Source: Paenarthrobacter histidinolovorans
Lineage (GTDB): Bacteria; Actinomycetota; Actinomycetes; Actinomycetales; Micrococcaceae
Direction of reading: 5' to 3'
NCBI RefSeq assembly: GCF_014647595.1
Contig: NZ_BMPM01000002.1
Location: forward strand, 434,001 to 498,000
DNA: 64,000 nucleotides
The position numbers were made by a program, and so were the translations under genes. This document shows positions 1 to 64,000 of this stretch, piece by piece (within the stretch, counting starts at the first letter, position 1; each line of letters begins with the position of its first letter). The notes under the pieces are model-generated. The model was not told where the DNA came from. It was given only the letters and a program-made list of their open reading frames with translations, and searched no databases.

Positions 1-149
1 TCAACGGCCTGCGTGTGATCGCGATCGACTTCTGGAAGAAGGGCGCAAAGTACCAGCGCCAGATGCTGTGGGTCGTGCTTGCGCTGTGGCTGGTCACGTT
101 CGCCGGCTTCGCCATCCGCCACCTTTCCCTCGCGCTGGGAGGCCACTAA
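1..149 (+). CDS. sdhC: Succinate dehydrogenase cytochrome b556 subunit, C-terminal part
   Basis: Only the last 49 codons lie in the window; the gene starts upstream of base 1. The visible piece has a basic stretch (FWKKGAKYQRQ) followed by one hydrophobic membrane segment (about MLWVVLALWLVTFAGFAI) and ends in GGH. That fits the last helix of the SdhC membrane anchor, which carries haem b and the quinone site of complex II. The stop is 3 bases before the sdhD start, so the genes are co-transcribed. The call rests mainly on position before sdhD-sdhA-sdhB, because no haem-ligand motif is in the visible part. Confidence 0.85.
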   Translation, partial: NGLRVIAIDFWKKGAKYQRQMLWVVLALWLVTFAGFAIRHLSLALGGH

Positions 150-152
150 GCC

Positions 153-629
153 ATGACAACCATTGAAACACCACGCAGCGGAAAAATCGGGAGCGGGAAG
201 ATCGCCCCGAAGTACAACCGCACCGGCTCCAGCCGTGGCAACTTCGAGATGATCGCCTGGCTCTTCATGCGCCTCTCCGGCATCGTCCTGGTGGTGCTGA
301 TCTTCGGCCACCTCTTCGTTAACCTGCTGGTGGGCGAAGGCATCCACGCCATCGACTTCGGTTTCGTGGCCGGCAAGTGGGCCGATCCCTTCTGGCAGTT
401 CTGGGACCTGGCCATGTTGTGGCTTGCCATGCTGCACGGCACCAACGGCGTCCGCACCATCATCAACGATTACGCCGAGAAGGATTCCACTCGCTTCTGG
501 CTCAAGATGGTCCTTTACGCGGCCACCCTGGTCATCATCATCCTGGGCACTCTGGTGATCTTCACGTTCAACCCGTGCCCCGTCGTCGACGGCGTTCAGC
601 TGCCTGGCGGATTCTGCCCGGCCCCGTAG
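153..629 (+). CDS. sdhD: Succinate dehydrogenase hydrophobic membrane anchor subunit
   Basis: 158 residues. A polar N-terminus of about 35 residues is followed by three hydrophobic segments (roughly 38-60, 80-100 and 120-145). A His in the first span (FGHLFVNLLV) is a plausible haem or quinone-site residue. With SdhC it anchors SdhAB to the membrane and passes electrons from succinate to quinone. The start ATG is 3 bases after the sdhC stop. A 112-base gap separates it from sdhA, the longest gap in the operon. The C-terminus (CPVVDGVQLPGGFCPAP) holds two Cys residues outside the last membrane span. Confidence 0.93.
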   Translation: MTTIETPRSGKIGSGKIAPKYNRTGSSRGNFEMIAWLFMRLSGIVLVVLIFGHLFVNLLVGEGIHAIDFGFVAGKWADPFWQFWDLAMLWLAMLHGTNGVRTIINDYAEKDSTRFWLKMVLYAATLVIIILGTLVIFTFNPCPVVDGVQLPGGFCPAP

Positions 630-741
630 CGGGCTGTGCCACAGCGGCGGTCCGGCCTCTCCTTGGAGGGAACCGGTTCGCCTGACGTAGCGGAGCAGCC
701 TCCGCCGACCATCTGAATTTTTGAAAGAGAGAGCATCTGGT

Positions 742-2541
742 ATGCAGGTCCATAAGTACGACGTCGTCATTGTCGGTGCAGGTGGCGCCGGCATGCGCGC
801 CGCGATCGAGTCCGGTCAGCGCGCACGCACAGCGGTACTGACCAAGCTCTACCCCACCCGCTCGCACACCGGTGCAGCCCAGGGTGGTATGTGCGCAGCA
901 CTGGCCAACGTCGAAGAAGACAACTGGGAATGGCACACCTTCGACACCATCAAGGGTGGCGACTACCTGGTTGACCAGGACGCAGCAGAGGTCATGGCGA
1001 AGGAAGCCATCGACGCCGTGCTGGACCTGGAGAAGATGGGTCTGCCGTTCAACCGCACCCCCGAGGGCAGGATCGACCAGCGCCGCTTCGGTGGCCACAC
1101 CCGTGACCACGGCAAGGCTCCTGTCCGCCGTGCTTGCTATGCAGCCGACCGTACCGGTCACATGATCCTGCAGACCCTGTACCAAAACTGCGTCAAGCAC
1201 AACGTTGAGTTCTACAACGAGTACTACGTCCTTGACCTGCTGATCGTCGACGAAGACGCCGTACGCGAAGACGGCACGCCGTACAAGCAGAAGCGTGTGG
1301 CCGGTGTGGTCTCCTACGACCTCGCCTCAGGCGAACTGCACGTTTTCCAGGCCAAGTCCGTGGTGTTCGCCTCAGGTGGCGCGGGCAAGGTCTTCAAGAC
1401 CACGTCCAACGCACACACCCTCACGGGCGACGGCATGGGCATCGCCTTCCGCCGCGGCATCCCCCTGGAAGACATGGAGTTCTTCCAGTTCCACCCGACA
1501 GGCCTCGCAGGCCTGGGTATCCTCCTCACCGAGGGTGCACGTGGTGAAGGTGCCATCCTGCGTAACTCGGAAGGTGAGCGCTTCATGGAGCGCTACGCCC
1601 CCACCATCAAGGACCTCGCGCCCCGTGACATCGTGGCCCGTGCCATGGCCAACGAAGTGCGTGAGGGCCGCGGTTGTGGTCCGAACAAGGACTACGTCCT
1701 CCTGGACCTGACCCACCTTGAGCCGGCACACATCGAGGCCAAGCTTCCGGACATCACGGAGTTCGCCCGCACCTACCTGGGTGTGGAACCGTTCACCGAT
1801 CCCGTCCCCGTATTCCCCACCGCGCACTACGCCATGGGCGGCATTCCCACCAACATCACCACTGAGGTTCTCCAGGACAACGACACGATCGTTCCCGGAT
1901 TGTACGCAGCCGGTGAAGTTGCCTGTGTCTCCGTGCACGGCTCCAACCGCCTTGGCACCAACTCGCTCCTGGACATCAACGTGTTCGGCAAGCGTGCAGG
2001 CATCGCAGCCGCCGAATACTCCAAGACGGCCGACTTCGTCGAGCTGCCCGAGGACCCGGAAGCAATGACCCGGGGCATCCTGGACGGCCTGCTCAGCGGC
2101 AACGGCACCGAGCGTGTTGCGCAGATCCGCAAGGAACTGCAGGACACCATGGACGCCAACATGCAGGTGTTCCGCACCAAGGAATCCCTGGAGCAGGTCC
2201 TTCGCGACATCGCATCCTTCGAAGAGCGGTACAAGCACGTCACCGTCCAGGACAAGGGCAAGCGCTTCAACCTGGATCTCCTGGAAGCCGTGGAACTGGG
2301 CTTCCTTCTGGACATGGCCAAGGTCATGACCGTCGGTGCACTGCACCGTGAAGAGTCCCGTGGTGGCCACTACCGCGAGGACTTCCCGGACCGCGACGAC
2401 GAAAAGTTCATGAAGCACTCCATGGCTTACCTGGACAATTCCGTCACTGCCGCCTCCTCGGCGGAATCCGTTGCGGGCATCCGTCTGGAGACGAAGCCCG
2501 TGATCTTCACCCGTTACGAGCCGATGGAGCGTAAGTACTAA
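742..2541 (+). CDS. sdhA: Succinate dehydrogenase flavoprotein subunit
   Basis: 599 residues, the usual family length. It oxidises succinate to fumarate and carries covalent FAD. The Rossmann motif GAGGAG is at residues 12-17. The FAD-linking His is in [10 protein letters not shown] (His42). The substrate-site region shows HPTGL and, further on, [13 protein letters not shown]. An in-frame TTG lies 21 bases upstream, but the ATG at 742 is preferred: it follows a purine-rich GAAAGAGAGAG site and gives the standard N-terminus ([12 protein letters not shown]). The stop overlaps the sdhB start as TAATG, indicating translational coupling. Confidence 0.97.
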
Positions 2542-3323
2542 TGACGACCGAAATGGCAGAGCCCGCATCCAAGATCGAGCTTCCGGCGAGCGTTGCCGGC
2601 GACGGTGAAATTCCCACGTTCCACATCACGCTCCGCGTGCGCCGCTACGATCCGGAGATCTCCGAAGAAGCGCGCTGGGACGACTACAAGCTGACCATGT
2701 ACGGCACGGACCGTGTGCTGGATGCCCTGCACAAGGTCAAGTGGGAAATCGACGGCAGCGTATCCTTCCGCCGCTCCTGCGCCCACGGTGTCTGTGGATC
2801 CGATGCCATGCGCATCAACGGCCGCAACCGCCTCGCCTGCAAGACGCTGCTGAAGGACCTGGACACGTCCAAGCCCATCACCGTCGAGCCGATCAAGGGC
2901 CTCCCGGTGGAGAAGGACCTGATCGTGGACATGGAACCCTTCTTCCAGTCCTTCCGCGAAGTCATGCCGTTCCTGATCAACAAGGGCCACGAGCCCACCA
3001 AGGAGCGTCTGCAGTCCGTTGAGGACCGTGAGCGCTTTGACGACACCACCAAGTGCATCCTCTGCGCAGCGTGCACCTCGTCCTGCCCGGTCTTCTGGAC
3101 CGACGGCCAGTACTTCGGCCCGGCTGCAATCGTCAACGCACACCGCTTCATCTTCGATTCCCGTGATGACGCCGGCGACATGCGCCTTGAGATCCTCAAC
3201 GACAAAGAAGGCGTGTGGCGCTGCCGCACCACCTTCAACTGCTCGGAAGCGTGCCCCCGCGGCATCCAGGTGACCAAGGCAATCGCTGAGGTCAAGCAGG
3301 CCATTCTGGCCCGCAAGATCTAG
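2541..3323 (+). CDS. sdhB: Succinate dehydrogenase iron-sulfur subunit
   Basis: 260 residues. The N-terminal ferredoxin domain has the [2Fe-2S] ligand block SCAHGVCGSD...LAC, where Asp stands in the place of one Cys, as in E. coli SdhB. The C-terminal domain has CILCAACTSSCP and a second block CRTTFNCSEACPRG for the [4Fe-4S] and [3Fe-4S] clusters. It relays electrons from SdhA to the membrane anchor. It is the last gene of the operon: a long perfect stem-loop follows the stop and no gene follows closely on this strand. Confidence 0.97.
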   Translation: MTTEMAEPASKIELPASVAGDGEIPTFHITLRVRRYDPEISEEARWDDYKLTMYGTDRVLDALHKVKWEIDGSVSFRRSCAHGVCGSDAMRINGRNRLACKTLLKDLDTSKPITVEPIKGLPVEKDLIVDMEPFFQSFREVMPFLINKGHEPTKERLQSVEDRERFDDTTKCILCAACTSSCPVFWTDGQYFGPAAIVNAHRFIFDSRDDAGDMRLEILNDKEGVWRCRTTFNCSEACPRGIQVTKAIAEVKQAILARKI

Positions 3324-3350
3324 TCAGCCGTTCCTCGAAGAACAGCACGT

Positions 3351-3390
3351 CGACGGCGCCGCTCACCTCTGCAGGTGAGGGGCGCCGTCG
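3351..3390 (+). terminator. Stem-loop terminator of the sdh operon
   Basis: Outer arms CGACGGCGCC and GGCGCCGTCG are exact reverse complements. An inner pair CTCACCT/AGGTGAG closes on a four-base loop. TCGTT follows directly. The hairpin starts 27 bases after the sdhB stop, so it most likely ends the sdhCDAB transcript. Confidence 0.85.
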
Positions 3391-3438
3391 TCGTTAATCA
3401 AGTGCCGCAACCACACAACCCAACGCAAGGAGACCAGC

Positions 3439-4206
3439 GTGTCACGCTCTGAGAAGATCACCTTCACGGGAAGCACCGGCGATACGCTGGCCGGAATCGT
3501 GGACGTTCCCGAAGGCCCGGTACGCGGCTGGGGCCTCTACTCCCATGGGCTCACCCTGGGCAAGGACAGCCCGGCGGCTTCACGGATCTGCAAGGGGCTG
3601 GCCGAGCAGGGCGTGGGGATGCTCCGGTTCGACAACCTCGGCCTGGGTGGTTCCGGCGGCGAGTGGTCGGCCGGCTCTTTCAGCGTCAAGGTGGCCGATA
3701 CAATCCTGGCCGCAGCATTCATGCGGGAACAGGGACGGGCCATTTCCCTGCTGGTAGGTCATTCCTTTGGCGGTGCGGCGGTCCTCGCCGCTGCCCGCGA
3801 CATCCCGGGCCTCAACGCCGTGGTGACCGTGGCGGCGCCTTACGAACCCAAGCACGTGGAGCACATGTTCGACGCCGAGATTGACTCCATCCTTCGCGAC
3901 GGCAGCGCCGTTGTGGACCTGGGTGGCCGTCCGATGGAGGTTCGCCGCCACTTCGTCGAAGACGTGGAAAGTGCTGACCTGCGCGATTGCATCCGGACGC
4001 TCCACAAGCCCCTGATGGTAATGCACTCCCCCACCGACAACACCGTGGGCATCGACAACGCCAGCGAGATCTTCCAAACAGCCCGGCACCCGCGGAGCTT
4101 CATCTCCCTGGAGGGCAGCGAGCACCTTCTCACGGGGAAGGGCCAGGCTGCGCGGGTGGCGCGGATCATCGGCGCGTGGGCCGACCCTTACCTGGAAGTC
4201 TCCTAA
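3439..4206 (+). CDS. Alpha/beta hydrolase (lone N-terminal half of the hydrolase-OsmC type)
   Basis: 255 residues, with a GTG start behind an AAGGAGA site. The nucleophile elbow GHSFGG gives Ser109 or so. A late Asp (HSPTDNTV) and His (GSEHLLTG) complete a plausible Ser-Asp-His triad. There is no signal peptide, so it is probably cytoplasmic. The sequence resembles the hydrolase half of bifunctional alpha/beta-hydrolase/OsmC proteins, but no OsmC domain follows; the frame stops cleanly before a palindromic element. The substrate is unknown and could be a small ester or thioester. It stands alone between the sdh terminator and a convergent gene. Confidence 0.8.
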   Translation: MSRSEKITFTGSTGDTLAGIVDVPEGPVRGWGLYSHGLTLGKDSPAASRICKGLAEQGVGMLRFDNLGLGGSGGEWSAGSFSVKVADTILAAAFMREQGRAISLLVGHSFGGAAVLAAARDIPGLNAVVTVAAPYEPKHVEHMFDAEIDSILRDGSAVVDLGGRPMEVRRHFVEDVESADLRDCIRTLHKPLMVMHSPTDNTVGIDNASEIFQTARHPRSFISLEGSEHLLTGKGQAARVARIIGAWADPYLEVS

Positions 4207-4208
4207 AG

Positions 4209-4271
4209 CAACGCGGGGTCACTTGTGGCCCGTATTCCACCCCTGGACGGGCCAAAAGTGACCCCGCGTTG
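4209..4271. repeat. Palindromic repeat family A, copy 1
   Basis: Outer 15-base arms CAACGCGGGGTCACT and AGTGACCCCGCGTTG are perfect reverse complements. Inner arms TGGCCCGT/ACGGGCCA leave a short loop. It fills the gap between two convergent genes and begins 3 bases after the first stop, so it can serve as a two-way terminator. A second copy with the same arms lies at 8812-8878. Confidence 0.9.
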
Positions 4272-4278
4272 ATGACTG

Positions 4279-5580
4279 CTACTTACCGATGGCGGCTTTG
4301 CTTTCGCTCAGCCACTGCTCGGCACCCTTCTCCGGCGTGAGCCGCTTGAAGAGGACATCGGTGTTGATCCGCGCTGTGATCTCTGAAACGGCTGTCGAAC
4401 CTGTGGGACCAATGAAGGTGGGCGCGAAGTCCATCTTGCCGATCTGGTCGATATAGGCGGCCTCAACCTTGCCTTGGGGCGTGAGCAGCTCCTGGATGGC
4501 CGCCCGCGTGTCGGGGTTGCTGGGTACGCCTCGGTCGCTCTGGATGATCTTGGCTGCTGCCTCGCTGTTGACCAGGAAGCTCACCAGTTTGGCGGCGGCG
4601 TCAGTGTGCTTGCTGCGGGCGGAGATGGTGTAGAACTGCGAAGACTGGAGCCAGATGCCAGGGGTGGGAGTTTCGCCGGGGAGCTTGAGCAGCTTCAGTT
4701 CCGCGCCGGAGGCTTTGCTCAGTGCTGAGAGGGAGTTGCTCCACGTGAGCATCATGCCTGCCTGCCCCATTCCCATCAAGGTCTGTTCCGTACTGACATT
4801 GAGCTTCTCCACGGTCTCCGAGGCACTGGGGGCCGCGCCGGATTCGCTGAGCTTCAGCGAGAAATCGAAGTAGTCCTGCACAGTGTCCTTGTCCAGCCCC
4901 AGTTGGCCGTCCTGGGTGTACAAGGACTTGCCGCGTTGACGGGCGAAGGCGTCCAGGGAGTCGTGCGTGAGAACGGTGGCCGTGCCGTAGGTTCCCTTGG
5001 GACTCTTGGCAGTCACGTCTGCGGCGGTCTTGGCGAAGTCGTCCCAGGACCAGGTGTTGTCGTCCGGGACGGCTACGCCCGCTGCCTGGAAGACGGCGGG
5101 ATTCACCACCACCGCCAGTGCGTTGGCGCCGGTGGAGACGCCGTACTGCTTGCCCTGGACCTGGCCGTTTTCCAAGGCACCCTGGTCCATCTTGGACAGG
5201 TCAAGCGAGCTTTGGACCTTTGACAGGTCCAGGAGTGCTCCCCGGTTGGCGTATTCGGCCGGGTAGGCGCCACCCATGGTGATCACATCGGGAGCATCAT
5301 TGGCTGCCACCTGGGTGGCCAGTTTGTCGAAGTAGCCACTGATGTCGCCGTATTCGGGCTTGACCTTGATGTTCGGGTTGGCGGCCTCGAACTCCTGGAT
5401 TGCCTTGTTCGTCAGTTCGGCACGGGATGCATTGCCCCACCACGAAAAGCGGATCTCCACGGGCCCGTCTTCGGGCTGGTTTGAGGAAGGGCTGGAACAG
5501 GCCGCGGTCAGGCCCAGCATGCCCACGGCCGTCAGGAGGGCCAGGGATTTGCGGATGTTTCGAAGGGATTTACGCGTCAT
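4279..5580 (-). CDS. ABC transporter sugar-binding lipoprotein (family 1 solute-binding protein)
   Basis: 433 residues. The N-terminus has basic residues, a hydrophobic core and the lipobox LTAAC (Cys28), so it is a membrane-anchored extracellular lipoprotein. The mature part has the family 1 pattern: an early IRFSWWGNASR strand, FEAANPNIKVKPEY, and a late NSEAAAKII region. This family binds mono- or oligosaccharides for carbohydrate importers. No permease or ATPase gene lies nearby, so it must use transporter parts encoded elsewhere. It is divergent from a large glycosidase and shares a 111-base control region with it. Joint uptake and breakdown of a plant or fungal glycan is therefore inferred; the exact sugar cannot be read from the sequence. 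Confidence 0.9.
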   Translation of the reverse strand: MTRKSLRNIRKSLALLTAVGMLGLTAACSSPSSNQPEDGPVEIRFSWWGNASRAELTNKAIQEFEAANPNIKVKPEYGDISGYFDKLATQVAANDAPDVITMGGAYPAEYANRGALLDLSKVQSSLDLSKMDQGALENGQVQGKQYGVSTGANALAVVVNPAVFQAAGVAVPDDNTWSWDDFAKTAADVTAKSPKGTYGTATVLTHDSLDAFARQRGKSLYTQDGQLGLDKDTVQDYFDFSLKLSESGAAPSASETVEKLNVSTEQTLMGMGQAGMMLTWSNSLSALSKASGAELKLLKLPGETPTPGIWLQSSQFYTISARSKHTDAAAKLVSFLVNSEAAAKIIQSDRGVPSNPDTRAAIQELLTPQGKVEAAYIDQIGKMDFAPTFIGPTGSTAVSEITARINTDVLFKRLTPEKGAEQWLSESKAAIGK

Positions 5581-5604
5581 TGGGTAAGCTTCTTTCAGGC
5601 TTAA

Positions 5605-5628
5605 GAAAACGGTTCCTGAAACGTATCA
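5605..5628. promoter_or_regulatory. Two tandem LacI-type operator candidates
   Basis: GAAAACGGTTCC is directly followed by TGAAACGTATCA. Both are imperfect palindromes centred on CG, which is the usual form of LacI/CcpA-family operators. They lie between the divergent binding-protein and glycosidase starts, so one regulator could control both genes. No LacI gene is present in the window. Confidence 0.45.
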
Positions 5629-5691
5629 AAGGGGTGTATATTCGTCAATAGTTTTGTGCTTGAACTATTCCCGCCCCCAGAGGAGACCGCC

Positions 5692-8600
5692 GTGTCACAG
5701 CCCTTGGAACAGATCCAGATCCGGGATCCCTACGTCCTGACTCTGCCTGAATCGCAGGAGTATCTGCTCTTCGGCAGCACGGACCTGAACATCTGGTCCG
5801 GACCGGCTACAGGGTTCGACTGCTACAGGAGCAGCGACCTCGTGGACTGGGAGGGTCCGTTCCCGGCTTTCCGTCCCGCTCCGGAGTTCTGGAGCAAGGA
5901 GCAGTACTGGGCACCGGAAGTCCACGAGTACAAGGGCCGCTATTTCATGTTTGCCACGTTCACCGCTCCGGGCCATCGTCGAGGGACTCAAATACTCGCC
6001 TCGGCAGACCCGGAAGGCCCCTATGAGCCATGGAGCGATGGCCCCGTCACCCCCGGCGACTGGGAGTGCCTCGACGGAACGCTTCACATCGATGAGGACG
6101 GCGCCCCCTGGATGGTGTTCTGCCACGAATGGAAGCAGGTCAACGACGGCGGCATGGTCGCCCAACGCCTCAGCCCGGACCTGCGTACAGCCCAGGGAAA
6201 ACCGACGGTGCTGTTCAACGCCTCCGAGGCCCCTTGGTCCCGCGCCCTGGACAGGCCATCCGCGGCAGCCGGGGAAGGACCCGTGTATGTCACCGACGGC
6301 CCGTTCCTCCACAGGCTCCCCAGCGGCGACCTGATCATGTTGTGGTCCAGCTTTGCTGACACCGGATATGCCATGGGCATCGCGCGAAGCGAATCAGGGA
6401 CCATCCTTGGCCCCTGGATCCAGGAGGTGGAACCATTGTGGAGCACCGACGGCGGTCACGGCATGATCGGCCGGAAACTGGACGGCAGCCTCTTCCTGAC
6501 ATTGCATCAGCCCAACAAAAGCCCCCACGAGCGGGCGGCGTTCTTCCCGCTGCGGGAACTGGAACACACAGTGGTGCTGGAGCCGGCGGGTGGACCACAC
6601 TCCCCCGGCTCCATCGATCGGAAAGCCCTGGTGCGGCGCCACAACGTCCACCAACAGGAATTGGATTCCCGGAGCCCGGTGTCGGTGGGCAACGGCGAAT
6701 TTGCCTTCACCATGGACCTCACAGGATTCCAGACGTTGCCTGGCTCCTACCCCGTGGCTCCCCGCGATGACCTGCCAGCTGGCACCCTCCTGGGCACTCA
6801 ATCCCAGTGGGGTTGGCACACCATACCGTCCACTGAACCCTACGACCTCGACGGATCCACCGTGATCTACGATTCTCCGCGCGGACCCGTACCGTACGTG
6901 GACATGGTGGGCGACATCGTCAATGACCGCGAGACCAGTACCTCTGCGGCCGAAGATTGGCTCCGTGCAAACTCCCACAGGCTCGATCTTGGGCGCATCA
7001 GCCTCCGTTGGCTCCATAACGGCGTGGAGCGCGGGATACGGCCCGGGGAACTCACGCGCACCGCCCAGACGCTGGACCTGTGGACCGGAGTGGTAACCAG
7101 CCGCTTCTTCCTCGCCGGACACCCCGTCAAGATCACGACGGCGTGCCACCCGGACCGCGACGAGCTCGGCTTCCGCGTGGAGTCGACCGCACTCGGGGCC
7201 GGGTTGGTGGTGGGCGTCGCCTTCCCCTACGGCTCGGGAGCCTGGCACGACGCGGCTGACTGGAGCAACCCGGGAGCACACCGCACCACCCTTGCCGAAG
7301 CAACGCCGTCCGAAGAACACACCGGGTGCACGGTGTGGACTGCTGACCGTGAGCTGGACGACTCCCGCTACCAGGTCCTCATTGCCGGCCGGAACCTCAC
7401 TGTGGAGCAACCCGAGGAGCACCGGCTGCGCGTGCGCCCAGGAAGTCCAGCCCACCCCGGCAGCAATGGCGTCCTGGATTTCAGCATTTCCTTCCTTTCG
7501 TCCGGCGACGGTGACTGCCTGCCCCGGCACAACCACAGCTCCAGCGACCATACGCCGGACCCAGGCCGGACCGCCCACGCAAGTACCGGCGGCGTACTTT
7601 CTCCCGGCAGCAGCGTCGCAGCGGCCTCCTCAGCCCACTGGCCGGAGTTCTGGTCCACGGGCGGGGCCATCGAACTCCATGTCACGGAGGATCCGCGGGC
7701 CAAGGAGCTGGAACGCAGGGTTGTCCTGTCCCAATACCTGACAGCGATCAACTGCTCGGGTTCGCTGCCGCCGCAGGAAACGGGACTCGTCTGCAATTCC
7801 TGGCGCGGCCGCTTCCACCTGGAAATGCACTGGTGGCATGCGGCGCATTTTGCGCACTGGAACCGGGTGGAACTGCTTCTGCCATCCCTGCGCTGGTACG
7901 CGACAATCCTGGACGTGGCGCGGCAAACTGCCACAGCACAGGGTTTCGACGGCGTCCGCTGGCCCAAGCAGGTAGGTCCGGACGGGCGGGAGAGCCCCAG
8001 CCCGATCGGCACCTTCCTGATCTGGCAGCAGCCACACCCGATCTACCTGGCCGAGCTGGTCTACCGGGCCAATCCGGGCCCGGAGGTGCTGGAGGAGTTC
8101 GCCGGGATCGTGTTCGAAACAGCGGCTTTCATGGCCAGCTTTGCGCACCAAACCTCGCGCGGATTCGAGCTGGGTCCGCCCTTGATTCCGGCGCAGGAGA
8201 GCTACGGCGCAATCAGGGCCTCGGTCACCAACCCCACATTTGAACTGGCGTACTGGCAGTGGGGCCTTGAAACCGCCGCTGCTTGGCGCGAACGGCTGGG
8301 GCTGGAAGCTGTGGAGGAATGGTCTGTTGTTGCGAAGGCGATGGTTGCGCCAAAGGTGCGGGACGGCGTCTACGCAGCCATCGACGTCGCACCGTTCACC
8401 ATCCGCACCGACCATCCATCCATGCTGTGCGCGCTGGGTGTCCTCCCGCAGACCGATGTGATCGATCCTGACATCATGCGTGCCACCTTGAAGGACGTCC
8501 TGGCGGATTGGGATTGGGACAGTACCTGGGGATGGGATTATCCCGTGATGGCCATGACCGCCGCTCGCCTGGGCGACCCGGAGACCGCCGTGGATGCGCT

Positions 8601-8808
8601 TCTGCTGGATGCGGGAAAGAACACCGTGCTGCCCAACGGCCACAACCGCCAGACCGATTCCCTGCCGCTGTACCTGCCCGGCAACGGTGGACTCCTGGCC
8701 GCTGTGGCCCTGATGGCTGCCGGCTGGGACAACGGACCAGAGCGGCATGCACCAGGATTCCCGGAGGACTGGACCGTGGCTTGGGAAGGGCTGGTGCAAT
8801 CGCCCTGA
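5692..8808 (+). CDS. Two-domain glycosidase: GH43-like five-bladed propeller plus predicted six-hairpin glycosidase domain
   Basis: 1038 residues with no signal peptide, so probably intracellular. Residues about 8-315 read as GH43: RDPYV (Asp12 as likely general base), YWAPEVHEYKGRYF, LDGTLHIDEDGAPWMVF and VTDGPFLHRLPSG. At the last site a GP motif that usually follows Glu follows Asp, which seems typical of this subgroup. From about 320 a second module begins (HNVHQQELDSRSP, VGNGEFAFTMDLTG). It extends to the end with many Trp and acidic pairs, such as WHAAHFAHWNRVE and DSTWGWDYP, like (alpha/alpha)6 glycosidases. GTG at 5692 follows AGGAG at 5681; an upstream in-frame TTG lacks such a site. 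The substrate is likely an arabinose- or xylose-containing or rhamnosyl glycan. Confidence 0.82.
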   Translation: MSQPLEQIQIRDPYVLTLPESQEYLLFGSTDLNIWSGPATGFDCYRSSDLVDWEGPFPAFRPAPEFWSKEQYWAPEVHEYKGRYFMFATFTAPGHRRGTQILASADPEGPYEPWSDGPVTPGDWECLDGTLHIDEDGAPWMVFCHEWKQVNDGGMVAQRLSPDLRTAQGKPTVLFNASEAPWSRALDRPSAAAGEGPVYVTDGPFLHRLPSGDLIMLWSSFADTGYAMGIARSESGTILGPWIQEVEPLWSTDGGHGMIGRKLDGSLFLTLHQPNKSPHERAAFFPLRELEHTVVLEPAGGPHSPGSIDRKALVRRHNVHQQELDSRSPVSVGNGEFAFTMDLTGFQTLPGSYPVAPRDDLPAGTLLGTQSQWGWHTIPSTEPYDLDGSTVIYDSPRGPVPYVDMVGDIVNDRETSTSAAEDWLRANSHRLDLGRISLRWLHNGVERGIRPGELTRTAQTLDLWTGVVTSRFFLAGHPVKITTACHPDRDELGFRVESTALGAGLVVGVAFPYGSGAWHDAADWSNPGAHRTTLAEATPSEEHTGCTVWTADRELDDSRYQVLIAGRNLTVEQPEEHRLRVRPGSPAHPGSNGVLDFSISFLSSGDGDCLPRHNHSSSDHTPDPGRTAHASTGGVLSPGSSVAAASSAHWPEFWSTGGAIELHVTEDPRAKELERRVVLSQYLTAINCSGSLPPQETGLVCNSWRGRFHLEMHWWHAAHFAHWNRVELLLPSLRWYATILDVARQTATAQGFDGVRWPKQVGPDGRESPSPIGTFLIWQQPHPIYLAELVYRANPGPEVLEEFAGIVFETAAFMASFAHQTSRGFELGPPLIPAQESYGAIRASVTNPTFELAYWQWGLETAAAWRERLGLEAVEEWSVVAKAMVAPKVRDGVYAAIDVAPFTIRTDHPSMLCALGVLPQTDVIDPDIMRATLKDVLADWDWDSTWGWDYPVMAMTAARLGDPETAVDALLLDAGKNTVLPNGHNRQTDSLPLYLPGNGGLLAAVALMAAGWDNGPERHAPGFPEDWTVAWEGLVQSP

Positions 8809-8811
8809 TCA

Positions 8812-8878
8812 AGCAACGCGGGGTCAGATATGGCCCATCCGGGGGTGCATTACGGGCCATAAGTGACCCCGCGTTGCT
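8812..8878. repeat. Palindromic repeat family A, copy 2
   Basis: Arms AGCAACGCGGGGTCA and TGACCCCGCGTTGCT are exact reverse complements. Inner arms TATGGCCC/GGGCCATA match the inner arms of copy 1. It starts 3 bases after the glycosidase stop and ends just before the stop of the small convergent gene, the same placement as copy 1. Confidence 0.9.
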
Positions 8879-8879
8879 C

Positions 8880-9032
8880 TTAGCGGCTGCGCGGGCCTAC
8901 TGCCGCACCAACGAGCGCACCCAGACCCACGCCGATCAGGATGCCAAGGAAAGGTGAGTTGAAAATCAGCTGCCCCGTTATCAAGCCCGCGGCAGCTCCC
9001 AGGAGGCAGGCAATCCAGAGCTGATTGTTCAT
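8880..9032 (-). CDS. Small two-span glycine-rich membrane protein (50 residues)
   Basis: Reading the minus strand from the ATG at 9032 gives 50 codons: MNNQLWIACLLGAAAGLITG, a short polar turn (NSPF), a second Gly/Ala-rich hydrophobic stretch, and a basic end (GPRSR). A good GGAGG site lies six bases upstream of the ATG. Both spans carry small-residue repeats (GAAAG, GVGLGALVGAAVG) that favour tight helix packing, as in glycine-zipper proteins. It begins 18 bases after the yihY stop on the same strand, so the two are probably co-transcribed. The function is unknown. It is short enough to be missed by automatic annotation. Confidence 0.75.
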   Translation of the reverse strand: MNNQLWIACLLGAAAGLITGQLIFNSPFLGILIGVGLGALVGAAVGPRSR

Positions 9033-9050
9033 TGGGCCTCCACTGTATGC

Positions 9051-10136
9051 TCAGGTGCGCGGTGCTACGCGACGCGAACCGAGGACTCTCTTACGCGGGG
9101 TCTCCCCTGACTCGGTATCGGCCTCGCGGATGGCTGACCACGACGCTGAAACGAGATAGACCTGGCTGACAAGGTTGAACCAGATCAGCAAGCCAATGAT
9201 GATGGCAAACGAGGCCAGGACGGGATTGTTCCCGGACCGGGCCAGAAGTTCCGTACTGAAGAACTGCAGAACCGTTGTCCCGACGCCGGCAAGCACCACG
9301 CCTTCGAGGAACGCCCGGCGCGTCAACGCGAGGCTGCCTGCGACGCGGAACAGCACGGCCGCCGTCGCGCAGTTCAAAAGAAGGGGAACGACGATCTTGA
9401 CGATCGCCGCAATGGGGGCCGCGACGGTCTCGTCGAGCTTCAGGATGTCGAAGAACCAGTCCGCGGCAGTCCCGAAAATCAGGGACGCCCCGGCGCTGAC
9501 CACCAGGATCACGCCAAGGAGCAGCAGGGTTCCGGCGTCGATGAGCTTCTGGAGGATGGCGTTGCGGATCAAGGGGCCGACGCCCATGACTCCGCGCAGC
9601 CCCTCCCGGACGCTGGCAATCCAACCCAGGGAAGTGAAGATGGTGACGGCGGCGGCAATGACCGCAGTCCAGCCCAGGCCGGAGGGGTTCAGCAAAGACT
9701 GGGGATCCACCAGGCCTTCGCCACCATTGACCTGGAGCAGGCCGGGCGCCGCGGAGGCAACACTCCGGATCACCGCGTCTTCGAGAACCGGATTGCCACC
9801 CAGGACAATGCCTGCAACAGCAAAGCCCGTGGTGAGTAGACCTGTCACGGAGAAGAACATGTTGAAACCGATGCCCGCACTCAGCAAGGGGCCGTGCTGC
9901 CGCGTGTAGTGCTGGAACGAGCGCATGGCCCGATTGGTGTTCAGCCGGGCAATGAACAACGCAAAGAAGGCGCCAGCCTTCTTCAGTGCGCCATCGCCGG
10001 CACGCTTGGCATGACCCCAGTCCTGCCGCTTCCGGAGCAGCTCAAGCTTGAGTTTCGCCAGCTCAGTTGGCAGTGGAGGAGTGTCCGCCTCCGTGGCCTG
10101 AATCCGCTTGCTGTTCTTCGTCAGTATCGCCGCCAA
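9051..10136 (-). CDS. YihY/virulence factor BrkB family inner membrane protein
   Basis: About 361 residues. A basic amphipathic N-terminus (LAKLKLELLRKRQDWGHAKRAG) leads to six predicted membrane spans. Family landmarks are the first span after FQHYTRQHGPLLSAGIGFNMFFS, a central TSLGWIASVREGLRGVMG loop and a last pair of spans ending LVSQVYLVSASWSAI. The C-terminus is basic (RKRVLGSRRV). The role of the family is not settled; it was once misassigned as RNase BN. The start is uncertain: no ATG lies near, and the TTG at 10136 behind GGAAGAG is chosen. This overlaps the end of the LigT-like gene by 74 bases. A later CTG or TTG start is possible. Confidence 0.8.
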   Translation of the reverse strand: MAAILTKNSKRIQATEADTPPLPTELAKLKLELLRKRQDWGHAKRAGDGALKKAGAFFALFIARLNTNRAMRSFQHYTRQHGPLLSAGIGFNMFFSVTGLLTTGFAVAGIVLGGNPVLEDAVIRSVASAAPGLLQVNGGEGLVDPQSLLNPSGLGWTAVIAAAVTIFTSLGWIASVREGLRGVMGVGPLIRNAILQKLIDAGTLLLLGVILVVSAGASLIFGTAADWFFDILKLDETVAAPIAAIVKIVVPLLLNCATAAVLFRVAGSLALTRRAFLEGVVLAGVGTTVLQFFSTELLARSGNNPVLASFAIIIGLLIWFNLVSQVYLVSASWSAIREADTESGETPRKRVLGSRRVAPRT

Positions 10137-10740
10137 AGTCGAGCTCTTCCCGTAGCTGCCATATTCCGTTCGTGTCGTGCTCGTAAAGTCCCATGCTAAC
10201 CACAGGGAAGGTGGCCCGGTAATCTCTGAGGACCGTTTCGGCCTCATCAAGATTTTCCTGGGCGACATCGTGTGCCACGGTGACGTGTGGATGGTACGGG
10301 AAGGGCAGCATCCGCTCGAGGGGACCGGTCTGAAGTTTCTCGTGCAGCTGCACGCATTCTTCAAAGCCTTGTTCGACGTTGACGAACACTACCGGCGAGA
10401 CGGGACGGAACGAACCAGTGCCGGAAATCGTAATGTCGAACGGCTCCTGCGTGCGGGCGACTTCCCTGACATGTTCCCGGGTGGCGTCCCAATCCTGCGT
10501 GGGCGTGGTGGTGATCAGGGTGATGTGGGCAGGGATGACCTCAGCCATGGGATCGCCGAAGGAGGCCCGCCATTCCTGGAGTTCGCGGGCTATCTCCGGA
10601 GGGAAGCCCAGGATCACACCAACGCACATGGCCTCACCGGCGCCGCAATCAGCTCCGGTGACAGCAGGCTGGCGAGAGTCGTCAGGACCCACACCCTTGC
10701 GGGTGTCGGTCTTGACGTTGAGCTGGCCAGCAGAGCACAT
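10063..10740 (-). CDS. 2'-5' RNA ligase/LigT-like phosphoesterase
   Basis: Two HxT motifs typical of the 2H phosphoesterase fold are visible: AHITLITTTP and, later, HPHVTVAHDV. The protein therefore probably hydrolyses or ligates 2',5' or cyclic phosphate bonds in RNA or nucleotides. The ATG at 10740 gives 225 residues and starts 5 bases after the trpS stop. Codon choice in the added segment looks coding. A shorter alternative is the ATG at 10629 (188 residues, MCVGVILGFPPE), which has a better GGTGAGG site and a more family-like N-terminus. The C-terminus is acidic, then Gly/His-rich (DTDEEQQADSGHGGGHSS). It lies in a run of minus-strand genes with trpS. Confidence 0.82.
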   Translation of the reverse strand: MCSAGQLNVKTDTRKGVGPDDSRQPAVTGADCGAGEAMCVGVILGFPPEIARELQEWRASFGDPMAEVIPAHITLITTTPTQDWDATREHVREVARTQEPFDITISGTGSFRPVSPVVFVNVEQGFEECVQLHEKLQTGPLERMLPFPYHPHVTVAHDVAQENLDEAETVLRDYRATFPVVSMGLYEHDTNGIWQLREELDFGGDTDEEQQADSGHGGGHSSTAN

Positions 10741-10744
10741 GGAG

Positions 10745-12699
<1,955 letters not shown>

Positions 12700-12709
12700 C
12701 CGCTCTACT

Positions 12710-13276
12710 CTAGTCGATGATGGTGCCGGCAACGGGCTCGTCCGAGCCGCCGGAAGACTTGATCATATCCCTGGCGTTAGTGGCCGTAATGGCGATGGTT
12801 TCCAGCGCACGGTTGATGGTGTCCTGGTCAGCGGCAGCGCCCTTTGAACGTTCCTCGTCAACCACGCGCACCTGGACCTGGACGATCTTGAAGGAGTGGT
12901 CCAGCTTGAGGTCACGAACCTCGTCCGCTTGGCTCCGTTCGGCCACCACCCGGGTGCCGCCGTTGTCTGCAGCGTTCGACGACGGCGCGCGGCCGGTTGC
13001 GGAGTTGAAGGCAGCCTGCGCTTCGCTCAGTTTCGCCCCGGCCCTCTGCGCAGCCCTGCGGATGCTCAACACGACGAAGGTGGCAAGGGCCAGCCAGCCG
13101 AAAGCCACCACGGCTACTACCCAGCCCACGACATCGTTCTGGTTGGCCGCGAAGATGACGGCCACCAGGAAGGCAATAATGACAACTGTCATCCCCAGGC
13201 CGCCGATGCGGAAGCCCTTGAACAGGCCTTTACCGGCAGGGGACGTGGACGGGTGCGGGTCACCGAGAGATTGCAT
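12710..13276 (-). CDS. Conserved hypothetical membrane protein with two N-terminal spans
   Basis: 188 residues. Two adjacent hydrophobic segments (about 29-45 and 50-70) separated by NQNDVVG are followed by a basic stretch (SIRRAAQRAGAKL) and a soluble C-terminal part of about 110 residues. That part contains alternating strands such as FKIVQVQVRVVDEE and the helix DTINRALETIAITATNARDMI. It is not a family I can name. The likely topology is a membrane hairpin with the C-terminus in the cytoplasm. It starts the minus-strand run that continues into the exonuclease and trpS genes. Confidence 0.75.
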   Translation of the reverse strand: MQSLGDPHPSTSPAGKGLFKGFRIGGLGMTVVIIAFLVAVIFAANQNDVVGWVVAVVAFGWLALATFVVLSIRRAAQRAGAKLSEAQAAFNSATGRAPSSNAADNGGTRVVAERSQADEVRDLKLDHSFKIVQVQVRVVDEERSKGAAADQDTINRALETIAITATNARDMIKSSGGSDEPVAGTIID

Positions 13277-13321
13277 GAGCCCATTCTCTCAAACCCGCAA
13301 AGGTGCCCGTGCCCGCTTCCA

Positions 13322-13399
13322 CGGACGGCGAACACCGGTGGTGAATCCGGACGGCGAACACCGGTGGTGAATCCGGGCGGCGAACACCGGTAATGAACC
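13322..13399. repeat. Three tandem copies of a 26-base repeat
   Basis: The unit begins CGGACGGCGAACACCGGT and ends GGTGAATC. Copies start at 13322, 13348 and 13374. The first two are identical; the third has four changes. Each holds a CACCGGTG-type palindrome core. The array sits between the start of one minus-strand gene and the stop of the next, so it could act on transcription in either direction. Confidence 0.9.
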
Positions 13400-13411
13400 C
13401 CGCTGGCTTCC

Positions 13412-14245
13412 TCACTTGAGGAACAGCTGGCGCAGCCTTCCGGTGGTCAGCATGATGCCGAGGGCGATCATCACGACGTAGTAGCCCACATGGATGGCCG
13501 TGGCCGGACCGAAGGAGCCCACGCTGATCTGCCGCAGGAGCTCTACCCCGTGCCACAGCGGCATGGCTTGGATGAACCACTGGATCGGCTGCGGGTACAC
13601 GCTGAGCGGGTAGAACGTTGCGCTGAACAGGAACATGGGCAGCAGGAAGAAGTTGATCCAGTCCATTTGCTGGAACGTCTTCATGAAGCTGGTGATGCCC
13701 ATGCCGAAGCTGGCGAAGCCGAACGCGATCAACACCGACGCCGGAATGACCAGGATGGCCCACCAGCTGGTGAGCAGACCCATCACGCCCATGACGGCCG
13801 TGAACCCGGTGGCATACAGTAGTCCCCGCAACAACGCCAGGAAGATCTCGCCAATGGCGACATCCAGCGGCCCCAGCGAGGTGTAGAGCATCCCTTGGTA
13901 GAGCCTGGCGAAGTTCATCTTGAAGAAGACATTCCAGGTGGAGTCGTAGATGGCACCGTTCATGGCCGAGACTGCCAGGAGTGCCGGGGCGATGTACGCC
14001 GCGTAACTGATTTCCAGGCCACCAGGACCCTGGACAGTTCCCACTATGGAGCCCATGCCCACGCCCATGGCCAGCAGGAACAGCACGGGCTCGAAGAAAC
14101 CGGACACCAGGACCAGCCAGGTACTGCTCTTGGCCGCCATCAGTCCACGGCCCACAACAGCCCTGGCGTTGCGGGAGTAGAGGGAGCCGAATTTGCGTTC
14201 CCGGGCAAGGTCAGTGGCGCTGTGGCCACCTGTGAGGACACTCAT
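13412..14245 (-). CDS. ABC-2 type transporter permease (second subunit)
   Basis: 277 residues with six predicted membrane spans. The last third holds the ABC-2 signature (FFLLPMFLFSATFYPLSVYPQPIQWFIQAMPLWHGVELLR, seen in parts), which is typical of drug and polysaccharide exporters. The ATG at 14245 overlaps the upstream permease stop by four bases (ATGA). Together with that permease and the ATPase it forms a two-permease exporter of the DrrAB or daunorubicin-resistance type. The substrate is unknown. The N-terminus (ATDLARERKFGSLYSRNARAV) is a cytoplasmic amphipathic leader similar to the one in its partner. Confidence 0.9.
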   Translation of the reverse strand: MSVLTGGHSATDLARERKFGSLYSRNARAVVGRGLMAAKSSTWLVLVSGFFEPVLFLLAMGVGMGSIVGTVQGPGGLEISYAAYIAPALLAVSAMNGAIYDSTWNVFFKMNFARLYQGMLYTSLGPLDVAIGEIFLALLRGLLYATGFTAVMGVMGLLTSWWAILVIPASVLIAFGFASFGMGITSFMKTFQQMDWINFFLLPMFLFSATFYPLSVYPQPIQWFIQAMPLWHGVELLRQISVGSFGPATAIHVGYYVVMIALGIMLTTGRLRQLFLK

Positions 14246-15096
14246 GAACCCATCCTTTTCACGAACTGCCGGCGCACCAGCACCCATCCCACAACGGCGG
14301 CCGCCACCAGGAACACGACGTGGATGATGGTCAGCAGCGGGGGCTCGTCCATTCCGTACGTGAACACCCGGCCCAGCTCGGTTCCATGCCAGACCGGCGA
14401 AATCCAGCCGATCCACCGGACAGCCAGCGGCAGCGTATCCAGGGGGAAGAACGTCCCGGAGAACAGGAACAGCGGCATCACGATGAACCGCTGCACCAAC
14501 GCGAACTGCCCTTTGTCCTGGGTAATGCTTGCTGCGTACGCCATCAGGGGCAGGCCAAAGCTCAGGGCCGCGACAGTAGCCACCAGAGCAGAGACCCAAC
14601 CCCATGGGCTCGGCGATGCCCCAAACATGGCCACTACGGCGAAGTAGACCACCGATTGCAACAGGAACCTCAGGGAGCTGGCCATGATGTGCCCACTGGC
14701 GATCTGCTGCGGAATCAACGGCGAGGCGTGCGGACCGTAGAACACCCGGCGCCATTTGAAGCCGTCCATGATGGGGTACGAGAACTCGCCCGACGCCGTC
14801 ATCACTGCCGCGGACACCAACAACGCCGGCGCTACGAACTCCAGATAGCTGACGCCGCCGAACGCCGACCCGCTGTTGGCGTCCACCAAGGTGGCCAGGC
14901 CAACTCCCATGGCGAACAGGTACGCCACCGGCTGACCCACGCTGTACAGGACCACGGACCAGCCGTAGTTGCGCATCACCCGGAGGACTTGCTCCGCGTA
15001 GTAGAAGGAGCCCCAGCGGCGCGCCCTGGCGGCCGAAACCTCAGGTGAGTGGGCCCGCAACGAGGGCTCCGGCGTCGTGATTGGCTTGTCAGTCAA
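14242..15096 (-). CDS. ABC-2 type transporter permease (first subunit)
   Basis: 284 residues with six predicted spans and the same ABC-2 end region (MPLFLFSGTFFPLDTLP...WISPVWHGTELGR). The likely start is TTG at 15096: it follows GCAGGAGCC at a good distance, overlaps the ATPase stop by eight bases and gives LTDKPITTPEPSLRAHSPEV. No ATG is close. The two permeases share family motifs but differ clearly, so the exporter is a heterodimer. Coupled overlaps through all three genes show one operon. Confidence 0.88.
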   Translation of the reverse strand: MTDKPITTPEPSLRAHSPEVSAARARRWGSFYYAEQVLRVMRNYGWSVVLYSVGQPVAYLFAMGVGLATLVDANSGSAFGGVSYLEFVAPALLVSAAVMTASGEFSYPIMDGFKWRRVFYGPHASPLIPQQIASGHIMASSLRFLLQSVVYFAVVAMFGASPSPWGWVSALVATVAALSFGLPLMAYAASITQDKGQFALVQRFIVMPLFLFSGTFFPLDTLPLAVRWIGWISPVWHGTELGRVFTYGMDEPPLLTIIHVVFLVAAAVVGWVLVRRQFVKRMGS

Positions 15097-16018
15097 CGAG
15101 GCTCCTGCCGGTGAGCCGCAGGAACACGTCCTCCAGCGAGGAGCGTCGGACAAGCGAGGTCATGGGCCGCAGCCCGCGCGCGGTCACCTGCTCCAGCGCG
15201 GACTCGCCGTCGTGCGCATAGATTAGTACTCGGTCCGGCAGGGTCTCCAGCCGCTCACCGATGCCTTCGAGTTCGACGCCGATGGTTGCGTTCCGCTCGG
15301 AACCGAACCTGAGCTCCAGTACTTCGCGCGACGAGTGCTCGCGGATCAGCGAAGCCGGGGATCCCTCGGCCATGATCCTGCCCTTGTCCACCACGATCAA
15401 ACGGTCACAGAGTTGCTCCGCCTCGTCCATGTAATGCGTGGTCAGGATGAGGGTCACTCCGCTTTCCTTGAGCCGGAACAGGCGGTCCCAGAGGATGTGG
15501 CGGGCCTGCGGATCCAGGCCGGTGGTGGGTTCGTCCAGAAGCAGTATGCGGGGTTCGTTGATGAGCGAGCGGGCGATGGTGAGCCGCCGTTTCATGCCAC
15601 CCGAGAGAGCGTCCACCTTGGAATTGGCTTTGTCTGTCAGTTGCGCGAATTCCAGGAGCTCGTCAGCTTTCGGGCGCAGGTACCGCAACGGCAGGCCGAA
15701 ATAGCGGCCATAGACGATCAGGTTCTCGCGGACCCTGAGCTCTTCGTCCAGGTTGTCCTGCTGCGGGACCACGCCCAGGTGCGCGCGGACCTCGGGGCCG
15801 TGGGTTTCGGGGTCCAGGCCCATGATGCTCAGCGAACCCGACGTGCGCTGGGAGACGCCACCGATCATTTTCATGGTGGTGGACTTGCCGGCACCGTTGG
15901 GGCCCAGCAGGCCGAAGGACTCCCCCGCCGGTACGTCGAAGGAGATGTTGTCGACGGCGGTGAGGTCACCGTAGGCCTTGGTGAGGCTCCGGGCGCTGAT
16001 GACGGTGGGTCGGTTCAT
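15089..16018 (-). CDS. ABC exporter ATP-binding protein (DrrA/NodI-like)
   Basis: 309 residues from ATG 16018. Walker A is GPNGAGKST, the Q-loop is VVPQQDNL, the signature is LSGGMKRRL, Walker B is ILLLDEPTTGLD, and the switch His is in LTTHYMDEAEQLCD. The C-terminal extension of about 80 residues is usual for DrrA-type ATPases. No ribosome site precedes ATG 16018. A longer form from GTG 16135 would add 39 residues holding two copies of a Pro/Thr-rich nine-residue repeat. It energises the two permeases encoded downstream, and the NarL-type two-component pair upstream on the same strand is a likely regulator. Confidence 0.9.
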   Translation of the reverse strand: MNRPTVISARSLTKAYGDLTAVDNISFDVPAGESFGLLGPNGAGKSTTMKMIGGVSQRTSGSLSIMGLDPETHGPEVRAHLGVVPQQDNLDEELRVRENLIVYGRYFGLPLRYLRPKADELLEFAQLTDKANSKVDALSGGMKRRLTIARSLINEPRILLLDEPTTGLDPQARHILWDRLFRLKESGVTLILTTHYMDEAEQLCDRLIVVDKGRIMAEGSPASLIREHSSREVLELRFGSERNATIGVELEGIGERLETLPDRVLIYAHDGESALEQVTARGLRPMTSLVRRSSLEDVFLRLTGRSLVD

Positions 16019-16040
16019 GTCGAAGCTGGTTTGCGACGAT

Positions 16041-16094
16041 TCTGACTGTGTTGGCGTTGACGTTGGCTCTGACTGTGTTGGCGTTGACGTTGGC
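16041..16094. repeat. Direct tandem repeat, 27 bases x 2, next to the ABC ATPase start
   Basis: Two back-to-back identical 27-base units (each beginning TCTGACTGTGTTGGCG). The period is a multiple of three, and in the ATPase frame it encodes a Thr/Pro/Ser/Gln-rich nine-residue repeat (TPTQSEPTS-like). This makes an N-terminally extended ATPase possible, but codons here are A-rich and unlike the rest of the gene. Confidence 0.85.
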
Positions 16095-16231
16095 GTTGCT
16101 GACGGTGTCGTGGAGCGGATTGCTTCATTGTGCACCCTCAGCAGACTAGTAGCGCCAGGGAATATGTGAAAGATGTATTCCGCAAATTTCTGGATATAGC
16201 CTCTCCGCAAACCGGCATTGCCCAGGACCCG

Positions 16232-16549
16232 TCAGGACGACGGCTGCGAGCGCAGTACCTCCAGTCGCTGCCGGAACTCGGTCTCGTCGATCTCCCCACG
16301 CGCATACCGTTCGCGGAGCACGCCCTCGGCTCCTTGGGTCGCCGCCCAATAGTGATTCCTGCGCCAGGTACGACGGCCAATGAAGATGAACAGTCCGATG
16401 ACCAGAATCCAGAACAGCGGGAACAACAGGAAGAACGGCCACACAACTCCGTCTCCCCAAGGACCGTGCGCGGCAACCATGGCTGGCGCCTGCGCCAACA
16501 ATCCTCCCGGTGTGGTTTCGCCAACGATTGACGTCAATGCTGTGAACAT
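16232..16549 (-). CDS. Small SHOCT-domain membrane protein
   Basis: 105 residues. One hydrophobic segment (WPFFLLFPLFWILVIGLFIF) is followed by a basic stop-transfer (GRRTWRRNH). The C-terminal 30 residues are a SHOCT motif (LRERYARGEIDETEFRQRLEVL), a short helical module often found at the end of membrane proteins and thought to bind partners. A Gly/Ala-rich hydrophobic N-terminus may form a second weak span. It lies between the two-component genes and the ABC exporter on the same strand, so it may belong to the same stress-response unit. Confidence 0.85.
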   Translation of the reverse strand: MFTALTSIVGETTPGGLLAQAPAMVAAHGPWGDGVVWPFFLLFPLFWILVIGLFIFIGRRTWRRNHYWAATQGAEGVLRERYARGEIDETEFRQRLEVLRSQPSS

Positions 16550-16627
16550 GTCGGTGATCCAAACTCTCTCCGCCGATTCCGGCGGGAACCGTCTTTCGGC
16601 TCTGGTTTGAGTCTGCCCGCGGGCGGC

Positions 16628-16657
16628 AGGTGACGCGTCCGACGTCGGGAGTCACCT
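16628..16657. promoter_or_regulatory. Nested palindrome between response regulator and SHOCT gene
   Basis: Outer arms AGGTGAC/GTCACCT flank a perfect 10-base palindrome CCGACGTCGG. It lies downstream of the response regulator stop and about 80 bases upstream of the SHOCT gene. It could be the operator read by the NarL-type regulator, or a terminator; there is no T-tract, which favours an operator. Confidence 0.4.
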
Positions 16658-16688
16658 TGGTGCGGCCGCCTACTCCGCGGGGAGGGGG

Positions 16689-17354
16689 TCAGCTGCTCCA
16701 GCCGGGCTTCACAAGCCCGGATTCGTAGGCCAGGACCACCAGCTGGGAGCGGTCGCGGACCATCAGCTTGGTCATGATGCGGGATACGTGGGTCTTGGCG
16801 GTCAACGGAGTGATGAACAGGCGTTCGGCGATCTCGGCGTTGTTCAGCCCCTCGCCCACCAGCGCCAGGACTTCGCGTTCGCGCTCGGTTACCTGCTCCA
16901 GGGGGATCGCTTTCGTTGCAGCACGGCTCTGCGACGCCAACTGCGCCATGATGCGCCGGGTCACCGACGGCGAAAGCAGCGCGTCGCCGTCGTGGACCAC
17001 CCTGACGGCACGGATGAGTTCAGTCGGCTCGGTGTCCTTGACCAGGAAGCCGGCTGCTCCGGCGCGGACGGCTTCGGAAATGTACTCGTCGAGCTCGAAG
17101 GTGGTGAGGATGATGATCCGCGTTCCGGCCAGGTTTGCGTTGCCCAGGATTCTGCGCGTGGCTGCCAGCCCGTCCTCGTCGGGCATACGGATGTCCATGA
17201 GGATGACATCGGGCTTCTCCTGGACCGCCAGGCGGACTGCGTCGCGACCGGTCCCGGCTTCACCTACCACTTCCATGTCCGGTTCGGCGTCCAGGAGTGC
17301 CCTGAAACCGGCCCGGATGAGCGTTTGGTCGTCGGCAAGGAGGATGCGGATCAC
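16689..17354 (-). CDS. NarL/LuxR-family response regulator
   Basis: 221 residues. The receiver domain (1-120) has the acidic pair Asp8-Asp9, phospho-acceptor Asp54 (VILMDIRMPDEDG), the Thr of ILTTFE and Lys of FLVKDTEP. A LuxR-type helix-turn-helix occupies about 150-215 (LTEREREVLALVGEGLNNAEIAERLFI in parts, then TAKTHVSRIMTKL). It should bind DNA after phosphorylation by the kinase encoded just upstream, with which it overlaps by four bases. The downstream SHOCT gene and ABC exporter are its most likely targets. Confidence 0.95.
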   Translation of the reverse strand: MIRILLADDQTLIRAGFRALLDAEPDMEVVGEAGTGRDAVRLAVQEKPDVILMDIRMPDEDGLAATRRILGNANLAGTRIIILTTFELDEYISEAVRAGAAGFLVKDTEPTELIRAVRVVHDGDALLSPSVTRRIMAQLASQSRAATKAIPLEQVTEREREVLALVGEGLNNAEIAERLFITPLTAKTHVSRIMTKLMVRDRSQLVVLAYESGLVKPGWSS

Positions 17355-18529
17355 GGGTGGTTTCCTTCCGGTTCAAGGGGCAGGCTTGCTTCGACCCGGA
17401 GGCCGGGTTCCAGTTCGTGCAGGGTGAGCGTCCCGCCTAAAGCGGCCGCCCTCTCCCGCATCCCCGTCAGACCGTTGCCCGGGCGGGACACACCCATGCC
17501 CGCGCCGTCGTCGTCAATGGTCACCGTCAGCGCCCCGGCGGCTTCGACCACACGCACGACGGCGGTTTGGGCGCCTGAGTGCCTGCCGACGTTGGTCAGG
17601 GCTTCCTGGATGATCCGGTAGGCAGCTTCCTGCCGGGCTTCCCCGACTAATTGATGGTTGGCCTTGTCCTGCAGGGTCACCCTCAAACCTCCCACCTCCG
17701 CGTTCTTCACCAGTTCAGGGATCCGGGCCAGCGTGGGCCGCGCGGCCGGGGCCAGCGGGACGTCCTCGCGCAACACCCCCAGCAGTTGACGGACTTCCGT
17801 GAGTGATTCCTTGCTGGCGGCCTTGATGGCTTCAAGGGCGGGCCTGAGTTTCTCCGGATCATCGGCGCCTACGTGCAACGCAACGGATGCCTGGACGTTG
17901 ATCATGGAAAGGGAGTGCGCCACGACGTCGTGGATGTCCCTGGCCAGCGTGAGCCGGTACTCATCGCGCTCAGCTTTCTCGGCCGACTCGCGGCGACGCC
18001 GGTACTCGGCGAACCGTTCGCTCCGGCGCCGGATCCCCTGCCCGATCAGCACCAGGATGGCCGCCCACGCCACGCCCGCTGAAGCACGCACCGGCCAGTT
18101 TTCGTCGCCGGTCAGGGCTGCCACCGCAATGACGGCCGCAGCGGCGATCCCCGCACCAGTCCACGCCTGCCAGCGAAGGCCTGCTGCCGCCGTCATGATG
18201 ACGGCGATAGCCAAGGACAAGACGATGGGCCCCCAGGCGTAACCCAACGCCAGGTAGGCTCCGGTGGCGACAAGTGCGACCGGGAGCATTACGCGCGGCT
18301 CACGTTTACGGAACGCCAGCCCGGCCGGACCGGCCAAGAGCAGCAGGATCGCAGGCAGGTCCAGGGGCCGCGGCGCATCCTGGTGGCCTGCGGAAAACAG
18401 CGTCCCCACAATCTGGATCACCGCCACTGTGATGACGATGAAGCTGGTGGGCGGACCAGCGAAACGGCGTGGCCCCGCGTACGGCAGTGGGCCCGGATGG
18501 CGCCTGGGCTCAGGGGAACGGGGCTGCAT
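17351..18529 (-). CDS. Two-component sensor histidine kinase (HisKA_3/NarL partner type)
   Basis: 392 residues. The N-terminus is cytoplasmic and Pro/Arg-rich. Five or six hydrophobic segments (about 25-165) form the membrane sensor. The dimerisation helix carries the phospho-site in LARDIHDVVAHSLSMINVQ. The ATPase domain has a weak N-box region (YRIIQEALTNVGRHSG), DDDGAGM and GNGLTGMRERAAALGG. No large extracellular loop is seen, so it is probably an intramembrane-sensing kinase that detects envelope stress, as many DesK/LiaS-like kinases do. ATGA overlap with the regulator gene shows co-translation. Confidence 0.94.
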   Translation of the reverse strand: MQPRSPEPRRHPGPLPYAGPRRFAGPPTSFIVITVAVIQIVGTLFSAGHQDAPRPLDLPAILLLLAGPAGLAFRKREPRVMLPVALVATGAYLALGYAWGPIVLSLAIAVIMTAAAGLRWQAWTGAGIAAAAVIAVAALTGDENWPVRASAGVAWAAILVLIGQGIRRRSERFAEYRRRRESAEKAERDEYRLTLARDIHDVVAHSLSMINVQASVALHVGADDPEKLRPALEAIKAASKESLTEVRQLLGVLREDVPLAPAARPTLARIPELVKNAEVGGLRVTLQDKANHQLVGEARQEAAYRIIQEALTNVGRHSGAQTAVVRVVEAAGALTVTIDDDGAGMGVSRPGNGLTGMRERAAALGGTLTLHELEPGLRVEASLPLEPEGNHP

Positions 18530-18580
18530 ACACAGAGCCTAGCCGTGGTTGTTGTGTGGCGTCGTCGGGTTAACGGAGCA

Positions 18581-18610
18581 GGGCGCCTACTCCGTGGGGA
18601 GTAGGCGCCC
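18581..18610. terminator. Perfect 13-base-pair stem-loop after folD
   Basis: GGGCGCCTACTCC and GGAGTAGGCGCCC pair perfectly around the four-base loop GTGG. It lies about 90 bases after the folD stop and before the kinase gene on the same strand, so it most likely ends the glyA-folD transcript. Confidence 0.75.
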
Positions 18611-18699
18611 GTTTCGGGGGTTAGCTGCCGAGGGTGCCGGGCGCACCGCATCCTCGGCAGCTCCGCCCCGTAATGGGAACCGGGCCAGCTCGCGGGGAC

Positions 18700-19593
18700 C
18701 TAGGCGATGCCCGCTTGGCGTTCGGCGCTTTCCACGACGTTCGCGAGGAGCATGGCGCGGGTCATCGGACCTACGCCGCCCGGGTTCGGGGACAGCCAGG
18801 CGGCGACGTCGGCAGCTGCCGGGTCCACGTCTCCGGTGACGACAGCCTTGCCGTTGCCGTCGTCCACGCGGCTGACGCCGACGTCGAGCACGATTGCGCC
18901 GGGCTTGAGGTCTTCGGCCTTGATCATGTGCGGCACGCCGGCAGCGGCAATCACGACGTCGGCCTGCTTGAGTTCCGCGGGCAGGTCCACGGTTCCGGTG
19001 TGGGCCAGGATCACCGTGGCGTTGACTTCCTTGCGGGTCAGCAGGAGACCGATGGGACGACCGATGGTCACGCCGCGGCCAACAACCAGGACCCGCTTGC
19101 CTTTGAGGTCAATGTCGTGGCGGCGGAGCAGCTCCACACAGCCCTTGGGCGTGCAGGGCAGCGGCGACTTCATTTCGCCGTTCACGTTGGCCACCAGGCG
19201 GCCAAGGTTCATGGGGTGCAGGCCGTCGGCGTCCTTCTCCGGATCCATGGCCTCGAGAATCACGTCCTGGTCGATGTGCTTGGGCAGCGGGAGCTGGACG
19301 ATGTAGCCGGTGCACTCAGGGTTCTCGTTGAGTTCCTGGACAACCTTCAGGAGATCTTCCTGGGAGATGTCCTCGGGGAGGTCGCGGCGGATGGACTGGA
19401 TGCCAACCTCGGCGCAGTCCTTGTGCTTGCCGCCGACGTACCAGGTGCTGCCGGGGTCGGAGCCCACCAGGATGGTGCCCAGGCCGGGGACAATTCCCTT
19501 GGCGGCCAGGACGGAAACGCGAGTGGTCAGTTCTGCCTTGATGGCTGCGGCTGTGGCCTTGCCGTCAAGGATCTGTGCGGTGGACTGTGTCAT
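18700..19593 (-). CDS. folD: Bifunctional methylenetetrahydrofolate dehydrogenase / methenyltetrahydrofolate cyclohydrolase
   Basis: 297 residues. It interconverts 5,10-methylene-THF and 10-formyl-THF. Signatures include [17 protein letters not shown] (YVxxKxxxC, with the catalytic Tyr and Lys), [21 protein letters not shown] and [13 protein letters not shown] at the NADP site. It lies 143 bases downstream of glyA on the same strand. A large hairpin sits in that gap, so transcription from the ZTP-controlled glyA promoter may be only partly passed on. It feeds 10-formyl-THF to purine synthesis (purH in this window). Confidence 0.97.
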
Positions 19594-19634
19594 TCCATCT
19601 GCTCTTTCTGGTGGGTGACCTATGGGAGGCTCAT

Positions 19635-19679
19635 GCCAACGGGACCCGCCGCCGAAATGTGGCGGCGGATCCCGTTGGC
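19635..19679. terminator. Large hairpin between glyA and folD
   Basis: GCCAACGGGACCCGCCGCC and GGCGGCGGATCCCGTTGGC pair over 19 bases with one mismatch that is a wobble on one strand, around a seven-base loop. No T-tract follows on the minus strand. It may be a partial terminator or an RNA-stability element that sets folD below glyA. Confidence 0.65.
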
Positions 19680-19736
19680 TCCGGTTCAGTGCCGGGGTGA
19701 TGCGTGTTCAGCGCTTGTTGTCGCGGGAAGCGCTGG

Positions 19737-21029
19737 TTACCACTGCTCGTGCTGCGGGTACAGCGGGAAGTCAGCGGCCAGTTTGTCGACGCGTGCCTGG
19801 AGGGACTCGACGTCGGCGGCGGAGCCCGCCTTCAGCGTGGTGGCGATGATCTCGGCAACCTCGGTGAACTCGGTGGCACCGAATCCGCGGGTAGCCAGGG
19901 CAGGCGTACCGATGCGGAGGCCGGAGGTGACCATCGGCGGGCGGGGGTCGAACGGAACACTGTTGCGGTTCACGGTGATGCCCACGGAGTGAAGGAGGTC
20001 TTCGGCCTGCTGGCCGTCCAGCTGCGAGTTGCGCAGGTCAACCAGGACCAGGTGAACGTCCGTGCCGCCGGTGAGGACCGAGACGCCGGCTTCGGCGACG
20101 TCGGACTGGTTGAGGCGGTCGGCGATGATCTTGGCGCCCTCAAGGACGCGCTCCTGGCGTTCCTTGAATTCTTCGCCTCCGGCGATCTTGAAGGCAACGG
20201 CCTTGGCTGCGATGACGTGCATGAGCGGACCGCCCTGCTGGCCCGGGAAGACGCTGGAGTTGAGCTTCTTGGCCCACTCCTGCTTGCCCAGGATCACGCC
20301 GGACCGCGGACCTGCCAGGGTCTTGTGGACCGTGGAGGTGACGACGTCGGAGTGCGGCACCGGGCTCGGGTGCAGTCCTGCTGCAACAAGGCCTGCGAAG
20401 TGCGCCATGTCCGTCCACAGGAGTGCGCCAACTTCATCGGCGATGGAACGGAAAGCTGCGAAGTCGAGGTGGCGCGGGTACGCGGACCAGCCGGCGATGA
20501 TGACCTGCGGCTTCTCGGCAATGGCCTGCTCGCGGAGCTTGTCCATGTCGATGCGGAAGTTGTCTTCTTCGACCTGGTAGGCAGCAACCTCGTAGAGCTT
20601 GCCGGAGAAGTTGAGCTTCATGCCGTGGGTCAGGTGTCCACCGTGGGCCAGTGACAGGCCGAGGATCTTGTCACCGGGAGTGATCATGGCCGACAACGCT
20701 GCAGCGTTTGCCTGGGCACCGGAGTGGGGCTGGACGTTGGCGTATTCGGCGCCGAAGAGTTCCTTGACGCGGTCGATGGCGAGCTGCTCAGCGACGTCGA
20801 CGTATTCACAGCCGCCGTAGTAGCGGCGGCCCGGGTAACCCTCGGCGTACTTGTTGGTCAGGACAGAGCCTTGGGCTTCCATCACTGCACGGGGGGCGAA
20901 GTTTTCGGAAGCAATCATTTCCAGGGTGCCGCGCTGGCGGCCAAGCTCCTGGTCGAGGACTGCTGCAATCTCGGGATCGAGTTCGGCGAGCGTCTGGTTG
21001 CTGACAGACGCTGAAGTGGTGGTAGTCAC
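19737..21029 (-). CDS. glyA: Serine hydroxymethyltransferase
   Basis: 430 residues, GTG start behind AGGAG. It converts serine and THF to glycine and 5,10-methylene-THF with PLP. The PLP-lysine region reads [44 protein letters not shown] and HGGHLTHG are SHMT hallmarks. A ZTP riboswitch lies in the leader, about 120 bases upstream of the start, and folD follows. The pair therefore responds to a shortage of 10-formyl-THF, which causes ZTP to build up. Confidence 0.98.
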
Positions 21030-21150
21030 GGAGATCTCCTGGCTAGGGAACGGGTGGTGCTACAGGTCAGGCTACCGGCAGCAGCATTCCCGCGTCCCCT
21101 TGATGACAGGAGGCTTCGGTCACGTGCGTGCAACGGTAAGACATGACCCT

Positions 21151-21226
21151 CGGCCCAGGCGTACGATCCGTGGTCTTCGTGATTGCCGCTCCCTGGTGGT
21201 AGTCCACCCAACGCCAGTTGCGACCC
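21151..21226 (-). promoter_or_regulatory. ZTP (pfl) riboswitch upstream of glyA-folD
   Basis: On the minus strand the conserved blocks of the pfl motif appear in order: GGGTCGCAACTGGCG (21212-21226), then a GGGTGG...CACCAGGGAGCG hairpin (about 21187-21208), a variable linker, and CGTACGCCTGGGCCG (21151-21165). The last block contains the CCUGGGC consensus. ZTP/ZMP riboswitches turn on one-carbon and purine genes when formyl-THF is low. Position before glyA and folD fits known members of the class. No clear terminator follows, so control may be at translation or through a structure closer to the GTG. Confidence 0.9.
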
Positions 21227-21266
21227 GTTAACAGTACAACAAGGCAGCACGGGTAGGCTTGATCGT

Positions 21267-22115
21267 GTGACTGACTCCGCTTTTGTTGTGACCCTCTCCT
21301 GCCCCGACCGTCCCGGCATCGTCCACGCCGTTGCCGGCGCACTCCTTGGTGCGGGGTGCAATATCGCCGATTCGCAACAATACGGAAGCCCCACCACCGG
21401 CAACTTCTTCATGCGCGTGGAGGCAACGACGTCGAGCACCCAGGCGGAACTGACCGCTGCCTTGCAGCCTGTGGCCGAAACCTTCGGCATGACGTGGCAG
21501 ATTAACCCTGTTGGCCGGAAGGTGCGCACCATCATCCTGTGTTCCAAGGATGCTCACTGCCTCAACGACCTGCTCTTCCAGCAGCGCACGGGAACCCTGC
21601 CCATCGAGGTTCCGGCCATCGTCTCCAACCACCGCGACCTTGAGGAACTGGCCGATTTCTACGGCATCCCGTTCCACCACATCCCGGTAACAGCGGAAAC
21701 CAAGCCGCAGGCTGAGGCCCAGCTGCTGAAACTCATCGCCGAACACGACGTCGAACTGACCGTCCTGGCCCGGTACATGCAGGTCCTCTCCAACGATCTC
21801 TGCACGGAGTTGAATGGCAAGGCCATCAACATCCACCACTCGTTCCTCCCCTCCTTCAAGGGCGCCAAGCCGTACCACCAGGCGCACGCCCGCGGCGTGA
21901 AGATCATCGGCGCCACGGCACATTATGTGACCGCGGACCTGGACGAGGGGCCCATCATCGAACAGGAAGTCATCCGCGTGGACCATGCCCGCACGGCTGC
22001 CCAGTTCGTCCAGATGGGCCGCGACGTGGAGGGCCGCACGTTGGTCCAGGCAGTGCAGTGGCACGCCGAACACCGCGTGCTGCTGGACGGCACCCGGACC
22101 GTGGTGTTCAACTAA
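21267..22115 (+). CDS. purU: Formyltetrahydrofolate deformylase
   Basis: 282 residues. An N-terminal ACT domain (about 5-80, VTLSCPDRPGIVHAVAGALL) precedes a formyltransferase-like hydrolase domain. The latter has the catalytic set in NIHHSFLPSFKGAKPYHQAHARGVK, read in parts, followed by GATAHYVTADLDEGPIIEQ. It hydrolyses 10-formyl-THF to THF and formate. GTG at 21267 gives the standard VTDSAFVVTLSCPDRPG start; longer frames run into the divergent glyA leader. Being divergent from glyA-folD, it places both directions of 10-formyl-THF flow around one control region. Confidence 0.96.
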   Translation: MTDSAFVVTLSCPDRPGIVHAVAGALLGAGCNIADSQQYGSPTTGNFFMRVEATTSSTQAELTAALQPVAETFGMTWQINPVGRKVRTIILCSKDAHCLNDLLFQQRTGTLPIEVPAIVSNHRDLEELADFYGIPFHHIPVTAETKPQAEAQLLKLIAEHDVELTVLARYMQVLSNDLCTELNGKAINIHHSFLPSFKGAKPYHQAHARGVKIIGATAHYVTADLDEGPIIEQEVIRVDHARTAAQFVQMGRDVEGRTLVQAVQWHAEHRVLLDGTRTVVFN

Positions 22116-22136
22116 CACCACTCCTAAGCTGGGAAG

Positions 22137-22811
22137 ATGCAGGGCCTTCCCGATCCCGAGCCCGACATCGCCGTCTATTACGACCGCCATGCCGCCGCAC
22201 GAAACACCCGATCACTGACTCCCCGCCGGGTTGAGTGCCGCCAGTGGTTCATCCGGCTGCTCAAGTCCGAACATCGACGTTCCTTGCTGGAGCTCGGCTG
22301 TGGCACCGGTGTTGAAGGCGTTGAGTTCGTCCGCGCAGGGATGCACTACGCCGGCGTTGACCTGTCATCGGAAAGCATCCACCTGGCCCGCTCCATGGGA
22401 CTCGACGTCTCGGTGGCGAGCGGGCGGGACCTGCCGTTCGCGGATTCTGCTTTCCAAGCGGCGTGGACCATGAGCACCCTCCTGCACGTCCCCAACAGCC
22501 GGATTCACGACGTCGTCCGCGAACTCGTGCGGGTCACCGCGCCCGGTGCGCCGATCGCCGTCGGACTCTGGTCCGGTGACGATTGCGAGGTCCTGAACCC
22601 GGAGGACCTTGAAGAGCCCCGGCGTTTCTTCAGTCGCCGCTCTGATGACACCGTGCGTCGGCTTTTTGGGGAACACGGCACGGTTGAGCACTTCCATACC
22701 TGGCCTGAGGGGGTCGGCGTGGAGTCCGGCCCCGGCGCGGGAAACTGGGAGCAGCATTACCAATTCCTGGTCCTCCGCACGCCCGCGCCCAATGACCTGC
22801 ACCCAAACTGA
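22137..22811 (+). CDS. Class I SAM-dependent methyltransferase
   Basis: 224 residues. Motif I is LLELGCGTGVEGVEF (about 50-64). The acidic end of strand 2 is YAGVDLSSESI. Motif II/post-I is SVASGRDLPFADSAFQAAWTMSTLLHV. It transfers a methyl group from SAM to an unknown small molecule. The N-terminal YYDRHAAARNTRSLTP helix is usual for Methyltransf_11/25 proteins. It begins 21 bases after purU on the same strand and probably shares its transcript. The palindromic family C element follows its stop. Confidence 0.85.
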   Translation: MQGLPDPEPDIAVYYDRHAAARNTRSLTPRRVECRQWFIRLLKSEHRRSLLELGCGTGVEGVEFVRAGMHYAGVDLSSESIHLARSMGLDVSVASGRDLPFADSAFQAAWTMSTLLHVPNSRIHDVVRELVRVTAPGAPIAVGLWSGDDCEVLNPEDLEEPRRFFSRRSDDTVRRLFGEHGTVEHFHTWPEGVGVESGPGAGNWEQHYQFLVLRTPAPNDLHPN

Positions 22812-22814
22812 GTA

Positions 22815-22855
22815 GCAGATCAGGTCGTTCCCAGTGCTGGGAACGGCCTGATCTG
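22815..22855. repeat. Palindromic repeat family C, copy 1
   Basis: Arms starting GCAGATCAGGTCGTTCCCA and ending GGGAACGGCCTGATCTGC pair almost perfectly across a four- to five-base loop. The same left arm and loop recur at 52219-52243. It starts three bases after the methyltransferase stop, between two genes on the same strand, and may work as a terminator. Confidence 0.85.
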
Positions 22856-22882
22856 CGACCTGCATGGGAATAGGCTGGGGCC

Positions 22883-23401
22883 ATGGCTCCCTCTTACACT
22901 TTCGCCGGGGACACACCGGCCATCCATGAAACCGCCTTCGTGGCACCCACCGCATCCATCATTGGCAAGGCCACCTTGGCCGCGGACTCCAGCGCCTTCT
23001 ACGGTGTCTCCGTTCGAGCCGACACAGCCGCGATCAGCGTGGGCGCAGGGTCCAACCTGCAGGACAACGTGGTGCTCCACGCCGACCCCGGCTTCCCGTG
23101 CACCGTCGGCGAGCGCGTTTCCGTCGGGCACAGCGCAGTGGTCCACGGTTGCACTGTGGAGGACGACTGCCTCATCGGCATGAGCGCCACCATCCTCAAC
23201 GGCGCGGTGATCGGATCGGGCTCCCTCATTGCTGCCGGTGCCGTTGTTCTGGAAGGTACGGTGATTCCCCCACGCTCACTGGTGGCAGGAGTACCTGCGA
23301 AGGTCCGGCGCGAGCTGACCGACGAAGAGTTCGAGGGCGTCAAGCACAACGCCGCCCACTATAAGGAACTCGCCGCGGCGCACCGGGAAATGCACGCTTA
23401 A
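22883..23401 (+). CDS. Gamma-class carbonic anhydrase family protein (left-handed beta helix)
   Basis: 172 residues made of hexapeptide repeats ([LIV]GxxxxI turns such as ASIIGKATLA, SVGAGSNLQD, CTVGERVSVG, CLIGMSATIL). Metal-site His residues are in VVLHADPGF, GHSAVVHG and the first GHS. The C-terminal helix NAAHYKELAAAHREMHA caps the coil. Members bind zinc or cobalt in trimers; some hydrate CO2 and many are of unknown activity. It sits alone between two palindromic elements. Confidence 0.9.
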   Translation: MAPSYTFAGDTPAIHETAFVAPTASIIGKATLAADSSAFYGVSVRADTAAISVGAGSNLQDNVVLHADPGFPCTVGERVSVGHSAVVHGCTVEDDCLIGMSATILNGAVIGSGSLIAAGAVVLEGTVIPPRSLVAGVPAKVRRELTDEEFEGVKHNAAHYKELAAAHREMHA

Positions 23402-23409
23402 GGACGAAT

Positions 23410-23464
23410 GCGAGGCCCGCTCTGCGTCCTAACCTGATGGTTTGGGGCGCAGAGCGGGCCTCGC
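23410..23464. repeat. Palindromic repeat family B, single intact copy
   Basis: GCGAGGCCCGCTCTGCG and CGCAGAGCGGGCCTCGC are perfect 17-base reverse complements with a 21-base loop. It lies between two convergent genes and is the cleanest copy of the family that is amplified in tandem at 58952-59520 and 60559-60690. Confidence 0.9.
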
Positions 23465-23480
23465 AACGTATAAGGGGAGA

Positions 23481-25178
23481 TCAGTCCAGGGAAATCGGGC
23501 CGAGCTCGTCGAGGAGATCGCCAGGGCCCGGGTTTCCGGCGGCGGACGAGCCACCCAGGTGGTTCACCACGCCCCAGACTGCGTTCAGGCCCGTGGTCAC
23601 GGCGCCCTCGGCCCAGCCGGCGGTGAAGGACACGTCGTCGCCGGCGAGGAAGATCCCGCGCTGGCTTTCCGGCAGCTTGTCCTGCTTGAAGTGCGTGAAC
23701 AGCCGCTGCTGGTACCGGTAGTGTCCCGGCAGGTTGGCTTTGAAGGCCCCCATGAAGTTGGGGTCCGCTTCCCAGGACACGGTGATCGGCTGCCCCACGA
23801 TGTGGCTCGCGATGTCGACGCCCGGGTAGATCTGCTCCAGTGAGTGGAGCATCAGCTTGACGCGCTCCTCCGCGGTGAGTGCGAGCCACTTCAGTGCGTC
23901 GTCGTTCCAGGTGTAGGACAGGAGGATGACGGCGGGCTTGTCCGGGCCGTCGTCGAGCAGGTATGTTGCCCGGTTGAGGCGGTCGGTGAGGGTCATGGAC
24001 AGAACTTCGCGCCCGGTCTCCGGGTCGATGTCCTTCCAGAACGGCCGGTCCACCATCACGAAGGTCTTGGACGACTGCATGTAGTGGGAGCGTTCGATCG
24101 CCGTCCACATTTCAGCGGGGAACAGAGCTTCTTCGGTGTGGATGCGGGTGGAGAGCAGCCATGACTGGCACGTCGTCACCACAGCTTGGTAGCTGGCTTC
24201 GCGCCCCCAGTTTTCCCGCACCACGAGGTCGCCGTTCTCTGCGCGGCGGATGTTGTCCACTGCCCCGCGCGGCGAACCTGAGTGCAGGGAGGCCAGGGAC
24301 GTTCCTTCCGGCCAGTGCTTAAGGCCCGACGGCGCGTGGTTCCACAGTGCCTCCGGGAGCCTTTGCGCTCCTCCCGCAATGGAACGGTGCTGGTCGTCGG
24401 CGTCGGTGTACACGACGCGGAGGATTTCGAGGATGGAGTTGGGGAAGTCGGTGTCCCAACCGCCCGTGCCGAAACCAACCTGGCCGAAAGCCTCACGGTG
24501 GGCGAAGCCTGCTTCCTTGAAGGACTTGCTGGCGGCGATGAAGCCGTAGAAGGTCTGCTCATCAAGCTCGGGAAGAAGCGCGTTCCACAGTTCCTTGATC
24601 CGCTTGGTGTCGCGTGCCTTGATGGCTTCCTGCATCTGAGCGAAGGCGGCGCCGTCGTTGATCGCGGCCTTCCAGGCGTCAGCGACTTCGCGGAAGAATT
24701 CGGGCAGCTCATCCGCTGTGGTGGCGTAGTGCTTCTTGCCCGCGAGTTCGATCACGGTGCTGGAGGTTGCCGGCGCCATGGGGTTGGGGAAGTCGTTGGT
24801 GTCCAGCCCCAGAAGGTCCACGTAGTGGTAGAAGGCTTTGCCGGAAACAGGGAAGCGCATGCCACCGAGGTCGGCCACCACTCCGGGCGCGGAGGGGAAG
24901 CTGGCGGTCCGGAGCCGGCCGCCGATCTGGTCGGCCTCGTAAATGACGGGCTTGAGGCCAAGCTTCATGAGTTCGTAGGCGGTCACGAGTCCGGAGAGCC
25001 CTGCACCGATGACGGCGACTTCGGTGCCGTACATATCCTCCGGCACGGCGCCAAGCCCGTCCGGGTGTGCCAGGTAGTGGTCGTAGCTGAAAGGGAAGTC
25101 CGGGTTCAGCATGGTGATGGGGGCTCCGGCGGCGTCCGCGCTTTCGTCGACGAGAGGAAGTTCGGTGGCGATGGTCAT
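23481..25178 (-). CDS. Flavin-containing monoamine/L-amino acid oxidase
   Basis: 565 residues. The FAD dinucleotide motif VAVIGAGLSGLVTAYELMKLG (read in parts, about 54-74) is followed by IYEADQIGGRLRT and DLGGMRFP, the GG-doublet region of the amine oxidase superfamily. The C-terminal FAD end is GIFLAGDDVSFTAGWAEGAVTTGLNAV. The length and inserted helical region match tryptophan 2-monooxygenase and L-amino acid oxidases better than short MAO-type enzymes. It starts inside the stop of the amino acid permease gene (ATGA), so uptake and oxidation of one amino acid or amine are coupled. The substrate is not readable. Confidence 0.88.
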   Translation of the reverse strand: MTIATELPLVDESADAAGAPITMLNPDFPFSYDHYLAHPDGLGAVPEDMYGTEVAVIGAGLSGLVTAYELMKLGLKPVIYEADQIGGRLRTASFPSAPGVVADLGGMRFPVSGKAFYHYVDLLGLDTNDFPNPMAPATSSTVIELAGKKHYATTADELPEFFREVADAWKAAINDGAAFAQMQEAIKARDTKRIKELWNALLPELDEQTFYGFIAASKSFKEAGFAHREAFGQVGFGTGGWDTDFPNSILEILRVVYTDADDQHRSIAGGAQRLPEALWNHAPSGLKHWPEGTSLASLHSGSPRGAVDNIRRAENGDLVVRENWGREASYQAVVTTCQSWLLSTRIHTEEALFPAEMWTAIERSHYMQSSKTFVMVDRPFWKDIDPETGREVLSMTLTDRLNRATYLLDDGPDKPAVILLSYTWNDDALKWLALTAEERVKLMLHSLEQIYPGVDIASHIVGQPITVSWEADPNFMGAFKANLPGHYRYQQRLFTHFKQDKLPESQRGIFLAGDDVSFTAGWAEGAVTTGLNAVWGVVNHLGGSSAAGNPGPGDLLDELGPISLD

Positions 25179-26701
25179 TGGTTTGCTGCTTTCACAGGTT
25201 CCGGGCTCTTGGCCCTGGTGGTCATTTCACGGTAGTCCTGCTCGCTGAGTGCGGCTACCTTGGAGTTCCGGCGTCCGTAGCCGAAGTAGACGGCGATGCC
25301 CACCAGCATCCACACACCGAAGGTGATCCAGGTATCGGCCCCCAGGTTGAGCATCAGGTAGGCACACATCAGGGCGCCCAGGATCGGCGTGACCGGGTAC
25401 AGCGGAACGCGGAAGCTGCGCTCAAGGTCCGGGCGGTTGCGGCGCAGGTAGATCACGGCAACGTTGACCAGGGCAAAGGCAAACAGCGTGCCGATGCTGG
25501 TGGCGTCCGCGAGGGCGCCCAGCGGGACAAGTCCCGCAGTGAGGGCGACGGCGGTGCCGATGATGAGCGTTCCTGCCACCGGAGTGCCGGTTCGGGGTGA
25601 GACGCGGCCGAAGATTTTGGGCACCATGCCATCGCGGGACATGGACAGCATGATGCGGGTCTGGCCGTAGAGGACTGTCAGGACGATGCTGGCAATGGCG
25701 AGTACGGCGCCAATGGAGAAAACGAGGGCGATCCAGGGCTGTCCGGTGATCTCGTGGAGGATCTGGACCAACGCCGCTTCTGTACCGTCGAACCATCCCC
25801 AGGGGCGGGCACCGATGGCCGCCACTGATACCAGGACGTAGATGCTGGTGACGATCACCATGGACAGCATGATGGCCCTGGGGAGGTCGCGCTTGGGGTT
25901 CCTGGCCTCTTCGCCTGCCGTGGAGGCGGCGTCAAAGCCGATGTAGGAGAAGAAGACGCTGGAAGCGGCGGCTGAAACTCCCGCGGCGCCCATGGGCAAC
26001 AGGGGTTCGAAGTTGCCGGCATTGAAAGCGGTGAAGGCCACTGCGCAGAAGAAGATCAGGATGCCCACCTTGATGACGACGATCGCGGTGTTGATCCACG
26101 CACTCTCGCGGGCGCCCCGGACCAACAGGATCATGGCGAAGACCACGATCACCACGGCGGGTACGTTGACCAGCCCGCCATCCCCGGGAGGCTGGGACAA
26201 CGCGTCCGGAAGGACTTGCCCAAAGGCGGCCAGGGTCTCGTTGACGTACTGTCCGGCGCCGACGGCAACCGCAGCCACGGAGACGGCATACTCCAGCACC
26301 AGGCACCAGCCACAGATCCATGCCATGCCCTCGCCCATGGTGGCGTAGGAGTACGAGTAGCTTGACCCTGCGACCGGCACGAGGCCTGCCATCTCGGCGT
26401 ACGAAACAGCGGAGAGAAGCGCGGCAAGGCCAGCGATGACAAAGGAGATCCAAATGGCCGGTCCTGCCAACGGCACGGATTCGCCGAGAATGACCAGGAT
26501 GCCGGTGCCGAGCGTGGCACCAACGCTGATCATGGTCAGCTGCAGCACGCCGAAGCTGCGGACCAGCGGAGTGCCGCCTTCGCCGCTGCCGGACTCGCTG
26601 ACCATCTGCCCAATGGGCTTTCGGCGCAGCAGCTGGGCTCCGAGGCTCGGCCTCGCAGCGCCCACCGCCGCTGGATTTTCGGTGTTCACAGGCACAGTCA
26701 C
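25175..26701 (-). CDS. APC-family amino acid permease (cationic amino acid transporter type)
   Basis: 508 residues with about twelve membrane spans. The cytosolic leader ends RRKPIGQMVSESG, followed by LVRSFGVLQLTMISVGATLGTGILV, whose GxGIxxG-like loop is the APC substrate site. The later segment FFSYIGFDAASTAGEEARNPKRDLPRAI is typical of CAT-type members. Start GTG 26701 follows GGAAGGG; the longer ATG would overlap the divergent control region. It imports an amino acid for the oxidase encoded directly downstream. Confidence 0.9.
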   Translation of the reverse strand: MTVPVNTENPAAVGAARPSLGAQLLRRKPIGQMVSESGSGEGGTPLVRSFGVLQLTMISVGATLGTGILVILGESVPLAGPAIWISFVIAGLAALLSAVSYAEMAGLVPVAGSSYSYSYATMGEGMAWICGWCLVLEYAVSVAAVAVGAGQYVNETLAAFGQVLPDALSQPPGDGGLVNVPAVVIVVFAMILLVRGARESAWINTAIVVIKVGILIFFCAVAFTAFNAGNFEPLLPMGAAGVSAAASSVFFSYIGFDAASTAGEEARNPKRDLPRAIMLSMVIVTSIYVLVSVAAIGARPWGWFDGTEAALVQILHEITGQPWIALVFSIGAVLAIASIVLTVLYGQTRIMLSMSRDGMVPKIFGRVSPRTGTPVAGTLIIGTAVALTAGLVPLGALADATSIGTLFAFALVNVAVIYLRRNRPDLERSFRVPLYPVTPILGALMCAYLMLNLGADTWITFGVWMLVGIAVYFGYGRRNSKVAALSEQDYREMTTRAKSPEPVKAANQ

Positions 26702-26751
26702 CCTTGACGTCCCTTCCAAGTAGTTTCGATTTCCCCTCCACAAGACTGGCA

Positions 26752-26791
26752 TGTGAGCCACCTCTCACCACGGTGCAAAATGACCTATAGT
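26752..26791. promoter_or_regulatory. Divergent control region of permease and alr: inverted repeat plus -10 element
   Basis: TGTGAG...CTCACCA forms an inverted repeat (26752-26770, GTGAG/CTCAC with six bases between). TATAGT at 26786-26791 is a good -10 for alr. It ends nine bases before the alr ATG, so the message would be leaderless or nearly so. No good -35 is seen, which suits activation by a regulator such as the PucR protein encoded after alr. Confidence 0.4.
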
Positions 26792-26799
26792 GTTCAACC

Positions 26800-28032
26800 A
26801 TGAGACGTAATGCACACTATCAAGCGGCCGCCCCCGAGGCCCTCTCCGGGCAGGTCACCGTTGATCTGTCCGCCATTTCAGACAACGTCAAGGCCTTGAA
26901 GAAGCGCACCGACGCGCCGTTCTTCATGGCCGTGGTGAAAGGCAACGCTTACGGGCATGGCCTGGTGGAAGTTGCCCTTACAGCGGCGGAATCCGGGGCC
27001 GATTGGCTGGGAACCGCCCAGCTCACCGAAGCCATCGCCCTCCGCAAAGCCGGCATCACCTTGCCCATCCTTTCCTGGCTCTATCTGGCATCCCAGACAA
27101 GCGCCACCATCCTTGAGGCGTTGGAAAACGACATCGATGTGTCCCTCGGGAGCGTCGGTCAACTGGAGGTGCTGGCAGGCATCGCGGCACGCCTTGGCCG
27201 TCCCGCCGTCGTGCATCTGGAACTGGACAGCGGCCTGAGCCGCGGCGGGGCGCGAAAGGAAGACTGGGCCGAACTCGTGGCCCGGGCGCGGCAAGCCGAA
27301 CTGGACGGGACACTGCGCGTTCGAGGCCTGTGGACGCATCTGGCCTGGGCCGACGTCCCCGCGCACCCCGGCAATGCCGCCGCCGTGGCCGAGTTCGAGG
27401 ACGCCGTCCGTGAAGCCCGTGAGGCCGGACTGACCCCCGAACTGAGGCACGTATCCAGCTCCGCCAACATCCTGGACCGCCCCGAATTCCACTTCGACAT
27501 GGTCCGGGCAGGGCTGGCAATCTACGGCCTCGCCCCGGCCGACCACCTCAACCCGGCGGACTTCGGCCTGCGCCCGGCGCTGAGTGTGACCGCGCCGCTG
27601 GTCATGGTGAAGAAGGTACCTGCCGGCACCGGGGTCAGCTACGAACACCAGGCCATCACCTACGAACCCCGATACCTGGGACTCATCCCGCTCGGCTACG
27701 CGGACGGCATCCCCAAGGGCATCAGCGGCCGCTCAGTAGTGAACATTGCCGGCCGCAGGGTCCCCGTGATCGGCAAAGTCTGCATGGACCAGTTCATGGT
27801 GGACCTCGGGCCGGATGCGTCCGGAATCGCCGTGGGAGATACTGCCGTGCTTTTCGGTGACCCCTCCACAGGGGCCGCTAGCGCCGACGACTGGGGTGCC
27901 GCCATAGGCAGCCACGGTGACGAAATCATCAACAGGATCGCCCCGCGCCTACCGCGCGCCTACTCCACTACCGCCTACCAGTGCCCCGACTACCAGGAGC
28001 CGGCAGCCGCCGGGCAAGGCAATGTCGCCTGA
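26800..28032 (+). CDS. alr: Alanine racemase
   Basis: 410 residues. The PLP lysine is in FFMAVVKGNAYGHG near residue 46. The second catalytic residue, Tyr, is in GVSYEHQAIT. VGKVCMDQFMVDLG closes the C-terminal domain. It interconverts L- and D-alanine for cell-wall synthesis or D-alanine use. It is divergent from an amino acid permease-oxidase operon and overlaps the PucR regulator gene by 11 bases. This context suggests a catabolic, inducible racemase rather than the housekeeping one, but that is inference. Confidence 0.95.
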   Translation: MRRNAHYQAAAPEALSGQVTVDLSAISDNVKALKKRTDAPFFMAVVKGNAYGHGLVEVALTAAESGADWLGTAQLTEAIALRKAGITLPILSWLYLASQTSATILEALENDIDVSLGSVGQLEVLAGIAARLGRPAVVHLELDSGLSRGGARKEDWAELVARARQAELDGTLRVRGLWTHLAWADVPAHPGNAAAVAEFEDAVREAREAGLTPELRHVSSSANILDRPEFHFDMVRAGLAIYGLAPADHLNPADFGLRPALSVTAPLVMVKKVPAGTGVSYEHQAITYEPRYLGLIPLGYADGIPKGISGRSVVNIAGRRVPVIGKVCMDQFMVDLGPDASGIAVGDTAVLFGDPSTGAASADDWGAAIGSHGDEIINRIAPRLPRAYSTTAYQCPDYQEPAAAGQGNVA

Positions 28033-29632
28033 GCCCGCTACCGCCCGCCTGAGCTTCGTCACGCTTGACCAGTTCCTCAAGCAGCTGCCGCCCGAGTTGA
28101 AAATACTTCACGACGGCGGCAGCGGCGGCTCGCTGCTGCGGTGGGTGGAACCCAGTGAGCTCGAAGACCCCACGCCCTACCTGCCCGAAGGCGAATTCCT
28201 GCTCACCGCCGGGCTGCCCTTCCTCGGGGAGGGCGGCACGGCGGCGAAGGTGGACGCCTACGTCCGGCGGCTCGTGGACGCCAAGGTTGCCGCACTGGGG
28301 TTCGGCATCAGGCCCTATTTCGACGCCGTACCTGAGGCCCTGGTAGAAGCCTGCCGCACCCATGACCTGACGCTGTTCGAAGTACCGGAGTCTGTGCCGT
28401 TCGCGGCGATCGGTCTTGAATTCTCGCAGCTCCTGGAGACGGACAACGCCCGTGTTTTCCGGCAGCTGGCCGAGACCAACCGGCAGCTCATGCGCGCGGT
28501 CCTCTCCCCCAGGCCGGAACACGAACTGTTGGCCGCCCTCGTCCAGCGCGTACCCGTGTGGGCCCTGCTGGTGGGGGCCGACGGGCGGGTCCGGGCCCGC
28601 GGGCACAATGCCGGCGGCAGCTCCGGCGTCGAGCATTCATTGCTGGCACCGATGCTGGAGAGGCTGCTGTCCGGCAGCGGACCGCGCGTGGAGATGGACG
28701 GCTTTGAGCAACCGGGATCGGCGCTGGTGTTCGGGCACCCTCTGCGGAGTACCAAAGACGCGAACCTTGGCGCACTGATCCTCGGTTCGGACGCGCCGCT
28801 GACGCCAGCGCAGAACAACGTGGTGCAGTCGGCGGTGGGGTTGCTGGAACTGTTGGTGCGGCAACGGACCAGCGGGTCCCTGGCACCGAGCCAGCTCGCA
28901 ACGGCGGTTCTGCTGCACCCGGAGTCGCTGGTATCCGGCGGGACCAAGCACGTCAACGGCCTCAAGGACCTGCTGGCACAGAGCTTGTCGTCCACCAGGT
29001 CGGCGCAGATGCGGGTCATCCAGGGAGTACGGGTGGATGGGGCGGCCGACGACGGTCCGGTGCGCGAGGTGCTCCAATGGCGGCGTCTGTTCGACACCAA
29101 GCTGGTGGAGATCACCGAGTACGGTTTCGCGGCGATCACCCGTTTGCGGGTCGATGATTCACTGCTGGCCGATATCGAAAAACTGGGCTGGCGCCTGGTG
29201 ATTGGCGAACCGACAGAACTTCACGGGCTCTCCGCGGCCTATCAGCGGGCAAGCTCCCTGCGGTCCCGGGTCCTCTCCAGTGGCATGAGCGCACGCGTGG
29301 ACGAGGTGACGTGGACGGTCACCGGCCTCCTTGGGCGGGAAGCGGGGACCATGCTGGCCGAGCGGCTTCTGGCGCCCGTGCTGGCGTTGGAACCGGACCG
29401 CCGGGATCCGCTGCTGTCGGTGCTCAGGGGATGGCTCAGCGAAAACGGCAGTTGGGACGGTTCCGCCAAACTACTCGGCCTGCACCGGAACAGTGTGCGC
29501 CGGCAGATAGGCGTGCTGGGCGAACTCCTGGACATGGACCTCAACCAGGCACAGGTCCGGGCTGAGCTGTGGTTCGCGCTGCAGTACGTGGACGAGCTGG
29601 TGGACTCAACGGAGCTGGCGGGCACCACCTAG
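28022..29632 (+). CDS. PucR-family transcriptional regulator
   Basis: 536 residues from ATG 28022. The N-terminal PucR domain (about 10-130) reads LDQFLKQLPPELKILHDGG...FLLTAGLPFLG. A GGDEF-like/central domain follows. The C-terminal PucR helix-turn-helix (about 455-520) has LRGWLSENGSWDGSAKLLGLHRNSVRRQIG in parts. Members usually activate nitrogen or amine catabolism genes next to them, so the permease-oxidase and alr genes are the natural targets. The overlap with alr means translation is coupled. Confidence 0.9.
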   Translation: MSPEPATARLSFVTLDQFLKQLPPELKILHDGGSGGSLLRWVEPSELEDPTPYLPEGEFLLTAGLPFLGEGGTAAKVDAYVRRLVDAKVAALGFGIRPYFDAVPEALVEACRTHDLTLFEVPESVPFAAIGLEFSQLLETDNARVFRQLAETNRQLMRAVLSPRPEHELLAALVQRVPVWALLVGADGRVRARGHNAGGSSGVEHSLLAPMLERLLSGSGPRVEMDGFEQPGSALVFGHPLRSTKDANLGALILGSDAPLTPAQNNVVQSAVGLLELLVRQRTSGSLAPSQLATAVLLHPESLVSGGTKHVNGLKDLLAQSLSSTRSAQMRVIQGVRVDGAADDGPVREVLQWRRLFDTKLVEITEYGFAAITRLRVDDSLLADIEKLGWRLVIGEPTELHGLSAAYQRASSLRSRVLSSGMSARVDEVTWTVTGLLGREAGTMLAERLLAPVLALEPDRRDPLLSVLRGWLSENGSWDGSAKLLGLHRNSVRRQIGVLGELLDMDLNQAQVRAELWFALQYVDELVDSTELAGTT

Positions 29633-29690
29633 ATGCCACCGAATTCTTCTGTGCAAGCGGTTTTTACCACTCATTTTTGTCGTTTTTCGG

Positions 29691-29720
29691 CACCTAGTTT
29701 GGCCTGAAAGCGACTAGGTG
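29691..29720. promoter_or_regulatory. Inverted repeat upstream of the small-peptide gene
   Basis: CACCTAGT and ACTAGGTG are exact reverse complements with 14 bases between. They lie about 80 bases before the peptide start in an A/T-rich stretch. T-runs precede rather than follow the repeat, so an operator is more likely than a terminator for the pucR gene. Confidence 0.5.
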
Positions 29721-29799
29721 GCTGCTTATGGTGCTTAGCCTCCTCGTGGGCGTCGAAAATCATCGGCGCCGAAATGATCATGATTTCCGAGGGGGAAAT

Positions 29800-30039
29800 A
29801 TGTTCGCTACAACAGCAGTACAGGCCACTGGCACCGTGGCCGCCATCAGGAGCAAGATCGACGACATGGTCATCCGTTACGACGGTTGGTTCCTCGTCCT
29901 GCTCGCTGTGCTCATGGTTCTCGCATTCGCAATTCTGGGTGCCATGGCGATCTGGTGCCTGACTTCCGGACGCGGACGGTTTGTCGGCAACTGGAGCTGG
30001 AACCAGTGGGGCGTTTCCGTGTGGGTGGAATGCGTCTAG
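29800..30039 (+). CDS. 79-residue single-span peptide with Trp-rich C-terminal tail; candidate precursor of a secreted peptide
   Basis: ATG 29800 follows GAGGGGGAAAT, a very strong ribosome site. Residues 1-29 are polar (IRSKIDDMVIRYDG), 30-54 form one hydrophobic span (WFLVLLAVLMVLAFAILGAM to IWCL), and 55-79 are an exposed tail. The tail has a small basic hinge (TSGRGRF) and then VGNWSWNQWGVSVWVECV with four Trp and one Cys. No known family is recognised. A strong hairpin follows the stop, then genes for an ABC transporter and an M50-like intramembrane peptidase. This is the arrangement expected for a precursor cut in or near its membrane span. An antimicrobial or signal peptide is inferred, not shown. 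Confidence 0.7.
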   Translation: MFATTAVQATGTVAAIRSKIDDMVIRYDGWFLVLLAVLMVLAFAILGAMAIWCLTSGRGRFVGNWSWNQWGVSVWVECV

Positions 30040-30052
30040 TCCTCAGATAACC

Positions 30053-30087
30053 GCTGTGGTGGCATTTCCGCGGGATGCCACCACAGC
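30053..30087 (+). terminator. 13-base-pair hairpin between peptide gene and ABC genes (attenuator candidate)
   Basis: GCTGTGGTGGCAT and ATGCCACCACAGC pair perfectly around a nine-base loop. It starts 13 bases after the peptide stop and lies 22 bases before the ATPase ATG. No T-tract follows, so partial read-through is expected. This would give more peptide than transporter message, as in bacteriocin operons. Confidence 0.75.
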
Positions 30088-30109
30088 CAGAGCACGGAGC
30101 CGAAACCCA

Positions 30110-30826
30110 ATGCCTCTAACTGTCGACCACGTCGATTACGCGTACACCCTTCAGAAGCAAGTGCTGCATGACGTCTCGCTCAGCATTTCCGAGAACACAA
30201 TCCTTGGCCTTATCGGTCCCAACGGATCAGGCAAATCAACACTCATAAAAGTTATCCTCGACCTTCTGCAGACGCAGGGCGGCAGCATCCGTATCGACGG
30301 ACAACTGAACTCCACCCGAAGTGCCAAAGTGTCCTCAATCTACCTATCCAGCAACGATTACCTGCCAGAGTTCCTTACCGGCGAGGAATACCTCCGGTTC
30401 ATGCATGGTCTCTACGCCGAGCCGCTGGACCTGGAGGTCCTTGAAAATCACTTTGCCCGGTATTCGATGAGTGGTCGTCACCGTGACCTCATAGAAGATT
30501 ACTCCCACGGTATGCGGAAGAAGCTGCAGCTCATTGCGGCATTCATGCTGAAACGTCGCCTCACTGTCATTGATGAGACGCTCAACGGCGTGGACATCGA
30601 ATCAGTGGGAATCTTTGAAAAGGATGTTCGGGATCTCGCCAACGATGGGCGTTCAGTACTGTTGTGCAGCCATGACTTCGGCGTTCTGGAGAACGTAGCC
30701 GACGACGTTGCTGTCCTCATCCAGGGTGCCTTGGTATTCCAAGGGGATCTGGATTCAGTCAACAGAGACTACGGCAATCTGTCGGCTCTTGCATCTGAAT
30801 ACATCCAGTCGATGGGAGCCGAGTAG
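30110..30826 (+). CDS. ABC transporter ATP-binding protein with non-standard motifs
   Basis: 238 residues, ATG behind CGGAG. Walker A is the standard GPNGSGKST (about 36-44) and Walker B keeps the catalytic Glu (LTVIDETLNGVD). The usual Q-loop glutamine is replaced (YLSSNDYLPEFLTGEE), the signature reads YSHGMRKK instead of LSGGQ, and the D-loop is GVD after ETLN rather than EPTSGLD. The switch His is kept (LLCSHDFG). The NatA-like layout suggests an exporter or immunity ATPase working with the permease encoded directly after it (0-base gap). Codons are richer in A/T than in surrounding genes. Confidence 0.88.
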   Translation: MPLTVDHVDYAYTLQKQVLHDVSLSISENTILGLIGPNGSGKSTLIKVILDLLQTQGGSIRIDGQLNSTRSAKVSSIYLSSNDYLPEFLTGEEYLRFMHGLYAEPLDLEVLENHFARYSMSGRHRDLIEDYSHGMRKKLQLIAAFMLKRRLTVIDETLNGVDIESVGIFEKDVRDLANDGRSVLLCSHDFGVLENVADDVAVLIQGALVFQGDLDSVNRDYGNLSALASEYIQSMGAE

Positions 30827-32254
30827 ATGCGGCTCGAGAGTATTGTCCTGTTGTTTCGGCTGTTTTGGACATTTATTCTCCGACGGGTCCTGGGACGTGG
30901 ACTCCTGGCCTCAAGAATGATGCGGATTACGGGCGCATTCATAGTGATTATCGGCTTTGCAGGCTTCAATGTTCTCAGCTACACGGTGATGCGGCAGTAT
31001 CTCGGGGGAACCGATCTATTCGAACCCGTCCTGGCAATCGCGAATGTTTCTGTGGGTTTTTGGGTCCTGATTGCCTACACGCTGATACGGGTCCTCTTCT
31101 TGAAGGCGGATGAACTTCTAAAATTGTCCTTCAACCTTCCTGCCACGAATAAGGAACGAACGTTGGCCTTCGCCCTGTTCGAAGCATCGGTGGTGGCGGT
31201 GATAACAGTTTTTGTTTTCGGCGCATTCTCAATATCCACAGTGCTCCTTGAGGGCCCAGCCTTCATCACGAACATCGTGGTGTCGATTTGGCTTCCCGTA
31301 GCGTCTATGTACCTGCTCCTCAGCGTGGCCTATTACCTTTTGGAACGCGGCCTAATCGTGATGAGGTTGGCGCGATTGCGTGGACTGTTGGTGCCGATGA
31401 TACTGGCGTTGGGTCTCTCGGTCCTTTTCCCGTACACGAATGAGCAGACTGCCGTGATCGCCGAAAGCTTCATCGAGGGGCGGGACTACGTTTCCCCACT
31501 TCTGGTGTACTCCATGCTGGAAAAGAACTTCGGTTTGTGGCTTGCTGTGCTGATCTTTGCAGCGGCATCCACGGCAATTGTGGCCGGCATCGTGGCAGCT
31601 GCTCCCAGGGCCTACGTTCCCCTTCGTCGCTTCATCGTCGTGCTCCCTTCGAGGATTGCCACATGGAGGCTTGGGGCCTACACCCTGGTGTTGTTCCGCA
31701 GTTTCGAAACTCTTGTAGCCGTCATCTTCGTCTTTGCATTTGCCCTGTTTGCATGGCTGCAGCATATTATTCTGCCACCCTACGTCTTGGCACTTATTAC
31801 ATTCCAGGGCGTGTACGCCTACGTCAACTCCGAGCCATTACGACGCATGTCTGCGCTGCGTTTCAGTGCCTGGAAAAACTATCTGAGTATCGTCTGCTCG
31901 CAGTTGATCCTCTGGGTGACAGTCGCTATCCCAGTGGTTGCAGTCAGTCTTGCTCAAGGCATCGAAGTCTCTGCATGCCTTCCTGTAGCAGGATTCTGCC
32001 TCAGCAATATTCTCATCTCCACGCTGATTGGTATCGCATTCCCACCTGAAAAGGGAAATCCGTTCACGGTTCTGGTCGGGGCAGTACTGGCTATCATCAT
32101 CATTTTGACAATTGCACTTGGTCTTAACGTGTTCAATCTCAAACCGGTCGTCAGCGCGGTTGTTTATTCAGTTCTTAATATATTGGTCGTAATGTACAGC
32201 ATCCTCGGCATGCGGAGAATGGAAAGGATTCAACGCCATGAAGTGGCTTCTTAG
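30827..32254 (+). CDS. Polytopic ABC-type permease of the peptide island
   Basis: 475 residues with about 11-12 predicted spans and short basic loops (LRRVLGRGLLASRMMR, MRRMERIQRHE). No large extracellular domain and no known motif were found. The ATG follows the ATPase stop directly (TAGATG), so the two form one transporter. Its role could be export of the Trp-rich peptide or self-protection against it. Third positions have many A/T bases compared with flanking genes, supporting recent acquisition. It overlaps the next gene by 17 bases. Confidence 0.8.
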   Translation: MRLESIVLLFRLFWTFILRRVLGRGLLASRMMRITGAFIVIIGFAGFNVLSYTVMRQYLGGTDLFEPVLAIANVSVGFWVLIAYTLIRVLFLKADELLKLSFNLPATNKERTLAFALFEASVVAVITVFVFGAFSISTVLLEGPAFITNIVVSIWLPVASMYLLLSVAYYLLERGLIVMRLARLRGLLVPMILALGLSVLFPYTNEQTAVIAESFIEGRDYVSPLLVYSMLEKNFGLWLAVLIFAAASTAIVAGIVAAAPRAYVPLRRFIVVLPSRIATWRLGAYTLVLFRSFETLVAVIFVFAFALFAWLQHIILPPYVLALITFQGVYAYVNSEPLRRMSALRFSAWKNYLSIVCSQLILWVTVAIPVVAVSLAQGIEVSACLPVAGFCLSNILISTLIGIAFPPEKGNPFTVLVGAVLAIIIILTIALGLNVFNLKPVVSAVVYSVLNILVVMYSILGMRRMERIQRHEVAS

Positions 32255-32549
32255 AATTATTACCGCAGTTTCAATCTCATTTGTGATCACCATGGCACTG
32301 GTGGTCGCCGGCTTCATCATGGCCATGTTTTCAACCATGGACGTTGGCGTCAGAAAGTTTGGGCTTTTCGGTGCCATCTTCTTCGAGGCCCATGATCAGC
32401 CCAGCGGCGCGACAGCCCTTGAGATTGGGATCGCTGATGGCACACCCATTGCGGTCATCTTCTGCGTTGCCTTCTTGTTCTGTCTGGCGGTCACAGTGGT
32501 CCTTGAAAAGCTCAAGCTCCACAAGAAGCAACTGCTGCAAGCACGGTAG
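32238..32549 (+). CDS. Two-span membrane protein of the peptide island
   Basis: 103 residues. Spans are at about 4-30 (IITAVSISFVITMALVVAGF) and 68-90 (GTPIAVIFCVAFLFCLAVTVV). A loop of about 35 residues lies between them (STMDVGVRKFGLFGAIFFEAHDQPSG), and the C-terminal tail is basic (KLKLHKKQLLQAR). The start overlaps the permease end. No family is recognised. Small two-span proteins in such loci are often immunity proteins or transporter accessories; that is inference. Confidence 0.7.
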   Translation: MKWLLRIITAVSISFVITMALVVAGFIMAMFSTMDVGVRKFGLFGAIFFEAHDQPSGATALEIGIADGTPIAVIFCVAFLFCLAVTVVLEKLKLHKKQLLQAR

Positions 32550-32551
32550 CG

Positions 32552-33079
32552 GTGAAGCTCAGCGCTGTTCCCATTGGTGATCTCAAGGTGACGGTGGCCG
32601 CGAAAAGCCTGCTGTGGGCCATCCGTGTTCCTGGCGTGGCGCTGGCCATCGGCTTCACTGGCTGCGCAGTCTGCGCCATTGCGGGAGTTCCCGCGATCCT
32701 GCAACCGGCTCTCTGGTTGTTGATCCATGCCTCCTGCCTGCTCTTGGGCTTTGTCATTCACGAGGGCTCCCACGTCCTCGGCCTCAAGCTGACCCCGGGA
32801 ATTACCCACGTCATCTTTGCGGGCAGCTGGCTACGTTTCTCCGTCGTTCCCATGGGAAGCCTCGTGGGCTGGCAGGCGGCACTTATCGCCTTGGGCGGTC
32901 CCCTGGCGGCGTGTGTCGCAGGAGTGCCGCTGGCTGCGGCGTTGCCTGACCAGGCGTTTCACTGGTGGTTCTTCCTGCACTCCATATTCCTGTTGCCTCC
33001 GTTCGGCGACGGAAGGAGCCTGGTCAAGGGCCTCCTAAATTGGAGAAGGCCGTTACAACTGCTGCAGATGGACTCCTAG
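32552..33079 (+). CDS. M50-like intramembrane metallopeptidase (site-2 protease type)
   Basis: 175 residues, GTG start two bases after the previous stop. The zinc motif HEGSH (HExxH, residues 70-74) lies inside a hydrophobic span. IALGGPLAA matches the GP segment seen after it in M50 proteins. The third-ligand region is LLPPFGDGRSL (Asp153). Four to five spans are predicted. It could cut the membrane-spanning precursor encoded at the start of the island, similar in logic to YydH in the Bacillus yyd locus. The stop overlaps the convergent nitrilase gene stop by four bases. An alternative is a DUF3267-type zincin of unknown target. Confidence 0.75.
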   Translation: MKLSAVPIGDLKVTVAAKSLLWAIRVPGVALAIGFTGCAVCAIAGVPAILQPALWLLIHASCLLLGFVIHEGSHVLGLKLTPGITHVIFAGSWLRFSVVPMGSLVGWQAALIALGGPLAACVAGVPLAAALPDQAFHWWFFLHSIFLLPPFGDGRSLVKGLLNWRRPLQLLQMDS

Positions 33080-33918
33080 TCCGCCCACTCCCGGTACAGT
33101 TCCGGCCTGCGCTCGCGCAAGTATGGGACTTCGTCGCGGGCAGCTTTGACTGTTTCCGTGCCGACCTCGGCGAACAACAAGGCAGCGCCCTCCCCAGCGG
33201 CAGCGAGCAGCGAGCCGTCAGGACCGGCCACCACGCTGCCCCCGAGGAAGTTGTAGACATCCTCATGCCCTGAGTGGTTGGCATAGGCCACGTTCAACTG
33301 GCTCTCCAGGGCCCGCGCACGGATGAGCACTTGTGGCACATTGTCGAATCCGGCTGACAGTGCCGTTGGGACCAGGAGGAGTTCGGCCCCGCGGGTGGCT
33401 GCGGCGCGCACCGTTTCAGGGAACTCGACGTCGTAGCAGATCAGCATCGACGTGCGGATTCCGTTGAAATCCACGACGCCGGGCGGTTCTTGGGCGCCGA
33501 CGAACGCCTTGTGCTCCTCTGGACCGAAGAGGTGGACCTTGGCGTAGTTGAGGACCTCGTTGCCTGCCGCGTCCAACAAAGTAGCCGTGATGTGCCTGGC
33601 GCTATCAGCGTGAGGCGGCTGCGCGGCGTCGTCGTACTGCTCCTGAATCCGCGCCTGTGCCAACGCCGGGAGACTGTAGACCAAGCCAATCCTGTGGGTG
33701 CGGGCAATCATGGCAAGGCGTTCCCGGATCGCAGGGAGGGTTGCGGGGTCCAGTTCGGCGTGCAGGCGCAATGGCGCATAGCCCACAGGAAACAGTTCCG
33801 GCGTGAGGAGCAGTCCGGCCCCTGCCTGTGCGGCACGGCGGGCCGCGTCATTGATCGTGCGCAGATTCGCGTCAACGTCCATCACGGAAGCGTTGGCTTG
33901 CAGGACTGAGAGCAGCAT
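33076..33918 (-). CDS. Carbon-nitrogen hydrolase (nitrilase superfamily amidase)
   Basis: 280 residues from ATG 33918 behind AAGGTGG. The Glu-Lys-Cys triad is visible: LLTPELFPVGY (Glu41), NYAKVHLFGPEE (Lys) and MLICYDVEFPET (Cys). Other family marks are LLLVPTAL and the GGSVVAGPDG strand. It hydrolyses an amide or nitrile; the R-amidase/omega-amidase branch is most similar in style. It faces the peptide island and is transcribed alone. A 308-base gap separates it from the divergent ROK gene, holding one degraded family B repeat and no gene. Confidence 0.88.
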   Translation of the reverse strand: MLLSVLQANASVMDVDANLRTINDAARRAAQAGAGLLLTPELFPVGYAPLRLHAELDPATLPAIRERLAMIARTHRIGLVYSLPALAQARIQEQYDDAAQPPHADSARHITATLLDAAGNEVLNYAKVHLFGPEEHKAFVGAQEPPGVVDFNGIRTSMLICYDVEFPETVRAAATRGAELLLVPTALSAGFDNVPQVLIRARALESQLNVAYANHSGHEDVYNFLGGSVVAGPDGSLLAAAGEGAALLFAEVGTETVKAARDEVPYLRERRPELYREWAD

Positions 33919-34064
33919 CGTTACCACCTTGGTTTCGCCTGATTCCCGCCGTGAAAGGCATGGAACATCTTCTTGCTTCCAGCCTAGGCTCCGTACGGAC
34001 GCCGGCGTCGAGGCAATTGGACCCGTGTGCCACGGATACGGGACGCATCGCACGCCGCCTCGCA

Positions 34065-34123
34065 TTGCGGGGCCCGCTTTACGCCCAAAAAGTCGTAGAT
34101 AGGGCGCATACCAGGCCTCACAA
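34065..34123. repeat. Degenerate copy of palindromic repeat family B
   Basis: The stretch begins TTGCGGGGCCCGCTTTACGC and ends CCAGGCCTCACAA, matching both ends of the 73-base family B unit with several substitutions. It sits in the divergent gap between the nitrilase and ROK genes, where promoters should lie. The rest of the 33919-34226 gap shows no gene. Confidence 0.6.
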
Positions 34124-34226
34124 GGGGTACGTACAGGGTGTCCTTGCGTTGGAGTATGTAAGCGAAGGTTGACTCACTGTGTTCACTTCTTGACTGCAAC
34201 GCATCTTCTGGGGCAATCTTCTTGTC

Positions 34227-35417
34227 ATGCCCGCTACGCAGCGCTCAACGAAGAGCCACCCAAGAAAACCCGGCTCGCAGTCCGCGCTCCGCCACCTCAA
34301 TCAGCAGCGCATCATCGAGTGCTTGCTGAGCGGACCGTCCACGCAAGCTGAGCTTTCACGGCAAACCGGGCTCTCCACTGCCACCATCTCCAACATCGTC
34401 AAAATCATGCAGGACGCAGGCCTGGTGTCGACGGAACCGACCACGAGCTCCGGCCGCCGCGCAACCAACGTGAGGTTGAACAGCAACGGGGCCGTCGCCG
34501 TCGGAATCGACTTCGGACGCCGCCACCTGCGGGTGGTTCTGGCCTCCCTGGGCTACCACGTGATTGCCGAGGACTACATCGAGTTGCCCCTGGGGCACCA
34601 GGCGGAAGAGGGCATCGCCGCAGCTGTCCGGCTGCTGGAGAAACTGCTCCGCGAAAACGGCATCGACCGGACGGCCGTAGTGGGCGCCGGAGCCGGTATT
34701 CCAGGCCCGATCGACCGCAGATCCGGTACCGTCGCGCAAGGCGCCATCCTTCCCGAATGGGTGGGCATCGACATCCTCCACCGGCTGGAGGAAGCGCTGA
34801 ATTGTCCGGTTTTCGTTGATAACGACGCCAATCTCGGCGCCCTGTCCGAAGTAACGTGGGGACCACACAGCGGCGTCTCCAACCTGATGTTCCTCAAGAT
34901 CGGCTCGGGCATCGGTGCGGGCCTCATCCTCAACGGATTCCCCTACTACGGCAACGTCGGCATCACCGGGGAAATCGGCCACGCGACGATCCATGAACAC
35001 GGTCTCGTGTGCCGCTGCGGGAACCGGGGTTGCCTCGAAACGATAGCGTCCACCACCACCATGATCGAGCTGCTGGGCCGCGGCCAGGAAACACTGCTGA
35101 CGCCCCAGGACATCGTGCGCAATTGCCTCGCCGGGGACTCCGCAACACAGCGCGTAGTGGACGACGCCGGCCTGGCCGTGGGGCGCGCACTGGGCAACGT
35201 CTCCAACCTGATCAACCCCGAAGTTATTGTTGTCGGCGGCCCGCTGGCGGGACTGGGAGACCTGCTCCTGGACCCCATCCGCAGGGGCCTGGTGCGGCAC
35301 GCGGTGCCCGTAGTAGGCGAAACGACGCACCTGGCGATGTCCTCCCTCGGTGCCCGCGCAGAGGCTCTCGGAGCAGCCGCATTGGTGTTCCAACACGCAG
35401 GCATTACTGGTAGGTAA
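34227..35417 (+). CDS. ROK-family transcriptional regulator (XylR/NagC type)
   Basis: 396 residues. The N-terminal winged helix (about 20-80) reads NQQRIIECLLSGPSTQAELSRQTGLSTATISNIVK in parts. The ROK domain follows with GIDFGRRHLRVVLASL, VDNDANLGALSEV and the zinc motif CRCGNRGCLE (CxCGxxGCxE). It probably senses a sugar and represses the ABC sugar importer genes directly downstream. A palindrome overlapping its own stop codon is a likely operator. Confidence 0.93.
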   Translation: MPATQRSTKSHPRKPGSQSALRHLNQQRIIECLLSGPSTQAELSRQTGLSTATISNIVKIMQDAGLVSTEPTTSSGRRATNVRLNSNGAVAVGIDFGRRHLRVVLASLGYHVIAEDYIELPLGHQAEEGIAAAVRLLEKLLRENGIDRTAVVGAGAGIPGPIDRRSGTVAQGAILPEWVGIDILHRLEEALNCPVFVDNDANLGALSEVTWGPHSGVSNLMFLKIGSGIGAGLILNGFPYYGNVGITGEIGHATIHEHGLVCRCGNRGCLETIASTTTMIELLGRGQETLLTPQDIVRNCLAGDSATQRVVDDAGLAVGRALGNVSNLINPEVIVVGGPLAGLGDLLLDPIRRGLVRHAVPVVGETTHLAMSSLGARAEALGAAALVFQHAGITGR

Positions 35418-35479
35418 CGAAATCGTTAGCTGGATCATGCGTTCAAGTCTTGACGACAAGATAGGTGATCCAGTTTACT
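35415..35479 (+). promoter_or_regulatory. Operator and promoter before the sugar ABC operon
   Basis: TAACGA-AA-TCGTTA (35415-35428) is a two-arm palindrome overlapping the ROK stop. A second inverted repeat TCTTG-ACGA-CAAGA (35448-35461) covers a -35-like TTGACG (35450-35455). TTTACT at 35474-35479 is a possible -10 at 18-base spacing. Binding of the ROK protein to either palindrome would block the promoter. Confidence 0.5.
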
Positions 35480-35547
35480 TTTTCATCAGACAGCTCCGCC
35501 GTTTGCGGGGCCGACAACGAAGTCATGCATTGGAGGCGTAAGGGCTG

Positions 35548-37104
35548 ATGACAACCCTCGACACGCAAGGCGAGCCCATCCTTTTGGAGATGCGCTCCAT
35601 CACCAAGGAATTCCCTGGAGTGAAAGCCTTGTCGAACGTAAGCCTGCGCGTAATGGCCGGCGAGATCCACGCAATCTGTGGTGAGAACGGTGCAGGCAAA
35701 TCCACGCTGATGAAGGTCCTGTCCGGGGTTTACCCCTACGGCAGCTACACCGGCGACATCGTGTACCAGGCCGAAACGCAGCAGTTCAAGGACATCCGCG
35801 CCAGCGAAGCAGCAGGCATCGTGATCATCCACCAGGAACTGGCGCTGATCCCGGAACTGTCCATCATGGAGAACATCTTCCTGGGCAACGAACCCACAAA
35901 ATGGGGCGTCATTGACTGGGCAGAAGCCCGTAAGCGTTCCCTCGAACTCCTTGCCCGAGTAGGCCTTCGGGAAGACCCGGACACCCCCATCAAGGAAATC
36001 GGCGTCGGCAAGCAGCAGCTCGTGGAAATCGCCAAGGCCCTCAACAAGTCCGTGAAGCTCCTGATCCTGGATGAGCCCACGGCAGCATTGAACGAATCGG
36101 ACTCCCAGCACCTGCTGGACCTGATCCTTGGTCTCAAGGGCCGCGGCATTACCTCGATCATCATTTCCCACAAGCTCAACGAGATCGAACAGATCGCGGA
36201 CGAGATCACCATCATCCGCGACGGCAAGTCGATTGAAACGCTGAACGTGAAGCGCGACGGCGTGGATGAGGACCGCATCATCAAGGGCATGGTCGGCCGG
36301 ACGCTCGAGTCCCGCTTCCCGGACCACGAGCCGAAGATCGGAGAGGTCTTCTTCGAGGTCAAGGACTGGACCGTGGGTCACCCCCAAATCCAGGACCGCC
36401 TGATCTGCAAGGGCTCCAACTTCTTTGTACGTCGCGGCGAAATCGTCGGTTTTGCGGGCCTCATGGGTGCCGGCCGCACGGAACTGGCTCGGTCGGTGTT
36501 CGGCCATTCGTACGGCCGGTTCATCAAAGGCCAGATCTACAAGGACGGCAAGCCGATCCAGCTGCGCAGCGTCAGGGCCGCGATCGACGCCGGACTCGGC
36601 TACGTGACCGAGGACCGGAAATCGCTGGGGCTGAACCTGCTGGACGACATCAAGACGACCACCGTTGCGGCCAACCTTCGAGCCATCAGCAATTACTCAG
36701 TGGTGGACGACCGGAAGGAGTTCAGCGTCGCGGAGGAATACCGGAAGTCGCTTCGGACCAAGACCCCATCGGTTGAGGAAGGCGTAGCCAAGCTCTCCGG
36801 CGGCAACCAGCAAAAGGTGGTGCTGGCCAAGTGGATGTTCACGGATCCGGACCTCCTGATCCTGGATGAACCCACACGTGGCATTGACGTCGGCGCCAAG
36901 TATGAGATTTACGGCATCATCCAAAGGCTGGCGAACCAGGGCAAGGGAGTGATTGTCATTTCCTCGGAGCTACCAGAACTCCTGGGCCTGTCCGACCGCA
37001 TCTACACCATCTTCGAAGGCGCCATCACCGGCGTCCTGGACAAGAACGAAGCAAGCCAGGAAAGCCTCATGAAGCTGATGACTTCCTCCCGCAAAGCAGC
37101 CTGA
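35548..37104 (+). CDS. gguA: Sugar ABC transporter ATPase, two nucleotide-binding domains (GguA/XylG type)
   Basis: 518 residues with duplicated ATPase domains. The first has GENGAGKST (about 48-56), [14 protein letters not shown] and [13 protein letters not shown]. In the second, Walker A is degenerate ([10 protein letters not shown]) while [14 protein letters not shown] and [13 protein letters not shown] are intact. That asymmetry is normal in ribose/xylose-type importers. It drives uptake by the GguB permease and ChvE-like binding protein encoded next. The start ATG follows GGAGGCGTAAGGG. Confidence 0.93.
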
Positions 37105-37149
37105 CCCTTTGGCCCAGCCCCGCCCCTTCCTGACACAAGGACCAAAACA

Positions 37150-38421
37150 ATGAACGCGCTCAAGAAGCTATTTGGTGGCAATACCCGCCAGTTCGGCATG
37201 ATCTTCGCCCTGGTGGCACTTATCGTCTTCTTCCAGATCTTCACGGACGGCCGCACGTTGACGCCCGGCAACGTGATCAACCTGTTCAACGGCAACTCCT
37301 ACATCCTCATCCTGGCCATCGGCATGGTCCTGGTCATCATCGCCGGCCATATCGACCTCTCCGTGGGATCCGTGGCAGCATTCGTGGGCGTCTTCGTGGC
37401 CCTTGCAATGCGTGACTGGGGGCTCCCCTGGTGGGCCGGCGTCCTGTTCGGCCTGCTCCTTGGTGCCGTGATCGGTGCCTGGCAAGGGTTCTGGGTGGCG
37501 TATGTTGGCATACCCGCGTTCATTGTGACGCTGGCCGGCATGCTCCTGTTCCGCGGCTTCAACCAGTTCGTGGGCAAGTCCAACACCATCCCGGTCTCCA
37601 AGGACTTCCAGTACCTTGGCTCCGGCTACCTTCCGGAGATCGGACCGAACACCGGCTTCAACAACCTCACCTTGCTCCTCGGCATCGTGGCGGCAGCATT
37701 CGTCGTCATCATGTCCCTGCGTGCCCGTGCCACGAACAAGGCACTGGGCGCCGACGTTCCCGAGCTCTGGGTTGAGGTCACCAAGCTGGTCCTGATCTGC
37801 GGTGCCATCCTTTACGCCACGTACCTGTTCGCCACCGGCCGCCCCGGAACGTCCTTCCCGATCCCCGGTTTGATCCTCGCCGTCCTGGTCCTGATCTATG
37901 GCTTCATCGCGGACAAGACGGTCCTTGGCCGCCACGTTTACGCCGTGGGTGGCAACCGCCACGCAGCCGAGCTGTCCGGTGTCCAGTCCAAGAAGGTCAA
38001 CTTCATGGTCATGATGAACATGTCCGTCCTGGCAGGCCTGGCCGGCATGATCTTTGTTGGCCGCTCCACCGCGTCCGGCCCGTTCGACGGTGTCGGCTGG
38101 GAACTGGACGCAATTGCAGCCGTCTTCATCGGTGGCGCTGCCGTTACCGGTGGCGTCGGTACCGTGATCGGCTCGATCGTTGGTGGCCTTGTCATGGCTG
38201 TGCTCAACAACGGCCTGCAGCTCCTGGGCGTCGGCGCCGACCTCACCCAGATCATCAAGGGCCTGGTGCTCCTGGCAGCCGTTGCCTTCGATGTCTACAA
38301 CAAGTCCCAGGGCAAGCGCTCCATCACTGGCCTGCTGCTGAAGAACTTCCAGCGCAACAACAACGAGATCAAGCCCGACGAAACCACCTCCACCAAAGAG
38401 GTCATCTCCAAGGAAGCCTGA
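37150..38421 (+). CDS. gguB: Sugar ABC transporter permease (GguB/XylH type)
   Basis: 423 residues with about 10-12 spans. Typical segments of the BPD_transp_2 family are ILAIGMVLVIIAGHIDLSVGSVAAFVG, FIVTLAGMLLFRG, HVYAVGGNRHAAELSGV and GGAAVTGGVGTVIGSIVGGL, each seen in part. The C-terminal tail is polar and cytosolic (RNNNEIKPDETTSTKE). The gene lies 45 bases after the ATPase gene with an AAGGA site. Confidence 0.94.
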   Translation: MNALKKLFGGNTRQFGMIFALVALIVFFQIFTDGRTLTPGNVINLFNGNSYILILAIGMVLVIIAGHIDLSVGSVAAFVGVFVALAMRDWGLPWWAGVLFGLLLGAVIGAWQGFWVAYVGIPAFIVTLAGMLLFRGFNQFVGKSNTIPVSKDFQYLGSGYLPEIGPNTGFNNLTLLLGIVAAAFVVIMSLRARATNKALGADVPELWVEVTKLVLICGAILYATYLFATGRPGTSFPIPGLILAVLVLIYGFIADKTVLGRHVYAVGGNRHAAELSGVQSKKVNFMVMMNMSVLAGLAGMIFVGRSTASGPFDGVGWELDAIAAVFIGGAAVTGGVGTVIGSIVGGLVMAVLNNGLQLLGVGADLTQIIKGLVLLAAVAFDVYNKSQGKRSITGLLLKNFQRNNNEIKPDETTSTKEVISKEA

Positions 38422-38473
38422 CCGGTTTCCGCAGACTCGCTCCACCCCACCCACACAGAAAGTGAACCAAGAT

Positions 38474-39571
38474 ATGCGAATGTTTGGTAAAGCAGGAAAG
38501 GCAGCAGCAGTCGCTGCCATCGCGGCACTGGCGCTGACAGCCTGCGGCCGCACTGACAGCGGCTCAAGCAGCAGCACAGCAGGCGGGGAAGCGTTCCCCA
38601 AGGACTCTTTGATCGGCGTCGCACTTCCGCAGAAGACCAGTGAAAACTGGGTCCTCGCGGAGAAGCTGTTCAACGATGGCCTCAGCGGCGCCGGCTTCAA
38701 GGCCGACGTCCAGTTCGCCAACGGCGGCGTGTCCGAGCAGCAGAACCAGATCAGCGCCATGGTCACCAAGGGTGCCAAGGTCATCATCGTGGGAGCCATC
38801 GACGGCGCCCAGCTGGGTACGCAGCTCCAGCAGGCCAAGGACTCCGGCGCTACCGTTATCGCCTACGACCGTCTTCTCCTGAACACGGACAACGTGGACT
38901 ACTACGTGGCGTACGACAACTTCAAGGTCGGTGTCCTGCAGGGCCAGGCGCTGCTGGACGGACTGAAGGCCAAGAAGCCTTCCGGCCCGTACAACATCGA
39001 GCTCTTCGCCGGTTCCCCGGATGACGCCAACGCCAAGGTCTTCTTCGACGGCGCCATGAGCGTCCTGAAGCCGAAGATCGACGACGGTACCCTCAAGGTC
39101 CTGTCCGGCCAGACCTCGTTCGAGCAGGCTGTTACCCAGGGTTGGAAGGCAGAAAACGCCCAGCGTCGCGCCGACACGCTGCTCACCGGCAGCTACGGCA
39201 CCGCTTCACTGGACGGCGTTCTCTCCCCGAACGACACCCTGGCCCGTGCAGTTCTGACCTCCGTCAAGGCCGCAGGCAAGCCGCTCCCGGTTGTCACCGG
39301 CCAGGACTCCGAGGTTGAGTCCGTCAAGTCGATCATGGCTGGCGAGCAGTACTCCACCATCAATAAGGACACCCGCAAGCTCGTTGAGCACGCCATCACC
39401 ATGGTGAAGGACCTCCAGGCAGGCAAGCAGCTGGAGATCAACGACAAGGACTCCTACAACAACGGCGTGAAGACGGTTCCGGCCTTCCTCCTGCCGCCTC
39501 AGATCGTGACCAAGGAGAACGTCAAGACGGCTTACGTCGACGATCCGGTATTGGGCCCGATCACCAAGTAG
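38474..39571 (+). CDS. chvE: Multiple-monosaccharide-binding lipoprotein (ChvE type)
   Basis: 365 residues. The signal peptide ends in the lipobox LTACG, so the protein is anchored outside the membrane. The mature part has the periplasmic-binding family 4/2 pattern: IGVALPQKTSENWVLAEKLF, AKVIIVGAIDGAQLG, VIAYDRLLLNTDNVDYYVAYDN (the AYDR sugar-binding loop, as in ChvE and XylF) and VTGQDSEVESVKSI. ATG 38474 is preferred over GTG 38462 for spacing to the ribosome site. Xylose, arabinose or galactose are plausible ligands. A strong terminator follows. Confidence 0.92.
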   Translation: MRMFGKAGKAAAVAAIAALALTACGRTDSGSSSSTAGGEAFPKDSLIGVALPQKTSENWVLAEKLFNDGLSGAGFKADVQFANGGVSEQQNQISAMVTKGAKVIIVGAIDGAQLGTQLQQAKDSGATVIAYDRLLLNTDNVDYYVAYDNFKVGVLQGQALLDGLKAKKPSGPYNIELFAGSPDDANAKVFFDGAMSVLKPKIDDGTLKVLSGQTSFEQAVTQGWKAENAQRRADTLLTGSYGTASLDGVLSPNDTLARAVLTSVKAAGKPLPVVTGQDSEVESVKSIMAGEQYSTINKDTRKLVEHAITMVKDLQAGKQLEINDKDSYNNGVKTVPAFLLPPQIVTKENVKTAYVDDPVLGPITK

Positions 39572-39590
39572 CACCCCTTAGTAGCACTAC

Positions 39591-39630
39591 AGGAAGCCCC
39601 GGTCCGCCAGCAGGCGGGCCGGGGCTTCCT
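39591..39630 (+). terminator. Terminator of the sugar ABC operon
   Basis: AGGAAGCCCCGGTCCGCC pairs with GGCGGGCCGGGGCTTCCT over 18 bases, with one wobble, around a four-base loop. It begins 20 bases after the chvE stop. Confidence 0.85.
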
Positions 39631-39638
39631 GCTGCCAC

Positions 39639-39727
39639 ATTCTGCTGAATCATTCCTGTGGCGCCTGCTTCCTTAGCTCGGAATCACAGGGGACGCGGAC
39701 GGCTACCACCAAATGATTCAGCAGAAT
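39639..39727. repeat. Palindromic element family D (16-base terminal inverted repeats)
   Basis: ATTCTGCTGAATCATT and AATGATTCAGCAGAAT are perfect reverse complements at the ends of an 89-base element. CCTGTG/CACAGG pair inside. Only one copy is in the window. Length and shape resemble a REP or very short MITE-like element. It sits between the sugar operon terminator and the next gene. Confidence 0.75.
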
Positions 39728-39852
39728 TCATACCACTGGCTTTCACAGCCCACGCATAGCCTCGGCTGGTGTGCCGCACAGCAGCGCTCAGCAATGTTGG
39801 ACCTGCAGCCCGCGTCCCGTGGGCAATGAACCTGCAGGTCCAGAGGAGAAAC

Positions 39853-41316
39853 GTGAGCGTCCTTGCCCGAAGCGTAGGCAATGCCTTCCGCAACAAAATC
39901 AGAACAGCGGCGGTGGTTGCCGTCCTCGCTGTGGCAATCGGGCTGGCTTTGGCCATGCTTGTGGCGAACCAGGCAGTGGGGGCCAAGGTGCAGGAGCTCA
40001 ATGCCTCGGTAGGCACCACCCTGACGGTCAACCCGGCCGGCGGGCAAGGTTTCGAAGGCGGCGGCGAACCCCTTACGACGGCGGAAGCCGGGACCGCGGC
40101 CTCGGTCGCCAATGTCACCTCGGTAGTCGGAACCAAAGCCTTGCGCCTTCAGACTGCTACGACAGGAACCACGGGGACCACGCAGCAGGCTGGCCCTGGC
40201 GGAGGGTTCGGCCCTGGCGGCCAGCAGGCAACAGTCAGCACCAGCCTGGTAGCTGCCATCGACGCCGGCACCTTGGGCAACCGCAACAACGCGAGCGGCA
40301 ATTCCGGAACCACTGGAAACACAGGAACCTCCAATCTGCCCGCCCGTGCCCTTCCCATCACGGCAACCGGCATCGGCGCCGAGGTGGACAGTACCGGCAA
40401 GGCGCTGAACATCACCAGCGGTACCGGCCTGGGCGACTACAACACGGCTACTGGCAAGGCCCTGGTGGGCACGTCCTTGGCTGAGAAGAACAGCCTGAGT
40501 GTCGGGTCCACCTTCACCGTCCAGGACAAGACGTTCACAGTGACCGGCATCTTCGACGCCGGGACCGCATTCGGCAACAACGCCGTCTATATGACGCTCC
40601 CCGAAGCCCAGACCCTGGCGGCTACACCGGACGAGCTTTCCAGCATGATCGTCACGGTCAACAGCATGGAGAACGTGGACAGCACCAAGACGGCTGTCCA
40701 GTCGGCGCTTGGCGCGGACAAAGCCGACGTCACCCAGGGCCAGCGGAACCTCGAGACCGCCGTCAGTTCGCTGGACAGCGTGAAGAACATTTCCCTGGTC
40801 GCCTTCATTGCGGCCCTGGCGACGGCCGGGATCATCATCCTGCTCATCATGGTGATGCTGGTCCGTGAGCGCCGCCGCGAAATCGGCGTGCTGAAAGCGA
40901 TCGGCGCCCCCAACCGCACCATCGGCCTGCAGTTTGTCCTCGAGTCCCTGGTCCTCGTTGCCTTGGGCAGCGTGGTGGGCGCGGTGATTGCTTCGTTTGC
41001 CAGCGGCGGCATCGCTTCCGCGTTGATCAGTTCAAATACCAGCACGACGGCGGCCCCCACCACCCAGCGGGGTGGTGGCCTGGCCGGTGCCGTGCCGAAC
41101 GGCGCTGTTCCCGGAGGCGGCGGCTTCCCTGGCGGCGGTCAAGGCGGTCCGTTTGGTGGGGCATCACAATTGCTGACCTCCGTCACCGCGAGCCTCTCCC
41201 CGGGCGTCCTCGCGGCAGGCATCGCCGCGGTGTTCGCCGTCGCCATCATCGGTGCGCTGGTTCCGGCACTGCTGACGGCCCGTATCCGTCCCATCGAAGT
41301 ACTCCGAGGAGAATAG
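39853..41316 (+). CDS. MacB/FtsX-type ABC permease with Gly-rich extracellular region
   Basis: 487 residues. GTG 39853 follows AGAGGAG; upstream in-frame starts lack such a site. One N-terminal span (IRTAAVVAVLAVAIGLALAMLV) precedes a long extracellular domain (about 45-320). That domain has low-complexity runs such as TTGTTGTTQQAGPGGGFGPG. Three C-terminal spans form the FtsX domain (ERRREIGVLKAIGAPNRTIGLQFVLES in parts, ending LLTARIRPIEVLRGE). A second Gly-rich insert lies between spans 3 and 4 (GAVPGGGGFPGGGQGG). It works with the ATPase encoded two bases downstream, probably as a mechanotransmitter or exporter. Confidence 0.88.
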   Translation: MSVLARSVGNAFRNKIRTAAVVAVLAVAIGLALAMLVANQAVGAKVQELNASVGTTLTVNPAGGQGFEGGGEPLTTAEAGTAASVANVTSVVGTKALRLQTATTGTTGTTQQAGPGGGFGPGGQQATVSTSLVAAIDAGTLGNRNNASGNSGTTGNTGTSNLPARALPITATGIGAEVDSTGKALNITSGTGLGDYNTATGKALVGTSLAEKNSLSVGSTFTVQDKTFTVTGIFDAGTAFGNNAVYMTLPEAQTLAATPDELSSMIVTVNSMENVDSTKTAVQSALGADKADVTQGQRNLETAVSSLDSVKNISLVAFIAALATAGIIILLIMVMLVRERRREIGVLKAIGAPNRTIGLQFVLESLVLVALGSVVGAVIASFASGGIASALISSNTSTTAAPTTQRGGGLAGAVPNGAVPGGGGFPGGGQGGPFGGASQLLTSVTASLSPGVLAAGIAAVFAVAIIGALVPALLTARIRPIEVLRGE

Positions 41317-41318
41317 CC

Positions 41319-42011
41319 GTGATTGAAGTCAAGGACCTGGTCCGTCAGTTCAAGTCCGGTGACCGGACCATCAAGCCAGTCAACGGGGTGAGCTTCGAAC
41401 TCGAAAAGGGTTCGTTGTCCTCCATCGTGGGCAAGAGCGGCAGCGGCAAGAGCACACTGTTGTCCCTGCTGGGTGCGCTGGACAAGCCCACCTCAGGGGA
41501 CGTCGTCGTGGATGGCGTCAGCCTGGCGGGGCTGCCGGACGGCAAGCTGACCGAGTACCGCCGCCGGGATATCGGTTTCGTTTTCCAGCAGTTCAACCTG
41601 ATCCCCAACCTCAGCGCCGTGGACAATGTCATGCTGCCCATGGAGTTCGCCGGGATCCGCAAGGCGGCAAGGCTGAAGCGGGCCAAAGAGTTGCTGGAGC
41701 AGGTTCAGTTGGACCCGGAGAAGCAGTCACGTCGGGTTAACCGGCTGTCCGGTGGAGAGCAGCAGCGTGTGGCGATTGCCCGGGCGCTGGCCAACGAGCC
41801 CAAGCTGATCCTGGCCGATGAGCCCACCGGAAACCTGGATGAGCAGACCGGCGAGCACATCATCGAGCTCCTGAGCTCCCTGAGCCGCGACCACAACACC
41901 ACCATCCTGGTGGTCACGCACGACCGGAGCTTGGCTCAGAAGACCGAACGCTGCTTCCGTCTGCAGCAGGGCAAGCTCACTGAGGAGGTCAGAACCGGAT
42001 CGCGTCGATGA
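41319..42011 (+). CDS. ABC transporter ATP-binding protein (MacB/LolD type)
   Basis: 230 residues, GTG start behind CGAGGAG. Walker A is GKSGSGKST, the Q-loop is [13 protein letters not shown], the signature is [15 protein letters not shown], Walker B is [12 protein letters not shown] and the switch His is in [10 protein letters not shown]. It pairs with the preceding permease. Its last 23 bases overlap the end of the convergent permease gene on the other strand, so the two ABC operons run into each other. Confidence 0.93.
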
Positions 42012-43170
42012 CCTTGACGCGCACCGCCACGAGCGCTGGAATGGCTCCGGCGAGTGCGCCCACAAGGACGGCCGCACCGAATCCAAGGAGCGCGGCTTCG
42101 ATGGGGAACGCGGGAAACTCCGTCAGCCCCGGTGCCACCTTTGACTCAATCCAAGGGTTCTTGACGACGGCGACGGCGAGCATGACCCCTGCCAGGCCGG
42201 CGACCGCCGTGGCCACCACGGATTCCATCATGACGCCCACAAAAATGCGTCCGGCGGTGGCACCGAAGCTGCGGCGGATACCGATCTCCCGAACGCGGTA
42301 ACGCACCGTGACCATGGAGATGTTGAGCATTCCCACGGCCCCGAGCAGGAGCACCAGCCCCGCTACACCGCCGACAATCCACTGGGCAGGTCCCAGCGGA
42401 TCTCCCCACGCGGCGAAGTCCACGCGTTGGGCTTGGGCGTAGTATCCCGGGAACTGGCTTTGCAGGTCCGCTGTGATGGCGGCCGTCAGGGCGTTGGCCT
42501 GCTCCTCCCCTACCCAGAGTTTGAACTCGGTCATGTCTGGTTTCATACCGGTCATGGCGGCGGCTTTGGTGAGGATGAACGCGGCAGGCGGGGTGTCCGG
42601 GTAAGTGTCAGGCACGACGCCGATGATCAACGCAGTTGCCGGTTGGTCCCCTGGGATGCTGACTCTGGGATTGGTAGCCAGGTTGGGCCTGCCCGCTTGG
42701 TTGTAAAAAGCTTCGGAGACGACGACGGCGGGTGCGAGCCTTTGCTCGTCGTCGGCGGCGAACCAGGTTCCTTGAGTGAGCGGTACGCGGTGGATGATGC
42801 CGTAGCCAATGTCCACGATGGTCATGTTCACGGCTGTTACGCCCCGCGGAAATTGGAAGCCGGCCTGGGTGCGGCCCACATGGGTGGACGTTGTGATGCC
42901 GTACCGCTGCTGGATGCCTTCGTAGGCTTTCTCCAGTTTTTCCGCATCCGGGGTGGAGGGGCCGTTGACGCTCAAGGTCAAAGTGGCCACCCGCCCTCCG
43001 TCCCGTTCGGACTGCGCTTTGATTCCTTCGCGGACGAGGCTGCCGAGGCCCACTACGGATGTCAGCGCAGCTACGGACAGGGCTACTCCAAGGAGGGCAA
43101 GGAGGATACGCACCTTGTTGATGCGGAGTTCCTGCCAGGCCTCCACGAGCGTGGAAATGATGCTGGTCAT
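41989..43170 (-). CDS. MacB/FtsX-type ABC permease
   Basis: 393 residues. An N-terminal span (RILLALLGVALSVAALTSVVG) is followed by an extracellular domain of about 220 residues and three C-terminal spans with VRYRVREIGIRRSFGATAGRIF, the FtsX coupling segment. It lacks the Gly-rich inserts of the facing permease. The start overlaps the ATPase stop by four bases. With that ATPase and the adaptor it forms a tripartite-like efflux or signalling system adapted to a Gram-positive envelope. Confidence 0.9.
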   Translation of the reverse strand: MTSIISTLVEAWQELRINKVRILLALLGVALSVAALTSVVGLGSLVREGIKAQSERDGGRVATLTLSVNGPSTPDAEKLEKAYEGIQQRYGITTSTHVGRTQAGFQFPRGVTAVNMTIVDIGYGIIHRVPLTQGTWFAADDEQRLAPAVVVSEAFYNQAGRPNLATNPRVSIPGDQPATALIIGVVPDTYPDTPPAAFILTKAAAMTGMKPDMTEFKLWVGEEQANALTAAITADLQSQFPGYYAQAQRVDFAAWGDPLGPAQWIVGGVAGLVLLLGAVGMLNISMVTVRYRVREIGIRRSFGATAGRIFVGVMMESVVATAVAGLAGVMLAVAVVKNPWIESKVAPGLTEFPAFPIEAALLGFGAAVLVGALAGAIPALVAVRVKVIDAIRF

Positions 43171-43895
43171 GAGTGGGCTCCCGCTTCCGCGCGGGCCAAC
43201 GGGCTCAATACCCCGGAATCGAGCCGGTAGCAGGCGCGGGCCAGGGCCGCCACGTTGGTGTCGTGCGTGATGGTGACCAAGGCGGCAGCTGTTTCCGTGG
43301 CCACGGTATCGAGCAATGCCATGACTGCCTGGCCGGTCTCCACGTCCAGGGCACCGGTTGGCTCATCGGCGAGGATCAGCCTGGGCCGGCGAACCAGGGC
43401 GCGGGCGATCGCTACCCGTTGCTGCTCACCACCGGAGAGCATGTTGGGCATCGTGTTCGCCCGGGCGGACAGCCCAACGCGGTCCAACATGTCCATGGCG
43501 AGCTCGCGGCGACGCCAGAAGTCCTTGCCTTTGGCGTAGAAGAGCGGAGTAATGACATTGTCCAAGGCGCTCCGGCCCGGCAACAGGTTGAATTGCTGGA
43601 AGACAAAACCCACCGTCGAACCCCGCAGCCGGGCCCGCGCGTTGCTGCTGAGCCGTTGCGCCGGCTGGCCCATGAATTCGAGTTCGCCGGACGTCGGGAC
43701 ATCCAGCAGACCGAGCAGGTTGAGCAGGGTCGACTTACCGCAGCCTGAACGGCCAACGATGGCTATGTGGTCACCGCTCAGCACCTCAAGGTCGATGCCG
43801 CGAAGAATGTGCAGTTGCTTTTCATCCGGCAGCGTCACCGATCGGGTGACCGAGCGGAGGCTGACCAATGTCTCTTGTGAATTGGAGGTGTCCAT
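43167..43895 (-). CDS. ABC transporter ATP-binding protein (MacB/LolD type)
   Basis: 242 residues. Walker A is GRSGCGKST, the Q-loop [13 protein letters not shown], the signature [15 protein letters not shown], Walker [13 protein letters not shown] and the switch region TITHDTNVA. It lies two bases after the adaptor gene and overlaps the permease gene. All motifs are standard, so it should be active. It is clearly related to, but not identical with, the ATPase of the facing operon. Confidence 0.93.
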
Positions 43896-43897
43896 CC

Positions 43898-44998
43898 CTA
43901 GCCCGCCGGAATGTAGGTTCCCTGCCCGGGACCCATCATCGGGCCTTGGACAGCCGGAGCGCCGGGCACGAACTCGAGGACCTGCTCGCCCTCGGTCAAG
44001 CCGGACATGACTTCCACGACGTTGCCATCGTTCAATCCAAGCTGGACTTTACGCTGCTCGGGAGCGACACCTGATCCTCCAGGGGCCGCAACCCACACAA
44101 TCCCGTCCTTCACGCTGCCCTTCACCGACGTCAGCGGGACCGTCACAACATTGGGCGAGACGCCCGCGCTGACGGTCATCGTGGCACCGAGACCGGCGAA
44201 TACCTGCTGGTCCTTGGGGACCGCGCAACTGATGGTTCCCGTCGGGGTTCCGCCCGCGTCCGATGGTGTCCCTGAACCGCCACCGGGTCCAGCGATCGCA
44301 CCACCCACGCCCATGCCCGCACCGCCGCCCGTGGCGGCCAAACCGCCCGAGGAGGTTCCGGCGTCGTCGAATGCGTTGTTCTTGAGTTTCACTTCGGCGC
44401 ATTGGAACGGCGCAGGTCCGCCCACCAGGGCGATTTCTGCGGGACCGGGCTTGCCCAGGAGGCGGTACTGCTGGTCGGCAGTAACCGGGCCGGAGACGGT
44501 GTACGAGCCGGGATCGACCTTGCCCACGGACTCTCCCACGGTGACCTGCTGGTCCACGAGCGTCGTCAACTGCTGCAGGGTGCCGTCGCGCGGAGCCAGG
44601 ATGTCGAAGTAGTCGTACACCGGCTTGGGTGCGGTTACGGGCCCTTCCTGGGATGTCTGGGCGGCGGCGACTGCGCGCTCAGCCTTCACTTGGAAAAGGG
44701 CGTCACCCTTGGCTACGGGGGCTCCCTGTTGAACAAAAACCTGTACGACTTTCCCGGCGGATGTGCTGCGGACAGGTTCGGCCGCGTCGCTTTGGACAGT
44801 GCCTTTGATCTGCACGGTGTTGGTGACGGTGGCCCGGGTGGCGGGGACGACGGGAATATCCACTTGGGCCAGCGGTGCAGGCTCCGAACCGGTGGGCTTC
44901 AGGCCATCCACGAAAGCCATCTTGACCAAAGCCACCGCGATCACCGCGAAAACCAACAACCAGGCAAAAGGCAAAATGACGCGCCGAAAAATACCCAT
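43898..44998 (-). CDS. HlyD/MacA-like periplasmic adaptor protein
   Basis: 366 residues from ATG 44998 behind GGAGCAGGG. One N-terminal span (ILPFAWLLVFAVIAVALV) anchors it outside the cell. A lipoyl-like half-motif follows (GKVVQVFVQQGAPVAKGDALF), then IKG-beta strands, a Gly-rich low-complexity run (about 225-265) and a C-terminal barrel (VVTVPLTSVKGSVKDGIVWVAA, GLTEGEQVLEFVPGA). It is the first gene of the operon and couples the MacB-type permease to extracellular substrates or peptidoglycan. Between 44999 and 45237 no gene is seen. Confidence 0.88.
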   Translation of the reverse strand: MGIFRRVILPFAWLLVFAVIAVALVKMAFVDGLKPTGSEPAPLAQVDIPVVPATRATVTNTVQIKGTVQSDAAEPVRSTSAGKVVQVFVQQGAPVAKGDALFQVKAERAVAAAQTSQEGPVTAPKPVYDYFDILAPRDGTLQQLTTLVDQQVTVGESVGKVDPGSYTVSGPVTADQQYRLLGKPGPAEIALVGGPAPFQCAEVKLKNNAFDDAGTSSGGLAATGGGAGMGVGGAIAGPGGGSGTPSDAGGTPTGTISCAVPKDQQVFAGLGATMTVSAGVSPNVVTVPLTSVKGSVKDGIVWVAAPGGSGVAPEQRKVQLGLNDGNVVEVMSGLTEGEQVLEFVPGAPAVQGPMMGPGQGTYIPAG

Positions 44999-45237
44999 CC
45001 CTGCTCCATTTCGGTAACTCCCCACAGAACCTCTGCGAGGGATGATTGCCTCAGCCTAGGCCAAGTGTTTGCAGGAGCCGGGCATTTGCCATGACCGACA
45101 GAATGCTTACTGTGTCGGGTCCTCATCGAGATCCGGGGGCGACCAAGGCAAGCCCTGGGCACAGGACAATCACCACCGCAGGTACGACACCCAGGGTGGC
45201 GTGCGCGGACTCAACAGCTTCTGAGAGGATGGCTGGC

Positions 45238-46308
45238 ATGACTCTTCCTATTGCCGTGCCGTGGCTCACAACCCAGGACAACCAGGATCCCCGAGCTGCA
45301 ACAGGGAGGCCTTTACGGTGGGGCGTGGTGTCCACGGGCAACATCGCCAACAGCGTGTCCCAGGATCTGGCCCTGCTGGAAGACGCTGAACTTTACGCCG
45401 TGAGCTCCCGCACCCAGGCTGCCGCGGATGCCTTCGCGCGCTCGTTGGGTTTCGCCAAGGCCTACGGGGACGACGCCGGTGTTCCCGGCTACCAGCGTCT
45501 GTTCGAGGATCCTGCGGTGGACGTGGTCTACGTGGCAACACCCCACGCCCAGCACTTTCAGATCGCCTCTGCAGCGTTGCGGGCCGGAAAGCATGTCCTT
45601 TGTGAGAAGGCCCTGACCATCAATGCCCGTGAGGCCAAAGAACTGGTGACGATCGCGCGTGAGCACAACGTGTTCTTCATGGAGGCGGTGTGGAGCCGGT
45701 TCCTGCCGAGCATGCAGCGGGCTTTCGAGATCGCAGCATCCGGTGAGCTGGGGCAAATCCAGTGGGTTGCCGCGGACCTCGGATTCCCGGCACCGTACGA
45801 TCCTTCCGCCCGCCTGTGGGCCCTGAACGACGGCGGCGGAGCGCTCCTGGACATCAGCGTCTATCCCTTGCTGTGGGCCTTGGGGACGCTGGGCTTCCCG
45901 CAGTCCGTCACGGCCATCGGATCGTTGAACGATGACGGTGTTGACACGCAGAATGCCCTGACCCTGGGCTATGACACGGGTGCCCAGGCGCAATTGACGT
46001 CATCCCTGATGGCGCATGGGCCACGGACGGCAACCGTGGCCGGTGGACTTGGGTACCTGCAGACAGTGGGTTCCGTGAACAATCCGCGTGAGCTGCTGGT
46101 CAGGGTTGGCTGGGACGAGCCCCGCCACGAACACTTCGACGTCGTGGGCATCGGCTACACCTATGAACTGCGCGAGGTGACACGCTGCGTTCAGCAGGGC
46201 CTCACGGAGAGCCCGGTGATGCCGCTGGAGGACTCAATTAACGTGATGCGGCTCTTCGATGGCGTGCGCTCACAGTTGGGTGTCCGGTATCCCAATGACG
46301 CCCGTTAG
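45238..46308 (+). CDS. Gfo/Idh/MocA-family oxidoreductase
   Basis: 356 residues. The NAD(P) fold starts RWGVVSTGNIANSVSQDL (GxGxxA-like, with STGNIA). CEKALTINAREAKEL holds the EKP-type Lys. The C-terminal domain has GALLDISVYPLLWALGTLG with the catalytic Asp/His region. It probably oxidises or reduces a sugar, inositol or dihydrodiol. The ATG at 45238 is preferred over the ATG nine bases earlier on spacing to GAGAGG. It stands alone; a perfect palindrome follows the stop. Confidence 0.9.
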   Translation: MTLPIAVPWLTTQDNQDPRAATGRPLRWGVVSTGNIANSVSQDLALLEDAELYAVSSRTQAAADAFARSLGFAKAYGDDAGVPGYQRLFEDPAVDVVYVATPHAQHFQIASAALRAGKHVLCEKALTINAREAKELVTIAREHNVFFMEAVWSRFLPSMQRAFEIAASGELGQIQWVAADLGFPAPYDPSARLWALNDGGGALLDISVYPLLWALGTLGFPQSVTAIGSLNDDGVDTQNALTLGYDTGAQAQLTSSLMAHGPRTATVAGGLGYLQTVGSVNNPRELLVRVGWDEPRHEHFDVVGIGYTYELREVTRCVQQGLTESPVMPLEDSINVMRLFDGVRSQLGVRYPNDAR

Positions 46309-46317
46309 CTGGGAGAT

Positions 46318-46335
46318 TTAACCCGGCCGGGTTAA
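46318..46335. terminator. Perfect 18-base palindrome between convergent genes
   Basis: TTAACCCGGCCGGGTTAA reads the same on both strands. It fills most of the 27-base gap between two convergent stops. It can form a short hairpin in either transcript, so a two-way terminator is likely; a protein-binding site is possible. Confidence 0.6.
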
Positions 46336-46770
46336 TCACCGGCGCCCTGGCTGCCTGGCCAGTTTGCGGTCCAGCGAGAAGGCACCGGAGCCCAGGAAGA
46401 CGAATGCCACGGACACGGCGAAGTAAATGATGAGGAGCTCCGCTGTCACACCCGCCTTGTCCGTGAGCAGGGGCTTGCCCGCTTCCGTGACGAACCAGAT
46501 GCTGGCGAACATGATGGCGGAGAGGAATCCGGCCACGCGGGTCAGCGCTCCGAGGACCAGCAACAGGCCCAGTCCTAGCTCCCCGGCGATCACCAGCCAC
46601 GCGACCACCTCCGGTTTCTGCACACCCATGGCGGCAACGGACGCTGCAAAGGCGGCGTGGCCGGCCATGAGCTTCTGGAAGCCGTGAACCATGACGAGCG
46701 CGCCGAAGACCACGCGCAGGATGGTGACGCCGCGGGCGGAGGACTGGGGTGAGGGGTGAAGGAATTTCAC
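46336..46770 (-). CDS. DoxX-family membrane protein
   Basis: 144 residues from GTG 46770. Four spans are predicted. The first ends with the family mark LRVVFGALVMVHGFQKLMAG. Later parts read AWLVIAGELGLGLLLVLGALTRVAGF and AELLIIYFAVSVAFVFLGSGAFSLDRKLARQ. DoxX proteins are integral membrane proteins linked to redox balance, but the exact activity is unknown. No good ribosome site is seen, so the start is the weakest part of the call. Confidence 0.82.
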   Translation of the reverse strand: MKFLHPSPQSSARGVTILRVVFGALVMVHGFQKLMAGHAAFAASVAAMGVQKPEVVAWLVIAGELGLGLLLVLGALTRVAGFLSAIMFASIWFVTEAGKPLLTDKAGVTAELLIIYFAVSVAFVFLGSGAFSLDRKLARQPGRR

Positions 46771-46821
46771 GGATTCCAATCTTCCATGCCAAGCGTTCCC
46801 AGCCAAACGCCCGGATGCTGG

Positions 46822-47511
46822 CTACCTGGCCAAGAGGACCCGGGAAAGCAGCGCCGGGATGTCCTTCACGCCGGCCAGGATGTGGTGGTGCGGGTGCGCA
46901 GCCAGGTCTTCGCGGCCCAGCTTTCCGGTCAGGACGCCGACAGCGGTAACGCCTGCGTTGTTGGCGGCCGCGAGGTCGTTCACGGTGTCGCCCGCAGCGA
47001 TGACGGCACGGACATCCTCCACCCCTGTCAGTTCCATGGCGCGGTGGATCATGTACGGCGCAGGTCGGCCGGCAGCTACTTCGTCGGAGCACACGACGGC
47101 GTCCAACAGGTTATCGTCTCCGACGCTCCATCCCAGCCGCTCGAGCAGGGGCTCGGCGACGTCGCGTGAAAAGCCTGTCGTCAGGGCCACCTTGATGCCG
47201 TGGCGGCGCAGTTCGCGGAACGCGTCTTCGACTCCTTCCAGGGGGACAGGCGGATTGGCATCGTAAAACTCGACAAGGAGTTCCTTGAACCTCGTAAACG
47301 CGGCCGTCACGGCGTCCGGCGTGGCCGTTCCTCCCCCGGCTTGGATGAGGGCCGTAATGGCCTCCACTTTGTCCGCGCCCATCCACTCCTGGACGGCCTC
47401 GGGGGTTGTGGCGACTCCGGTTTCCTCGACGCAGCGGGCCAGGGCAACATAAACGTCGCCGTGTTCGTCAATGGTAGTTCCGGCCATATCGCAGGCTACA
47501 AGCTTGATCAT
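46822..47511 (-). CDS. Phosphonatase-like HAD hydrolase (TIGR03351 type)
   Basis: 229 residues. HAD motif I is CDMAGTTIDEHG with the nucleophile Asp; motif II is ALTTGFSR; motif III/IV is GDTVNDLAAANNAGV with two acidic residues. DMAGTT rather than DxDGT is typical of phosphonatases and their relatives. It is expected to cleave the C-P bond of a phosphonoacetaldehyde-like aldehyde. The gene shares an ATGA overlap with the GntR regulator gene and lies next to phn transport genes, which fits the known TIGR03351-TIGR03364 pairing. Confidence 0.88.
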   Translation of the reverse strand: MIKLVACDMAGTTIDEHGDVYVALARCVEETGVATTPEAVQEWMGADKVEAITALIQAGGGTATPDAVTAAFTRFKELLVEFYDANPPVPLEGVEDAFRELRRHGIKVALTTGFSRDVAEPLLERLGWSVGDDNLLDAVVCSDEVAAGRPAPYMIHRAMELTGVEDVRAVIAAGDTVNDLAAANNAGVTAVGVLTGKLGREDLAAHPHHHILAGVKDIPALLSRVLLAR

Positions 47512-48275
47512 GGGGTGGCTCCTTCGGTGTGGATGCGGACCAGGGCGGCCCTGCGCTCCACGGTGTTGTCGATGGTGAAGTTGGTCAGGGCCGGCAGGTA
47601 ACGGTCCTCGGAGTATTCAAGGGGTTGACCGTCACCGGATCGGGTGATGCGGCGTTCACGCAGGAGTGGGATTCCTTCGGGTTGCGCCAGGAGTTCGGCG
47701 TCCTCGTCGCTGGCCGCTACGGCGTCAATGGTGTGGCGGGCGCTGTGCAGGTCCACGCCCTGTTCTTTGAGGAACGCGAAGATGGATCCGGAATCGGTGT
47801 CGAAGTCGAACAGTTTCCGGCCCACGTCCAGGACGAACGTGGTGCGCTCAATCATGGCCGGAGCTTCATCCAGATAGCGGACCCGCAGCACTTCCACAAC
47901 GGTGGTTCCCGGCACCAGCCCCAGCGCTTCTGCAGCTTCCGGACTTGCTTCGCGTCGCGCCACCTCCAGGGTTCGCTGGCCCGGCTTCTTGCCGATCCCC
48001 AGCGCCCATTCGGTGAACGAGTTGAACGTGGAGAAGGATTGGGAGGGCACGGACGAACGCACCATGGGTGGTCGGCCCCGGCCGCCGGTTACAGCACCCT
48101 CGGAACGGAGGAAGGCGAGCGCCTGGCGGATCGGTCCGCGGGAGGTACCGAATTCCCGGCACAGCTCCGCCTCGCTTGGCAGTTGGAAGCCGGGCGGCCA
48201 TTCACCGTCGGTGATACGGCGCATGAATTCCTCACTGAGCCGGACATGGAGGGGTGCGTTCTGCTGATTGCTCAC
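47508..48275 (-). CDS. GntR-family regulator of the aminophosphonate genes (HutC/PhnF type)
   Basis: 255 residues from GTG 48275. The winged helix (about 10-75) reads RITDGEWPPGFQLPSEAELCREFGTSRGPIRQALAFL in parts. The effector domain is UTRA-like (VVEVLRVRYLDEAPAMIERTTFVL). A TATTAT box ends six bases before the GTG, so the message may be leaderless. Two operator-like sites lie in the divergent region, one at its own start. It should repress both its own operon and the FAD oxidoreductase-phnDCE genes until an aminophosphonate is present. Confidence 0.87.
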   Translation of the reverse strand: MSNQQNAPLHVRLSEEFMRRITDGEWPPGFQLPSEAELCREFGTSRGPIRQALAFLRSEGAVTGGRGRPPMVRSSVPSQSFSTFNSFTEWALGIGKKPGQRTLEVARREASPEAAEALGLVPGTTVVEVLRVRYLDEAPAMIERTTFVLDVGRKLFDFDTDSGSIFAFLKEQGVDLHSARHTIDAVAASDEDAELLAQPEGIPLLRERRITRSGDGQPLEYSEDRYLPALTNFTIDNTVERRAALVRIHTEGATP

Positions 48276-48277
48276 CA

Positions 48278-48291
48278 GTTGATAATACAAG
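48278..48291. promoter_or_regulatory. Second, weaker GntR operator at the regulator start
   Basis: CTTGTATTATCAAC on the minus strand matches the perfect palindrome at 48377 in 10 of 14 positions. It overlaps the -10-like TATTAT directly before the gntR start, a position suited to autorepression. Confidence 0.45.
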
Positions 48292-48376
48292 TTGCCGGAA
48301 CCCAAAAGGCCTCCTTTGCGGCACTCAGCATGAATCTGACGTGAACAAAGGTGAACGGAGGTTAAATTCTGATTAA

Positions 48377-48390
48377 CTTGTATATACAAG
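48377..48390. promoter_or_regulatory. GntR operator candidate
   Basis: CTTGTATATACAAG is a perfect 14-base palindrome with the TGTATATACA core common among HutC-type GntR sites. It lies 49 bases before the FAD oxidoreductase start, in the divergent promoter region. Confidence 0.65.
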
Positions 48391-48438
48391 CGCCAATCTG
48401 GCTTGATTCCCTCTCAACGGGCCACCAAGGTCAATAGT

Positions 48439-49641
48439 GTGAACAACGCAAGGACCCCCATCGCAGCTACCGACCACAACATCCGGACTGCCGACGTCAT
48501 CATCGTCGGTGCCGGCATTATCGGCCTGGCCCACGCCGCCCATGCTGTGGCCAACGGCCTGACAGTTACCATCATCGAGCGCGACCACCACGCCGTGGGC
48601 GCCTCCGTCCGCAACTTCGGCCACTGCTGCATCACGGCGCAGTCCGGCGAGCTCTACCAACTCGCCCAGACGTCGCGGAAGTACTGGCTCGAGTTCGCCG
48701 AGCGGGCAGGTTTCTGGGCCGCCGAATCCGGCGCAGTGGTCCTCGCCCGCACGGATGCCGAGATGGCCGTCCTGCGCGAACTCTCCGAAGCCCGCGAGCC
48801 TGGCCAAGTGGATCTGCTCTCCCCCGCCGGCACACGGCAGCGTTTAGGTTCCGCTGAGGCTGGACTGCACGACGACGGCACCCGCCAAGGTGCTTGGCCC
48901 GGCATCGTCGGCGGTGGCTTCCTCCGGGACGACCTCCGTGTCGACCCCCGTAGCACTGTGGCAAGGTTGGCCGAGTGGCTGGGGCGGCAGCCCGGCGTCG
49001 AACTTCTTTGGAACACCGCGGCACGTGGCTTCAGCCAATCGCCGGAGGGCGTGACCGTGCAAACCTCCCGCGGCACACTGCAGGCGAAGCAGGTGTTCGT
49101 GTGCGTCGGCCACGACGTCGACTACCTCTTCCCGGACCTGGCTGCCGAGCACCGGATCCAACGGTGCGCGCTCCAGATGTCGCTGGCTGCAAAGCCGGCC
49201 GGCCTCAACTTCGCACCGGCCGTCCTGACCGCAACATCCATGCTCCGCTATCCCGCTTTCACCGACATGCCCGCGGCGGAGGCCCTGCGCTCCGAGGTGG
49301 AAGCCAAGCAACCCGAACTGCTGGACATCGGCGCCAATGTCATGTTCACCCAGCGCCCGGACGGCACTGTCATCATGGGCGACTCCCACCACTACCACCG
49401 CACAGCGGATCCGTTCCTTGACGAGTCGGTGACCACCACGCTCAATACCGAAATCGCCGCCCGGATCGGCCGGCCCCTCGAGATCATCCAGCGCTGGCAA
49501 GGCATCTATGCATCCTCTGATGTGGCCCCCATTCTGGTCCGCGACGTCCAGCCCGGCGTCACAGTGGTCTCCGTGACCTCCGGAGTTGGCATGACCCTGT
49601 CCTTCGGCCTGGCCCACCGCAACATTTCACGCCTGTACTGA
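48439..49641 (+). CDS. FAD-dependent amine oxidoreductase of aminophosphonate catabolism (TIGR03364 type)
   Basis: 400 residues, GTG start after AAGG. The FAD motif is DVIIVGAGIIGLAHAAHAVANG. RNFGHCCITAQSGELY and the C-terminal GVTVVSVTSGVGMTLSFGLAH are typical of DAO-superfamily proteins. The TIGR03364 group is found beside phosphonatase-like hydrolases and is thought to deaminate or demethylate an aminoethylphosphonate to an aldehyde, which the HAD enzyme would then cleave. It is the first gene of the phn transport operon and is divergent from the GntR-HAD pair. Confidence 0.87.
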   Translation: MNNARTPIAATDHNIRTADVIIVGAGIIGLAHAAHAVANGLTVTIIERDHHAVGASVRNFGHCCITAQSGELYQLAQTSRKYWLEFAERAGFWAAESGAVVLARTDAEMAVLRELSEAREPGQVDLLSPAGTRQRLGSAEAGLHDDGTRQGAWPGIVGGGFLRDDLRVDPRSTVARLAEWLGRQPGVELLWNTAARGFSQSPEGVTVQTSRGTLQAKQVFVCVGHDVDYLFPDLAAEHRIQRCALQMSLAAKPAGLNFAPAVLTATSMLRYPAFTDMPAAEALRSEVEAKQPELLDIGANVMFTQRPDGTVIMGDSHHYHRTADPFLDESVTTTLNTEIAARIGRPLEIIQRWQGIYASSDVAPILVRDVQPGVTVVSVTSGVGMTLSFGLAHRNISRLY

Positions 49642-49675
49642 CTCCTTCCCCATCCCCCTTCGCATAAGGATTCCC

Positions 49676-50596
49676 ATGAAAACCACGCTCTTCACCGGTT
49701 CCGCGCTTGCCCTCGCCACCGCCCTGGCATTGACGGCATGTGGCGGTCCGGCCCAGTCCGCCGGCTCCGCTGAAACCGCCTCGGCCACCTGCCCCAACGG
49801 CGGGATCAAGTTCGGCATCGAGCCTTACGAGGACCCGGCCAAGCTCAAGCCCGCCTACGATGTCCTGGCTGCGGCCCTGTCCAGGAAGCTCGACTGCCCG
49901 GTCAGTGTCCAGGTTGTGGAAGACTACGCAGCCGAAGTCCTCGCCATGCGCAACGGCAAGCTGGACCTTGGGCAGTTCGGCCCCCTGGGCTACGTGTTCG
50001 CAGACGCCAAGGCAGGTGCCGAACCGCTGGTTTCATTCGGCACCGCAGGGAAGGAACTCAGCAGCTACACAGCGGGGATCTGGGTACCGAAGGACAGCCC
50101 CATCCAGGCCATTGGCGATCTCAAGGGCAAGTCCCTGGCCCTGGGCAGCGTCGGCTCCACCAGCGGCGATGTCCTGCCCCGCTTCGGACTCCGTGAAGCC
50201 GGTATCGCTGACGCCGATCTCACAATGGACTACACCGGCGGCCACCCGGAGGCACTCCTGGCCCTGACCAACGGCAAGGTGGACGCGGCAGAGATCAACT
50301 CGCAGACTCTGGCCACAGCAATCGCCGCGGGGACGTTCAAGAAGGACGATTTCCGCCAAGTGTGGACCTCCAACCCCATCCCGAACGATCCCATCACCGT
50401 CCGTGGCGACGCCGACCCGGCCTTCAAACAAGCCGTCAAGGAGGCGTTCCTTTCGCTGGAGCCCACTGACGTTGCCAAAGTAGGCGAGTTCCTTGACGTC
50501 ACCCCTCCGGGCCCGCTGCTCGAGGTCACCAAGGACAACTACGCACCCCTGTTCGAGCTCGCCAGGACCATGAACCTCACGGAGAAGGACCTGTAA
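49676..50596 (+). CDS. phnD: Phosphonate ABC transporter substrate-binding lipoprotein
   Basis: 306 residues. Signal peptide with lipobox ALTACGG. The mature protein has the PhnD/PtxB pattern: IKFGIEPYEDPAKLKPAYDVL, VVEDYAAEVLAMRNGKLDLGQFGPLGYV, SLALGSVGSTSGDVLPRFGLREAG and a late PNDPITVRGD. It binds phosphonate or a relative outside the membrane. It overlaps phnC by one base (TAATG). Confidence 0.93.
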   Translation: MKTTLFTGSALALATALALTACGGPAQSAGSAETASATCPNGGIKFGIEPYEDPAKLKPAYDVLAAALSRKLDCPVSVQVVEDYAAEVLAMRNGKLDLGQFGPLGYVFADAKAGAEPLVSFGTAGKELSSYTAGIWVPKDSPIQAIGDLKGKSLALGSVGSTSGDVLPRFGLREAGIADADLTMDYTGGHPEALLALTNGKVDAAEINSQTLATAIAAGTFKKDDFRQVWTSNPIPNDPITVRGDADPAFKQAVKEAFLSLEPTDVAKVGEFLDVTPPGPLLEVTKDNYAPLFELARTMNLTEKDL

Positions 50597-51351
50597 TGCC
50601 GCTCTCCGTCCAGGGGCTGAGTAAAGCCTTCAACGGCAGGACCGTCCTGCAGGGTGTCGACTTCTCCGTTTCCCCCGGTGAACTCGTTGCCTTCCTCGGC
50701 GCCAACGGCTCGGGAAAGTCCACCACGCTGCGCTGCGTCATGGGCATCACCGCTCCCGATGCCGGAACCATCAGCATTGCCGGCACCGCACTTGACCGTC
50801 TCCAGGGCCGAGAACTCCAGCAGGCACGGCAACGTATGGCCATGATCTTCCAGAAGATCCATTTGGTCCCGCGCCGCACAGCCCTGGACAACGTCTGCGC
50901 CGGTGCCCTTGCACGCATCCCCACGGTGCGCTCGCTTACTCCCCTGCTGTTCCCGGCGGAAGTCCAGCAGGAAGCTCTCGACTGCCTGGACCGCGTTGGC
51001 CTGGCAGACCGCGCCTTCGACCGCGTCGGCAGACTCTCCGGCGGACAGCAGCAGCGCGTGGCCGTAGCCCGGGCACTGTGCCAGCGGGCCGACGTCGTAC
51101 TCGCTGACGAGCCGGTCTCCGCTTTGGACCCGCACGCCGCCGAACAGGTCATGGCGCTGCTGCGTGAACTCGCCCATTCCGAACGTATTGCCGTCGCGGC
51201 CGTGCTCCACCAGCCGGACCTGGCACTGCGCTACGCGGACAGGTCCATCGGACTGCTTCACGGCTCCATGAGCTTCGACCTTCCCTCCACGGAAGTCACC
51301 GCCGAACACCTCAACGCGTTGTATGCCCCGGACAGGAACCTTGCAGCATGA
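50596..51351 (+). CDS. phnC: Phosphonate ABC transporter ATP-binding protein
   Basis: 251 residues. Walker A is GANGSGKST, the Q-loop MIFQKIHLVPRRTALDNV, the signature LSGGQQQRVAVARAL, Walker B VVLADEPVSALD and the switch region AVLHQPDLALRY. The usual switch His is present as LHQ. FQKIHLVPRRT and the insert GALARIPTVRSLTPLLFP are usual for PhnC. It overlaps phnE by four bases. Confidence 0.94.
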   Translation: MPLSVQGLSKAFNGRTVLQGVDFSVSPGELVAFLGANGSGKSTTLRCVMGITAPDAGTISIAGTALDRLQGRELQQARQRMAMIFQKIHLVPRRTALDNVCAGALARIPTVRSLTPLLFPAEVQQEALDCLDRVGLADRAFDRVGRLSGGQQQRVAVARALCQRADVVLADEPVSALDPHAAEQVMALLRELAHSERIAVAAVLHQPDLALRYADRSIGLLHGSMSFDLPSTEVTAEHLNALYAPDRNLAA

Positions 51352-52202
51352 CACCCCATACCTTGACCCCCGTTGCCGCGCGCCGGGACCCGACGAGCAA
51401 AAGCCGCGTGGCACTGGTCCGTCCGAAGAAGCCCCTGCGGTGGATCACGACGGCGGCAGTGGCGGCCGTCGTCGTCGGCCTTCACGCTGTGGCCATCCAG
51501 GGCACGGGCTTCAAACCCGAACTGCTGGTGGACGGTTGGAAAGGCATGGCGGCGTTCACCGCTGATGCCTTTCCGCCGGACCTGAGTTGGGAACGGACGC
51601 TGAAGCCGGGGCTTGAAGCGACGCTGGTGACCCTCTGGATTGGCCTGCTCGGCACCACGTTCTCGGTGCCGTTCGCCCTTCTTCTGGCGGCGCTTGCGGC
51701 CCGGAACACCAGTCCGCATCCGTCGGTCTACCAGGCTGCGCGGGCCGTGTTGTCCTTTTTCAGGGCGGTTCCGGACATCGTGTTCGCCCTGATCTTTGTC
51801 ACCGCTGTGGGGCTTGGCCCGTTCGCGGGCGTCCTCGCGTTGATCTGCCACAACACCGGTGTCATGGGAAAACTGTGGGCCGAGTCCATGGAGGAGATCG
51901 ACGCCGGGCCGCAGGAGGCACTCCGGACCGCCGGGGCCAACCGGATCCAGCAGGTTGCCAACGCCACGCTGCCCATGGTGATCCCGCAATTCGTGGGCCT
52001 GCTGCTGTACCGCTTCGACGTGAACGTGCGGTCCTCGCTGGTCCTTGGCCTGGTGGGCGCCGGTGGCATCGGGCTCCTGATCAACCAGTCCATCAAGTCG
52101 TTCCAGTTCGATTCCATGCTGACGCACATCCTGATCGTGCTGGTGCTGATCGTCGTGGTGGACCAGTTCTCCGCGTGGATCCGTCGGCGGTTGGCTGCGT
52201 AA
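51348..52202 (+). CDS. phnE: Phosphonate ABC transporter permease
   Basis: 284 residues with six predicted spans. The family core is visible: TLKPGLEATLVTLWIGLLGTTFSVPFALLLA, the EAA loop MEEIDAGPQEALRTAGANRIQQV, and FRAVPDIVFALIFVTAVGLGPFAG. It completes the importer. The palindromic family C element begins directly at the stop. Confidence 0.94.
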   Translation: MTPHTLTPVAARRDPTSKSRVALVRPKKPLRWITTAAVAAVVVGLHAVAIQGTGFKPELLVDGWKGMAAFTADAFPPDLSWERTLKPGLEATLVTLWIGLLGTTFSVPFALLLAALAARNTSPHPSVYQAARAVLSFFRAVPDIVFALIFVTAVGLGPFAGVLALICHNTGVMGKLWAESMEEIDAGPQEALRTAGANRIQQVANATLPMVIPQFVGLLLYRFDVNVRSSLVLGLVGAGGIGLLINQSIKSFQFDSMLTHILIVLVLIVVVDQFSAWIRRRLAA

Positions 52203-52276
52203 CTCACCCGAGTAGGTCGCAGATCAGGTCGTTCCCAGCGCTGAAAACGACGCGAACTGCGACCCAGATGGGTGAG
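52203..52276. repeat. Palindromic repeat family C, copy 2
   Basis: Outer arms CTCACCC/GGGTGAG, then GGTCGCAGATCAGGTCGTT pairing imperfectly with AACGACGCGAACTGCGACC. The left arm and loop match copy 1 at 22815 over about 25 bases with one change. It follows the phnE stop with no gap, as copy 1 follows the methyltransferase stop. Confidence 0.85.
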
Positions 52277-52333
52277 TGGGGGCAGAATGGGAGGTGGCCC
52301 TCATCGGGGGTCGCGGTTTCAAGAGGGGCAACG

Positions 52334-53458
52334 GTGGACGGAGCAGGCATGCAGGTTGATGTTGTAGTTGTTGGCGGAGGAGCCATGGGATCGGCCGCCG
52401 CGTGGCAGTTGTCCCGCGCCGGCAAGTCAGTGGTTCTGCTGGAACAGTTCGAGGCCGGCCACCACATTGGCGCTTCCCACGGAGCAACCCGCAACTTCAA
52501 CACCGCCTACGCCGAGGCCGACTACCTGGACCTGCTCGCAGAGTCCAAGACTCTCTGGGACGAGCTCGCCGCAGAGAACGGTGCCCCGCTGCTGGACCTG
52601 GTGGGCTTGGCCAACCACGGCAACATCCCCAAGCTGGAACTGGTCCGGGAAGCGCACCAGGAACGCGGCATCGAGAGCTACTTCATCTCCGCCGACGAGG
52701 CCGCGGACCGCTGGCGGGGCATGAACTTCGCCACCGATGTCCTCTTTGTGCCAGGATCAGGCCGGATCCGCTCGGCTGATGCCCTGGTGGCGCTGCGGAA
52801 ATCGGCCGAGTCCCACGGCGCGGTCTTCAATTATTCGACGCCGGTCCGGGACATCCGCGTGGACGGCGCCGACTCCGTGGTGGTGGTGACCGAAGGGACC
52901 GAGTACACAGCCAACCGCGTGGTGGTCACAGCCGGCGCCTGGACCCCCAAAGTGCTGAAGGACCTCCTCAAGCTGCCCGCACTGGTGGTCACCCAGGAGC
53001 AGCCCGCCCACTTCACACCCACCGACAACTCACTGGTGTGGCCAAGCTTCAACCACAATCCGGACCCCGACCCGAACAATGAGCTCTACGAGTACTGGTT
53101 CAGCCCGGTCTACGGCATGCTCACTCCCGGCGAGGGCGTCAAGGCCGGCTGGCACGGCGTCGGACCTGTCATGGACCCTGACGAGCGCACCTTTGAGCCC
53201 ATCCCCCAGCAGCTCGAAGCCTTGGTGCGGTACGCGCAGGAGTGGCTGCCCGGCGTCGACCCTTCCACTGCGGTTCCCATCAGCTGCACGTACACCACCA
53301 CCCCTACGGAGGACTTTGTCCTGGACGGTTTTGGTCCGTTGGTGGTGGGCGCAGGATTCTCGGGGCACGGTTTCAAGTTCACGCCGGCCATCGGACGGGT
53401 GCTGAAGGACATCGTCGACGGCGGTGTGGCACCGGACCGGTTCCTGGCCGACCGCTGA
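52334..53458 (+). CDS. Sarcosine oxidase/N-methyltryptophan oxidase-like FAD enzyme
   Basis: 374 residues from GTG 52334 behind AGAGGGG; an ATG five codons later also has a GGAG site. The FAD motif is VDVVVVGGGAMGSAAAWQLSRAGKSVVLLE. HGATRNFNTAYAEADYLDL is the SolA/MSOX signature region, though the flavin-linking Cys usual in this family (near CMYTxTPD) appears here as ISCTYTTTPTEDFVLDG. It oxidises a secondary N-methyl amine to an amine plus formaldehyde and hydrogen peroxide. It lies after the phosphonate operon but beyond a palindrome, so shared control is uncertain. Confidence 0.87.
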   Translation: MDGAGMQVDVVVVGGGAMGSAAAWQLSRAGKSVVLLEQFEAGHHIGASHGATRNFNTAYAEADYLDLLAESKTLWDELAAENGAPLLDLVGLANHGNIPKLELVREAHQERGIESYFISADEAADRWRGMNFATDVLFVPGSGRIRSADALVALRKSAESHGAVFNYSTPVRDIRVDGADSVVVVTEGTEYTANRVVVTAGAWTPKVLKDLLKLPALVVTQEQPAHFTPTDNSLVWPSFNHNPDPDPNNELYEYWFSPVYGMLTPGEGVKAGWHGVGPVMDPDERTFEPIPQQLEALVRYAQEWLPGVDPSTAVPISCTYTTTPTEDFVLDGFGPLVVGAGFSGHGFKFTPAIGRVLKDIVDGGVAPDRFLADR

Positions 53459-53474
53459 AGCAACGCTTAAAAGC

Positions 53475-53507
53475 AACTGGCCCGCAGGCAATGCCTGCGG
53501 GCCAGTT
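53475..53507. terminator. Two-way terminator between oxidase and icd
   Basis: AACTGGCCCGCAGGCA and TGCCTGCGGGCCAGTT are perfect 16-base reverse complements around a single-base centre. It lies between two convergent stops and can end both transcripts. Confidence 0.85.
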
Positions 53508-53521
53508 TGCTGATCCGGTGA

Positions 53522-55786
<2,265 letters not shown>

Positions 55787-55966
55787 TTACCCGAGTAGAC
55801 CGTTTTGGCGGCTCTTCGTGTCCGGGATCACGTGTTCGTTACCCGCTTCCGGTGGATAACGCCCGACGGCGGGCCGCCCGCCGCTGCCGCCTGCCGCCGT
55901 CGTGCGCTCCTTCCAACTGCACGACAAGGAAATGACAGCAAATTATCACAAACTCTGAAACATCTC

Positions 55967-55996
55967 TTTACAAACTTGTCATACGTTGGGTAGCTT
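55967..55996 (+). promoter_or_regulatory. Promoter candidate for the secreted peptidase
   Basis: TTTACA (55967-55972) and TAGCTT (55991-55996) are 18 bases apart. The surrounding A/T-rich patch is unusual for the region. The whole 55742-56059 gap has no gene; it also holds a GC-rich stretch around 55860-55910 and must contain the icd promoter, which I could not place. Confidence 0.4.
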
Positions 55997-56059
55997 CGAT
56001 TCCGTCAGTCGGCGGTCGCCATCACTGGCCGCCTCACTCCCTCGATAGGTAGGAACAAC

Positions 56060-57061
56060 GTGACAAAAACCAAGACCCTGGCCACAAGCCTGCTGAGTCT
56101 GTCCGCTGCCGCAATCCTGGCGCTGGTAGGAACAACCAGCGCCAACGCAGCACCGTCAAAGGACGCGGACACCAGCGGCGCAGCGGTCAGCAGCCATGCA
56201 GTGTCCGACGCCGGCGCTGCAGATTACTGGACGCCGGAACGCATGAAGAACGCCAAATCCGGCGACATCCTCGGCGCGAAGGCGCTGGAACGCGGCCGGC
56301 TCCTGAACCCAGGCAAGGCCCCCGCCGCCGAAGCCCCGGGCGCCATCAGCAGCATTGCGGGCCAGCCCGCCGCCACCGACTCCACCACGATCGACCGGAA
56401 GGTCAACCAAAGCGAAACGCCGGTCAAGCACATCGGCAAGATCTTCTTCACCCTGGGCGGCGCCAACTACGTCTGCTCCGGCAACTCCGTGACAGCGGCC
56501 AACAAGAGCACAGTGTCCACCGCCGGCCACTGCGTCAACGAAGGCCCGGGCGCCTACGCAACCAACTTCGTCTTCGTGCCCGCCTACCTCAACGGCGCAG
56601 CACCCTACGGGAAGTGGACGGCAAAGGCGCTGTACTCCCCCACCCAGTGGGCTTCCAACGGCAACATGCAGTACGACACCGCCTTCGCCGTCATGAACAC
56701 CCTCAACGGCCAGAAGCTCGCCGACGTCGTGGGCTCCTCCGGTGTCCAGTTCAACGCCGCCCGCGGCCTGAGCTACAAGTCCTTCGGCTACCCGGCAGCC
56801 TCACCCTTCAACGGCGAATCACTGAAGAGCTGCTCCGGTACCGCCACCAACGATCCCTACAACCCGCAGTTCGCCACCCAAGGCATTCCCTGCAACATGA
56901 CCGGTGGCTCCTCGGGCGGTCCGTGGTTCATCGGCAACAGCTCCACCGGCTACCAGAACTCCGTCAACTCCTATGGCTACGGCAGCAACTCCACCACCAT
57001 GTACGGCCCCTACTGGGGCACCGTGATCCAGTCCACCTACAACACGGCGGCGGCTTCGTAA
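56060..57061 (+). CDS. Secreted trypsin-like serine peptidase
   Basis: 333 residues, GTG start behind GGTAGGAAC. A signal peptide ends near TTSANAAPSK (cut after ANA). A pro-region of about 85 residues is rich in Ala/Ser/Asp. The peptidase domain has the triad in STAGHCVNE (His), MQYDTAFAV (Asp) and TGGSSGGPWF (Ser). Cys pairs (VCSG...GHC and SCSG...PCN) probably form disulfides outside the cell. It is likely a glutamyl-endopeptidase-like or V8-type extracellular enzyme for protein use. A terminator follows closely. Confidence 0.92.
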   Translation: MTKTKTLATSLLSLSAAAILALVGTTSANAAPSKDADTSGAAVSSHAVSDAGAADYWTPERMKNAKSGDILGAKALERGRLLNPGKAPAAEAPGAISSIAGQPAATDSTTIDRKVNQSETPVKHIGKIFFTLGGANYVCSGNSVTAANKSTVSTAGHCVNEGPGAYATNFVFVPAYLNGAAPYGKWTAKALYSPTQWASNGNMQYDTAFAVMNTLNGQKLADVVGSSGVQFNAARGLSYKSFGYPAASPFNGESLKSCSGTATNDPYNPQFATQGIPCNMTGGSSGGPWFIGNSSTGYQNSVNSYGYGSNSTTMYGPYWGTVIQSTYNTAAAS

Positions 57062-57094
57062 CCGTTTCTTTGTAGCAAGTCCCTGTTAACGACG

Positions 57095-57128
57095 ACGGCG
57101 GCCGTCCCCTTCCGGGGGCGGCCGCCGT
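57095..57128. terminator. Terminator between peptidase and purH
   Basis: ACGGCGGCCG pairs with CGGCCGCCGT, and inside it CCCC pairs with GGGG. The hairpin lies between convergent stops and ends with TTG. Confidence 0.75.
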
Positions 57129-57167
57129 TGCGTGTGGCTGGTTTGGCCCTTCAGGGCCGCACCTCTT

Positions 57168-58838
57168 CTAGTGGAAGAAGTGGCGTGCGCCGGTGAAGTA
57201 CATCGTGATGCCGGCAGCGTTGGCTGCGGCGATGACTTCCTCGTCACGGACCGAGCCGCCCGGCTGGACCACGGCGCGGACACCGGCGTCGATCAGGATC
57301 TGCAGGCCGTCAGCGAACGGGAAGAACGCATCCGAGGCCGCAACGGCACCGCGTGCACGCTCAGGTGCGTTGGCACCGCTGGCGTTGGACGCGCCGCCGG
57401 CACCTTCGACGTCGGACTCCACCTTCACGCCCAGCGTGTTGGCACGCTCGACGGCCAGGCGGCAGGAGTCCAGGCGGTTGACCTGGCCCATGCCGATGCC
57501 CACAGCGGCGCCGTGGTTGGCGAGCAGGATGGCGTTGGACTTGGCCGCGCGGCAGGCGGTCCAGGCAAACGCGAGGTCCGCGAGGGTGGCGTCGTCAGCG
57601 GCTTCGCCGGCTGCGAGGGTCCAGTTGGCGGGGTTGTCGCCGTCGGCGTCCACCTTGTCGCTCATCTGGACCAGGACGCCACCGGAGACCTGGCGCATCT
57701 CGGACGGGTAGCGGCCGTAGCCCTCGGGCAGGGCGAGGAGGCGGATGTTCTTCTTCTTGGAGAGGATCTCCACGGCTTCCGGCTCGAAGTCCGGGGCGAT
57801 GACAACCTCGGTGAAGATGTCAGCAACGGTGCGGGCCATGCCGGCGGTCACGGTGCGGTTGGCTGCGATGACGCCACCGAATGCGGAGACGGGGTCGCAG
57901 GCGTGGGCCTTGGCGTGGGCGTCGGCGATCGGGTCTGCGGCGTCCGCGGAACCGACGGCGACACCGCACGGGTTGGCGTGCTTGACCACTGCAACGGCGG
58001 GCTCGGCGAAGTCGAACGCTGCGCGGAGGGCGGCATCGGCGTCGACGAAGTTGTTGTAGCTCATGGCTTTGCCGTGCAGCTGGTCGGCCTGGGCGATGCC
58101 CGCCGGAGCGGCCTTGTCCACGTAAAGGGCAGCCTGCTGGTGCGGGTTTTCGCCGTAGCGGAGGACCTCGGAACGCTCCAGGGCCAAGCCGGCGTAGGCG
58201 GGCCAGTCAATGACACCGTCGCCGTCTTCGTCCAGGAACTGGCTGGCGGTCCAGGAGGCAACAGCGTTGTCGTAGCTGGCCGTGTGCGCGAAGGCCTTGG
58301 CGGCCAAGCGGCGACGGGTGTTCAGGTCGAAACCACCGTGAGCAGCGGCGTCGACGACTGCACCGTAGAAGTCCGGGTCCGTGACGATGGCGACGGCGGC
58401 GTGGTTCTTCGCTGCCGAACGCACCATGGCGGGGCCTCCGATGTCGATCTGCTCAACAACGTCGTCCTGCGCTGCGCCGGACTTCACGGTCTCGACGAAG
58501 GGGTACAGGTTCACCACCACGAGGTCGAAGGTTTCAATCTCCATGCCGGCGAGGGTGTCCATGTGCGCCGGGACGCGACGGTCGGCCAGGATGCCGCCGT
58601 GCACGCGCGGGTGCAGGGTCTTGACGCGGCCGTCCAGCATTTCCGGGGAGCCGGTGACTTCTTCGACTTCCTTGACCGGGATGCCTGCGGCGGCGATCTT
58701 CTTGGCGGTGGAGCCGGTGGAAACAATGGCGACGCCTGCTGCATGCAGGCCCTTCGCGAGCTCCTCCAGTCCCGTCTTGTCGTAAACCGAGATCAGTGCA
58801 CGGCGGATGGGAACACGGTCAAGCTGCGTCAAGCTCAC
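57168..58838 (-). CDS. purH: Bifunctional AICAR formyltransferase / IMP cyclohydrolase
   Basis: 556 residues from GTG 58838. The N-terminal MGS-like cyclohydrolase domain (about 10-150) has [20 protein letters not shown] and [10 protein letters not shown]. The C-terminal formyltransferase has [11 protein letters not shown] with the catalytic Lys-His, and [22 protein letters not shown]. It performs the last two steps of IMP synthesis and uses 10-formyl-THF made by the glyA-folD route. Unlike glyA, no ZTP riboswitch is seen in its leader. The upstream region carries a TAAACT -10-like box and then a tandem repeat array. Confidence 0.97.
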
Positions 58839-58951
58839 AAAAGTCTCCGTCTTAGTTCGCGTAGATGTCGCGGGTGGTGGGGATACGGAGAGTTTATCGT
58901 GTTTCGTCGTTGGGCCGCTTTTGCGTCGTCGCCCCTGGATTGCGGCACAGC

Positions 58952-59520
58952 GTTGTGGGGCCTGCTCTGCGCGCTCAACCCTGCTCATTCCCCGCAAACC
59001 GGGCCCCACAAAGACACCCCTTCGTTGCGAGGCCCGCTCTACGTCCCACTCCGGGCACGAAAGACGCACACCAGGCCCCACAAAAACACCCCCTTCGTTG
59101 CGAGGCCCGCTCTACGTCCCACTCCGGGCACCAAAGACGCACGCCAGGCCCCACAAAACACCCCCTTCGTTGCGAGGCCTGCTCTACGTCCCACTCCGGG
59201 CACCAAAGACGCACACCGGGCCCCACAAAGACACCCCCTTCGTTGCGAGGCCCGCTCTACGTCCCACTCCGGGCACCAAAGACGCACACCAGGCCCCACA
59301 AGTTACGCCGCCCCGTTGCGAGGCCCGCTCTACGTCCCACTCCGGGCACCAAAGACGCACACCAGGCCCCACAAGTTACGCCGCCCCGTTGCGAGGCCCG
59401 CTCTACGTCCCACTCCGGGCACCAAAGACGCACACCCGGCCCCACAAAAACACCCCCTTCGTTGCGAGGCCTGCTCTGCGTCCCACTCCGGGCACGAAAG
59501 ACGCACACCAGGCCCCACAC
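58952..59520. repeat. Tandem array of eight 73-base palindromic repeats (family B)
   Basis: Units start at 58952 (diverged), 59024, 59097, 59169, 59242, 59315, 59388 and 59461, giving a 72-73 base period. Each begins GTTGCGAGGCCCGCTCTACG, has a middle ACTCCGGGCACCAAAGACGC, ends CAGGCCCCACAA, and is joined by a short linker (ACACCCCCTTC or GTTACGCCGCCCC). Ends of each unit are imperfect inverted repeats. Long open frames across it are artefacts of the repetition. It lies between purH and a nuclease gene. Confidence 0.95.
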
Positions 59521-59538
59521 TGTGGGAGAGGCCAAAGA

Positions 59539-60477
59539 CTACGACGCCGGGCCTCGCCACCCGCGCGACACCAACGCATCGCGCACCTTACGTTCGGCGT
59601 TGGCCCATCCACCTTTCATCTGGACATCGGAGAACCTGAGCACGATCCACCCCAACGCGCGAAGCCGATCGTCGCGTTCGATGTCCTTGCCCCATTGCAC
59701 TGGGTCGGAGCGGTGATGATCACCCTCATATTCCATGGCAATTTTGTACTCCTTGTACTGGAGATCAGGCGTCGATATGTATCTCCCGCGCTCGTCGAAG
59801 ATCGGCGCGGTAATCGCTGGCTCCGGCAGGCCGGCGTCGACGATTTTCAGGCGTAGCCTCGACTCCTGCGGAGAATCAACCCCCGACCTCAGCAACGGCA
59901 GAATCTCCCGGGCCATTCGGATTCCCTTGACCTTGGGGCGTCTATTGATGACTTCCTGGATCGCCTCAAACGAGGACAGGGGATTCTCGCGCGCCAACAG
60001 AAAATCACCAGCTGCCACGAGCGACGACCTTCCCATGTGCCTGGCCAGATCCACCCATGTCCATTCCGGCGACGTCAATTGGACTCCGTTCAACATACGA
60101 ACGTCCCGAGCAAGCAATGGAGCCCGATGTCCTATGACTCCGCGACGCTTGACCCTGCCGATCTCTTGCCGACGGGTCACATGGATTAGACCACCTTTGC
60201 CTTCTTCCTCGAGATGGATGGGCAGTGGCATGGACCACAACAGCGCCGCTGTGACATGACTGACTGCGCAGCGTGGAGTGACTGCCGTATGCAGCCGACC
60301 GAGCAGTTCGAGGTCGCGTCCGTTTGCCTTGGCAATACGAATGCCACGACTCGGAGTTAGAAGTTCATTCGACTGGAGCCGCCACCGTGGCACGCCGGCA
60401 GCATACGCATCGGCGACGAGAAAGCCTTGGGGGTCAACGTCCATCGGCAAGGGGGTGAGATTCCGCATGGATCCCAT
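59539..60477 (-). CDS. Vsr/DUF559-like nuclease-domain protein with N-terminal winged-helix-like region
   Basis: 312 residues. The N-terminal half (GFLVADAYAAGVPRWRLQSNELLTPSRG in parts) resembles the AbiEi-like helix-turn-helix start seen in many actinobacterial proteins. The C-terminal 110 residues carry a PD-(D/E)XK-type pattern: SPQESRLRLKIVDAGLPEP, STPDLQYKEYKIAMEYEGDHH (acidic-xEx-Y core) and RDDRLRALGWIVLRFSDVQ, as in very-short-patch repair endonucleases. DNA cleavage or binding is inferred. It is flanked on both sides by family B repeats. The start could be the second Met, three codons in. Confidence 0.8.
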   Translation of the reverse strand: MGSMRNLTPLPMDVDPQGFLVADAYAAGVPRWRLQSNELLTPSRGIRIAKANGRDLELLGRLHTAVTPRCAVSHVTAALLWSMPLPIHLEEEGKGGLIHVTRRQEIGRVKRRGVIGHRAPLLARDVRMLNGVQLTSPEWTWVDLARHMGRSSLVAAGDFLLARENPLSSFEAIQEVINRRPKVKGIRMAREILPLLRSGVDSPQESRLRLKIVDAGLPEPAITAPIFDERGRYISTPDLQYKEYKIAMEYEGDHHRSDPVQWGKDIERDDRLRALGWIVLRFSDVQMKGGWANAERKVRDALVSRGWRGPAS

Positions 60478-60558
60478 GCTCTCGGGAAACGATGGCTCAC
60501 ATTCGGTTATCCACAGAAATCGCCCTCAGTGACACTCCGGACTACTCCTCCACAAAGC

Positions 60559-60690
60559 TTGCGAGGCCCGCTCTGCGCCCCAAACCACCCACCAAAGACG
60601 CACAACGGGCCCCACAACGCATCACCCAGACTTGCGAGGCCCGCTCTGCGCCTCAAACCACCCACCAAAGACGCACAACGGGCCCCACAA
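60559..60690. repeat. Two further family B repeats on the other side of the nuclease gene
   Basis: Units start at 60559 and 60632, again 73 bases apart. Each reads TTGCGAGGCCCGCTCTGCGC, then CAAACCACCCACCAAAGACG, and ends CAACGGGCCCCACAA. These two are nearly identical to each other but differ in the middle from the eight-unit array, so the two arrays were amplified separately. Confidence 0.93.
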
Positions 60691-60704
60691 CATAGGGTTG
60701 AACC

Positions 60705-61652
60705 ATGGAAGCCCCCAACGATGTCGTTCTTGTTGCCGATGTAGGGAAGAGCCGTTGCCGCGTCGAATTGCGCCGCGGAACGGAGCTGCTGGGCGCCGCA
60801 GACCAACACGGCTTTCCCGGCGTCCACGTGGAGAATGGCCCCACACTGGCGTTCGAGCTGCTCCTTGAAACAGTGGCCCTGCTTCCATCCGGGCTCCCCC
60901 TCGGCGCGATCACCAGCGTCGGTGCGGCCGTCGCCGGTGTGGCGGCATCCGACACGAAGGCCAAGGAACTCGCCACCCTGTTGTCTCAGCGCCTCAGCGT
61001 CCCGGCAGCTGTCCTGTCCGACGCAACGGCGGCCCAGCTCGGCGCACTCCAGGGCGCCCCGGGCACTACCTTGATTGTCGGCACGGGCGCCGTTGCCTTC
61101 CGCTTCGATGAATCCGGGGTCCTCCAACGGGCCGATGGCTGGGGACCCTACCTCGGCGACCACGGCAGCGGCCGCTGGATCGGCCAGCGGGGCCTGCAGG
61201 CAGTCCTTGAGGCGCACGACGGCGGCCCCTCCACGTCGTTGTCCGCGGCGGCCGGGGCCGTGGTTGAGTCGCCGGAGCTCCTTCCGGGATGGTTGGCCGA
61301 ACAGGAGAACCCCTACAGGGCCATGGCCCGGTTCGCGCCGCTGGTTCTGCAGGCAGCGGAGGCCGGTGACGCCGTCGCGCATGACATCGTCGGCGAGGCC
61401 TGTCGCCTCCTGACCCGCACCGTTGAGCTGGCCTCCGGTGAAAAGGGCTCCTCACGGCGCGTGGCGTTGCTGGGCGGAGTGGTCGGTTCGGACTTCTTTG
61501 CCGAGCTCTTGCGGAAGTCCCTCACTTCGGCTGGGATTGAGGTGGTGGCGCCGCTGGGCGATGGCTTGGACGGTGCTGCCCTCGCAGCGACGCGCCGCGG
61601 GCTCATCCAGGAAAGGTACATCCACCGTGACGGAACAAACTGGCCCGACTGA
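60705..61652 (+). CDS. BadF/BadG-type sugar kinase (N-acetylglucosamine/N-acetylmuramate kinase-like)
   Basis: 315 residues. The actin-like ATPase fold starts VLVADVGKSRCRVEL (phosphate-1 loop). LIVGTGAVAFRFDESG holds the adenosine/phosphate-2 pattern, and YLGDHGSGRWIGQRGLQAVL is typical of GlcNAc kinases. It probably phosphorylates an amino sugar. It overlaps murQ by 26 bases, so it likely supplies MurNAc-6-phosphate or acts on GlcNAc from cell-wall turnover. Confidence 0.88.
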   Translation: MEAPNDVVLVADVGKSRCRVELRRGTELLGAADQHGFPGVHVENGPTLAFELLLETVALLPSGLPLGAITSVGAAVAGVAASDTKAKELATLLSQRLSVPAAVLSDATAAQLGALQGAPGTTLIVGTGAVAFRFDESGVLQRADGWGPYLGDHGSGRWIGQRGLQAVLEAHDGGPSTSLSAAAGAVVESPELLPGWLAEQENPYRAMARFAPLVLQAAEAGDAVAHDIVGEACRLLTRTVELASGEKGSSRRVALLGGVVGSDFFAELLRKSLTSAGIEVVAPLGDGLDGAALAATRRGLIQERYIHRDGTNWPD

Positions 61653-62577
61653 CGCGGACAAACTCGCAGGCCTGCGCTCGGAACTCGCCGGATTGCAGAC
61701 CGAAGCCGCCGCCGAAGGCCTGGACAACCTGGACATCTTGGGCACCGAAGAACTCGTGGCAGCCATGCTCGCCCACAGTGCGGGAGTACACGCCGCCGTC
61801 GAAGCGGCCAGCCCGGCCATTGTGCACACCGTCGACGCCGTTGCGGAGCGACTCCAGCGCGGGGGTCGCCTCTTGTATGTGGGAGCCGGGACGGCCGGAC
61901 GTTTGGGTGTGCTCGACGCCAGCGAGTGCCCGCCGACGTTCGGCACGCCGCCGGGACTCGTCGTCGGCCTTATCGCGGGCGGCCCCAAAGCGATCCAGCA
62001 CCCGGTGGAGTACGCCGAGGACAACGCAACGGCCGGCGCACGCGACCTGCACGATATCAATGTGACCGAAGCGGACGCCGTCGTCGGTATTACTGCCTCC
62101 GGGAGGACCCCGTATGTGATCGGCGCGCTGGAAGAGGCCCGGAAGCGCGGGGCGTTCACGGCGTCGCTGGCGTGTAACAAGGGCTCGGCCGTGAGCCATG
62201 TGGCGGATGCGGCGATCGAGGTCGTGGTGGGTCCGGAGTTCATCGCCGGCTCCACCCGGCTGAACTCCGGTACGGCCCAGAAACTTGTCCTCAACATGAT
62301 CAGCACGCTGGTGATGGTGAAACTGGGCAAGACCTACGGGAACCTCATGGTGGATCTGCGTGCCACGAACGAGAAACTGCTGGCACGGTCCCAACGGACA
62401 GTTCAGCACGCAACCGGCGTGTCTGCGCATGAAGCTGCGGCAGCATTGGACTCGGTTGGCGGTTCCGTGAAAGCCGCGATTTTGGTGCTCCTGACAGGCA
62501 TCGACGCTGGTCAGGCCAAGAGTGCGCTGGATGAAGCCGGCGGTTTCCTGCGCAGGGCCATCGAGAACCAGAAGTAA
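61627..62577 (+). CDS. murQ: N-acetylmuramic acid 6-phosphate etherase
   Basis: 316 residues from GTG 61627; longer frames run inside the kinase gene. The SIS domain has LLYVGAGTAGRLGVLDASECPPTFG with the catalytic Glu, and GITASGRTPYVIGALE. SLACNKGSAVSHVAD and GSTRLNSGTAQKLVLNMIST are MurQ hallmarks. It splits MurNAc-6-P into GlcNAc-6-P and D-lactate in peptidoglycan recycling. It is translated in overlap with the kinase and followed by an MFS transporter. Confidence 0.96.
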   Translation: MTEQTGPTDADKLAGLRSELAGLQTEAAAEGLDNLDILGTEELVAAMLAHSAGVHAAVEAASPAIVHTVDAVAERLQRGGRLLYVGAGTAGRLGVLDASECPPTFGTPPGLVVGLIAGGPKAIQHPVEYAEDNATAGARDLHDINVTEADAVVGITASGRTPYVIGALEEARKRGAFTASLACNKGSAVSHVADAAIEVVVGPEFIAGSTRLNSGTAQKLVLNMISTLVMVKLGKTYGNLMVDLRATNEKLLARSQRTVQHATGVSAHEAAAALDSVGGSVKAAILVLLTGIDAGQAKSALDEAGGFLRRAIENQK

Positions 62578-62628
62578 CGCGGACTCCGGCACCGTGCGCA
62601 GCGCATAAAGTTGCATGCAGGAGGCCCA

Positions 62629-63981
62629 ATGAATACATACACAGCCGTGCCCAGCGGCGAACAAGTGGTGCAGGAACTGCCGTGGCGGTGGAAGGTCCAA
62701 GGCAGGATTTTCCTGATCGGTGGCCTTGGGTTCATGTTCGATGCCTGGGACGTCACGCTCAACGGCATCCTGATCCCGCTGCTGTCCAAGCACTGGTCCT
62801 TGCAGCCGGCCGACGCTGCGTGGATCGGCACCGCCAACCTGATCGGCATGGCCGTGGGCGCGTTTGCATGGGGCACCATTGCCGACACCATCGGGCGGAA
62901 GAAGGCCTTCACCGCCACCCTCCTGATCTTCAGCATCTTCACAGTTCTGGGTGCGTTCTCGCCGGACATTGTGTGGTTCTGCATCTTCCGCTTCATGGCC
63001 GGCTTCGGCCTGGGCGGGTGCATTCCCGTGGACTATGCGTTGGTGGGTGAGTTCACGCCCCGCAAGCAACGTGGCCGGGTCCTGACGGCCATGGATGGTT
63101 GGTGGCCGGTGGGTGCTGCCCTGTGCGGGTTCATTTCGGCCTGGCTGGTTGCGGCTTTCGGTGATTGGCGGCTCACCATGCTGATCATGGTGCTTCCTGC
63201 GTTGCTGGTTTTCTGGATCCGGCGCAGTGTTCCGGAGTCCCCTTTGTTCCTGATCAGGAAGGGCCGGCGCGCGGAGGCTGCGGCAGTGATTGACGGGCTG
63301 GTGGACGCGACCGGAGCTGAGCCGCGCGCGTACAGCCTGCCCGAACCGCAGGCCGCTCCCCGTCTTTCCGCGGGATCCGCCTGGACCCAATTGCAGCGGA
63401 TCTGGCAGTTCAACTGGAAGATCACCACGGCGGCCTGGGCCTTGTTCTTCAGCATTCTGTTGGTCTATTACTTGTCGCTGACCTGGATGCCCCGCATCCT
63501 CATCGGCGCGGGGTTTGAGGAGTACAAGGCGTTCGTGACCACGGCGGGAATGGCCGCCGTCGGGCTTTTGGGCGTCGTGGTGGCCGCCGTCCTGGTGGAG
63601 CGTGTTGGCCGCAAGTGGATCCTTGCCATCACCGGTCCGTTGTCCGCATTGACGCTGGTGATTGTGGCTTTCGTGGTGGATGTGCCCTCGGCGGCCGTGT
63701 TCTGGCTGCTGGTGTTCGGCTTTGTTGTCCAGGTGGCCATCCCGGTCCTGTACGCCTACGTGTCCGAGCTCTACCCCACTGAACTGCGTGGCTCCGGCTT
63801 CGGCTGGGCTTCGACGTTCTCCCGCATTGGCGCCGGGTTCGGGCCGTTGGTGTTTGCCTCGTTCTTCTGGCCGGAGTTCGGGCTGGCGACCTCGTTCGCG
63901 CTGGCGGGTGGGCTGGTGCTGCTCTCGGTGCTCTGGATGGCGTTCTTCGCCCCGGAGACGAAACAGCGCGTCCTCGACTAA
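62629..63981 (+). CDS. MFS transporter, sugar porter/aromatic acid-type
   Basis: 450 residues from ATG 62629 behind GGAGG. Twelve spans in two halves are predicted. Landmarks are GGLGFMFDAWDVTLNGILIPLL in span 1, GTIADTIGRKKAFTATLL (the A-motif DxxGRK) and VDYALVGEFTPRKQRGRVLTAMDGWW after span 4, with PTELRGSGFGW in the second half. It resembles SP/AAHS-type importers. The operon suggests uptake of MurNAc, an anhydro-muropeptide sugar or another amino sugar. The gene ends 19 bases before the window end. Confidence 0.88.
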   Translation: MNTYTAVPSGEQVVQELPWRWKVQGRIFLIGGLGFMFDAWDVTLNGILIPLLSKHWSLQPADAAWIGTANLIGMAVGAFAWGTIADTIGRKKAFTATLLIFSIFTVLGAFSPDIVWFCIFRFMAGFGLGGCIPVDYALVGEFTPRKQRGRVLTAMDGWWPVGAALCGFISAWLVAAFGDWRLTMLIMVLPALLVFWIRRSVPESPLFLIRKGRRAEAAAVIDGLVDATGAEPRAYSLPEPQAAPRLSAGSAWTQLQRIWQFNWKITTAAWALFFSILLVYYLSLTWMPRILIGAGFEEYKAFVTTAGMAAVGLLGVVVAAVLVERVGRKWILAITGPLSALTLVIVAFVVDVPSAAVFWLLVFGFVVQVAIPVLYAYVSELYPTELRGSGFGWASTFSRIGAGFGPLVFASFFWPEFGLATSFALAGGLVLLSVLWMAFFAPETKQRVLD

Positions 63982-64000
63982 CCCGGTCCGCGCGCCCCAG

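Follow-up and report, generated by a model that had tools for sequence, protein, structure and literature searches.

What the five tightly packed genes of a low-GC insert in Paenarthrobacter histidinolovorans make, and how a producing cell would be protected from it, are the questions raised by a locus within the window analysed here, a 64,000-nucleotide stretch of contig NZ_BMPM01000002.1. We consider it very probable, from sequence comparisons, that these genes are a TMcin cluster, predicted to encode a 51-residue bacteriocin together with the proteins that trim and export it; this bacteriocin would assemble into membrane pores. The TMcin class was described in 2025 and, in the portions of the two reports consulted, its precursor contains a single helix, TmcP (a protease of the S2P clan) takes off a 45-residue leader, a C25-C50 disulfide is required for killing, TmcBC secretes the product, TmcE is its escort, and the product forms beta-barrel pores (PMC12328743; PMC13252029). 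Homologues are described there from both Bacillota and Actinomycetota, in gene arrangements that the text counts as three, with tmcD absent outside the staphylococci (PMC12328743; PMC13252029). The class, including its presence in Actinomycetota, is therefore already in print, and the word Arthrobacter has no occurrence in the main text of PMC12328743, to which that search was confined, or in the searched text of PMC13252029. Gene content and order, conservation, the cysteine register, an S2P-like protease model, hairpin covariation and an empty insertion site are demonstrated for the locus described here; new are the hairpin, an insert without space for a sixth gene, two loci with a broken tmcA and open tmcBCEP, and a Roseburia relative that has a thioredoxin/DsbD-like gene.

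A low-GC insert at a recurrent site

All five frames described in the earlier note were confirmed at 29800-33079 on the forward strand, as tmcA, tmcB, tmcC, tmcE and tmcP. The inserted cassette spans 29633..33079 (+), with edges set by aligning it with locus L125, where the site is empty, and has a PucR-type regulator gene on one side and a nitrilase-type gene on the other; its beginning, placed previously at 29691, is better put at 29633, the end of the preceding gene, or at 29800, the first start codon. By family resemblance we take the upstream flank to be alanine racemase-like and PucR-like genes and the downstream flank to be nitrilase-like and ROK-like genes. The low GC content reported earlier is real, at 54.5% over the cassette, and positions 30001-33000 (54.4%) lie below every one of 680 overlapping 3-kb segments sampled over 400 kb of this genome, which average 62.9% and go no lower than 55.3%, though the composition is uneven and tmcP alone has 62%. 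A scan of 29500-33300 for promoters and terminators listed nothing promoter-like for the + strand, and Rfam gave no match up to E 1 over 29600-33200. An 8-bp inverted repeat (29691-29698/29713-29720) was considered as an operator and rejected, as it is not kept in near relatives, judged by eye.

The same flanking genes surround the window's cluster and 16 of the 20 loci fetched from the genus; for L036 and L037 only the downstream flank is seen, and L038, L039 and L040 sit elsewhere. PucR was also searched in 39 relatives, and among the best 21 loci the pucR and nitrilase genes are adjacent, leaving an empty site, in 17, three including the window are occupied, and L135 was left unassigned. 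On a quick tree of PucR with 14 occupied and 17 empty sites (31 rows in all; L031, L036, L037 and L135 were left out), four state changes are needed, two of them forced by starred branches, and gain and loss of the cluster have thus recurred.

The transporter, protease and two-span protein

The complement expected of a TMcin operon, tmcA, tmcB, tmcC, tmcP and the two-span tmcE, is present in full. Gene tmcB (30110..30826, +) encodes a 238-residue ABC ATPase (ABC_tran E 1.6e-21) with 36% identity to TmcB of the Staphylococcus epidermidis plasmid pHOB2, and tmcC (30827..32254, +) a polytopic permease of 475 residues that matches pHOB2 TmcC at 25% identity over 477 columns (E 2e-35). The start of tmcE (32238..32549, +) overlaps the end of tmcC, and its 103-residue two-span product has a profile match to pHOB2 TmcE with a probability of 98.9; the earlier note had recognised this two-span protein, but had missed the published escort role of TmcE. 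Above the Pfam cut-offs the ATPase alone scores (ABC_tran; also AAA_21), TmcC and TmcE giving chance-level rows only, and nothing usable came from the tmcA peptide or from NCBIfam.

Gene tmcP (32552..33079, +) has a GTG start and encodes a 175-residue S2P-like metalloprotease with HEGSH from residue 70 and GDG from residue 152. The HExxH and distal Asp motifs are invariant in 28 TmcP sequences, as expected for a TMcin protease of the S2P clan, and in a fold search with the TmcP model SpoIVFB and mjS2P top the list with moderate scores. The window TmcP reaches 15.2 bits against DUF3267 (PF11667), below the Pfam gathering cut-off of 27.1, and matches to this family at E <= 1 occur in 12 of the 28 TmcP relatives (best 3.1e-4). 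The earlier reading, which saw a peptide served by an M50/S2P-type protease and an ABC exporter and no radical SAM enzyme among the five proteins, is borne out in these respects.

That reading had compared the locus with Bacillus yydFGHIJ, which reportedly combines a small peptide (the epipeptide YydF), an M50-type protease and an ABC pair, as here. In a system of that type the protease would free a short tail peptide, active on the envelope or as a signal, and the ABC pair would be an exporter or an immunity device. The shared operon of peptide, M50-type protease and ABC pair speaks for such a system, but the radical SAM enzyme is absent and the insert has no space for one, the conserved unit is a helix plus tail with a fixed cysteine register, and five of five genes match the TMcin-type cluster of a staphylococcal plasmid. 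We regard this alternative as extremely improbable and reject it for its lack of a radical SAM gene and the detailed TMcin match; YydF is not the closest kin.

The precursor peptide

The TMcin assignment makes specific predictions about the 79-residue product of tmcA (29800..30039, +), which has a predicted leader at residues 1-28, a predicted product at 29-79, and cysteines at 53 and 78. Both cysteines are invariant in 47 aligned peptides including that of the window, and the helix is flanked by conserved tryptophans, W30 being invariant and W52 nearly so. Counted from the predicted cut, the first cysteine is residue 25 in 47/47; the register is 25/25 in 37 including the window, 25/24 in seven and 25/26 in three. 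The register here is that of the published TMcin C25/C50, with the second cysteine 25 residues after the first, and supplies exact product masses to look for. For residues 29-79 with one disulfide the calculated monoisotopic mass is 5708.93 Da, rising by 2.016 when reduced, and a cut displaced by one residue would give 5823.95 or 5651.91. The TmcA model has a predicted helix at 30-56 followed by two strands (61-68 and 71-78, block pLDDT 74-75), consistent with the helix and two-stranded beta sheet expected of a TMcin. A search of solved structures with the peptide gave chance-level rows only (E 0.059 and 0.32).

The idea that the peptide is cut and then exported stands insofar as this is a peptide-cutting and export system, but in the published model the protease removes an N-terminal leader and the product is the helix plus tail. 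Fragments of the tail alone, proposed previously as the material to seek in culture fluid, are therefore the wrong target, since helix and tail would stay together. TmcA might also be read as a permanent small subunit of the transporter that is not secreted, with trimming by TmcP as regulation. Its conservation extends over the full length and not the tail alone, 17 sequences sharing 20 invariant positions, and it always accompanies the transporter, as a subunit would; however, secretion and killing are reported for its staphylococcal homologue (PMC12328743), and tmcA is last or duplicated in three clusters (L068, L081 and L073), which would better fit a product. A subunit role is thus scarcely credible, and we treat TmcA as a bacteriocin precursor.

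Distribution in the genus and beyond

Among 206 genomes of the genus, TmcP matches 21, TmcC 20 and TmcA 19, this last number including G067, whose 33-residue peptide hit, without a tmcA frame or a tmc partner, is not counted further. The 20 loci fetched are all of the TmcP matches other than the window's own, and they have the order peptide-ATPase-permease-two-span-protease wherever the contig permits. Recurrence of this order across the genus, together with 53 protein clusters hit by the peptide profile (E <= 0.01), excludes a chance origin of the locus; these clusters are hypothetical or nameless, bar one unrelated-looking label, and come from Arthrobacter, Paenarthrobacter, Leifsonia, Rhodoglobus, Microbacterium, Arachnia and Paenisporosarcina.

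Partner genes regularly lacking a peptide had been named as evidence that would count against the earlier reading, and the outcome favours that reading. In the 20 tmcC genomes of the genus, tmcA is full in 17, truncated in G037 (start and approximately residues 1-43 gone) and G203 (end only), and cut by a contig end in G157; G160 (L032) has a full tmcA with the tmcB frame split and tmcC split by ~1.25 kb. G145, among the TmcP matches, has a protease remnant only. A class-wide draw with TmcP points the same way, with finds in 5/394 genomes, four of them full A-B-C-E-P loci; the fifth (G753), a weak match to a different 383-aa protein without partners, was set aside. Eight of 395 genomes in a family-wide draw have the peptide, five from the same genus and three from elsewhere. 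Two of these three have the complete set of five genes, and the third, G470, seems to be decaying (tmcB in two frames, tmcC partial, tmcE not found).

A contig scan with the peptide, which is uninformative on partners without a peptide because the peptide was the query, gave 31 loci in 13 named genera, 12 actinobacterial plus Enterococcus, the nearest named relatives being Arthrobacter. Twenty loci lie outside the Arthrobacter group and 17 of these, L069 among them, have all five genes; in L074 there is no tmcE and the tmcC match is short, and contig edges cut off L078 and L080. Locus L068, from Enterococcus villorum, has its genes in the order B-C-E-P-A. A tblastn search of plasmids with TmcC found two records, one of them S. 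epidermidis pHOB2 and the other a plasmid of Roseburia; TmcA gave 0 matches in 72,556 plasmid and 50,697 phage records, a weak negative, since the pHOB2 peptide was missed too.

A hairpin between tmcA and tmcB

The gap between tmcA and tmcB contains a hairpin at 30053..30087 (+) with perfect 13-bp arms (30053-30065 and 30075-30087) and a 9-nt loop. The folding z-score of this gap is below -2 for 28 of the 33 loci (median -3.65; the exceptions are L028, L034, L058, L075 and L076), as against 8/33 for stretches of the same length taken upstream of tmcA (median -0.91). The window's own stretch upstream of tmcA also folds well (z -3.20).

Covariation was examined in 15 of the 18 genus gaps (L024, L028 and L040 were left out), where the 13 pairs are 96.9% paired and five change on both sides. 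The covariation score, which is inflated by kinship among these gaps, is 0.290, compared to 0.172 in shuffles (0/500 as high), and at most 0.095 when the alignment is slid; counter to this, the count of pair types does not exceed that in shuffles (424/500 as high), and five both-side pairs were reached in 26/500 shuffles. The stem letters differ between Arthrobacter and Streptomyces. The terminator scan does not list the hairpin, which is not terminator-like as no T run follows it. The word hairpin was not found in the searched text of PMC12328743 and PMC13252029, and a literature search for a precedent gave nothing on topic. We suggest that this hairpin is a regulatory element with a dosing role.

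Immunity and resistance

The portions of PMC13252029 consulted leave self-immunity uninvestigated and presume that TmcE prevents autotoxicity. The window's insert consists of the five tmc genes with no sixth, and a search for one in 22 loci, by clustering of stop-to-stop frames of at least 80 aa (shorter proteins would escape), gave no cluster of more than five loci once the five tmc genes and overlapping frames, antisense or shifted, were set aside. With space for five genes only, protection, if carried with the cluster, should be among those five, and TmcE or TmcBC may protect the producer. Immunity could also reside elsewhere in the genome.

In some strains the locus might be for resistance only, with tmcBCEP retained and tmcA dead. 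G037 (L025) and G203 (L036) have truncated tmcA genes alongside B, C, E and P that are open and of normal length; the motifs covered there, namely Walker A, the ABC signature, HExxH and GDG, are all present. Two cases are few, however, L032 is broken in the opposite way, and the idea is inapplicable to the window, where tmcA is full and conserved; we think it very unlikely. We put forward, tentatively, a broader possibility, that an actinobacterial TMcin is complete in five genes with its own self-protection, TmcE and TmcBC doubling as immunity, the hairpin dosing pore-former against protectors, and loci with a dead tmcA persisting as resistance alleles. If true, this would answer the immunity question of the TMcin class.

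Proposed mechanism and comparison with known systems

By analogy with the published TMcin-G1905 system, TmcA would enter the membrane with its tail facing outside, and a C53-C78 disulfide would close the tail, here presumably via general host oxidases; outside the cluster, the host genome gives two matches of DsbA-like type (Thioredoxin_4) and one to VKOR. TmcE would bind TmcA and offer it to TmcP, which would cleave at D28/G29, and TmcBC would extract the helix-plus-hairpin peptide from the membrane. In Gram-positive targets the peptide would form a beta-barrel with its own helices around it, and is predicted to kill rival bacteria through large membrane pores. The RNA hairpin in the tmcA-tmcB gap may keep transcript for the precursor more abundant than transcript for the machinery.

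Compared with yydFGHIJ, the locus has no radical SAM epimerase, its predicted product retains the membrane helix, and a two-span escort is present. TMcin-G1905, from S. aureus plasmid pCT545, shares with it a one-span precursor with two cysteines 25 apart and Trp at both helix ends, an S2P-type protease with HExxH and distal Asp, an ABC ATPase with a ~12-span permease, and a two-span protein. It differs in that tmcA is last there and first here, and the leader has 45 residues there and a predicted 28 here; the locus here lacks tmcD and the HTH bicistron, has a hairpin after tmcA, and is a chromosomal insert in an actinobacterium rather than plasmid-borne, a compact chromosomal version of this bacteriocin class. 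The pHOB2 cluster (NZ_CP018844.1; L081) matches all five genes one by one, as genes or profiles, but with the order B-C-E-P-A, a 98-aa precursor, and 25-36% identity in TmcB and TmcC.

Variation among tmc loci

In a close pair of loci, one carrying the tmc genes between the pucR and nitrilase genes (L024) and one in which these are adjacent (L142), the PucR genes are 95.7% identical over 1469 columns and the nitrilase genes 89.9% identical over 743 columns. Mismatches begin to cluster within the final ~50 bases of pucR, a pattern that weakly suggests that the segment was swapped through recombination.

Another same-genus locus (L032, 6176-9570) has a full-length tmcA, and its ABC ATPase gene tmcB lies in two frames and its permease gene tmcC is interrupted by ~1.25 kb of inserted DNA. 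In Paractinoplanes maris (L073) two near-identical copies of the precursor gene tmcA (7419-7607 and 8001-8189) stand in tandem ahead of tmcB. Upstream of tmcA in the window (29691-29720), two 8-bp arms, CACCTAGT and ACTAGGTG, form an inverted repeat around a spacer of 14 bases; this repeat is not conserved in near relatives.

Plasmid-borne TMcin-type clusters

Plasmid pHOB2 of Staphylococcus epidermidis 14.1.R1 (NZ_CP018844.1) carries a TMcin-type cluster at 728-4654; no DsbA name occurs among its 13 annotated genes. The exceptional antimicrobial activity of this strain was tentatively credited to a type VII system by its authors (PMC5347227), and the pHOB2 cluster is a possible alternative cause.

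A TMcin-like gene set is also present on a plasmid of an anaerobe, Roseburia sp. 831b (NZ_CP135163.1, 1151-9416). A tmcA-like gene (1151-1387) is followed by a tmcE-like gene (1444-1803, assigned by eye), a tmcP-like gene and a gene whose 502-aa product combines a DsbD-like membrane part with two thioredoxin stretches, each bearing CxxC. Next come a gene resembling cysteine desulfurases and an IS110 element, and after these tmcB and tmcC. Thirty relatives of the 502-aa protein were found. The staphylococcal cluster gene tmcD is absent outside staphylococci, according to a preprint (PMC13252029); the 502-aa protein would be a redox partner of a different kind.
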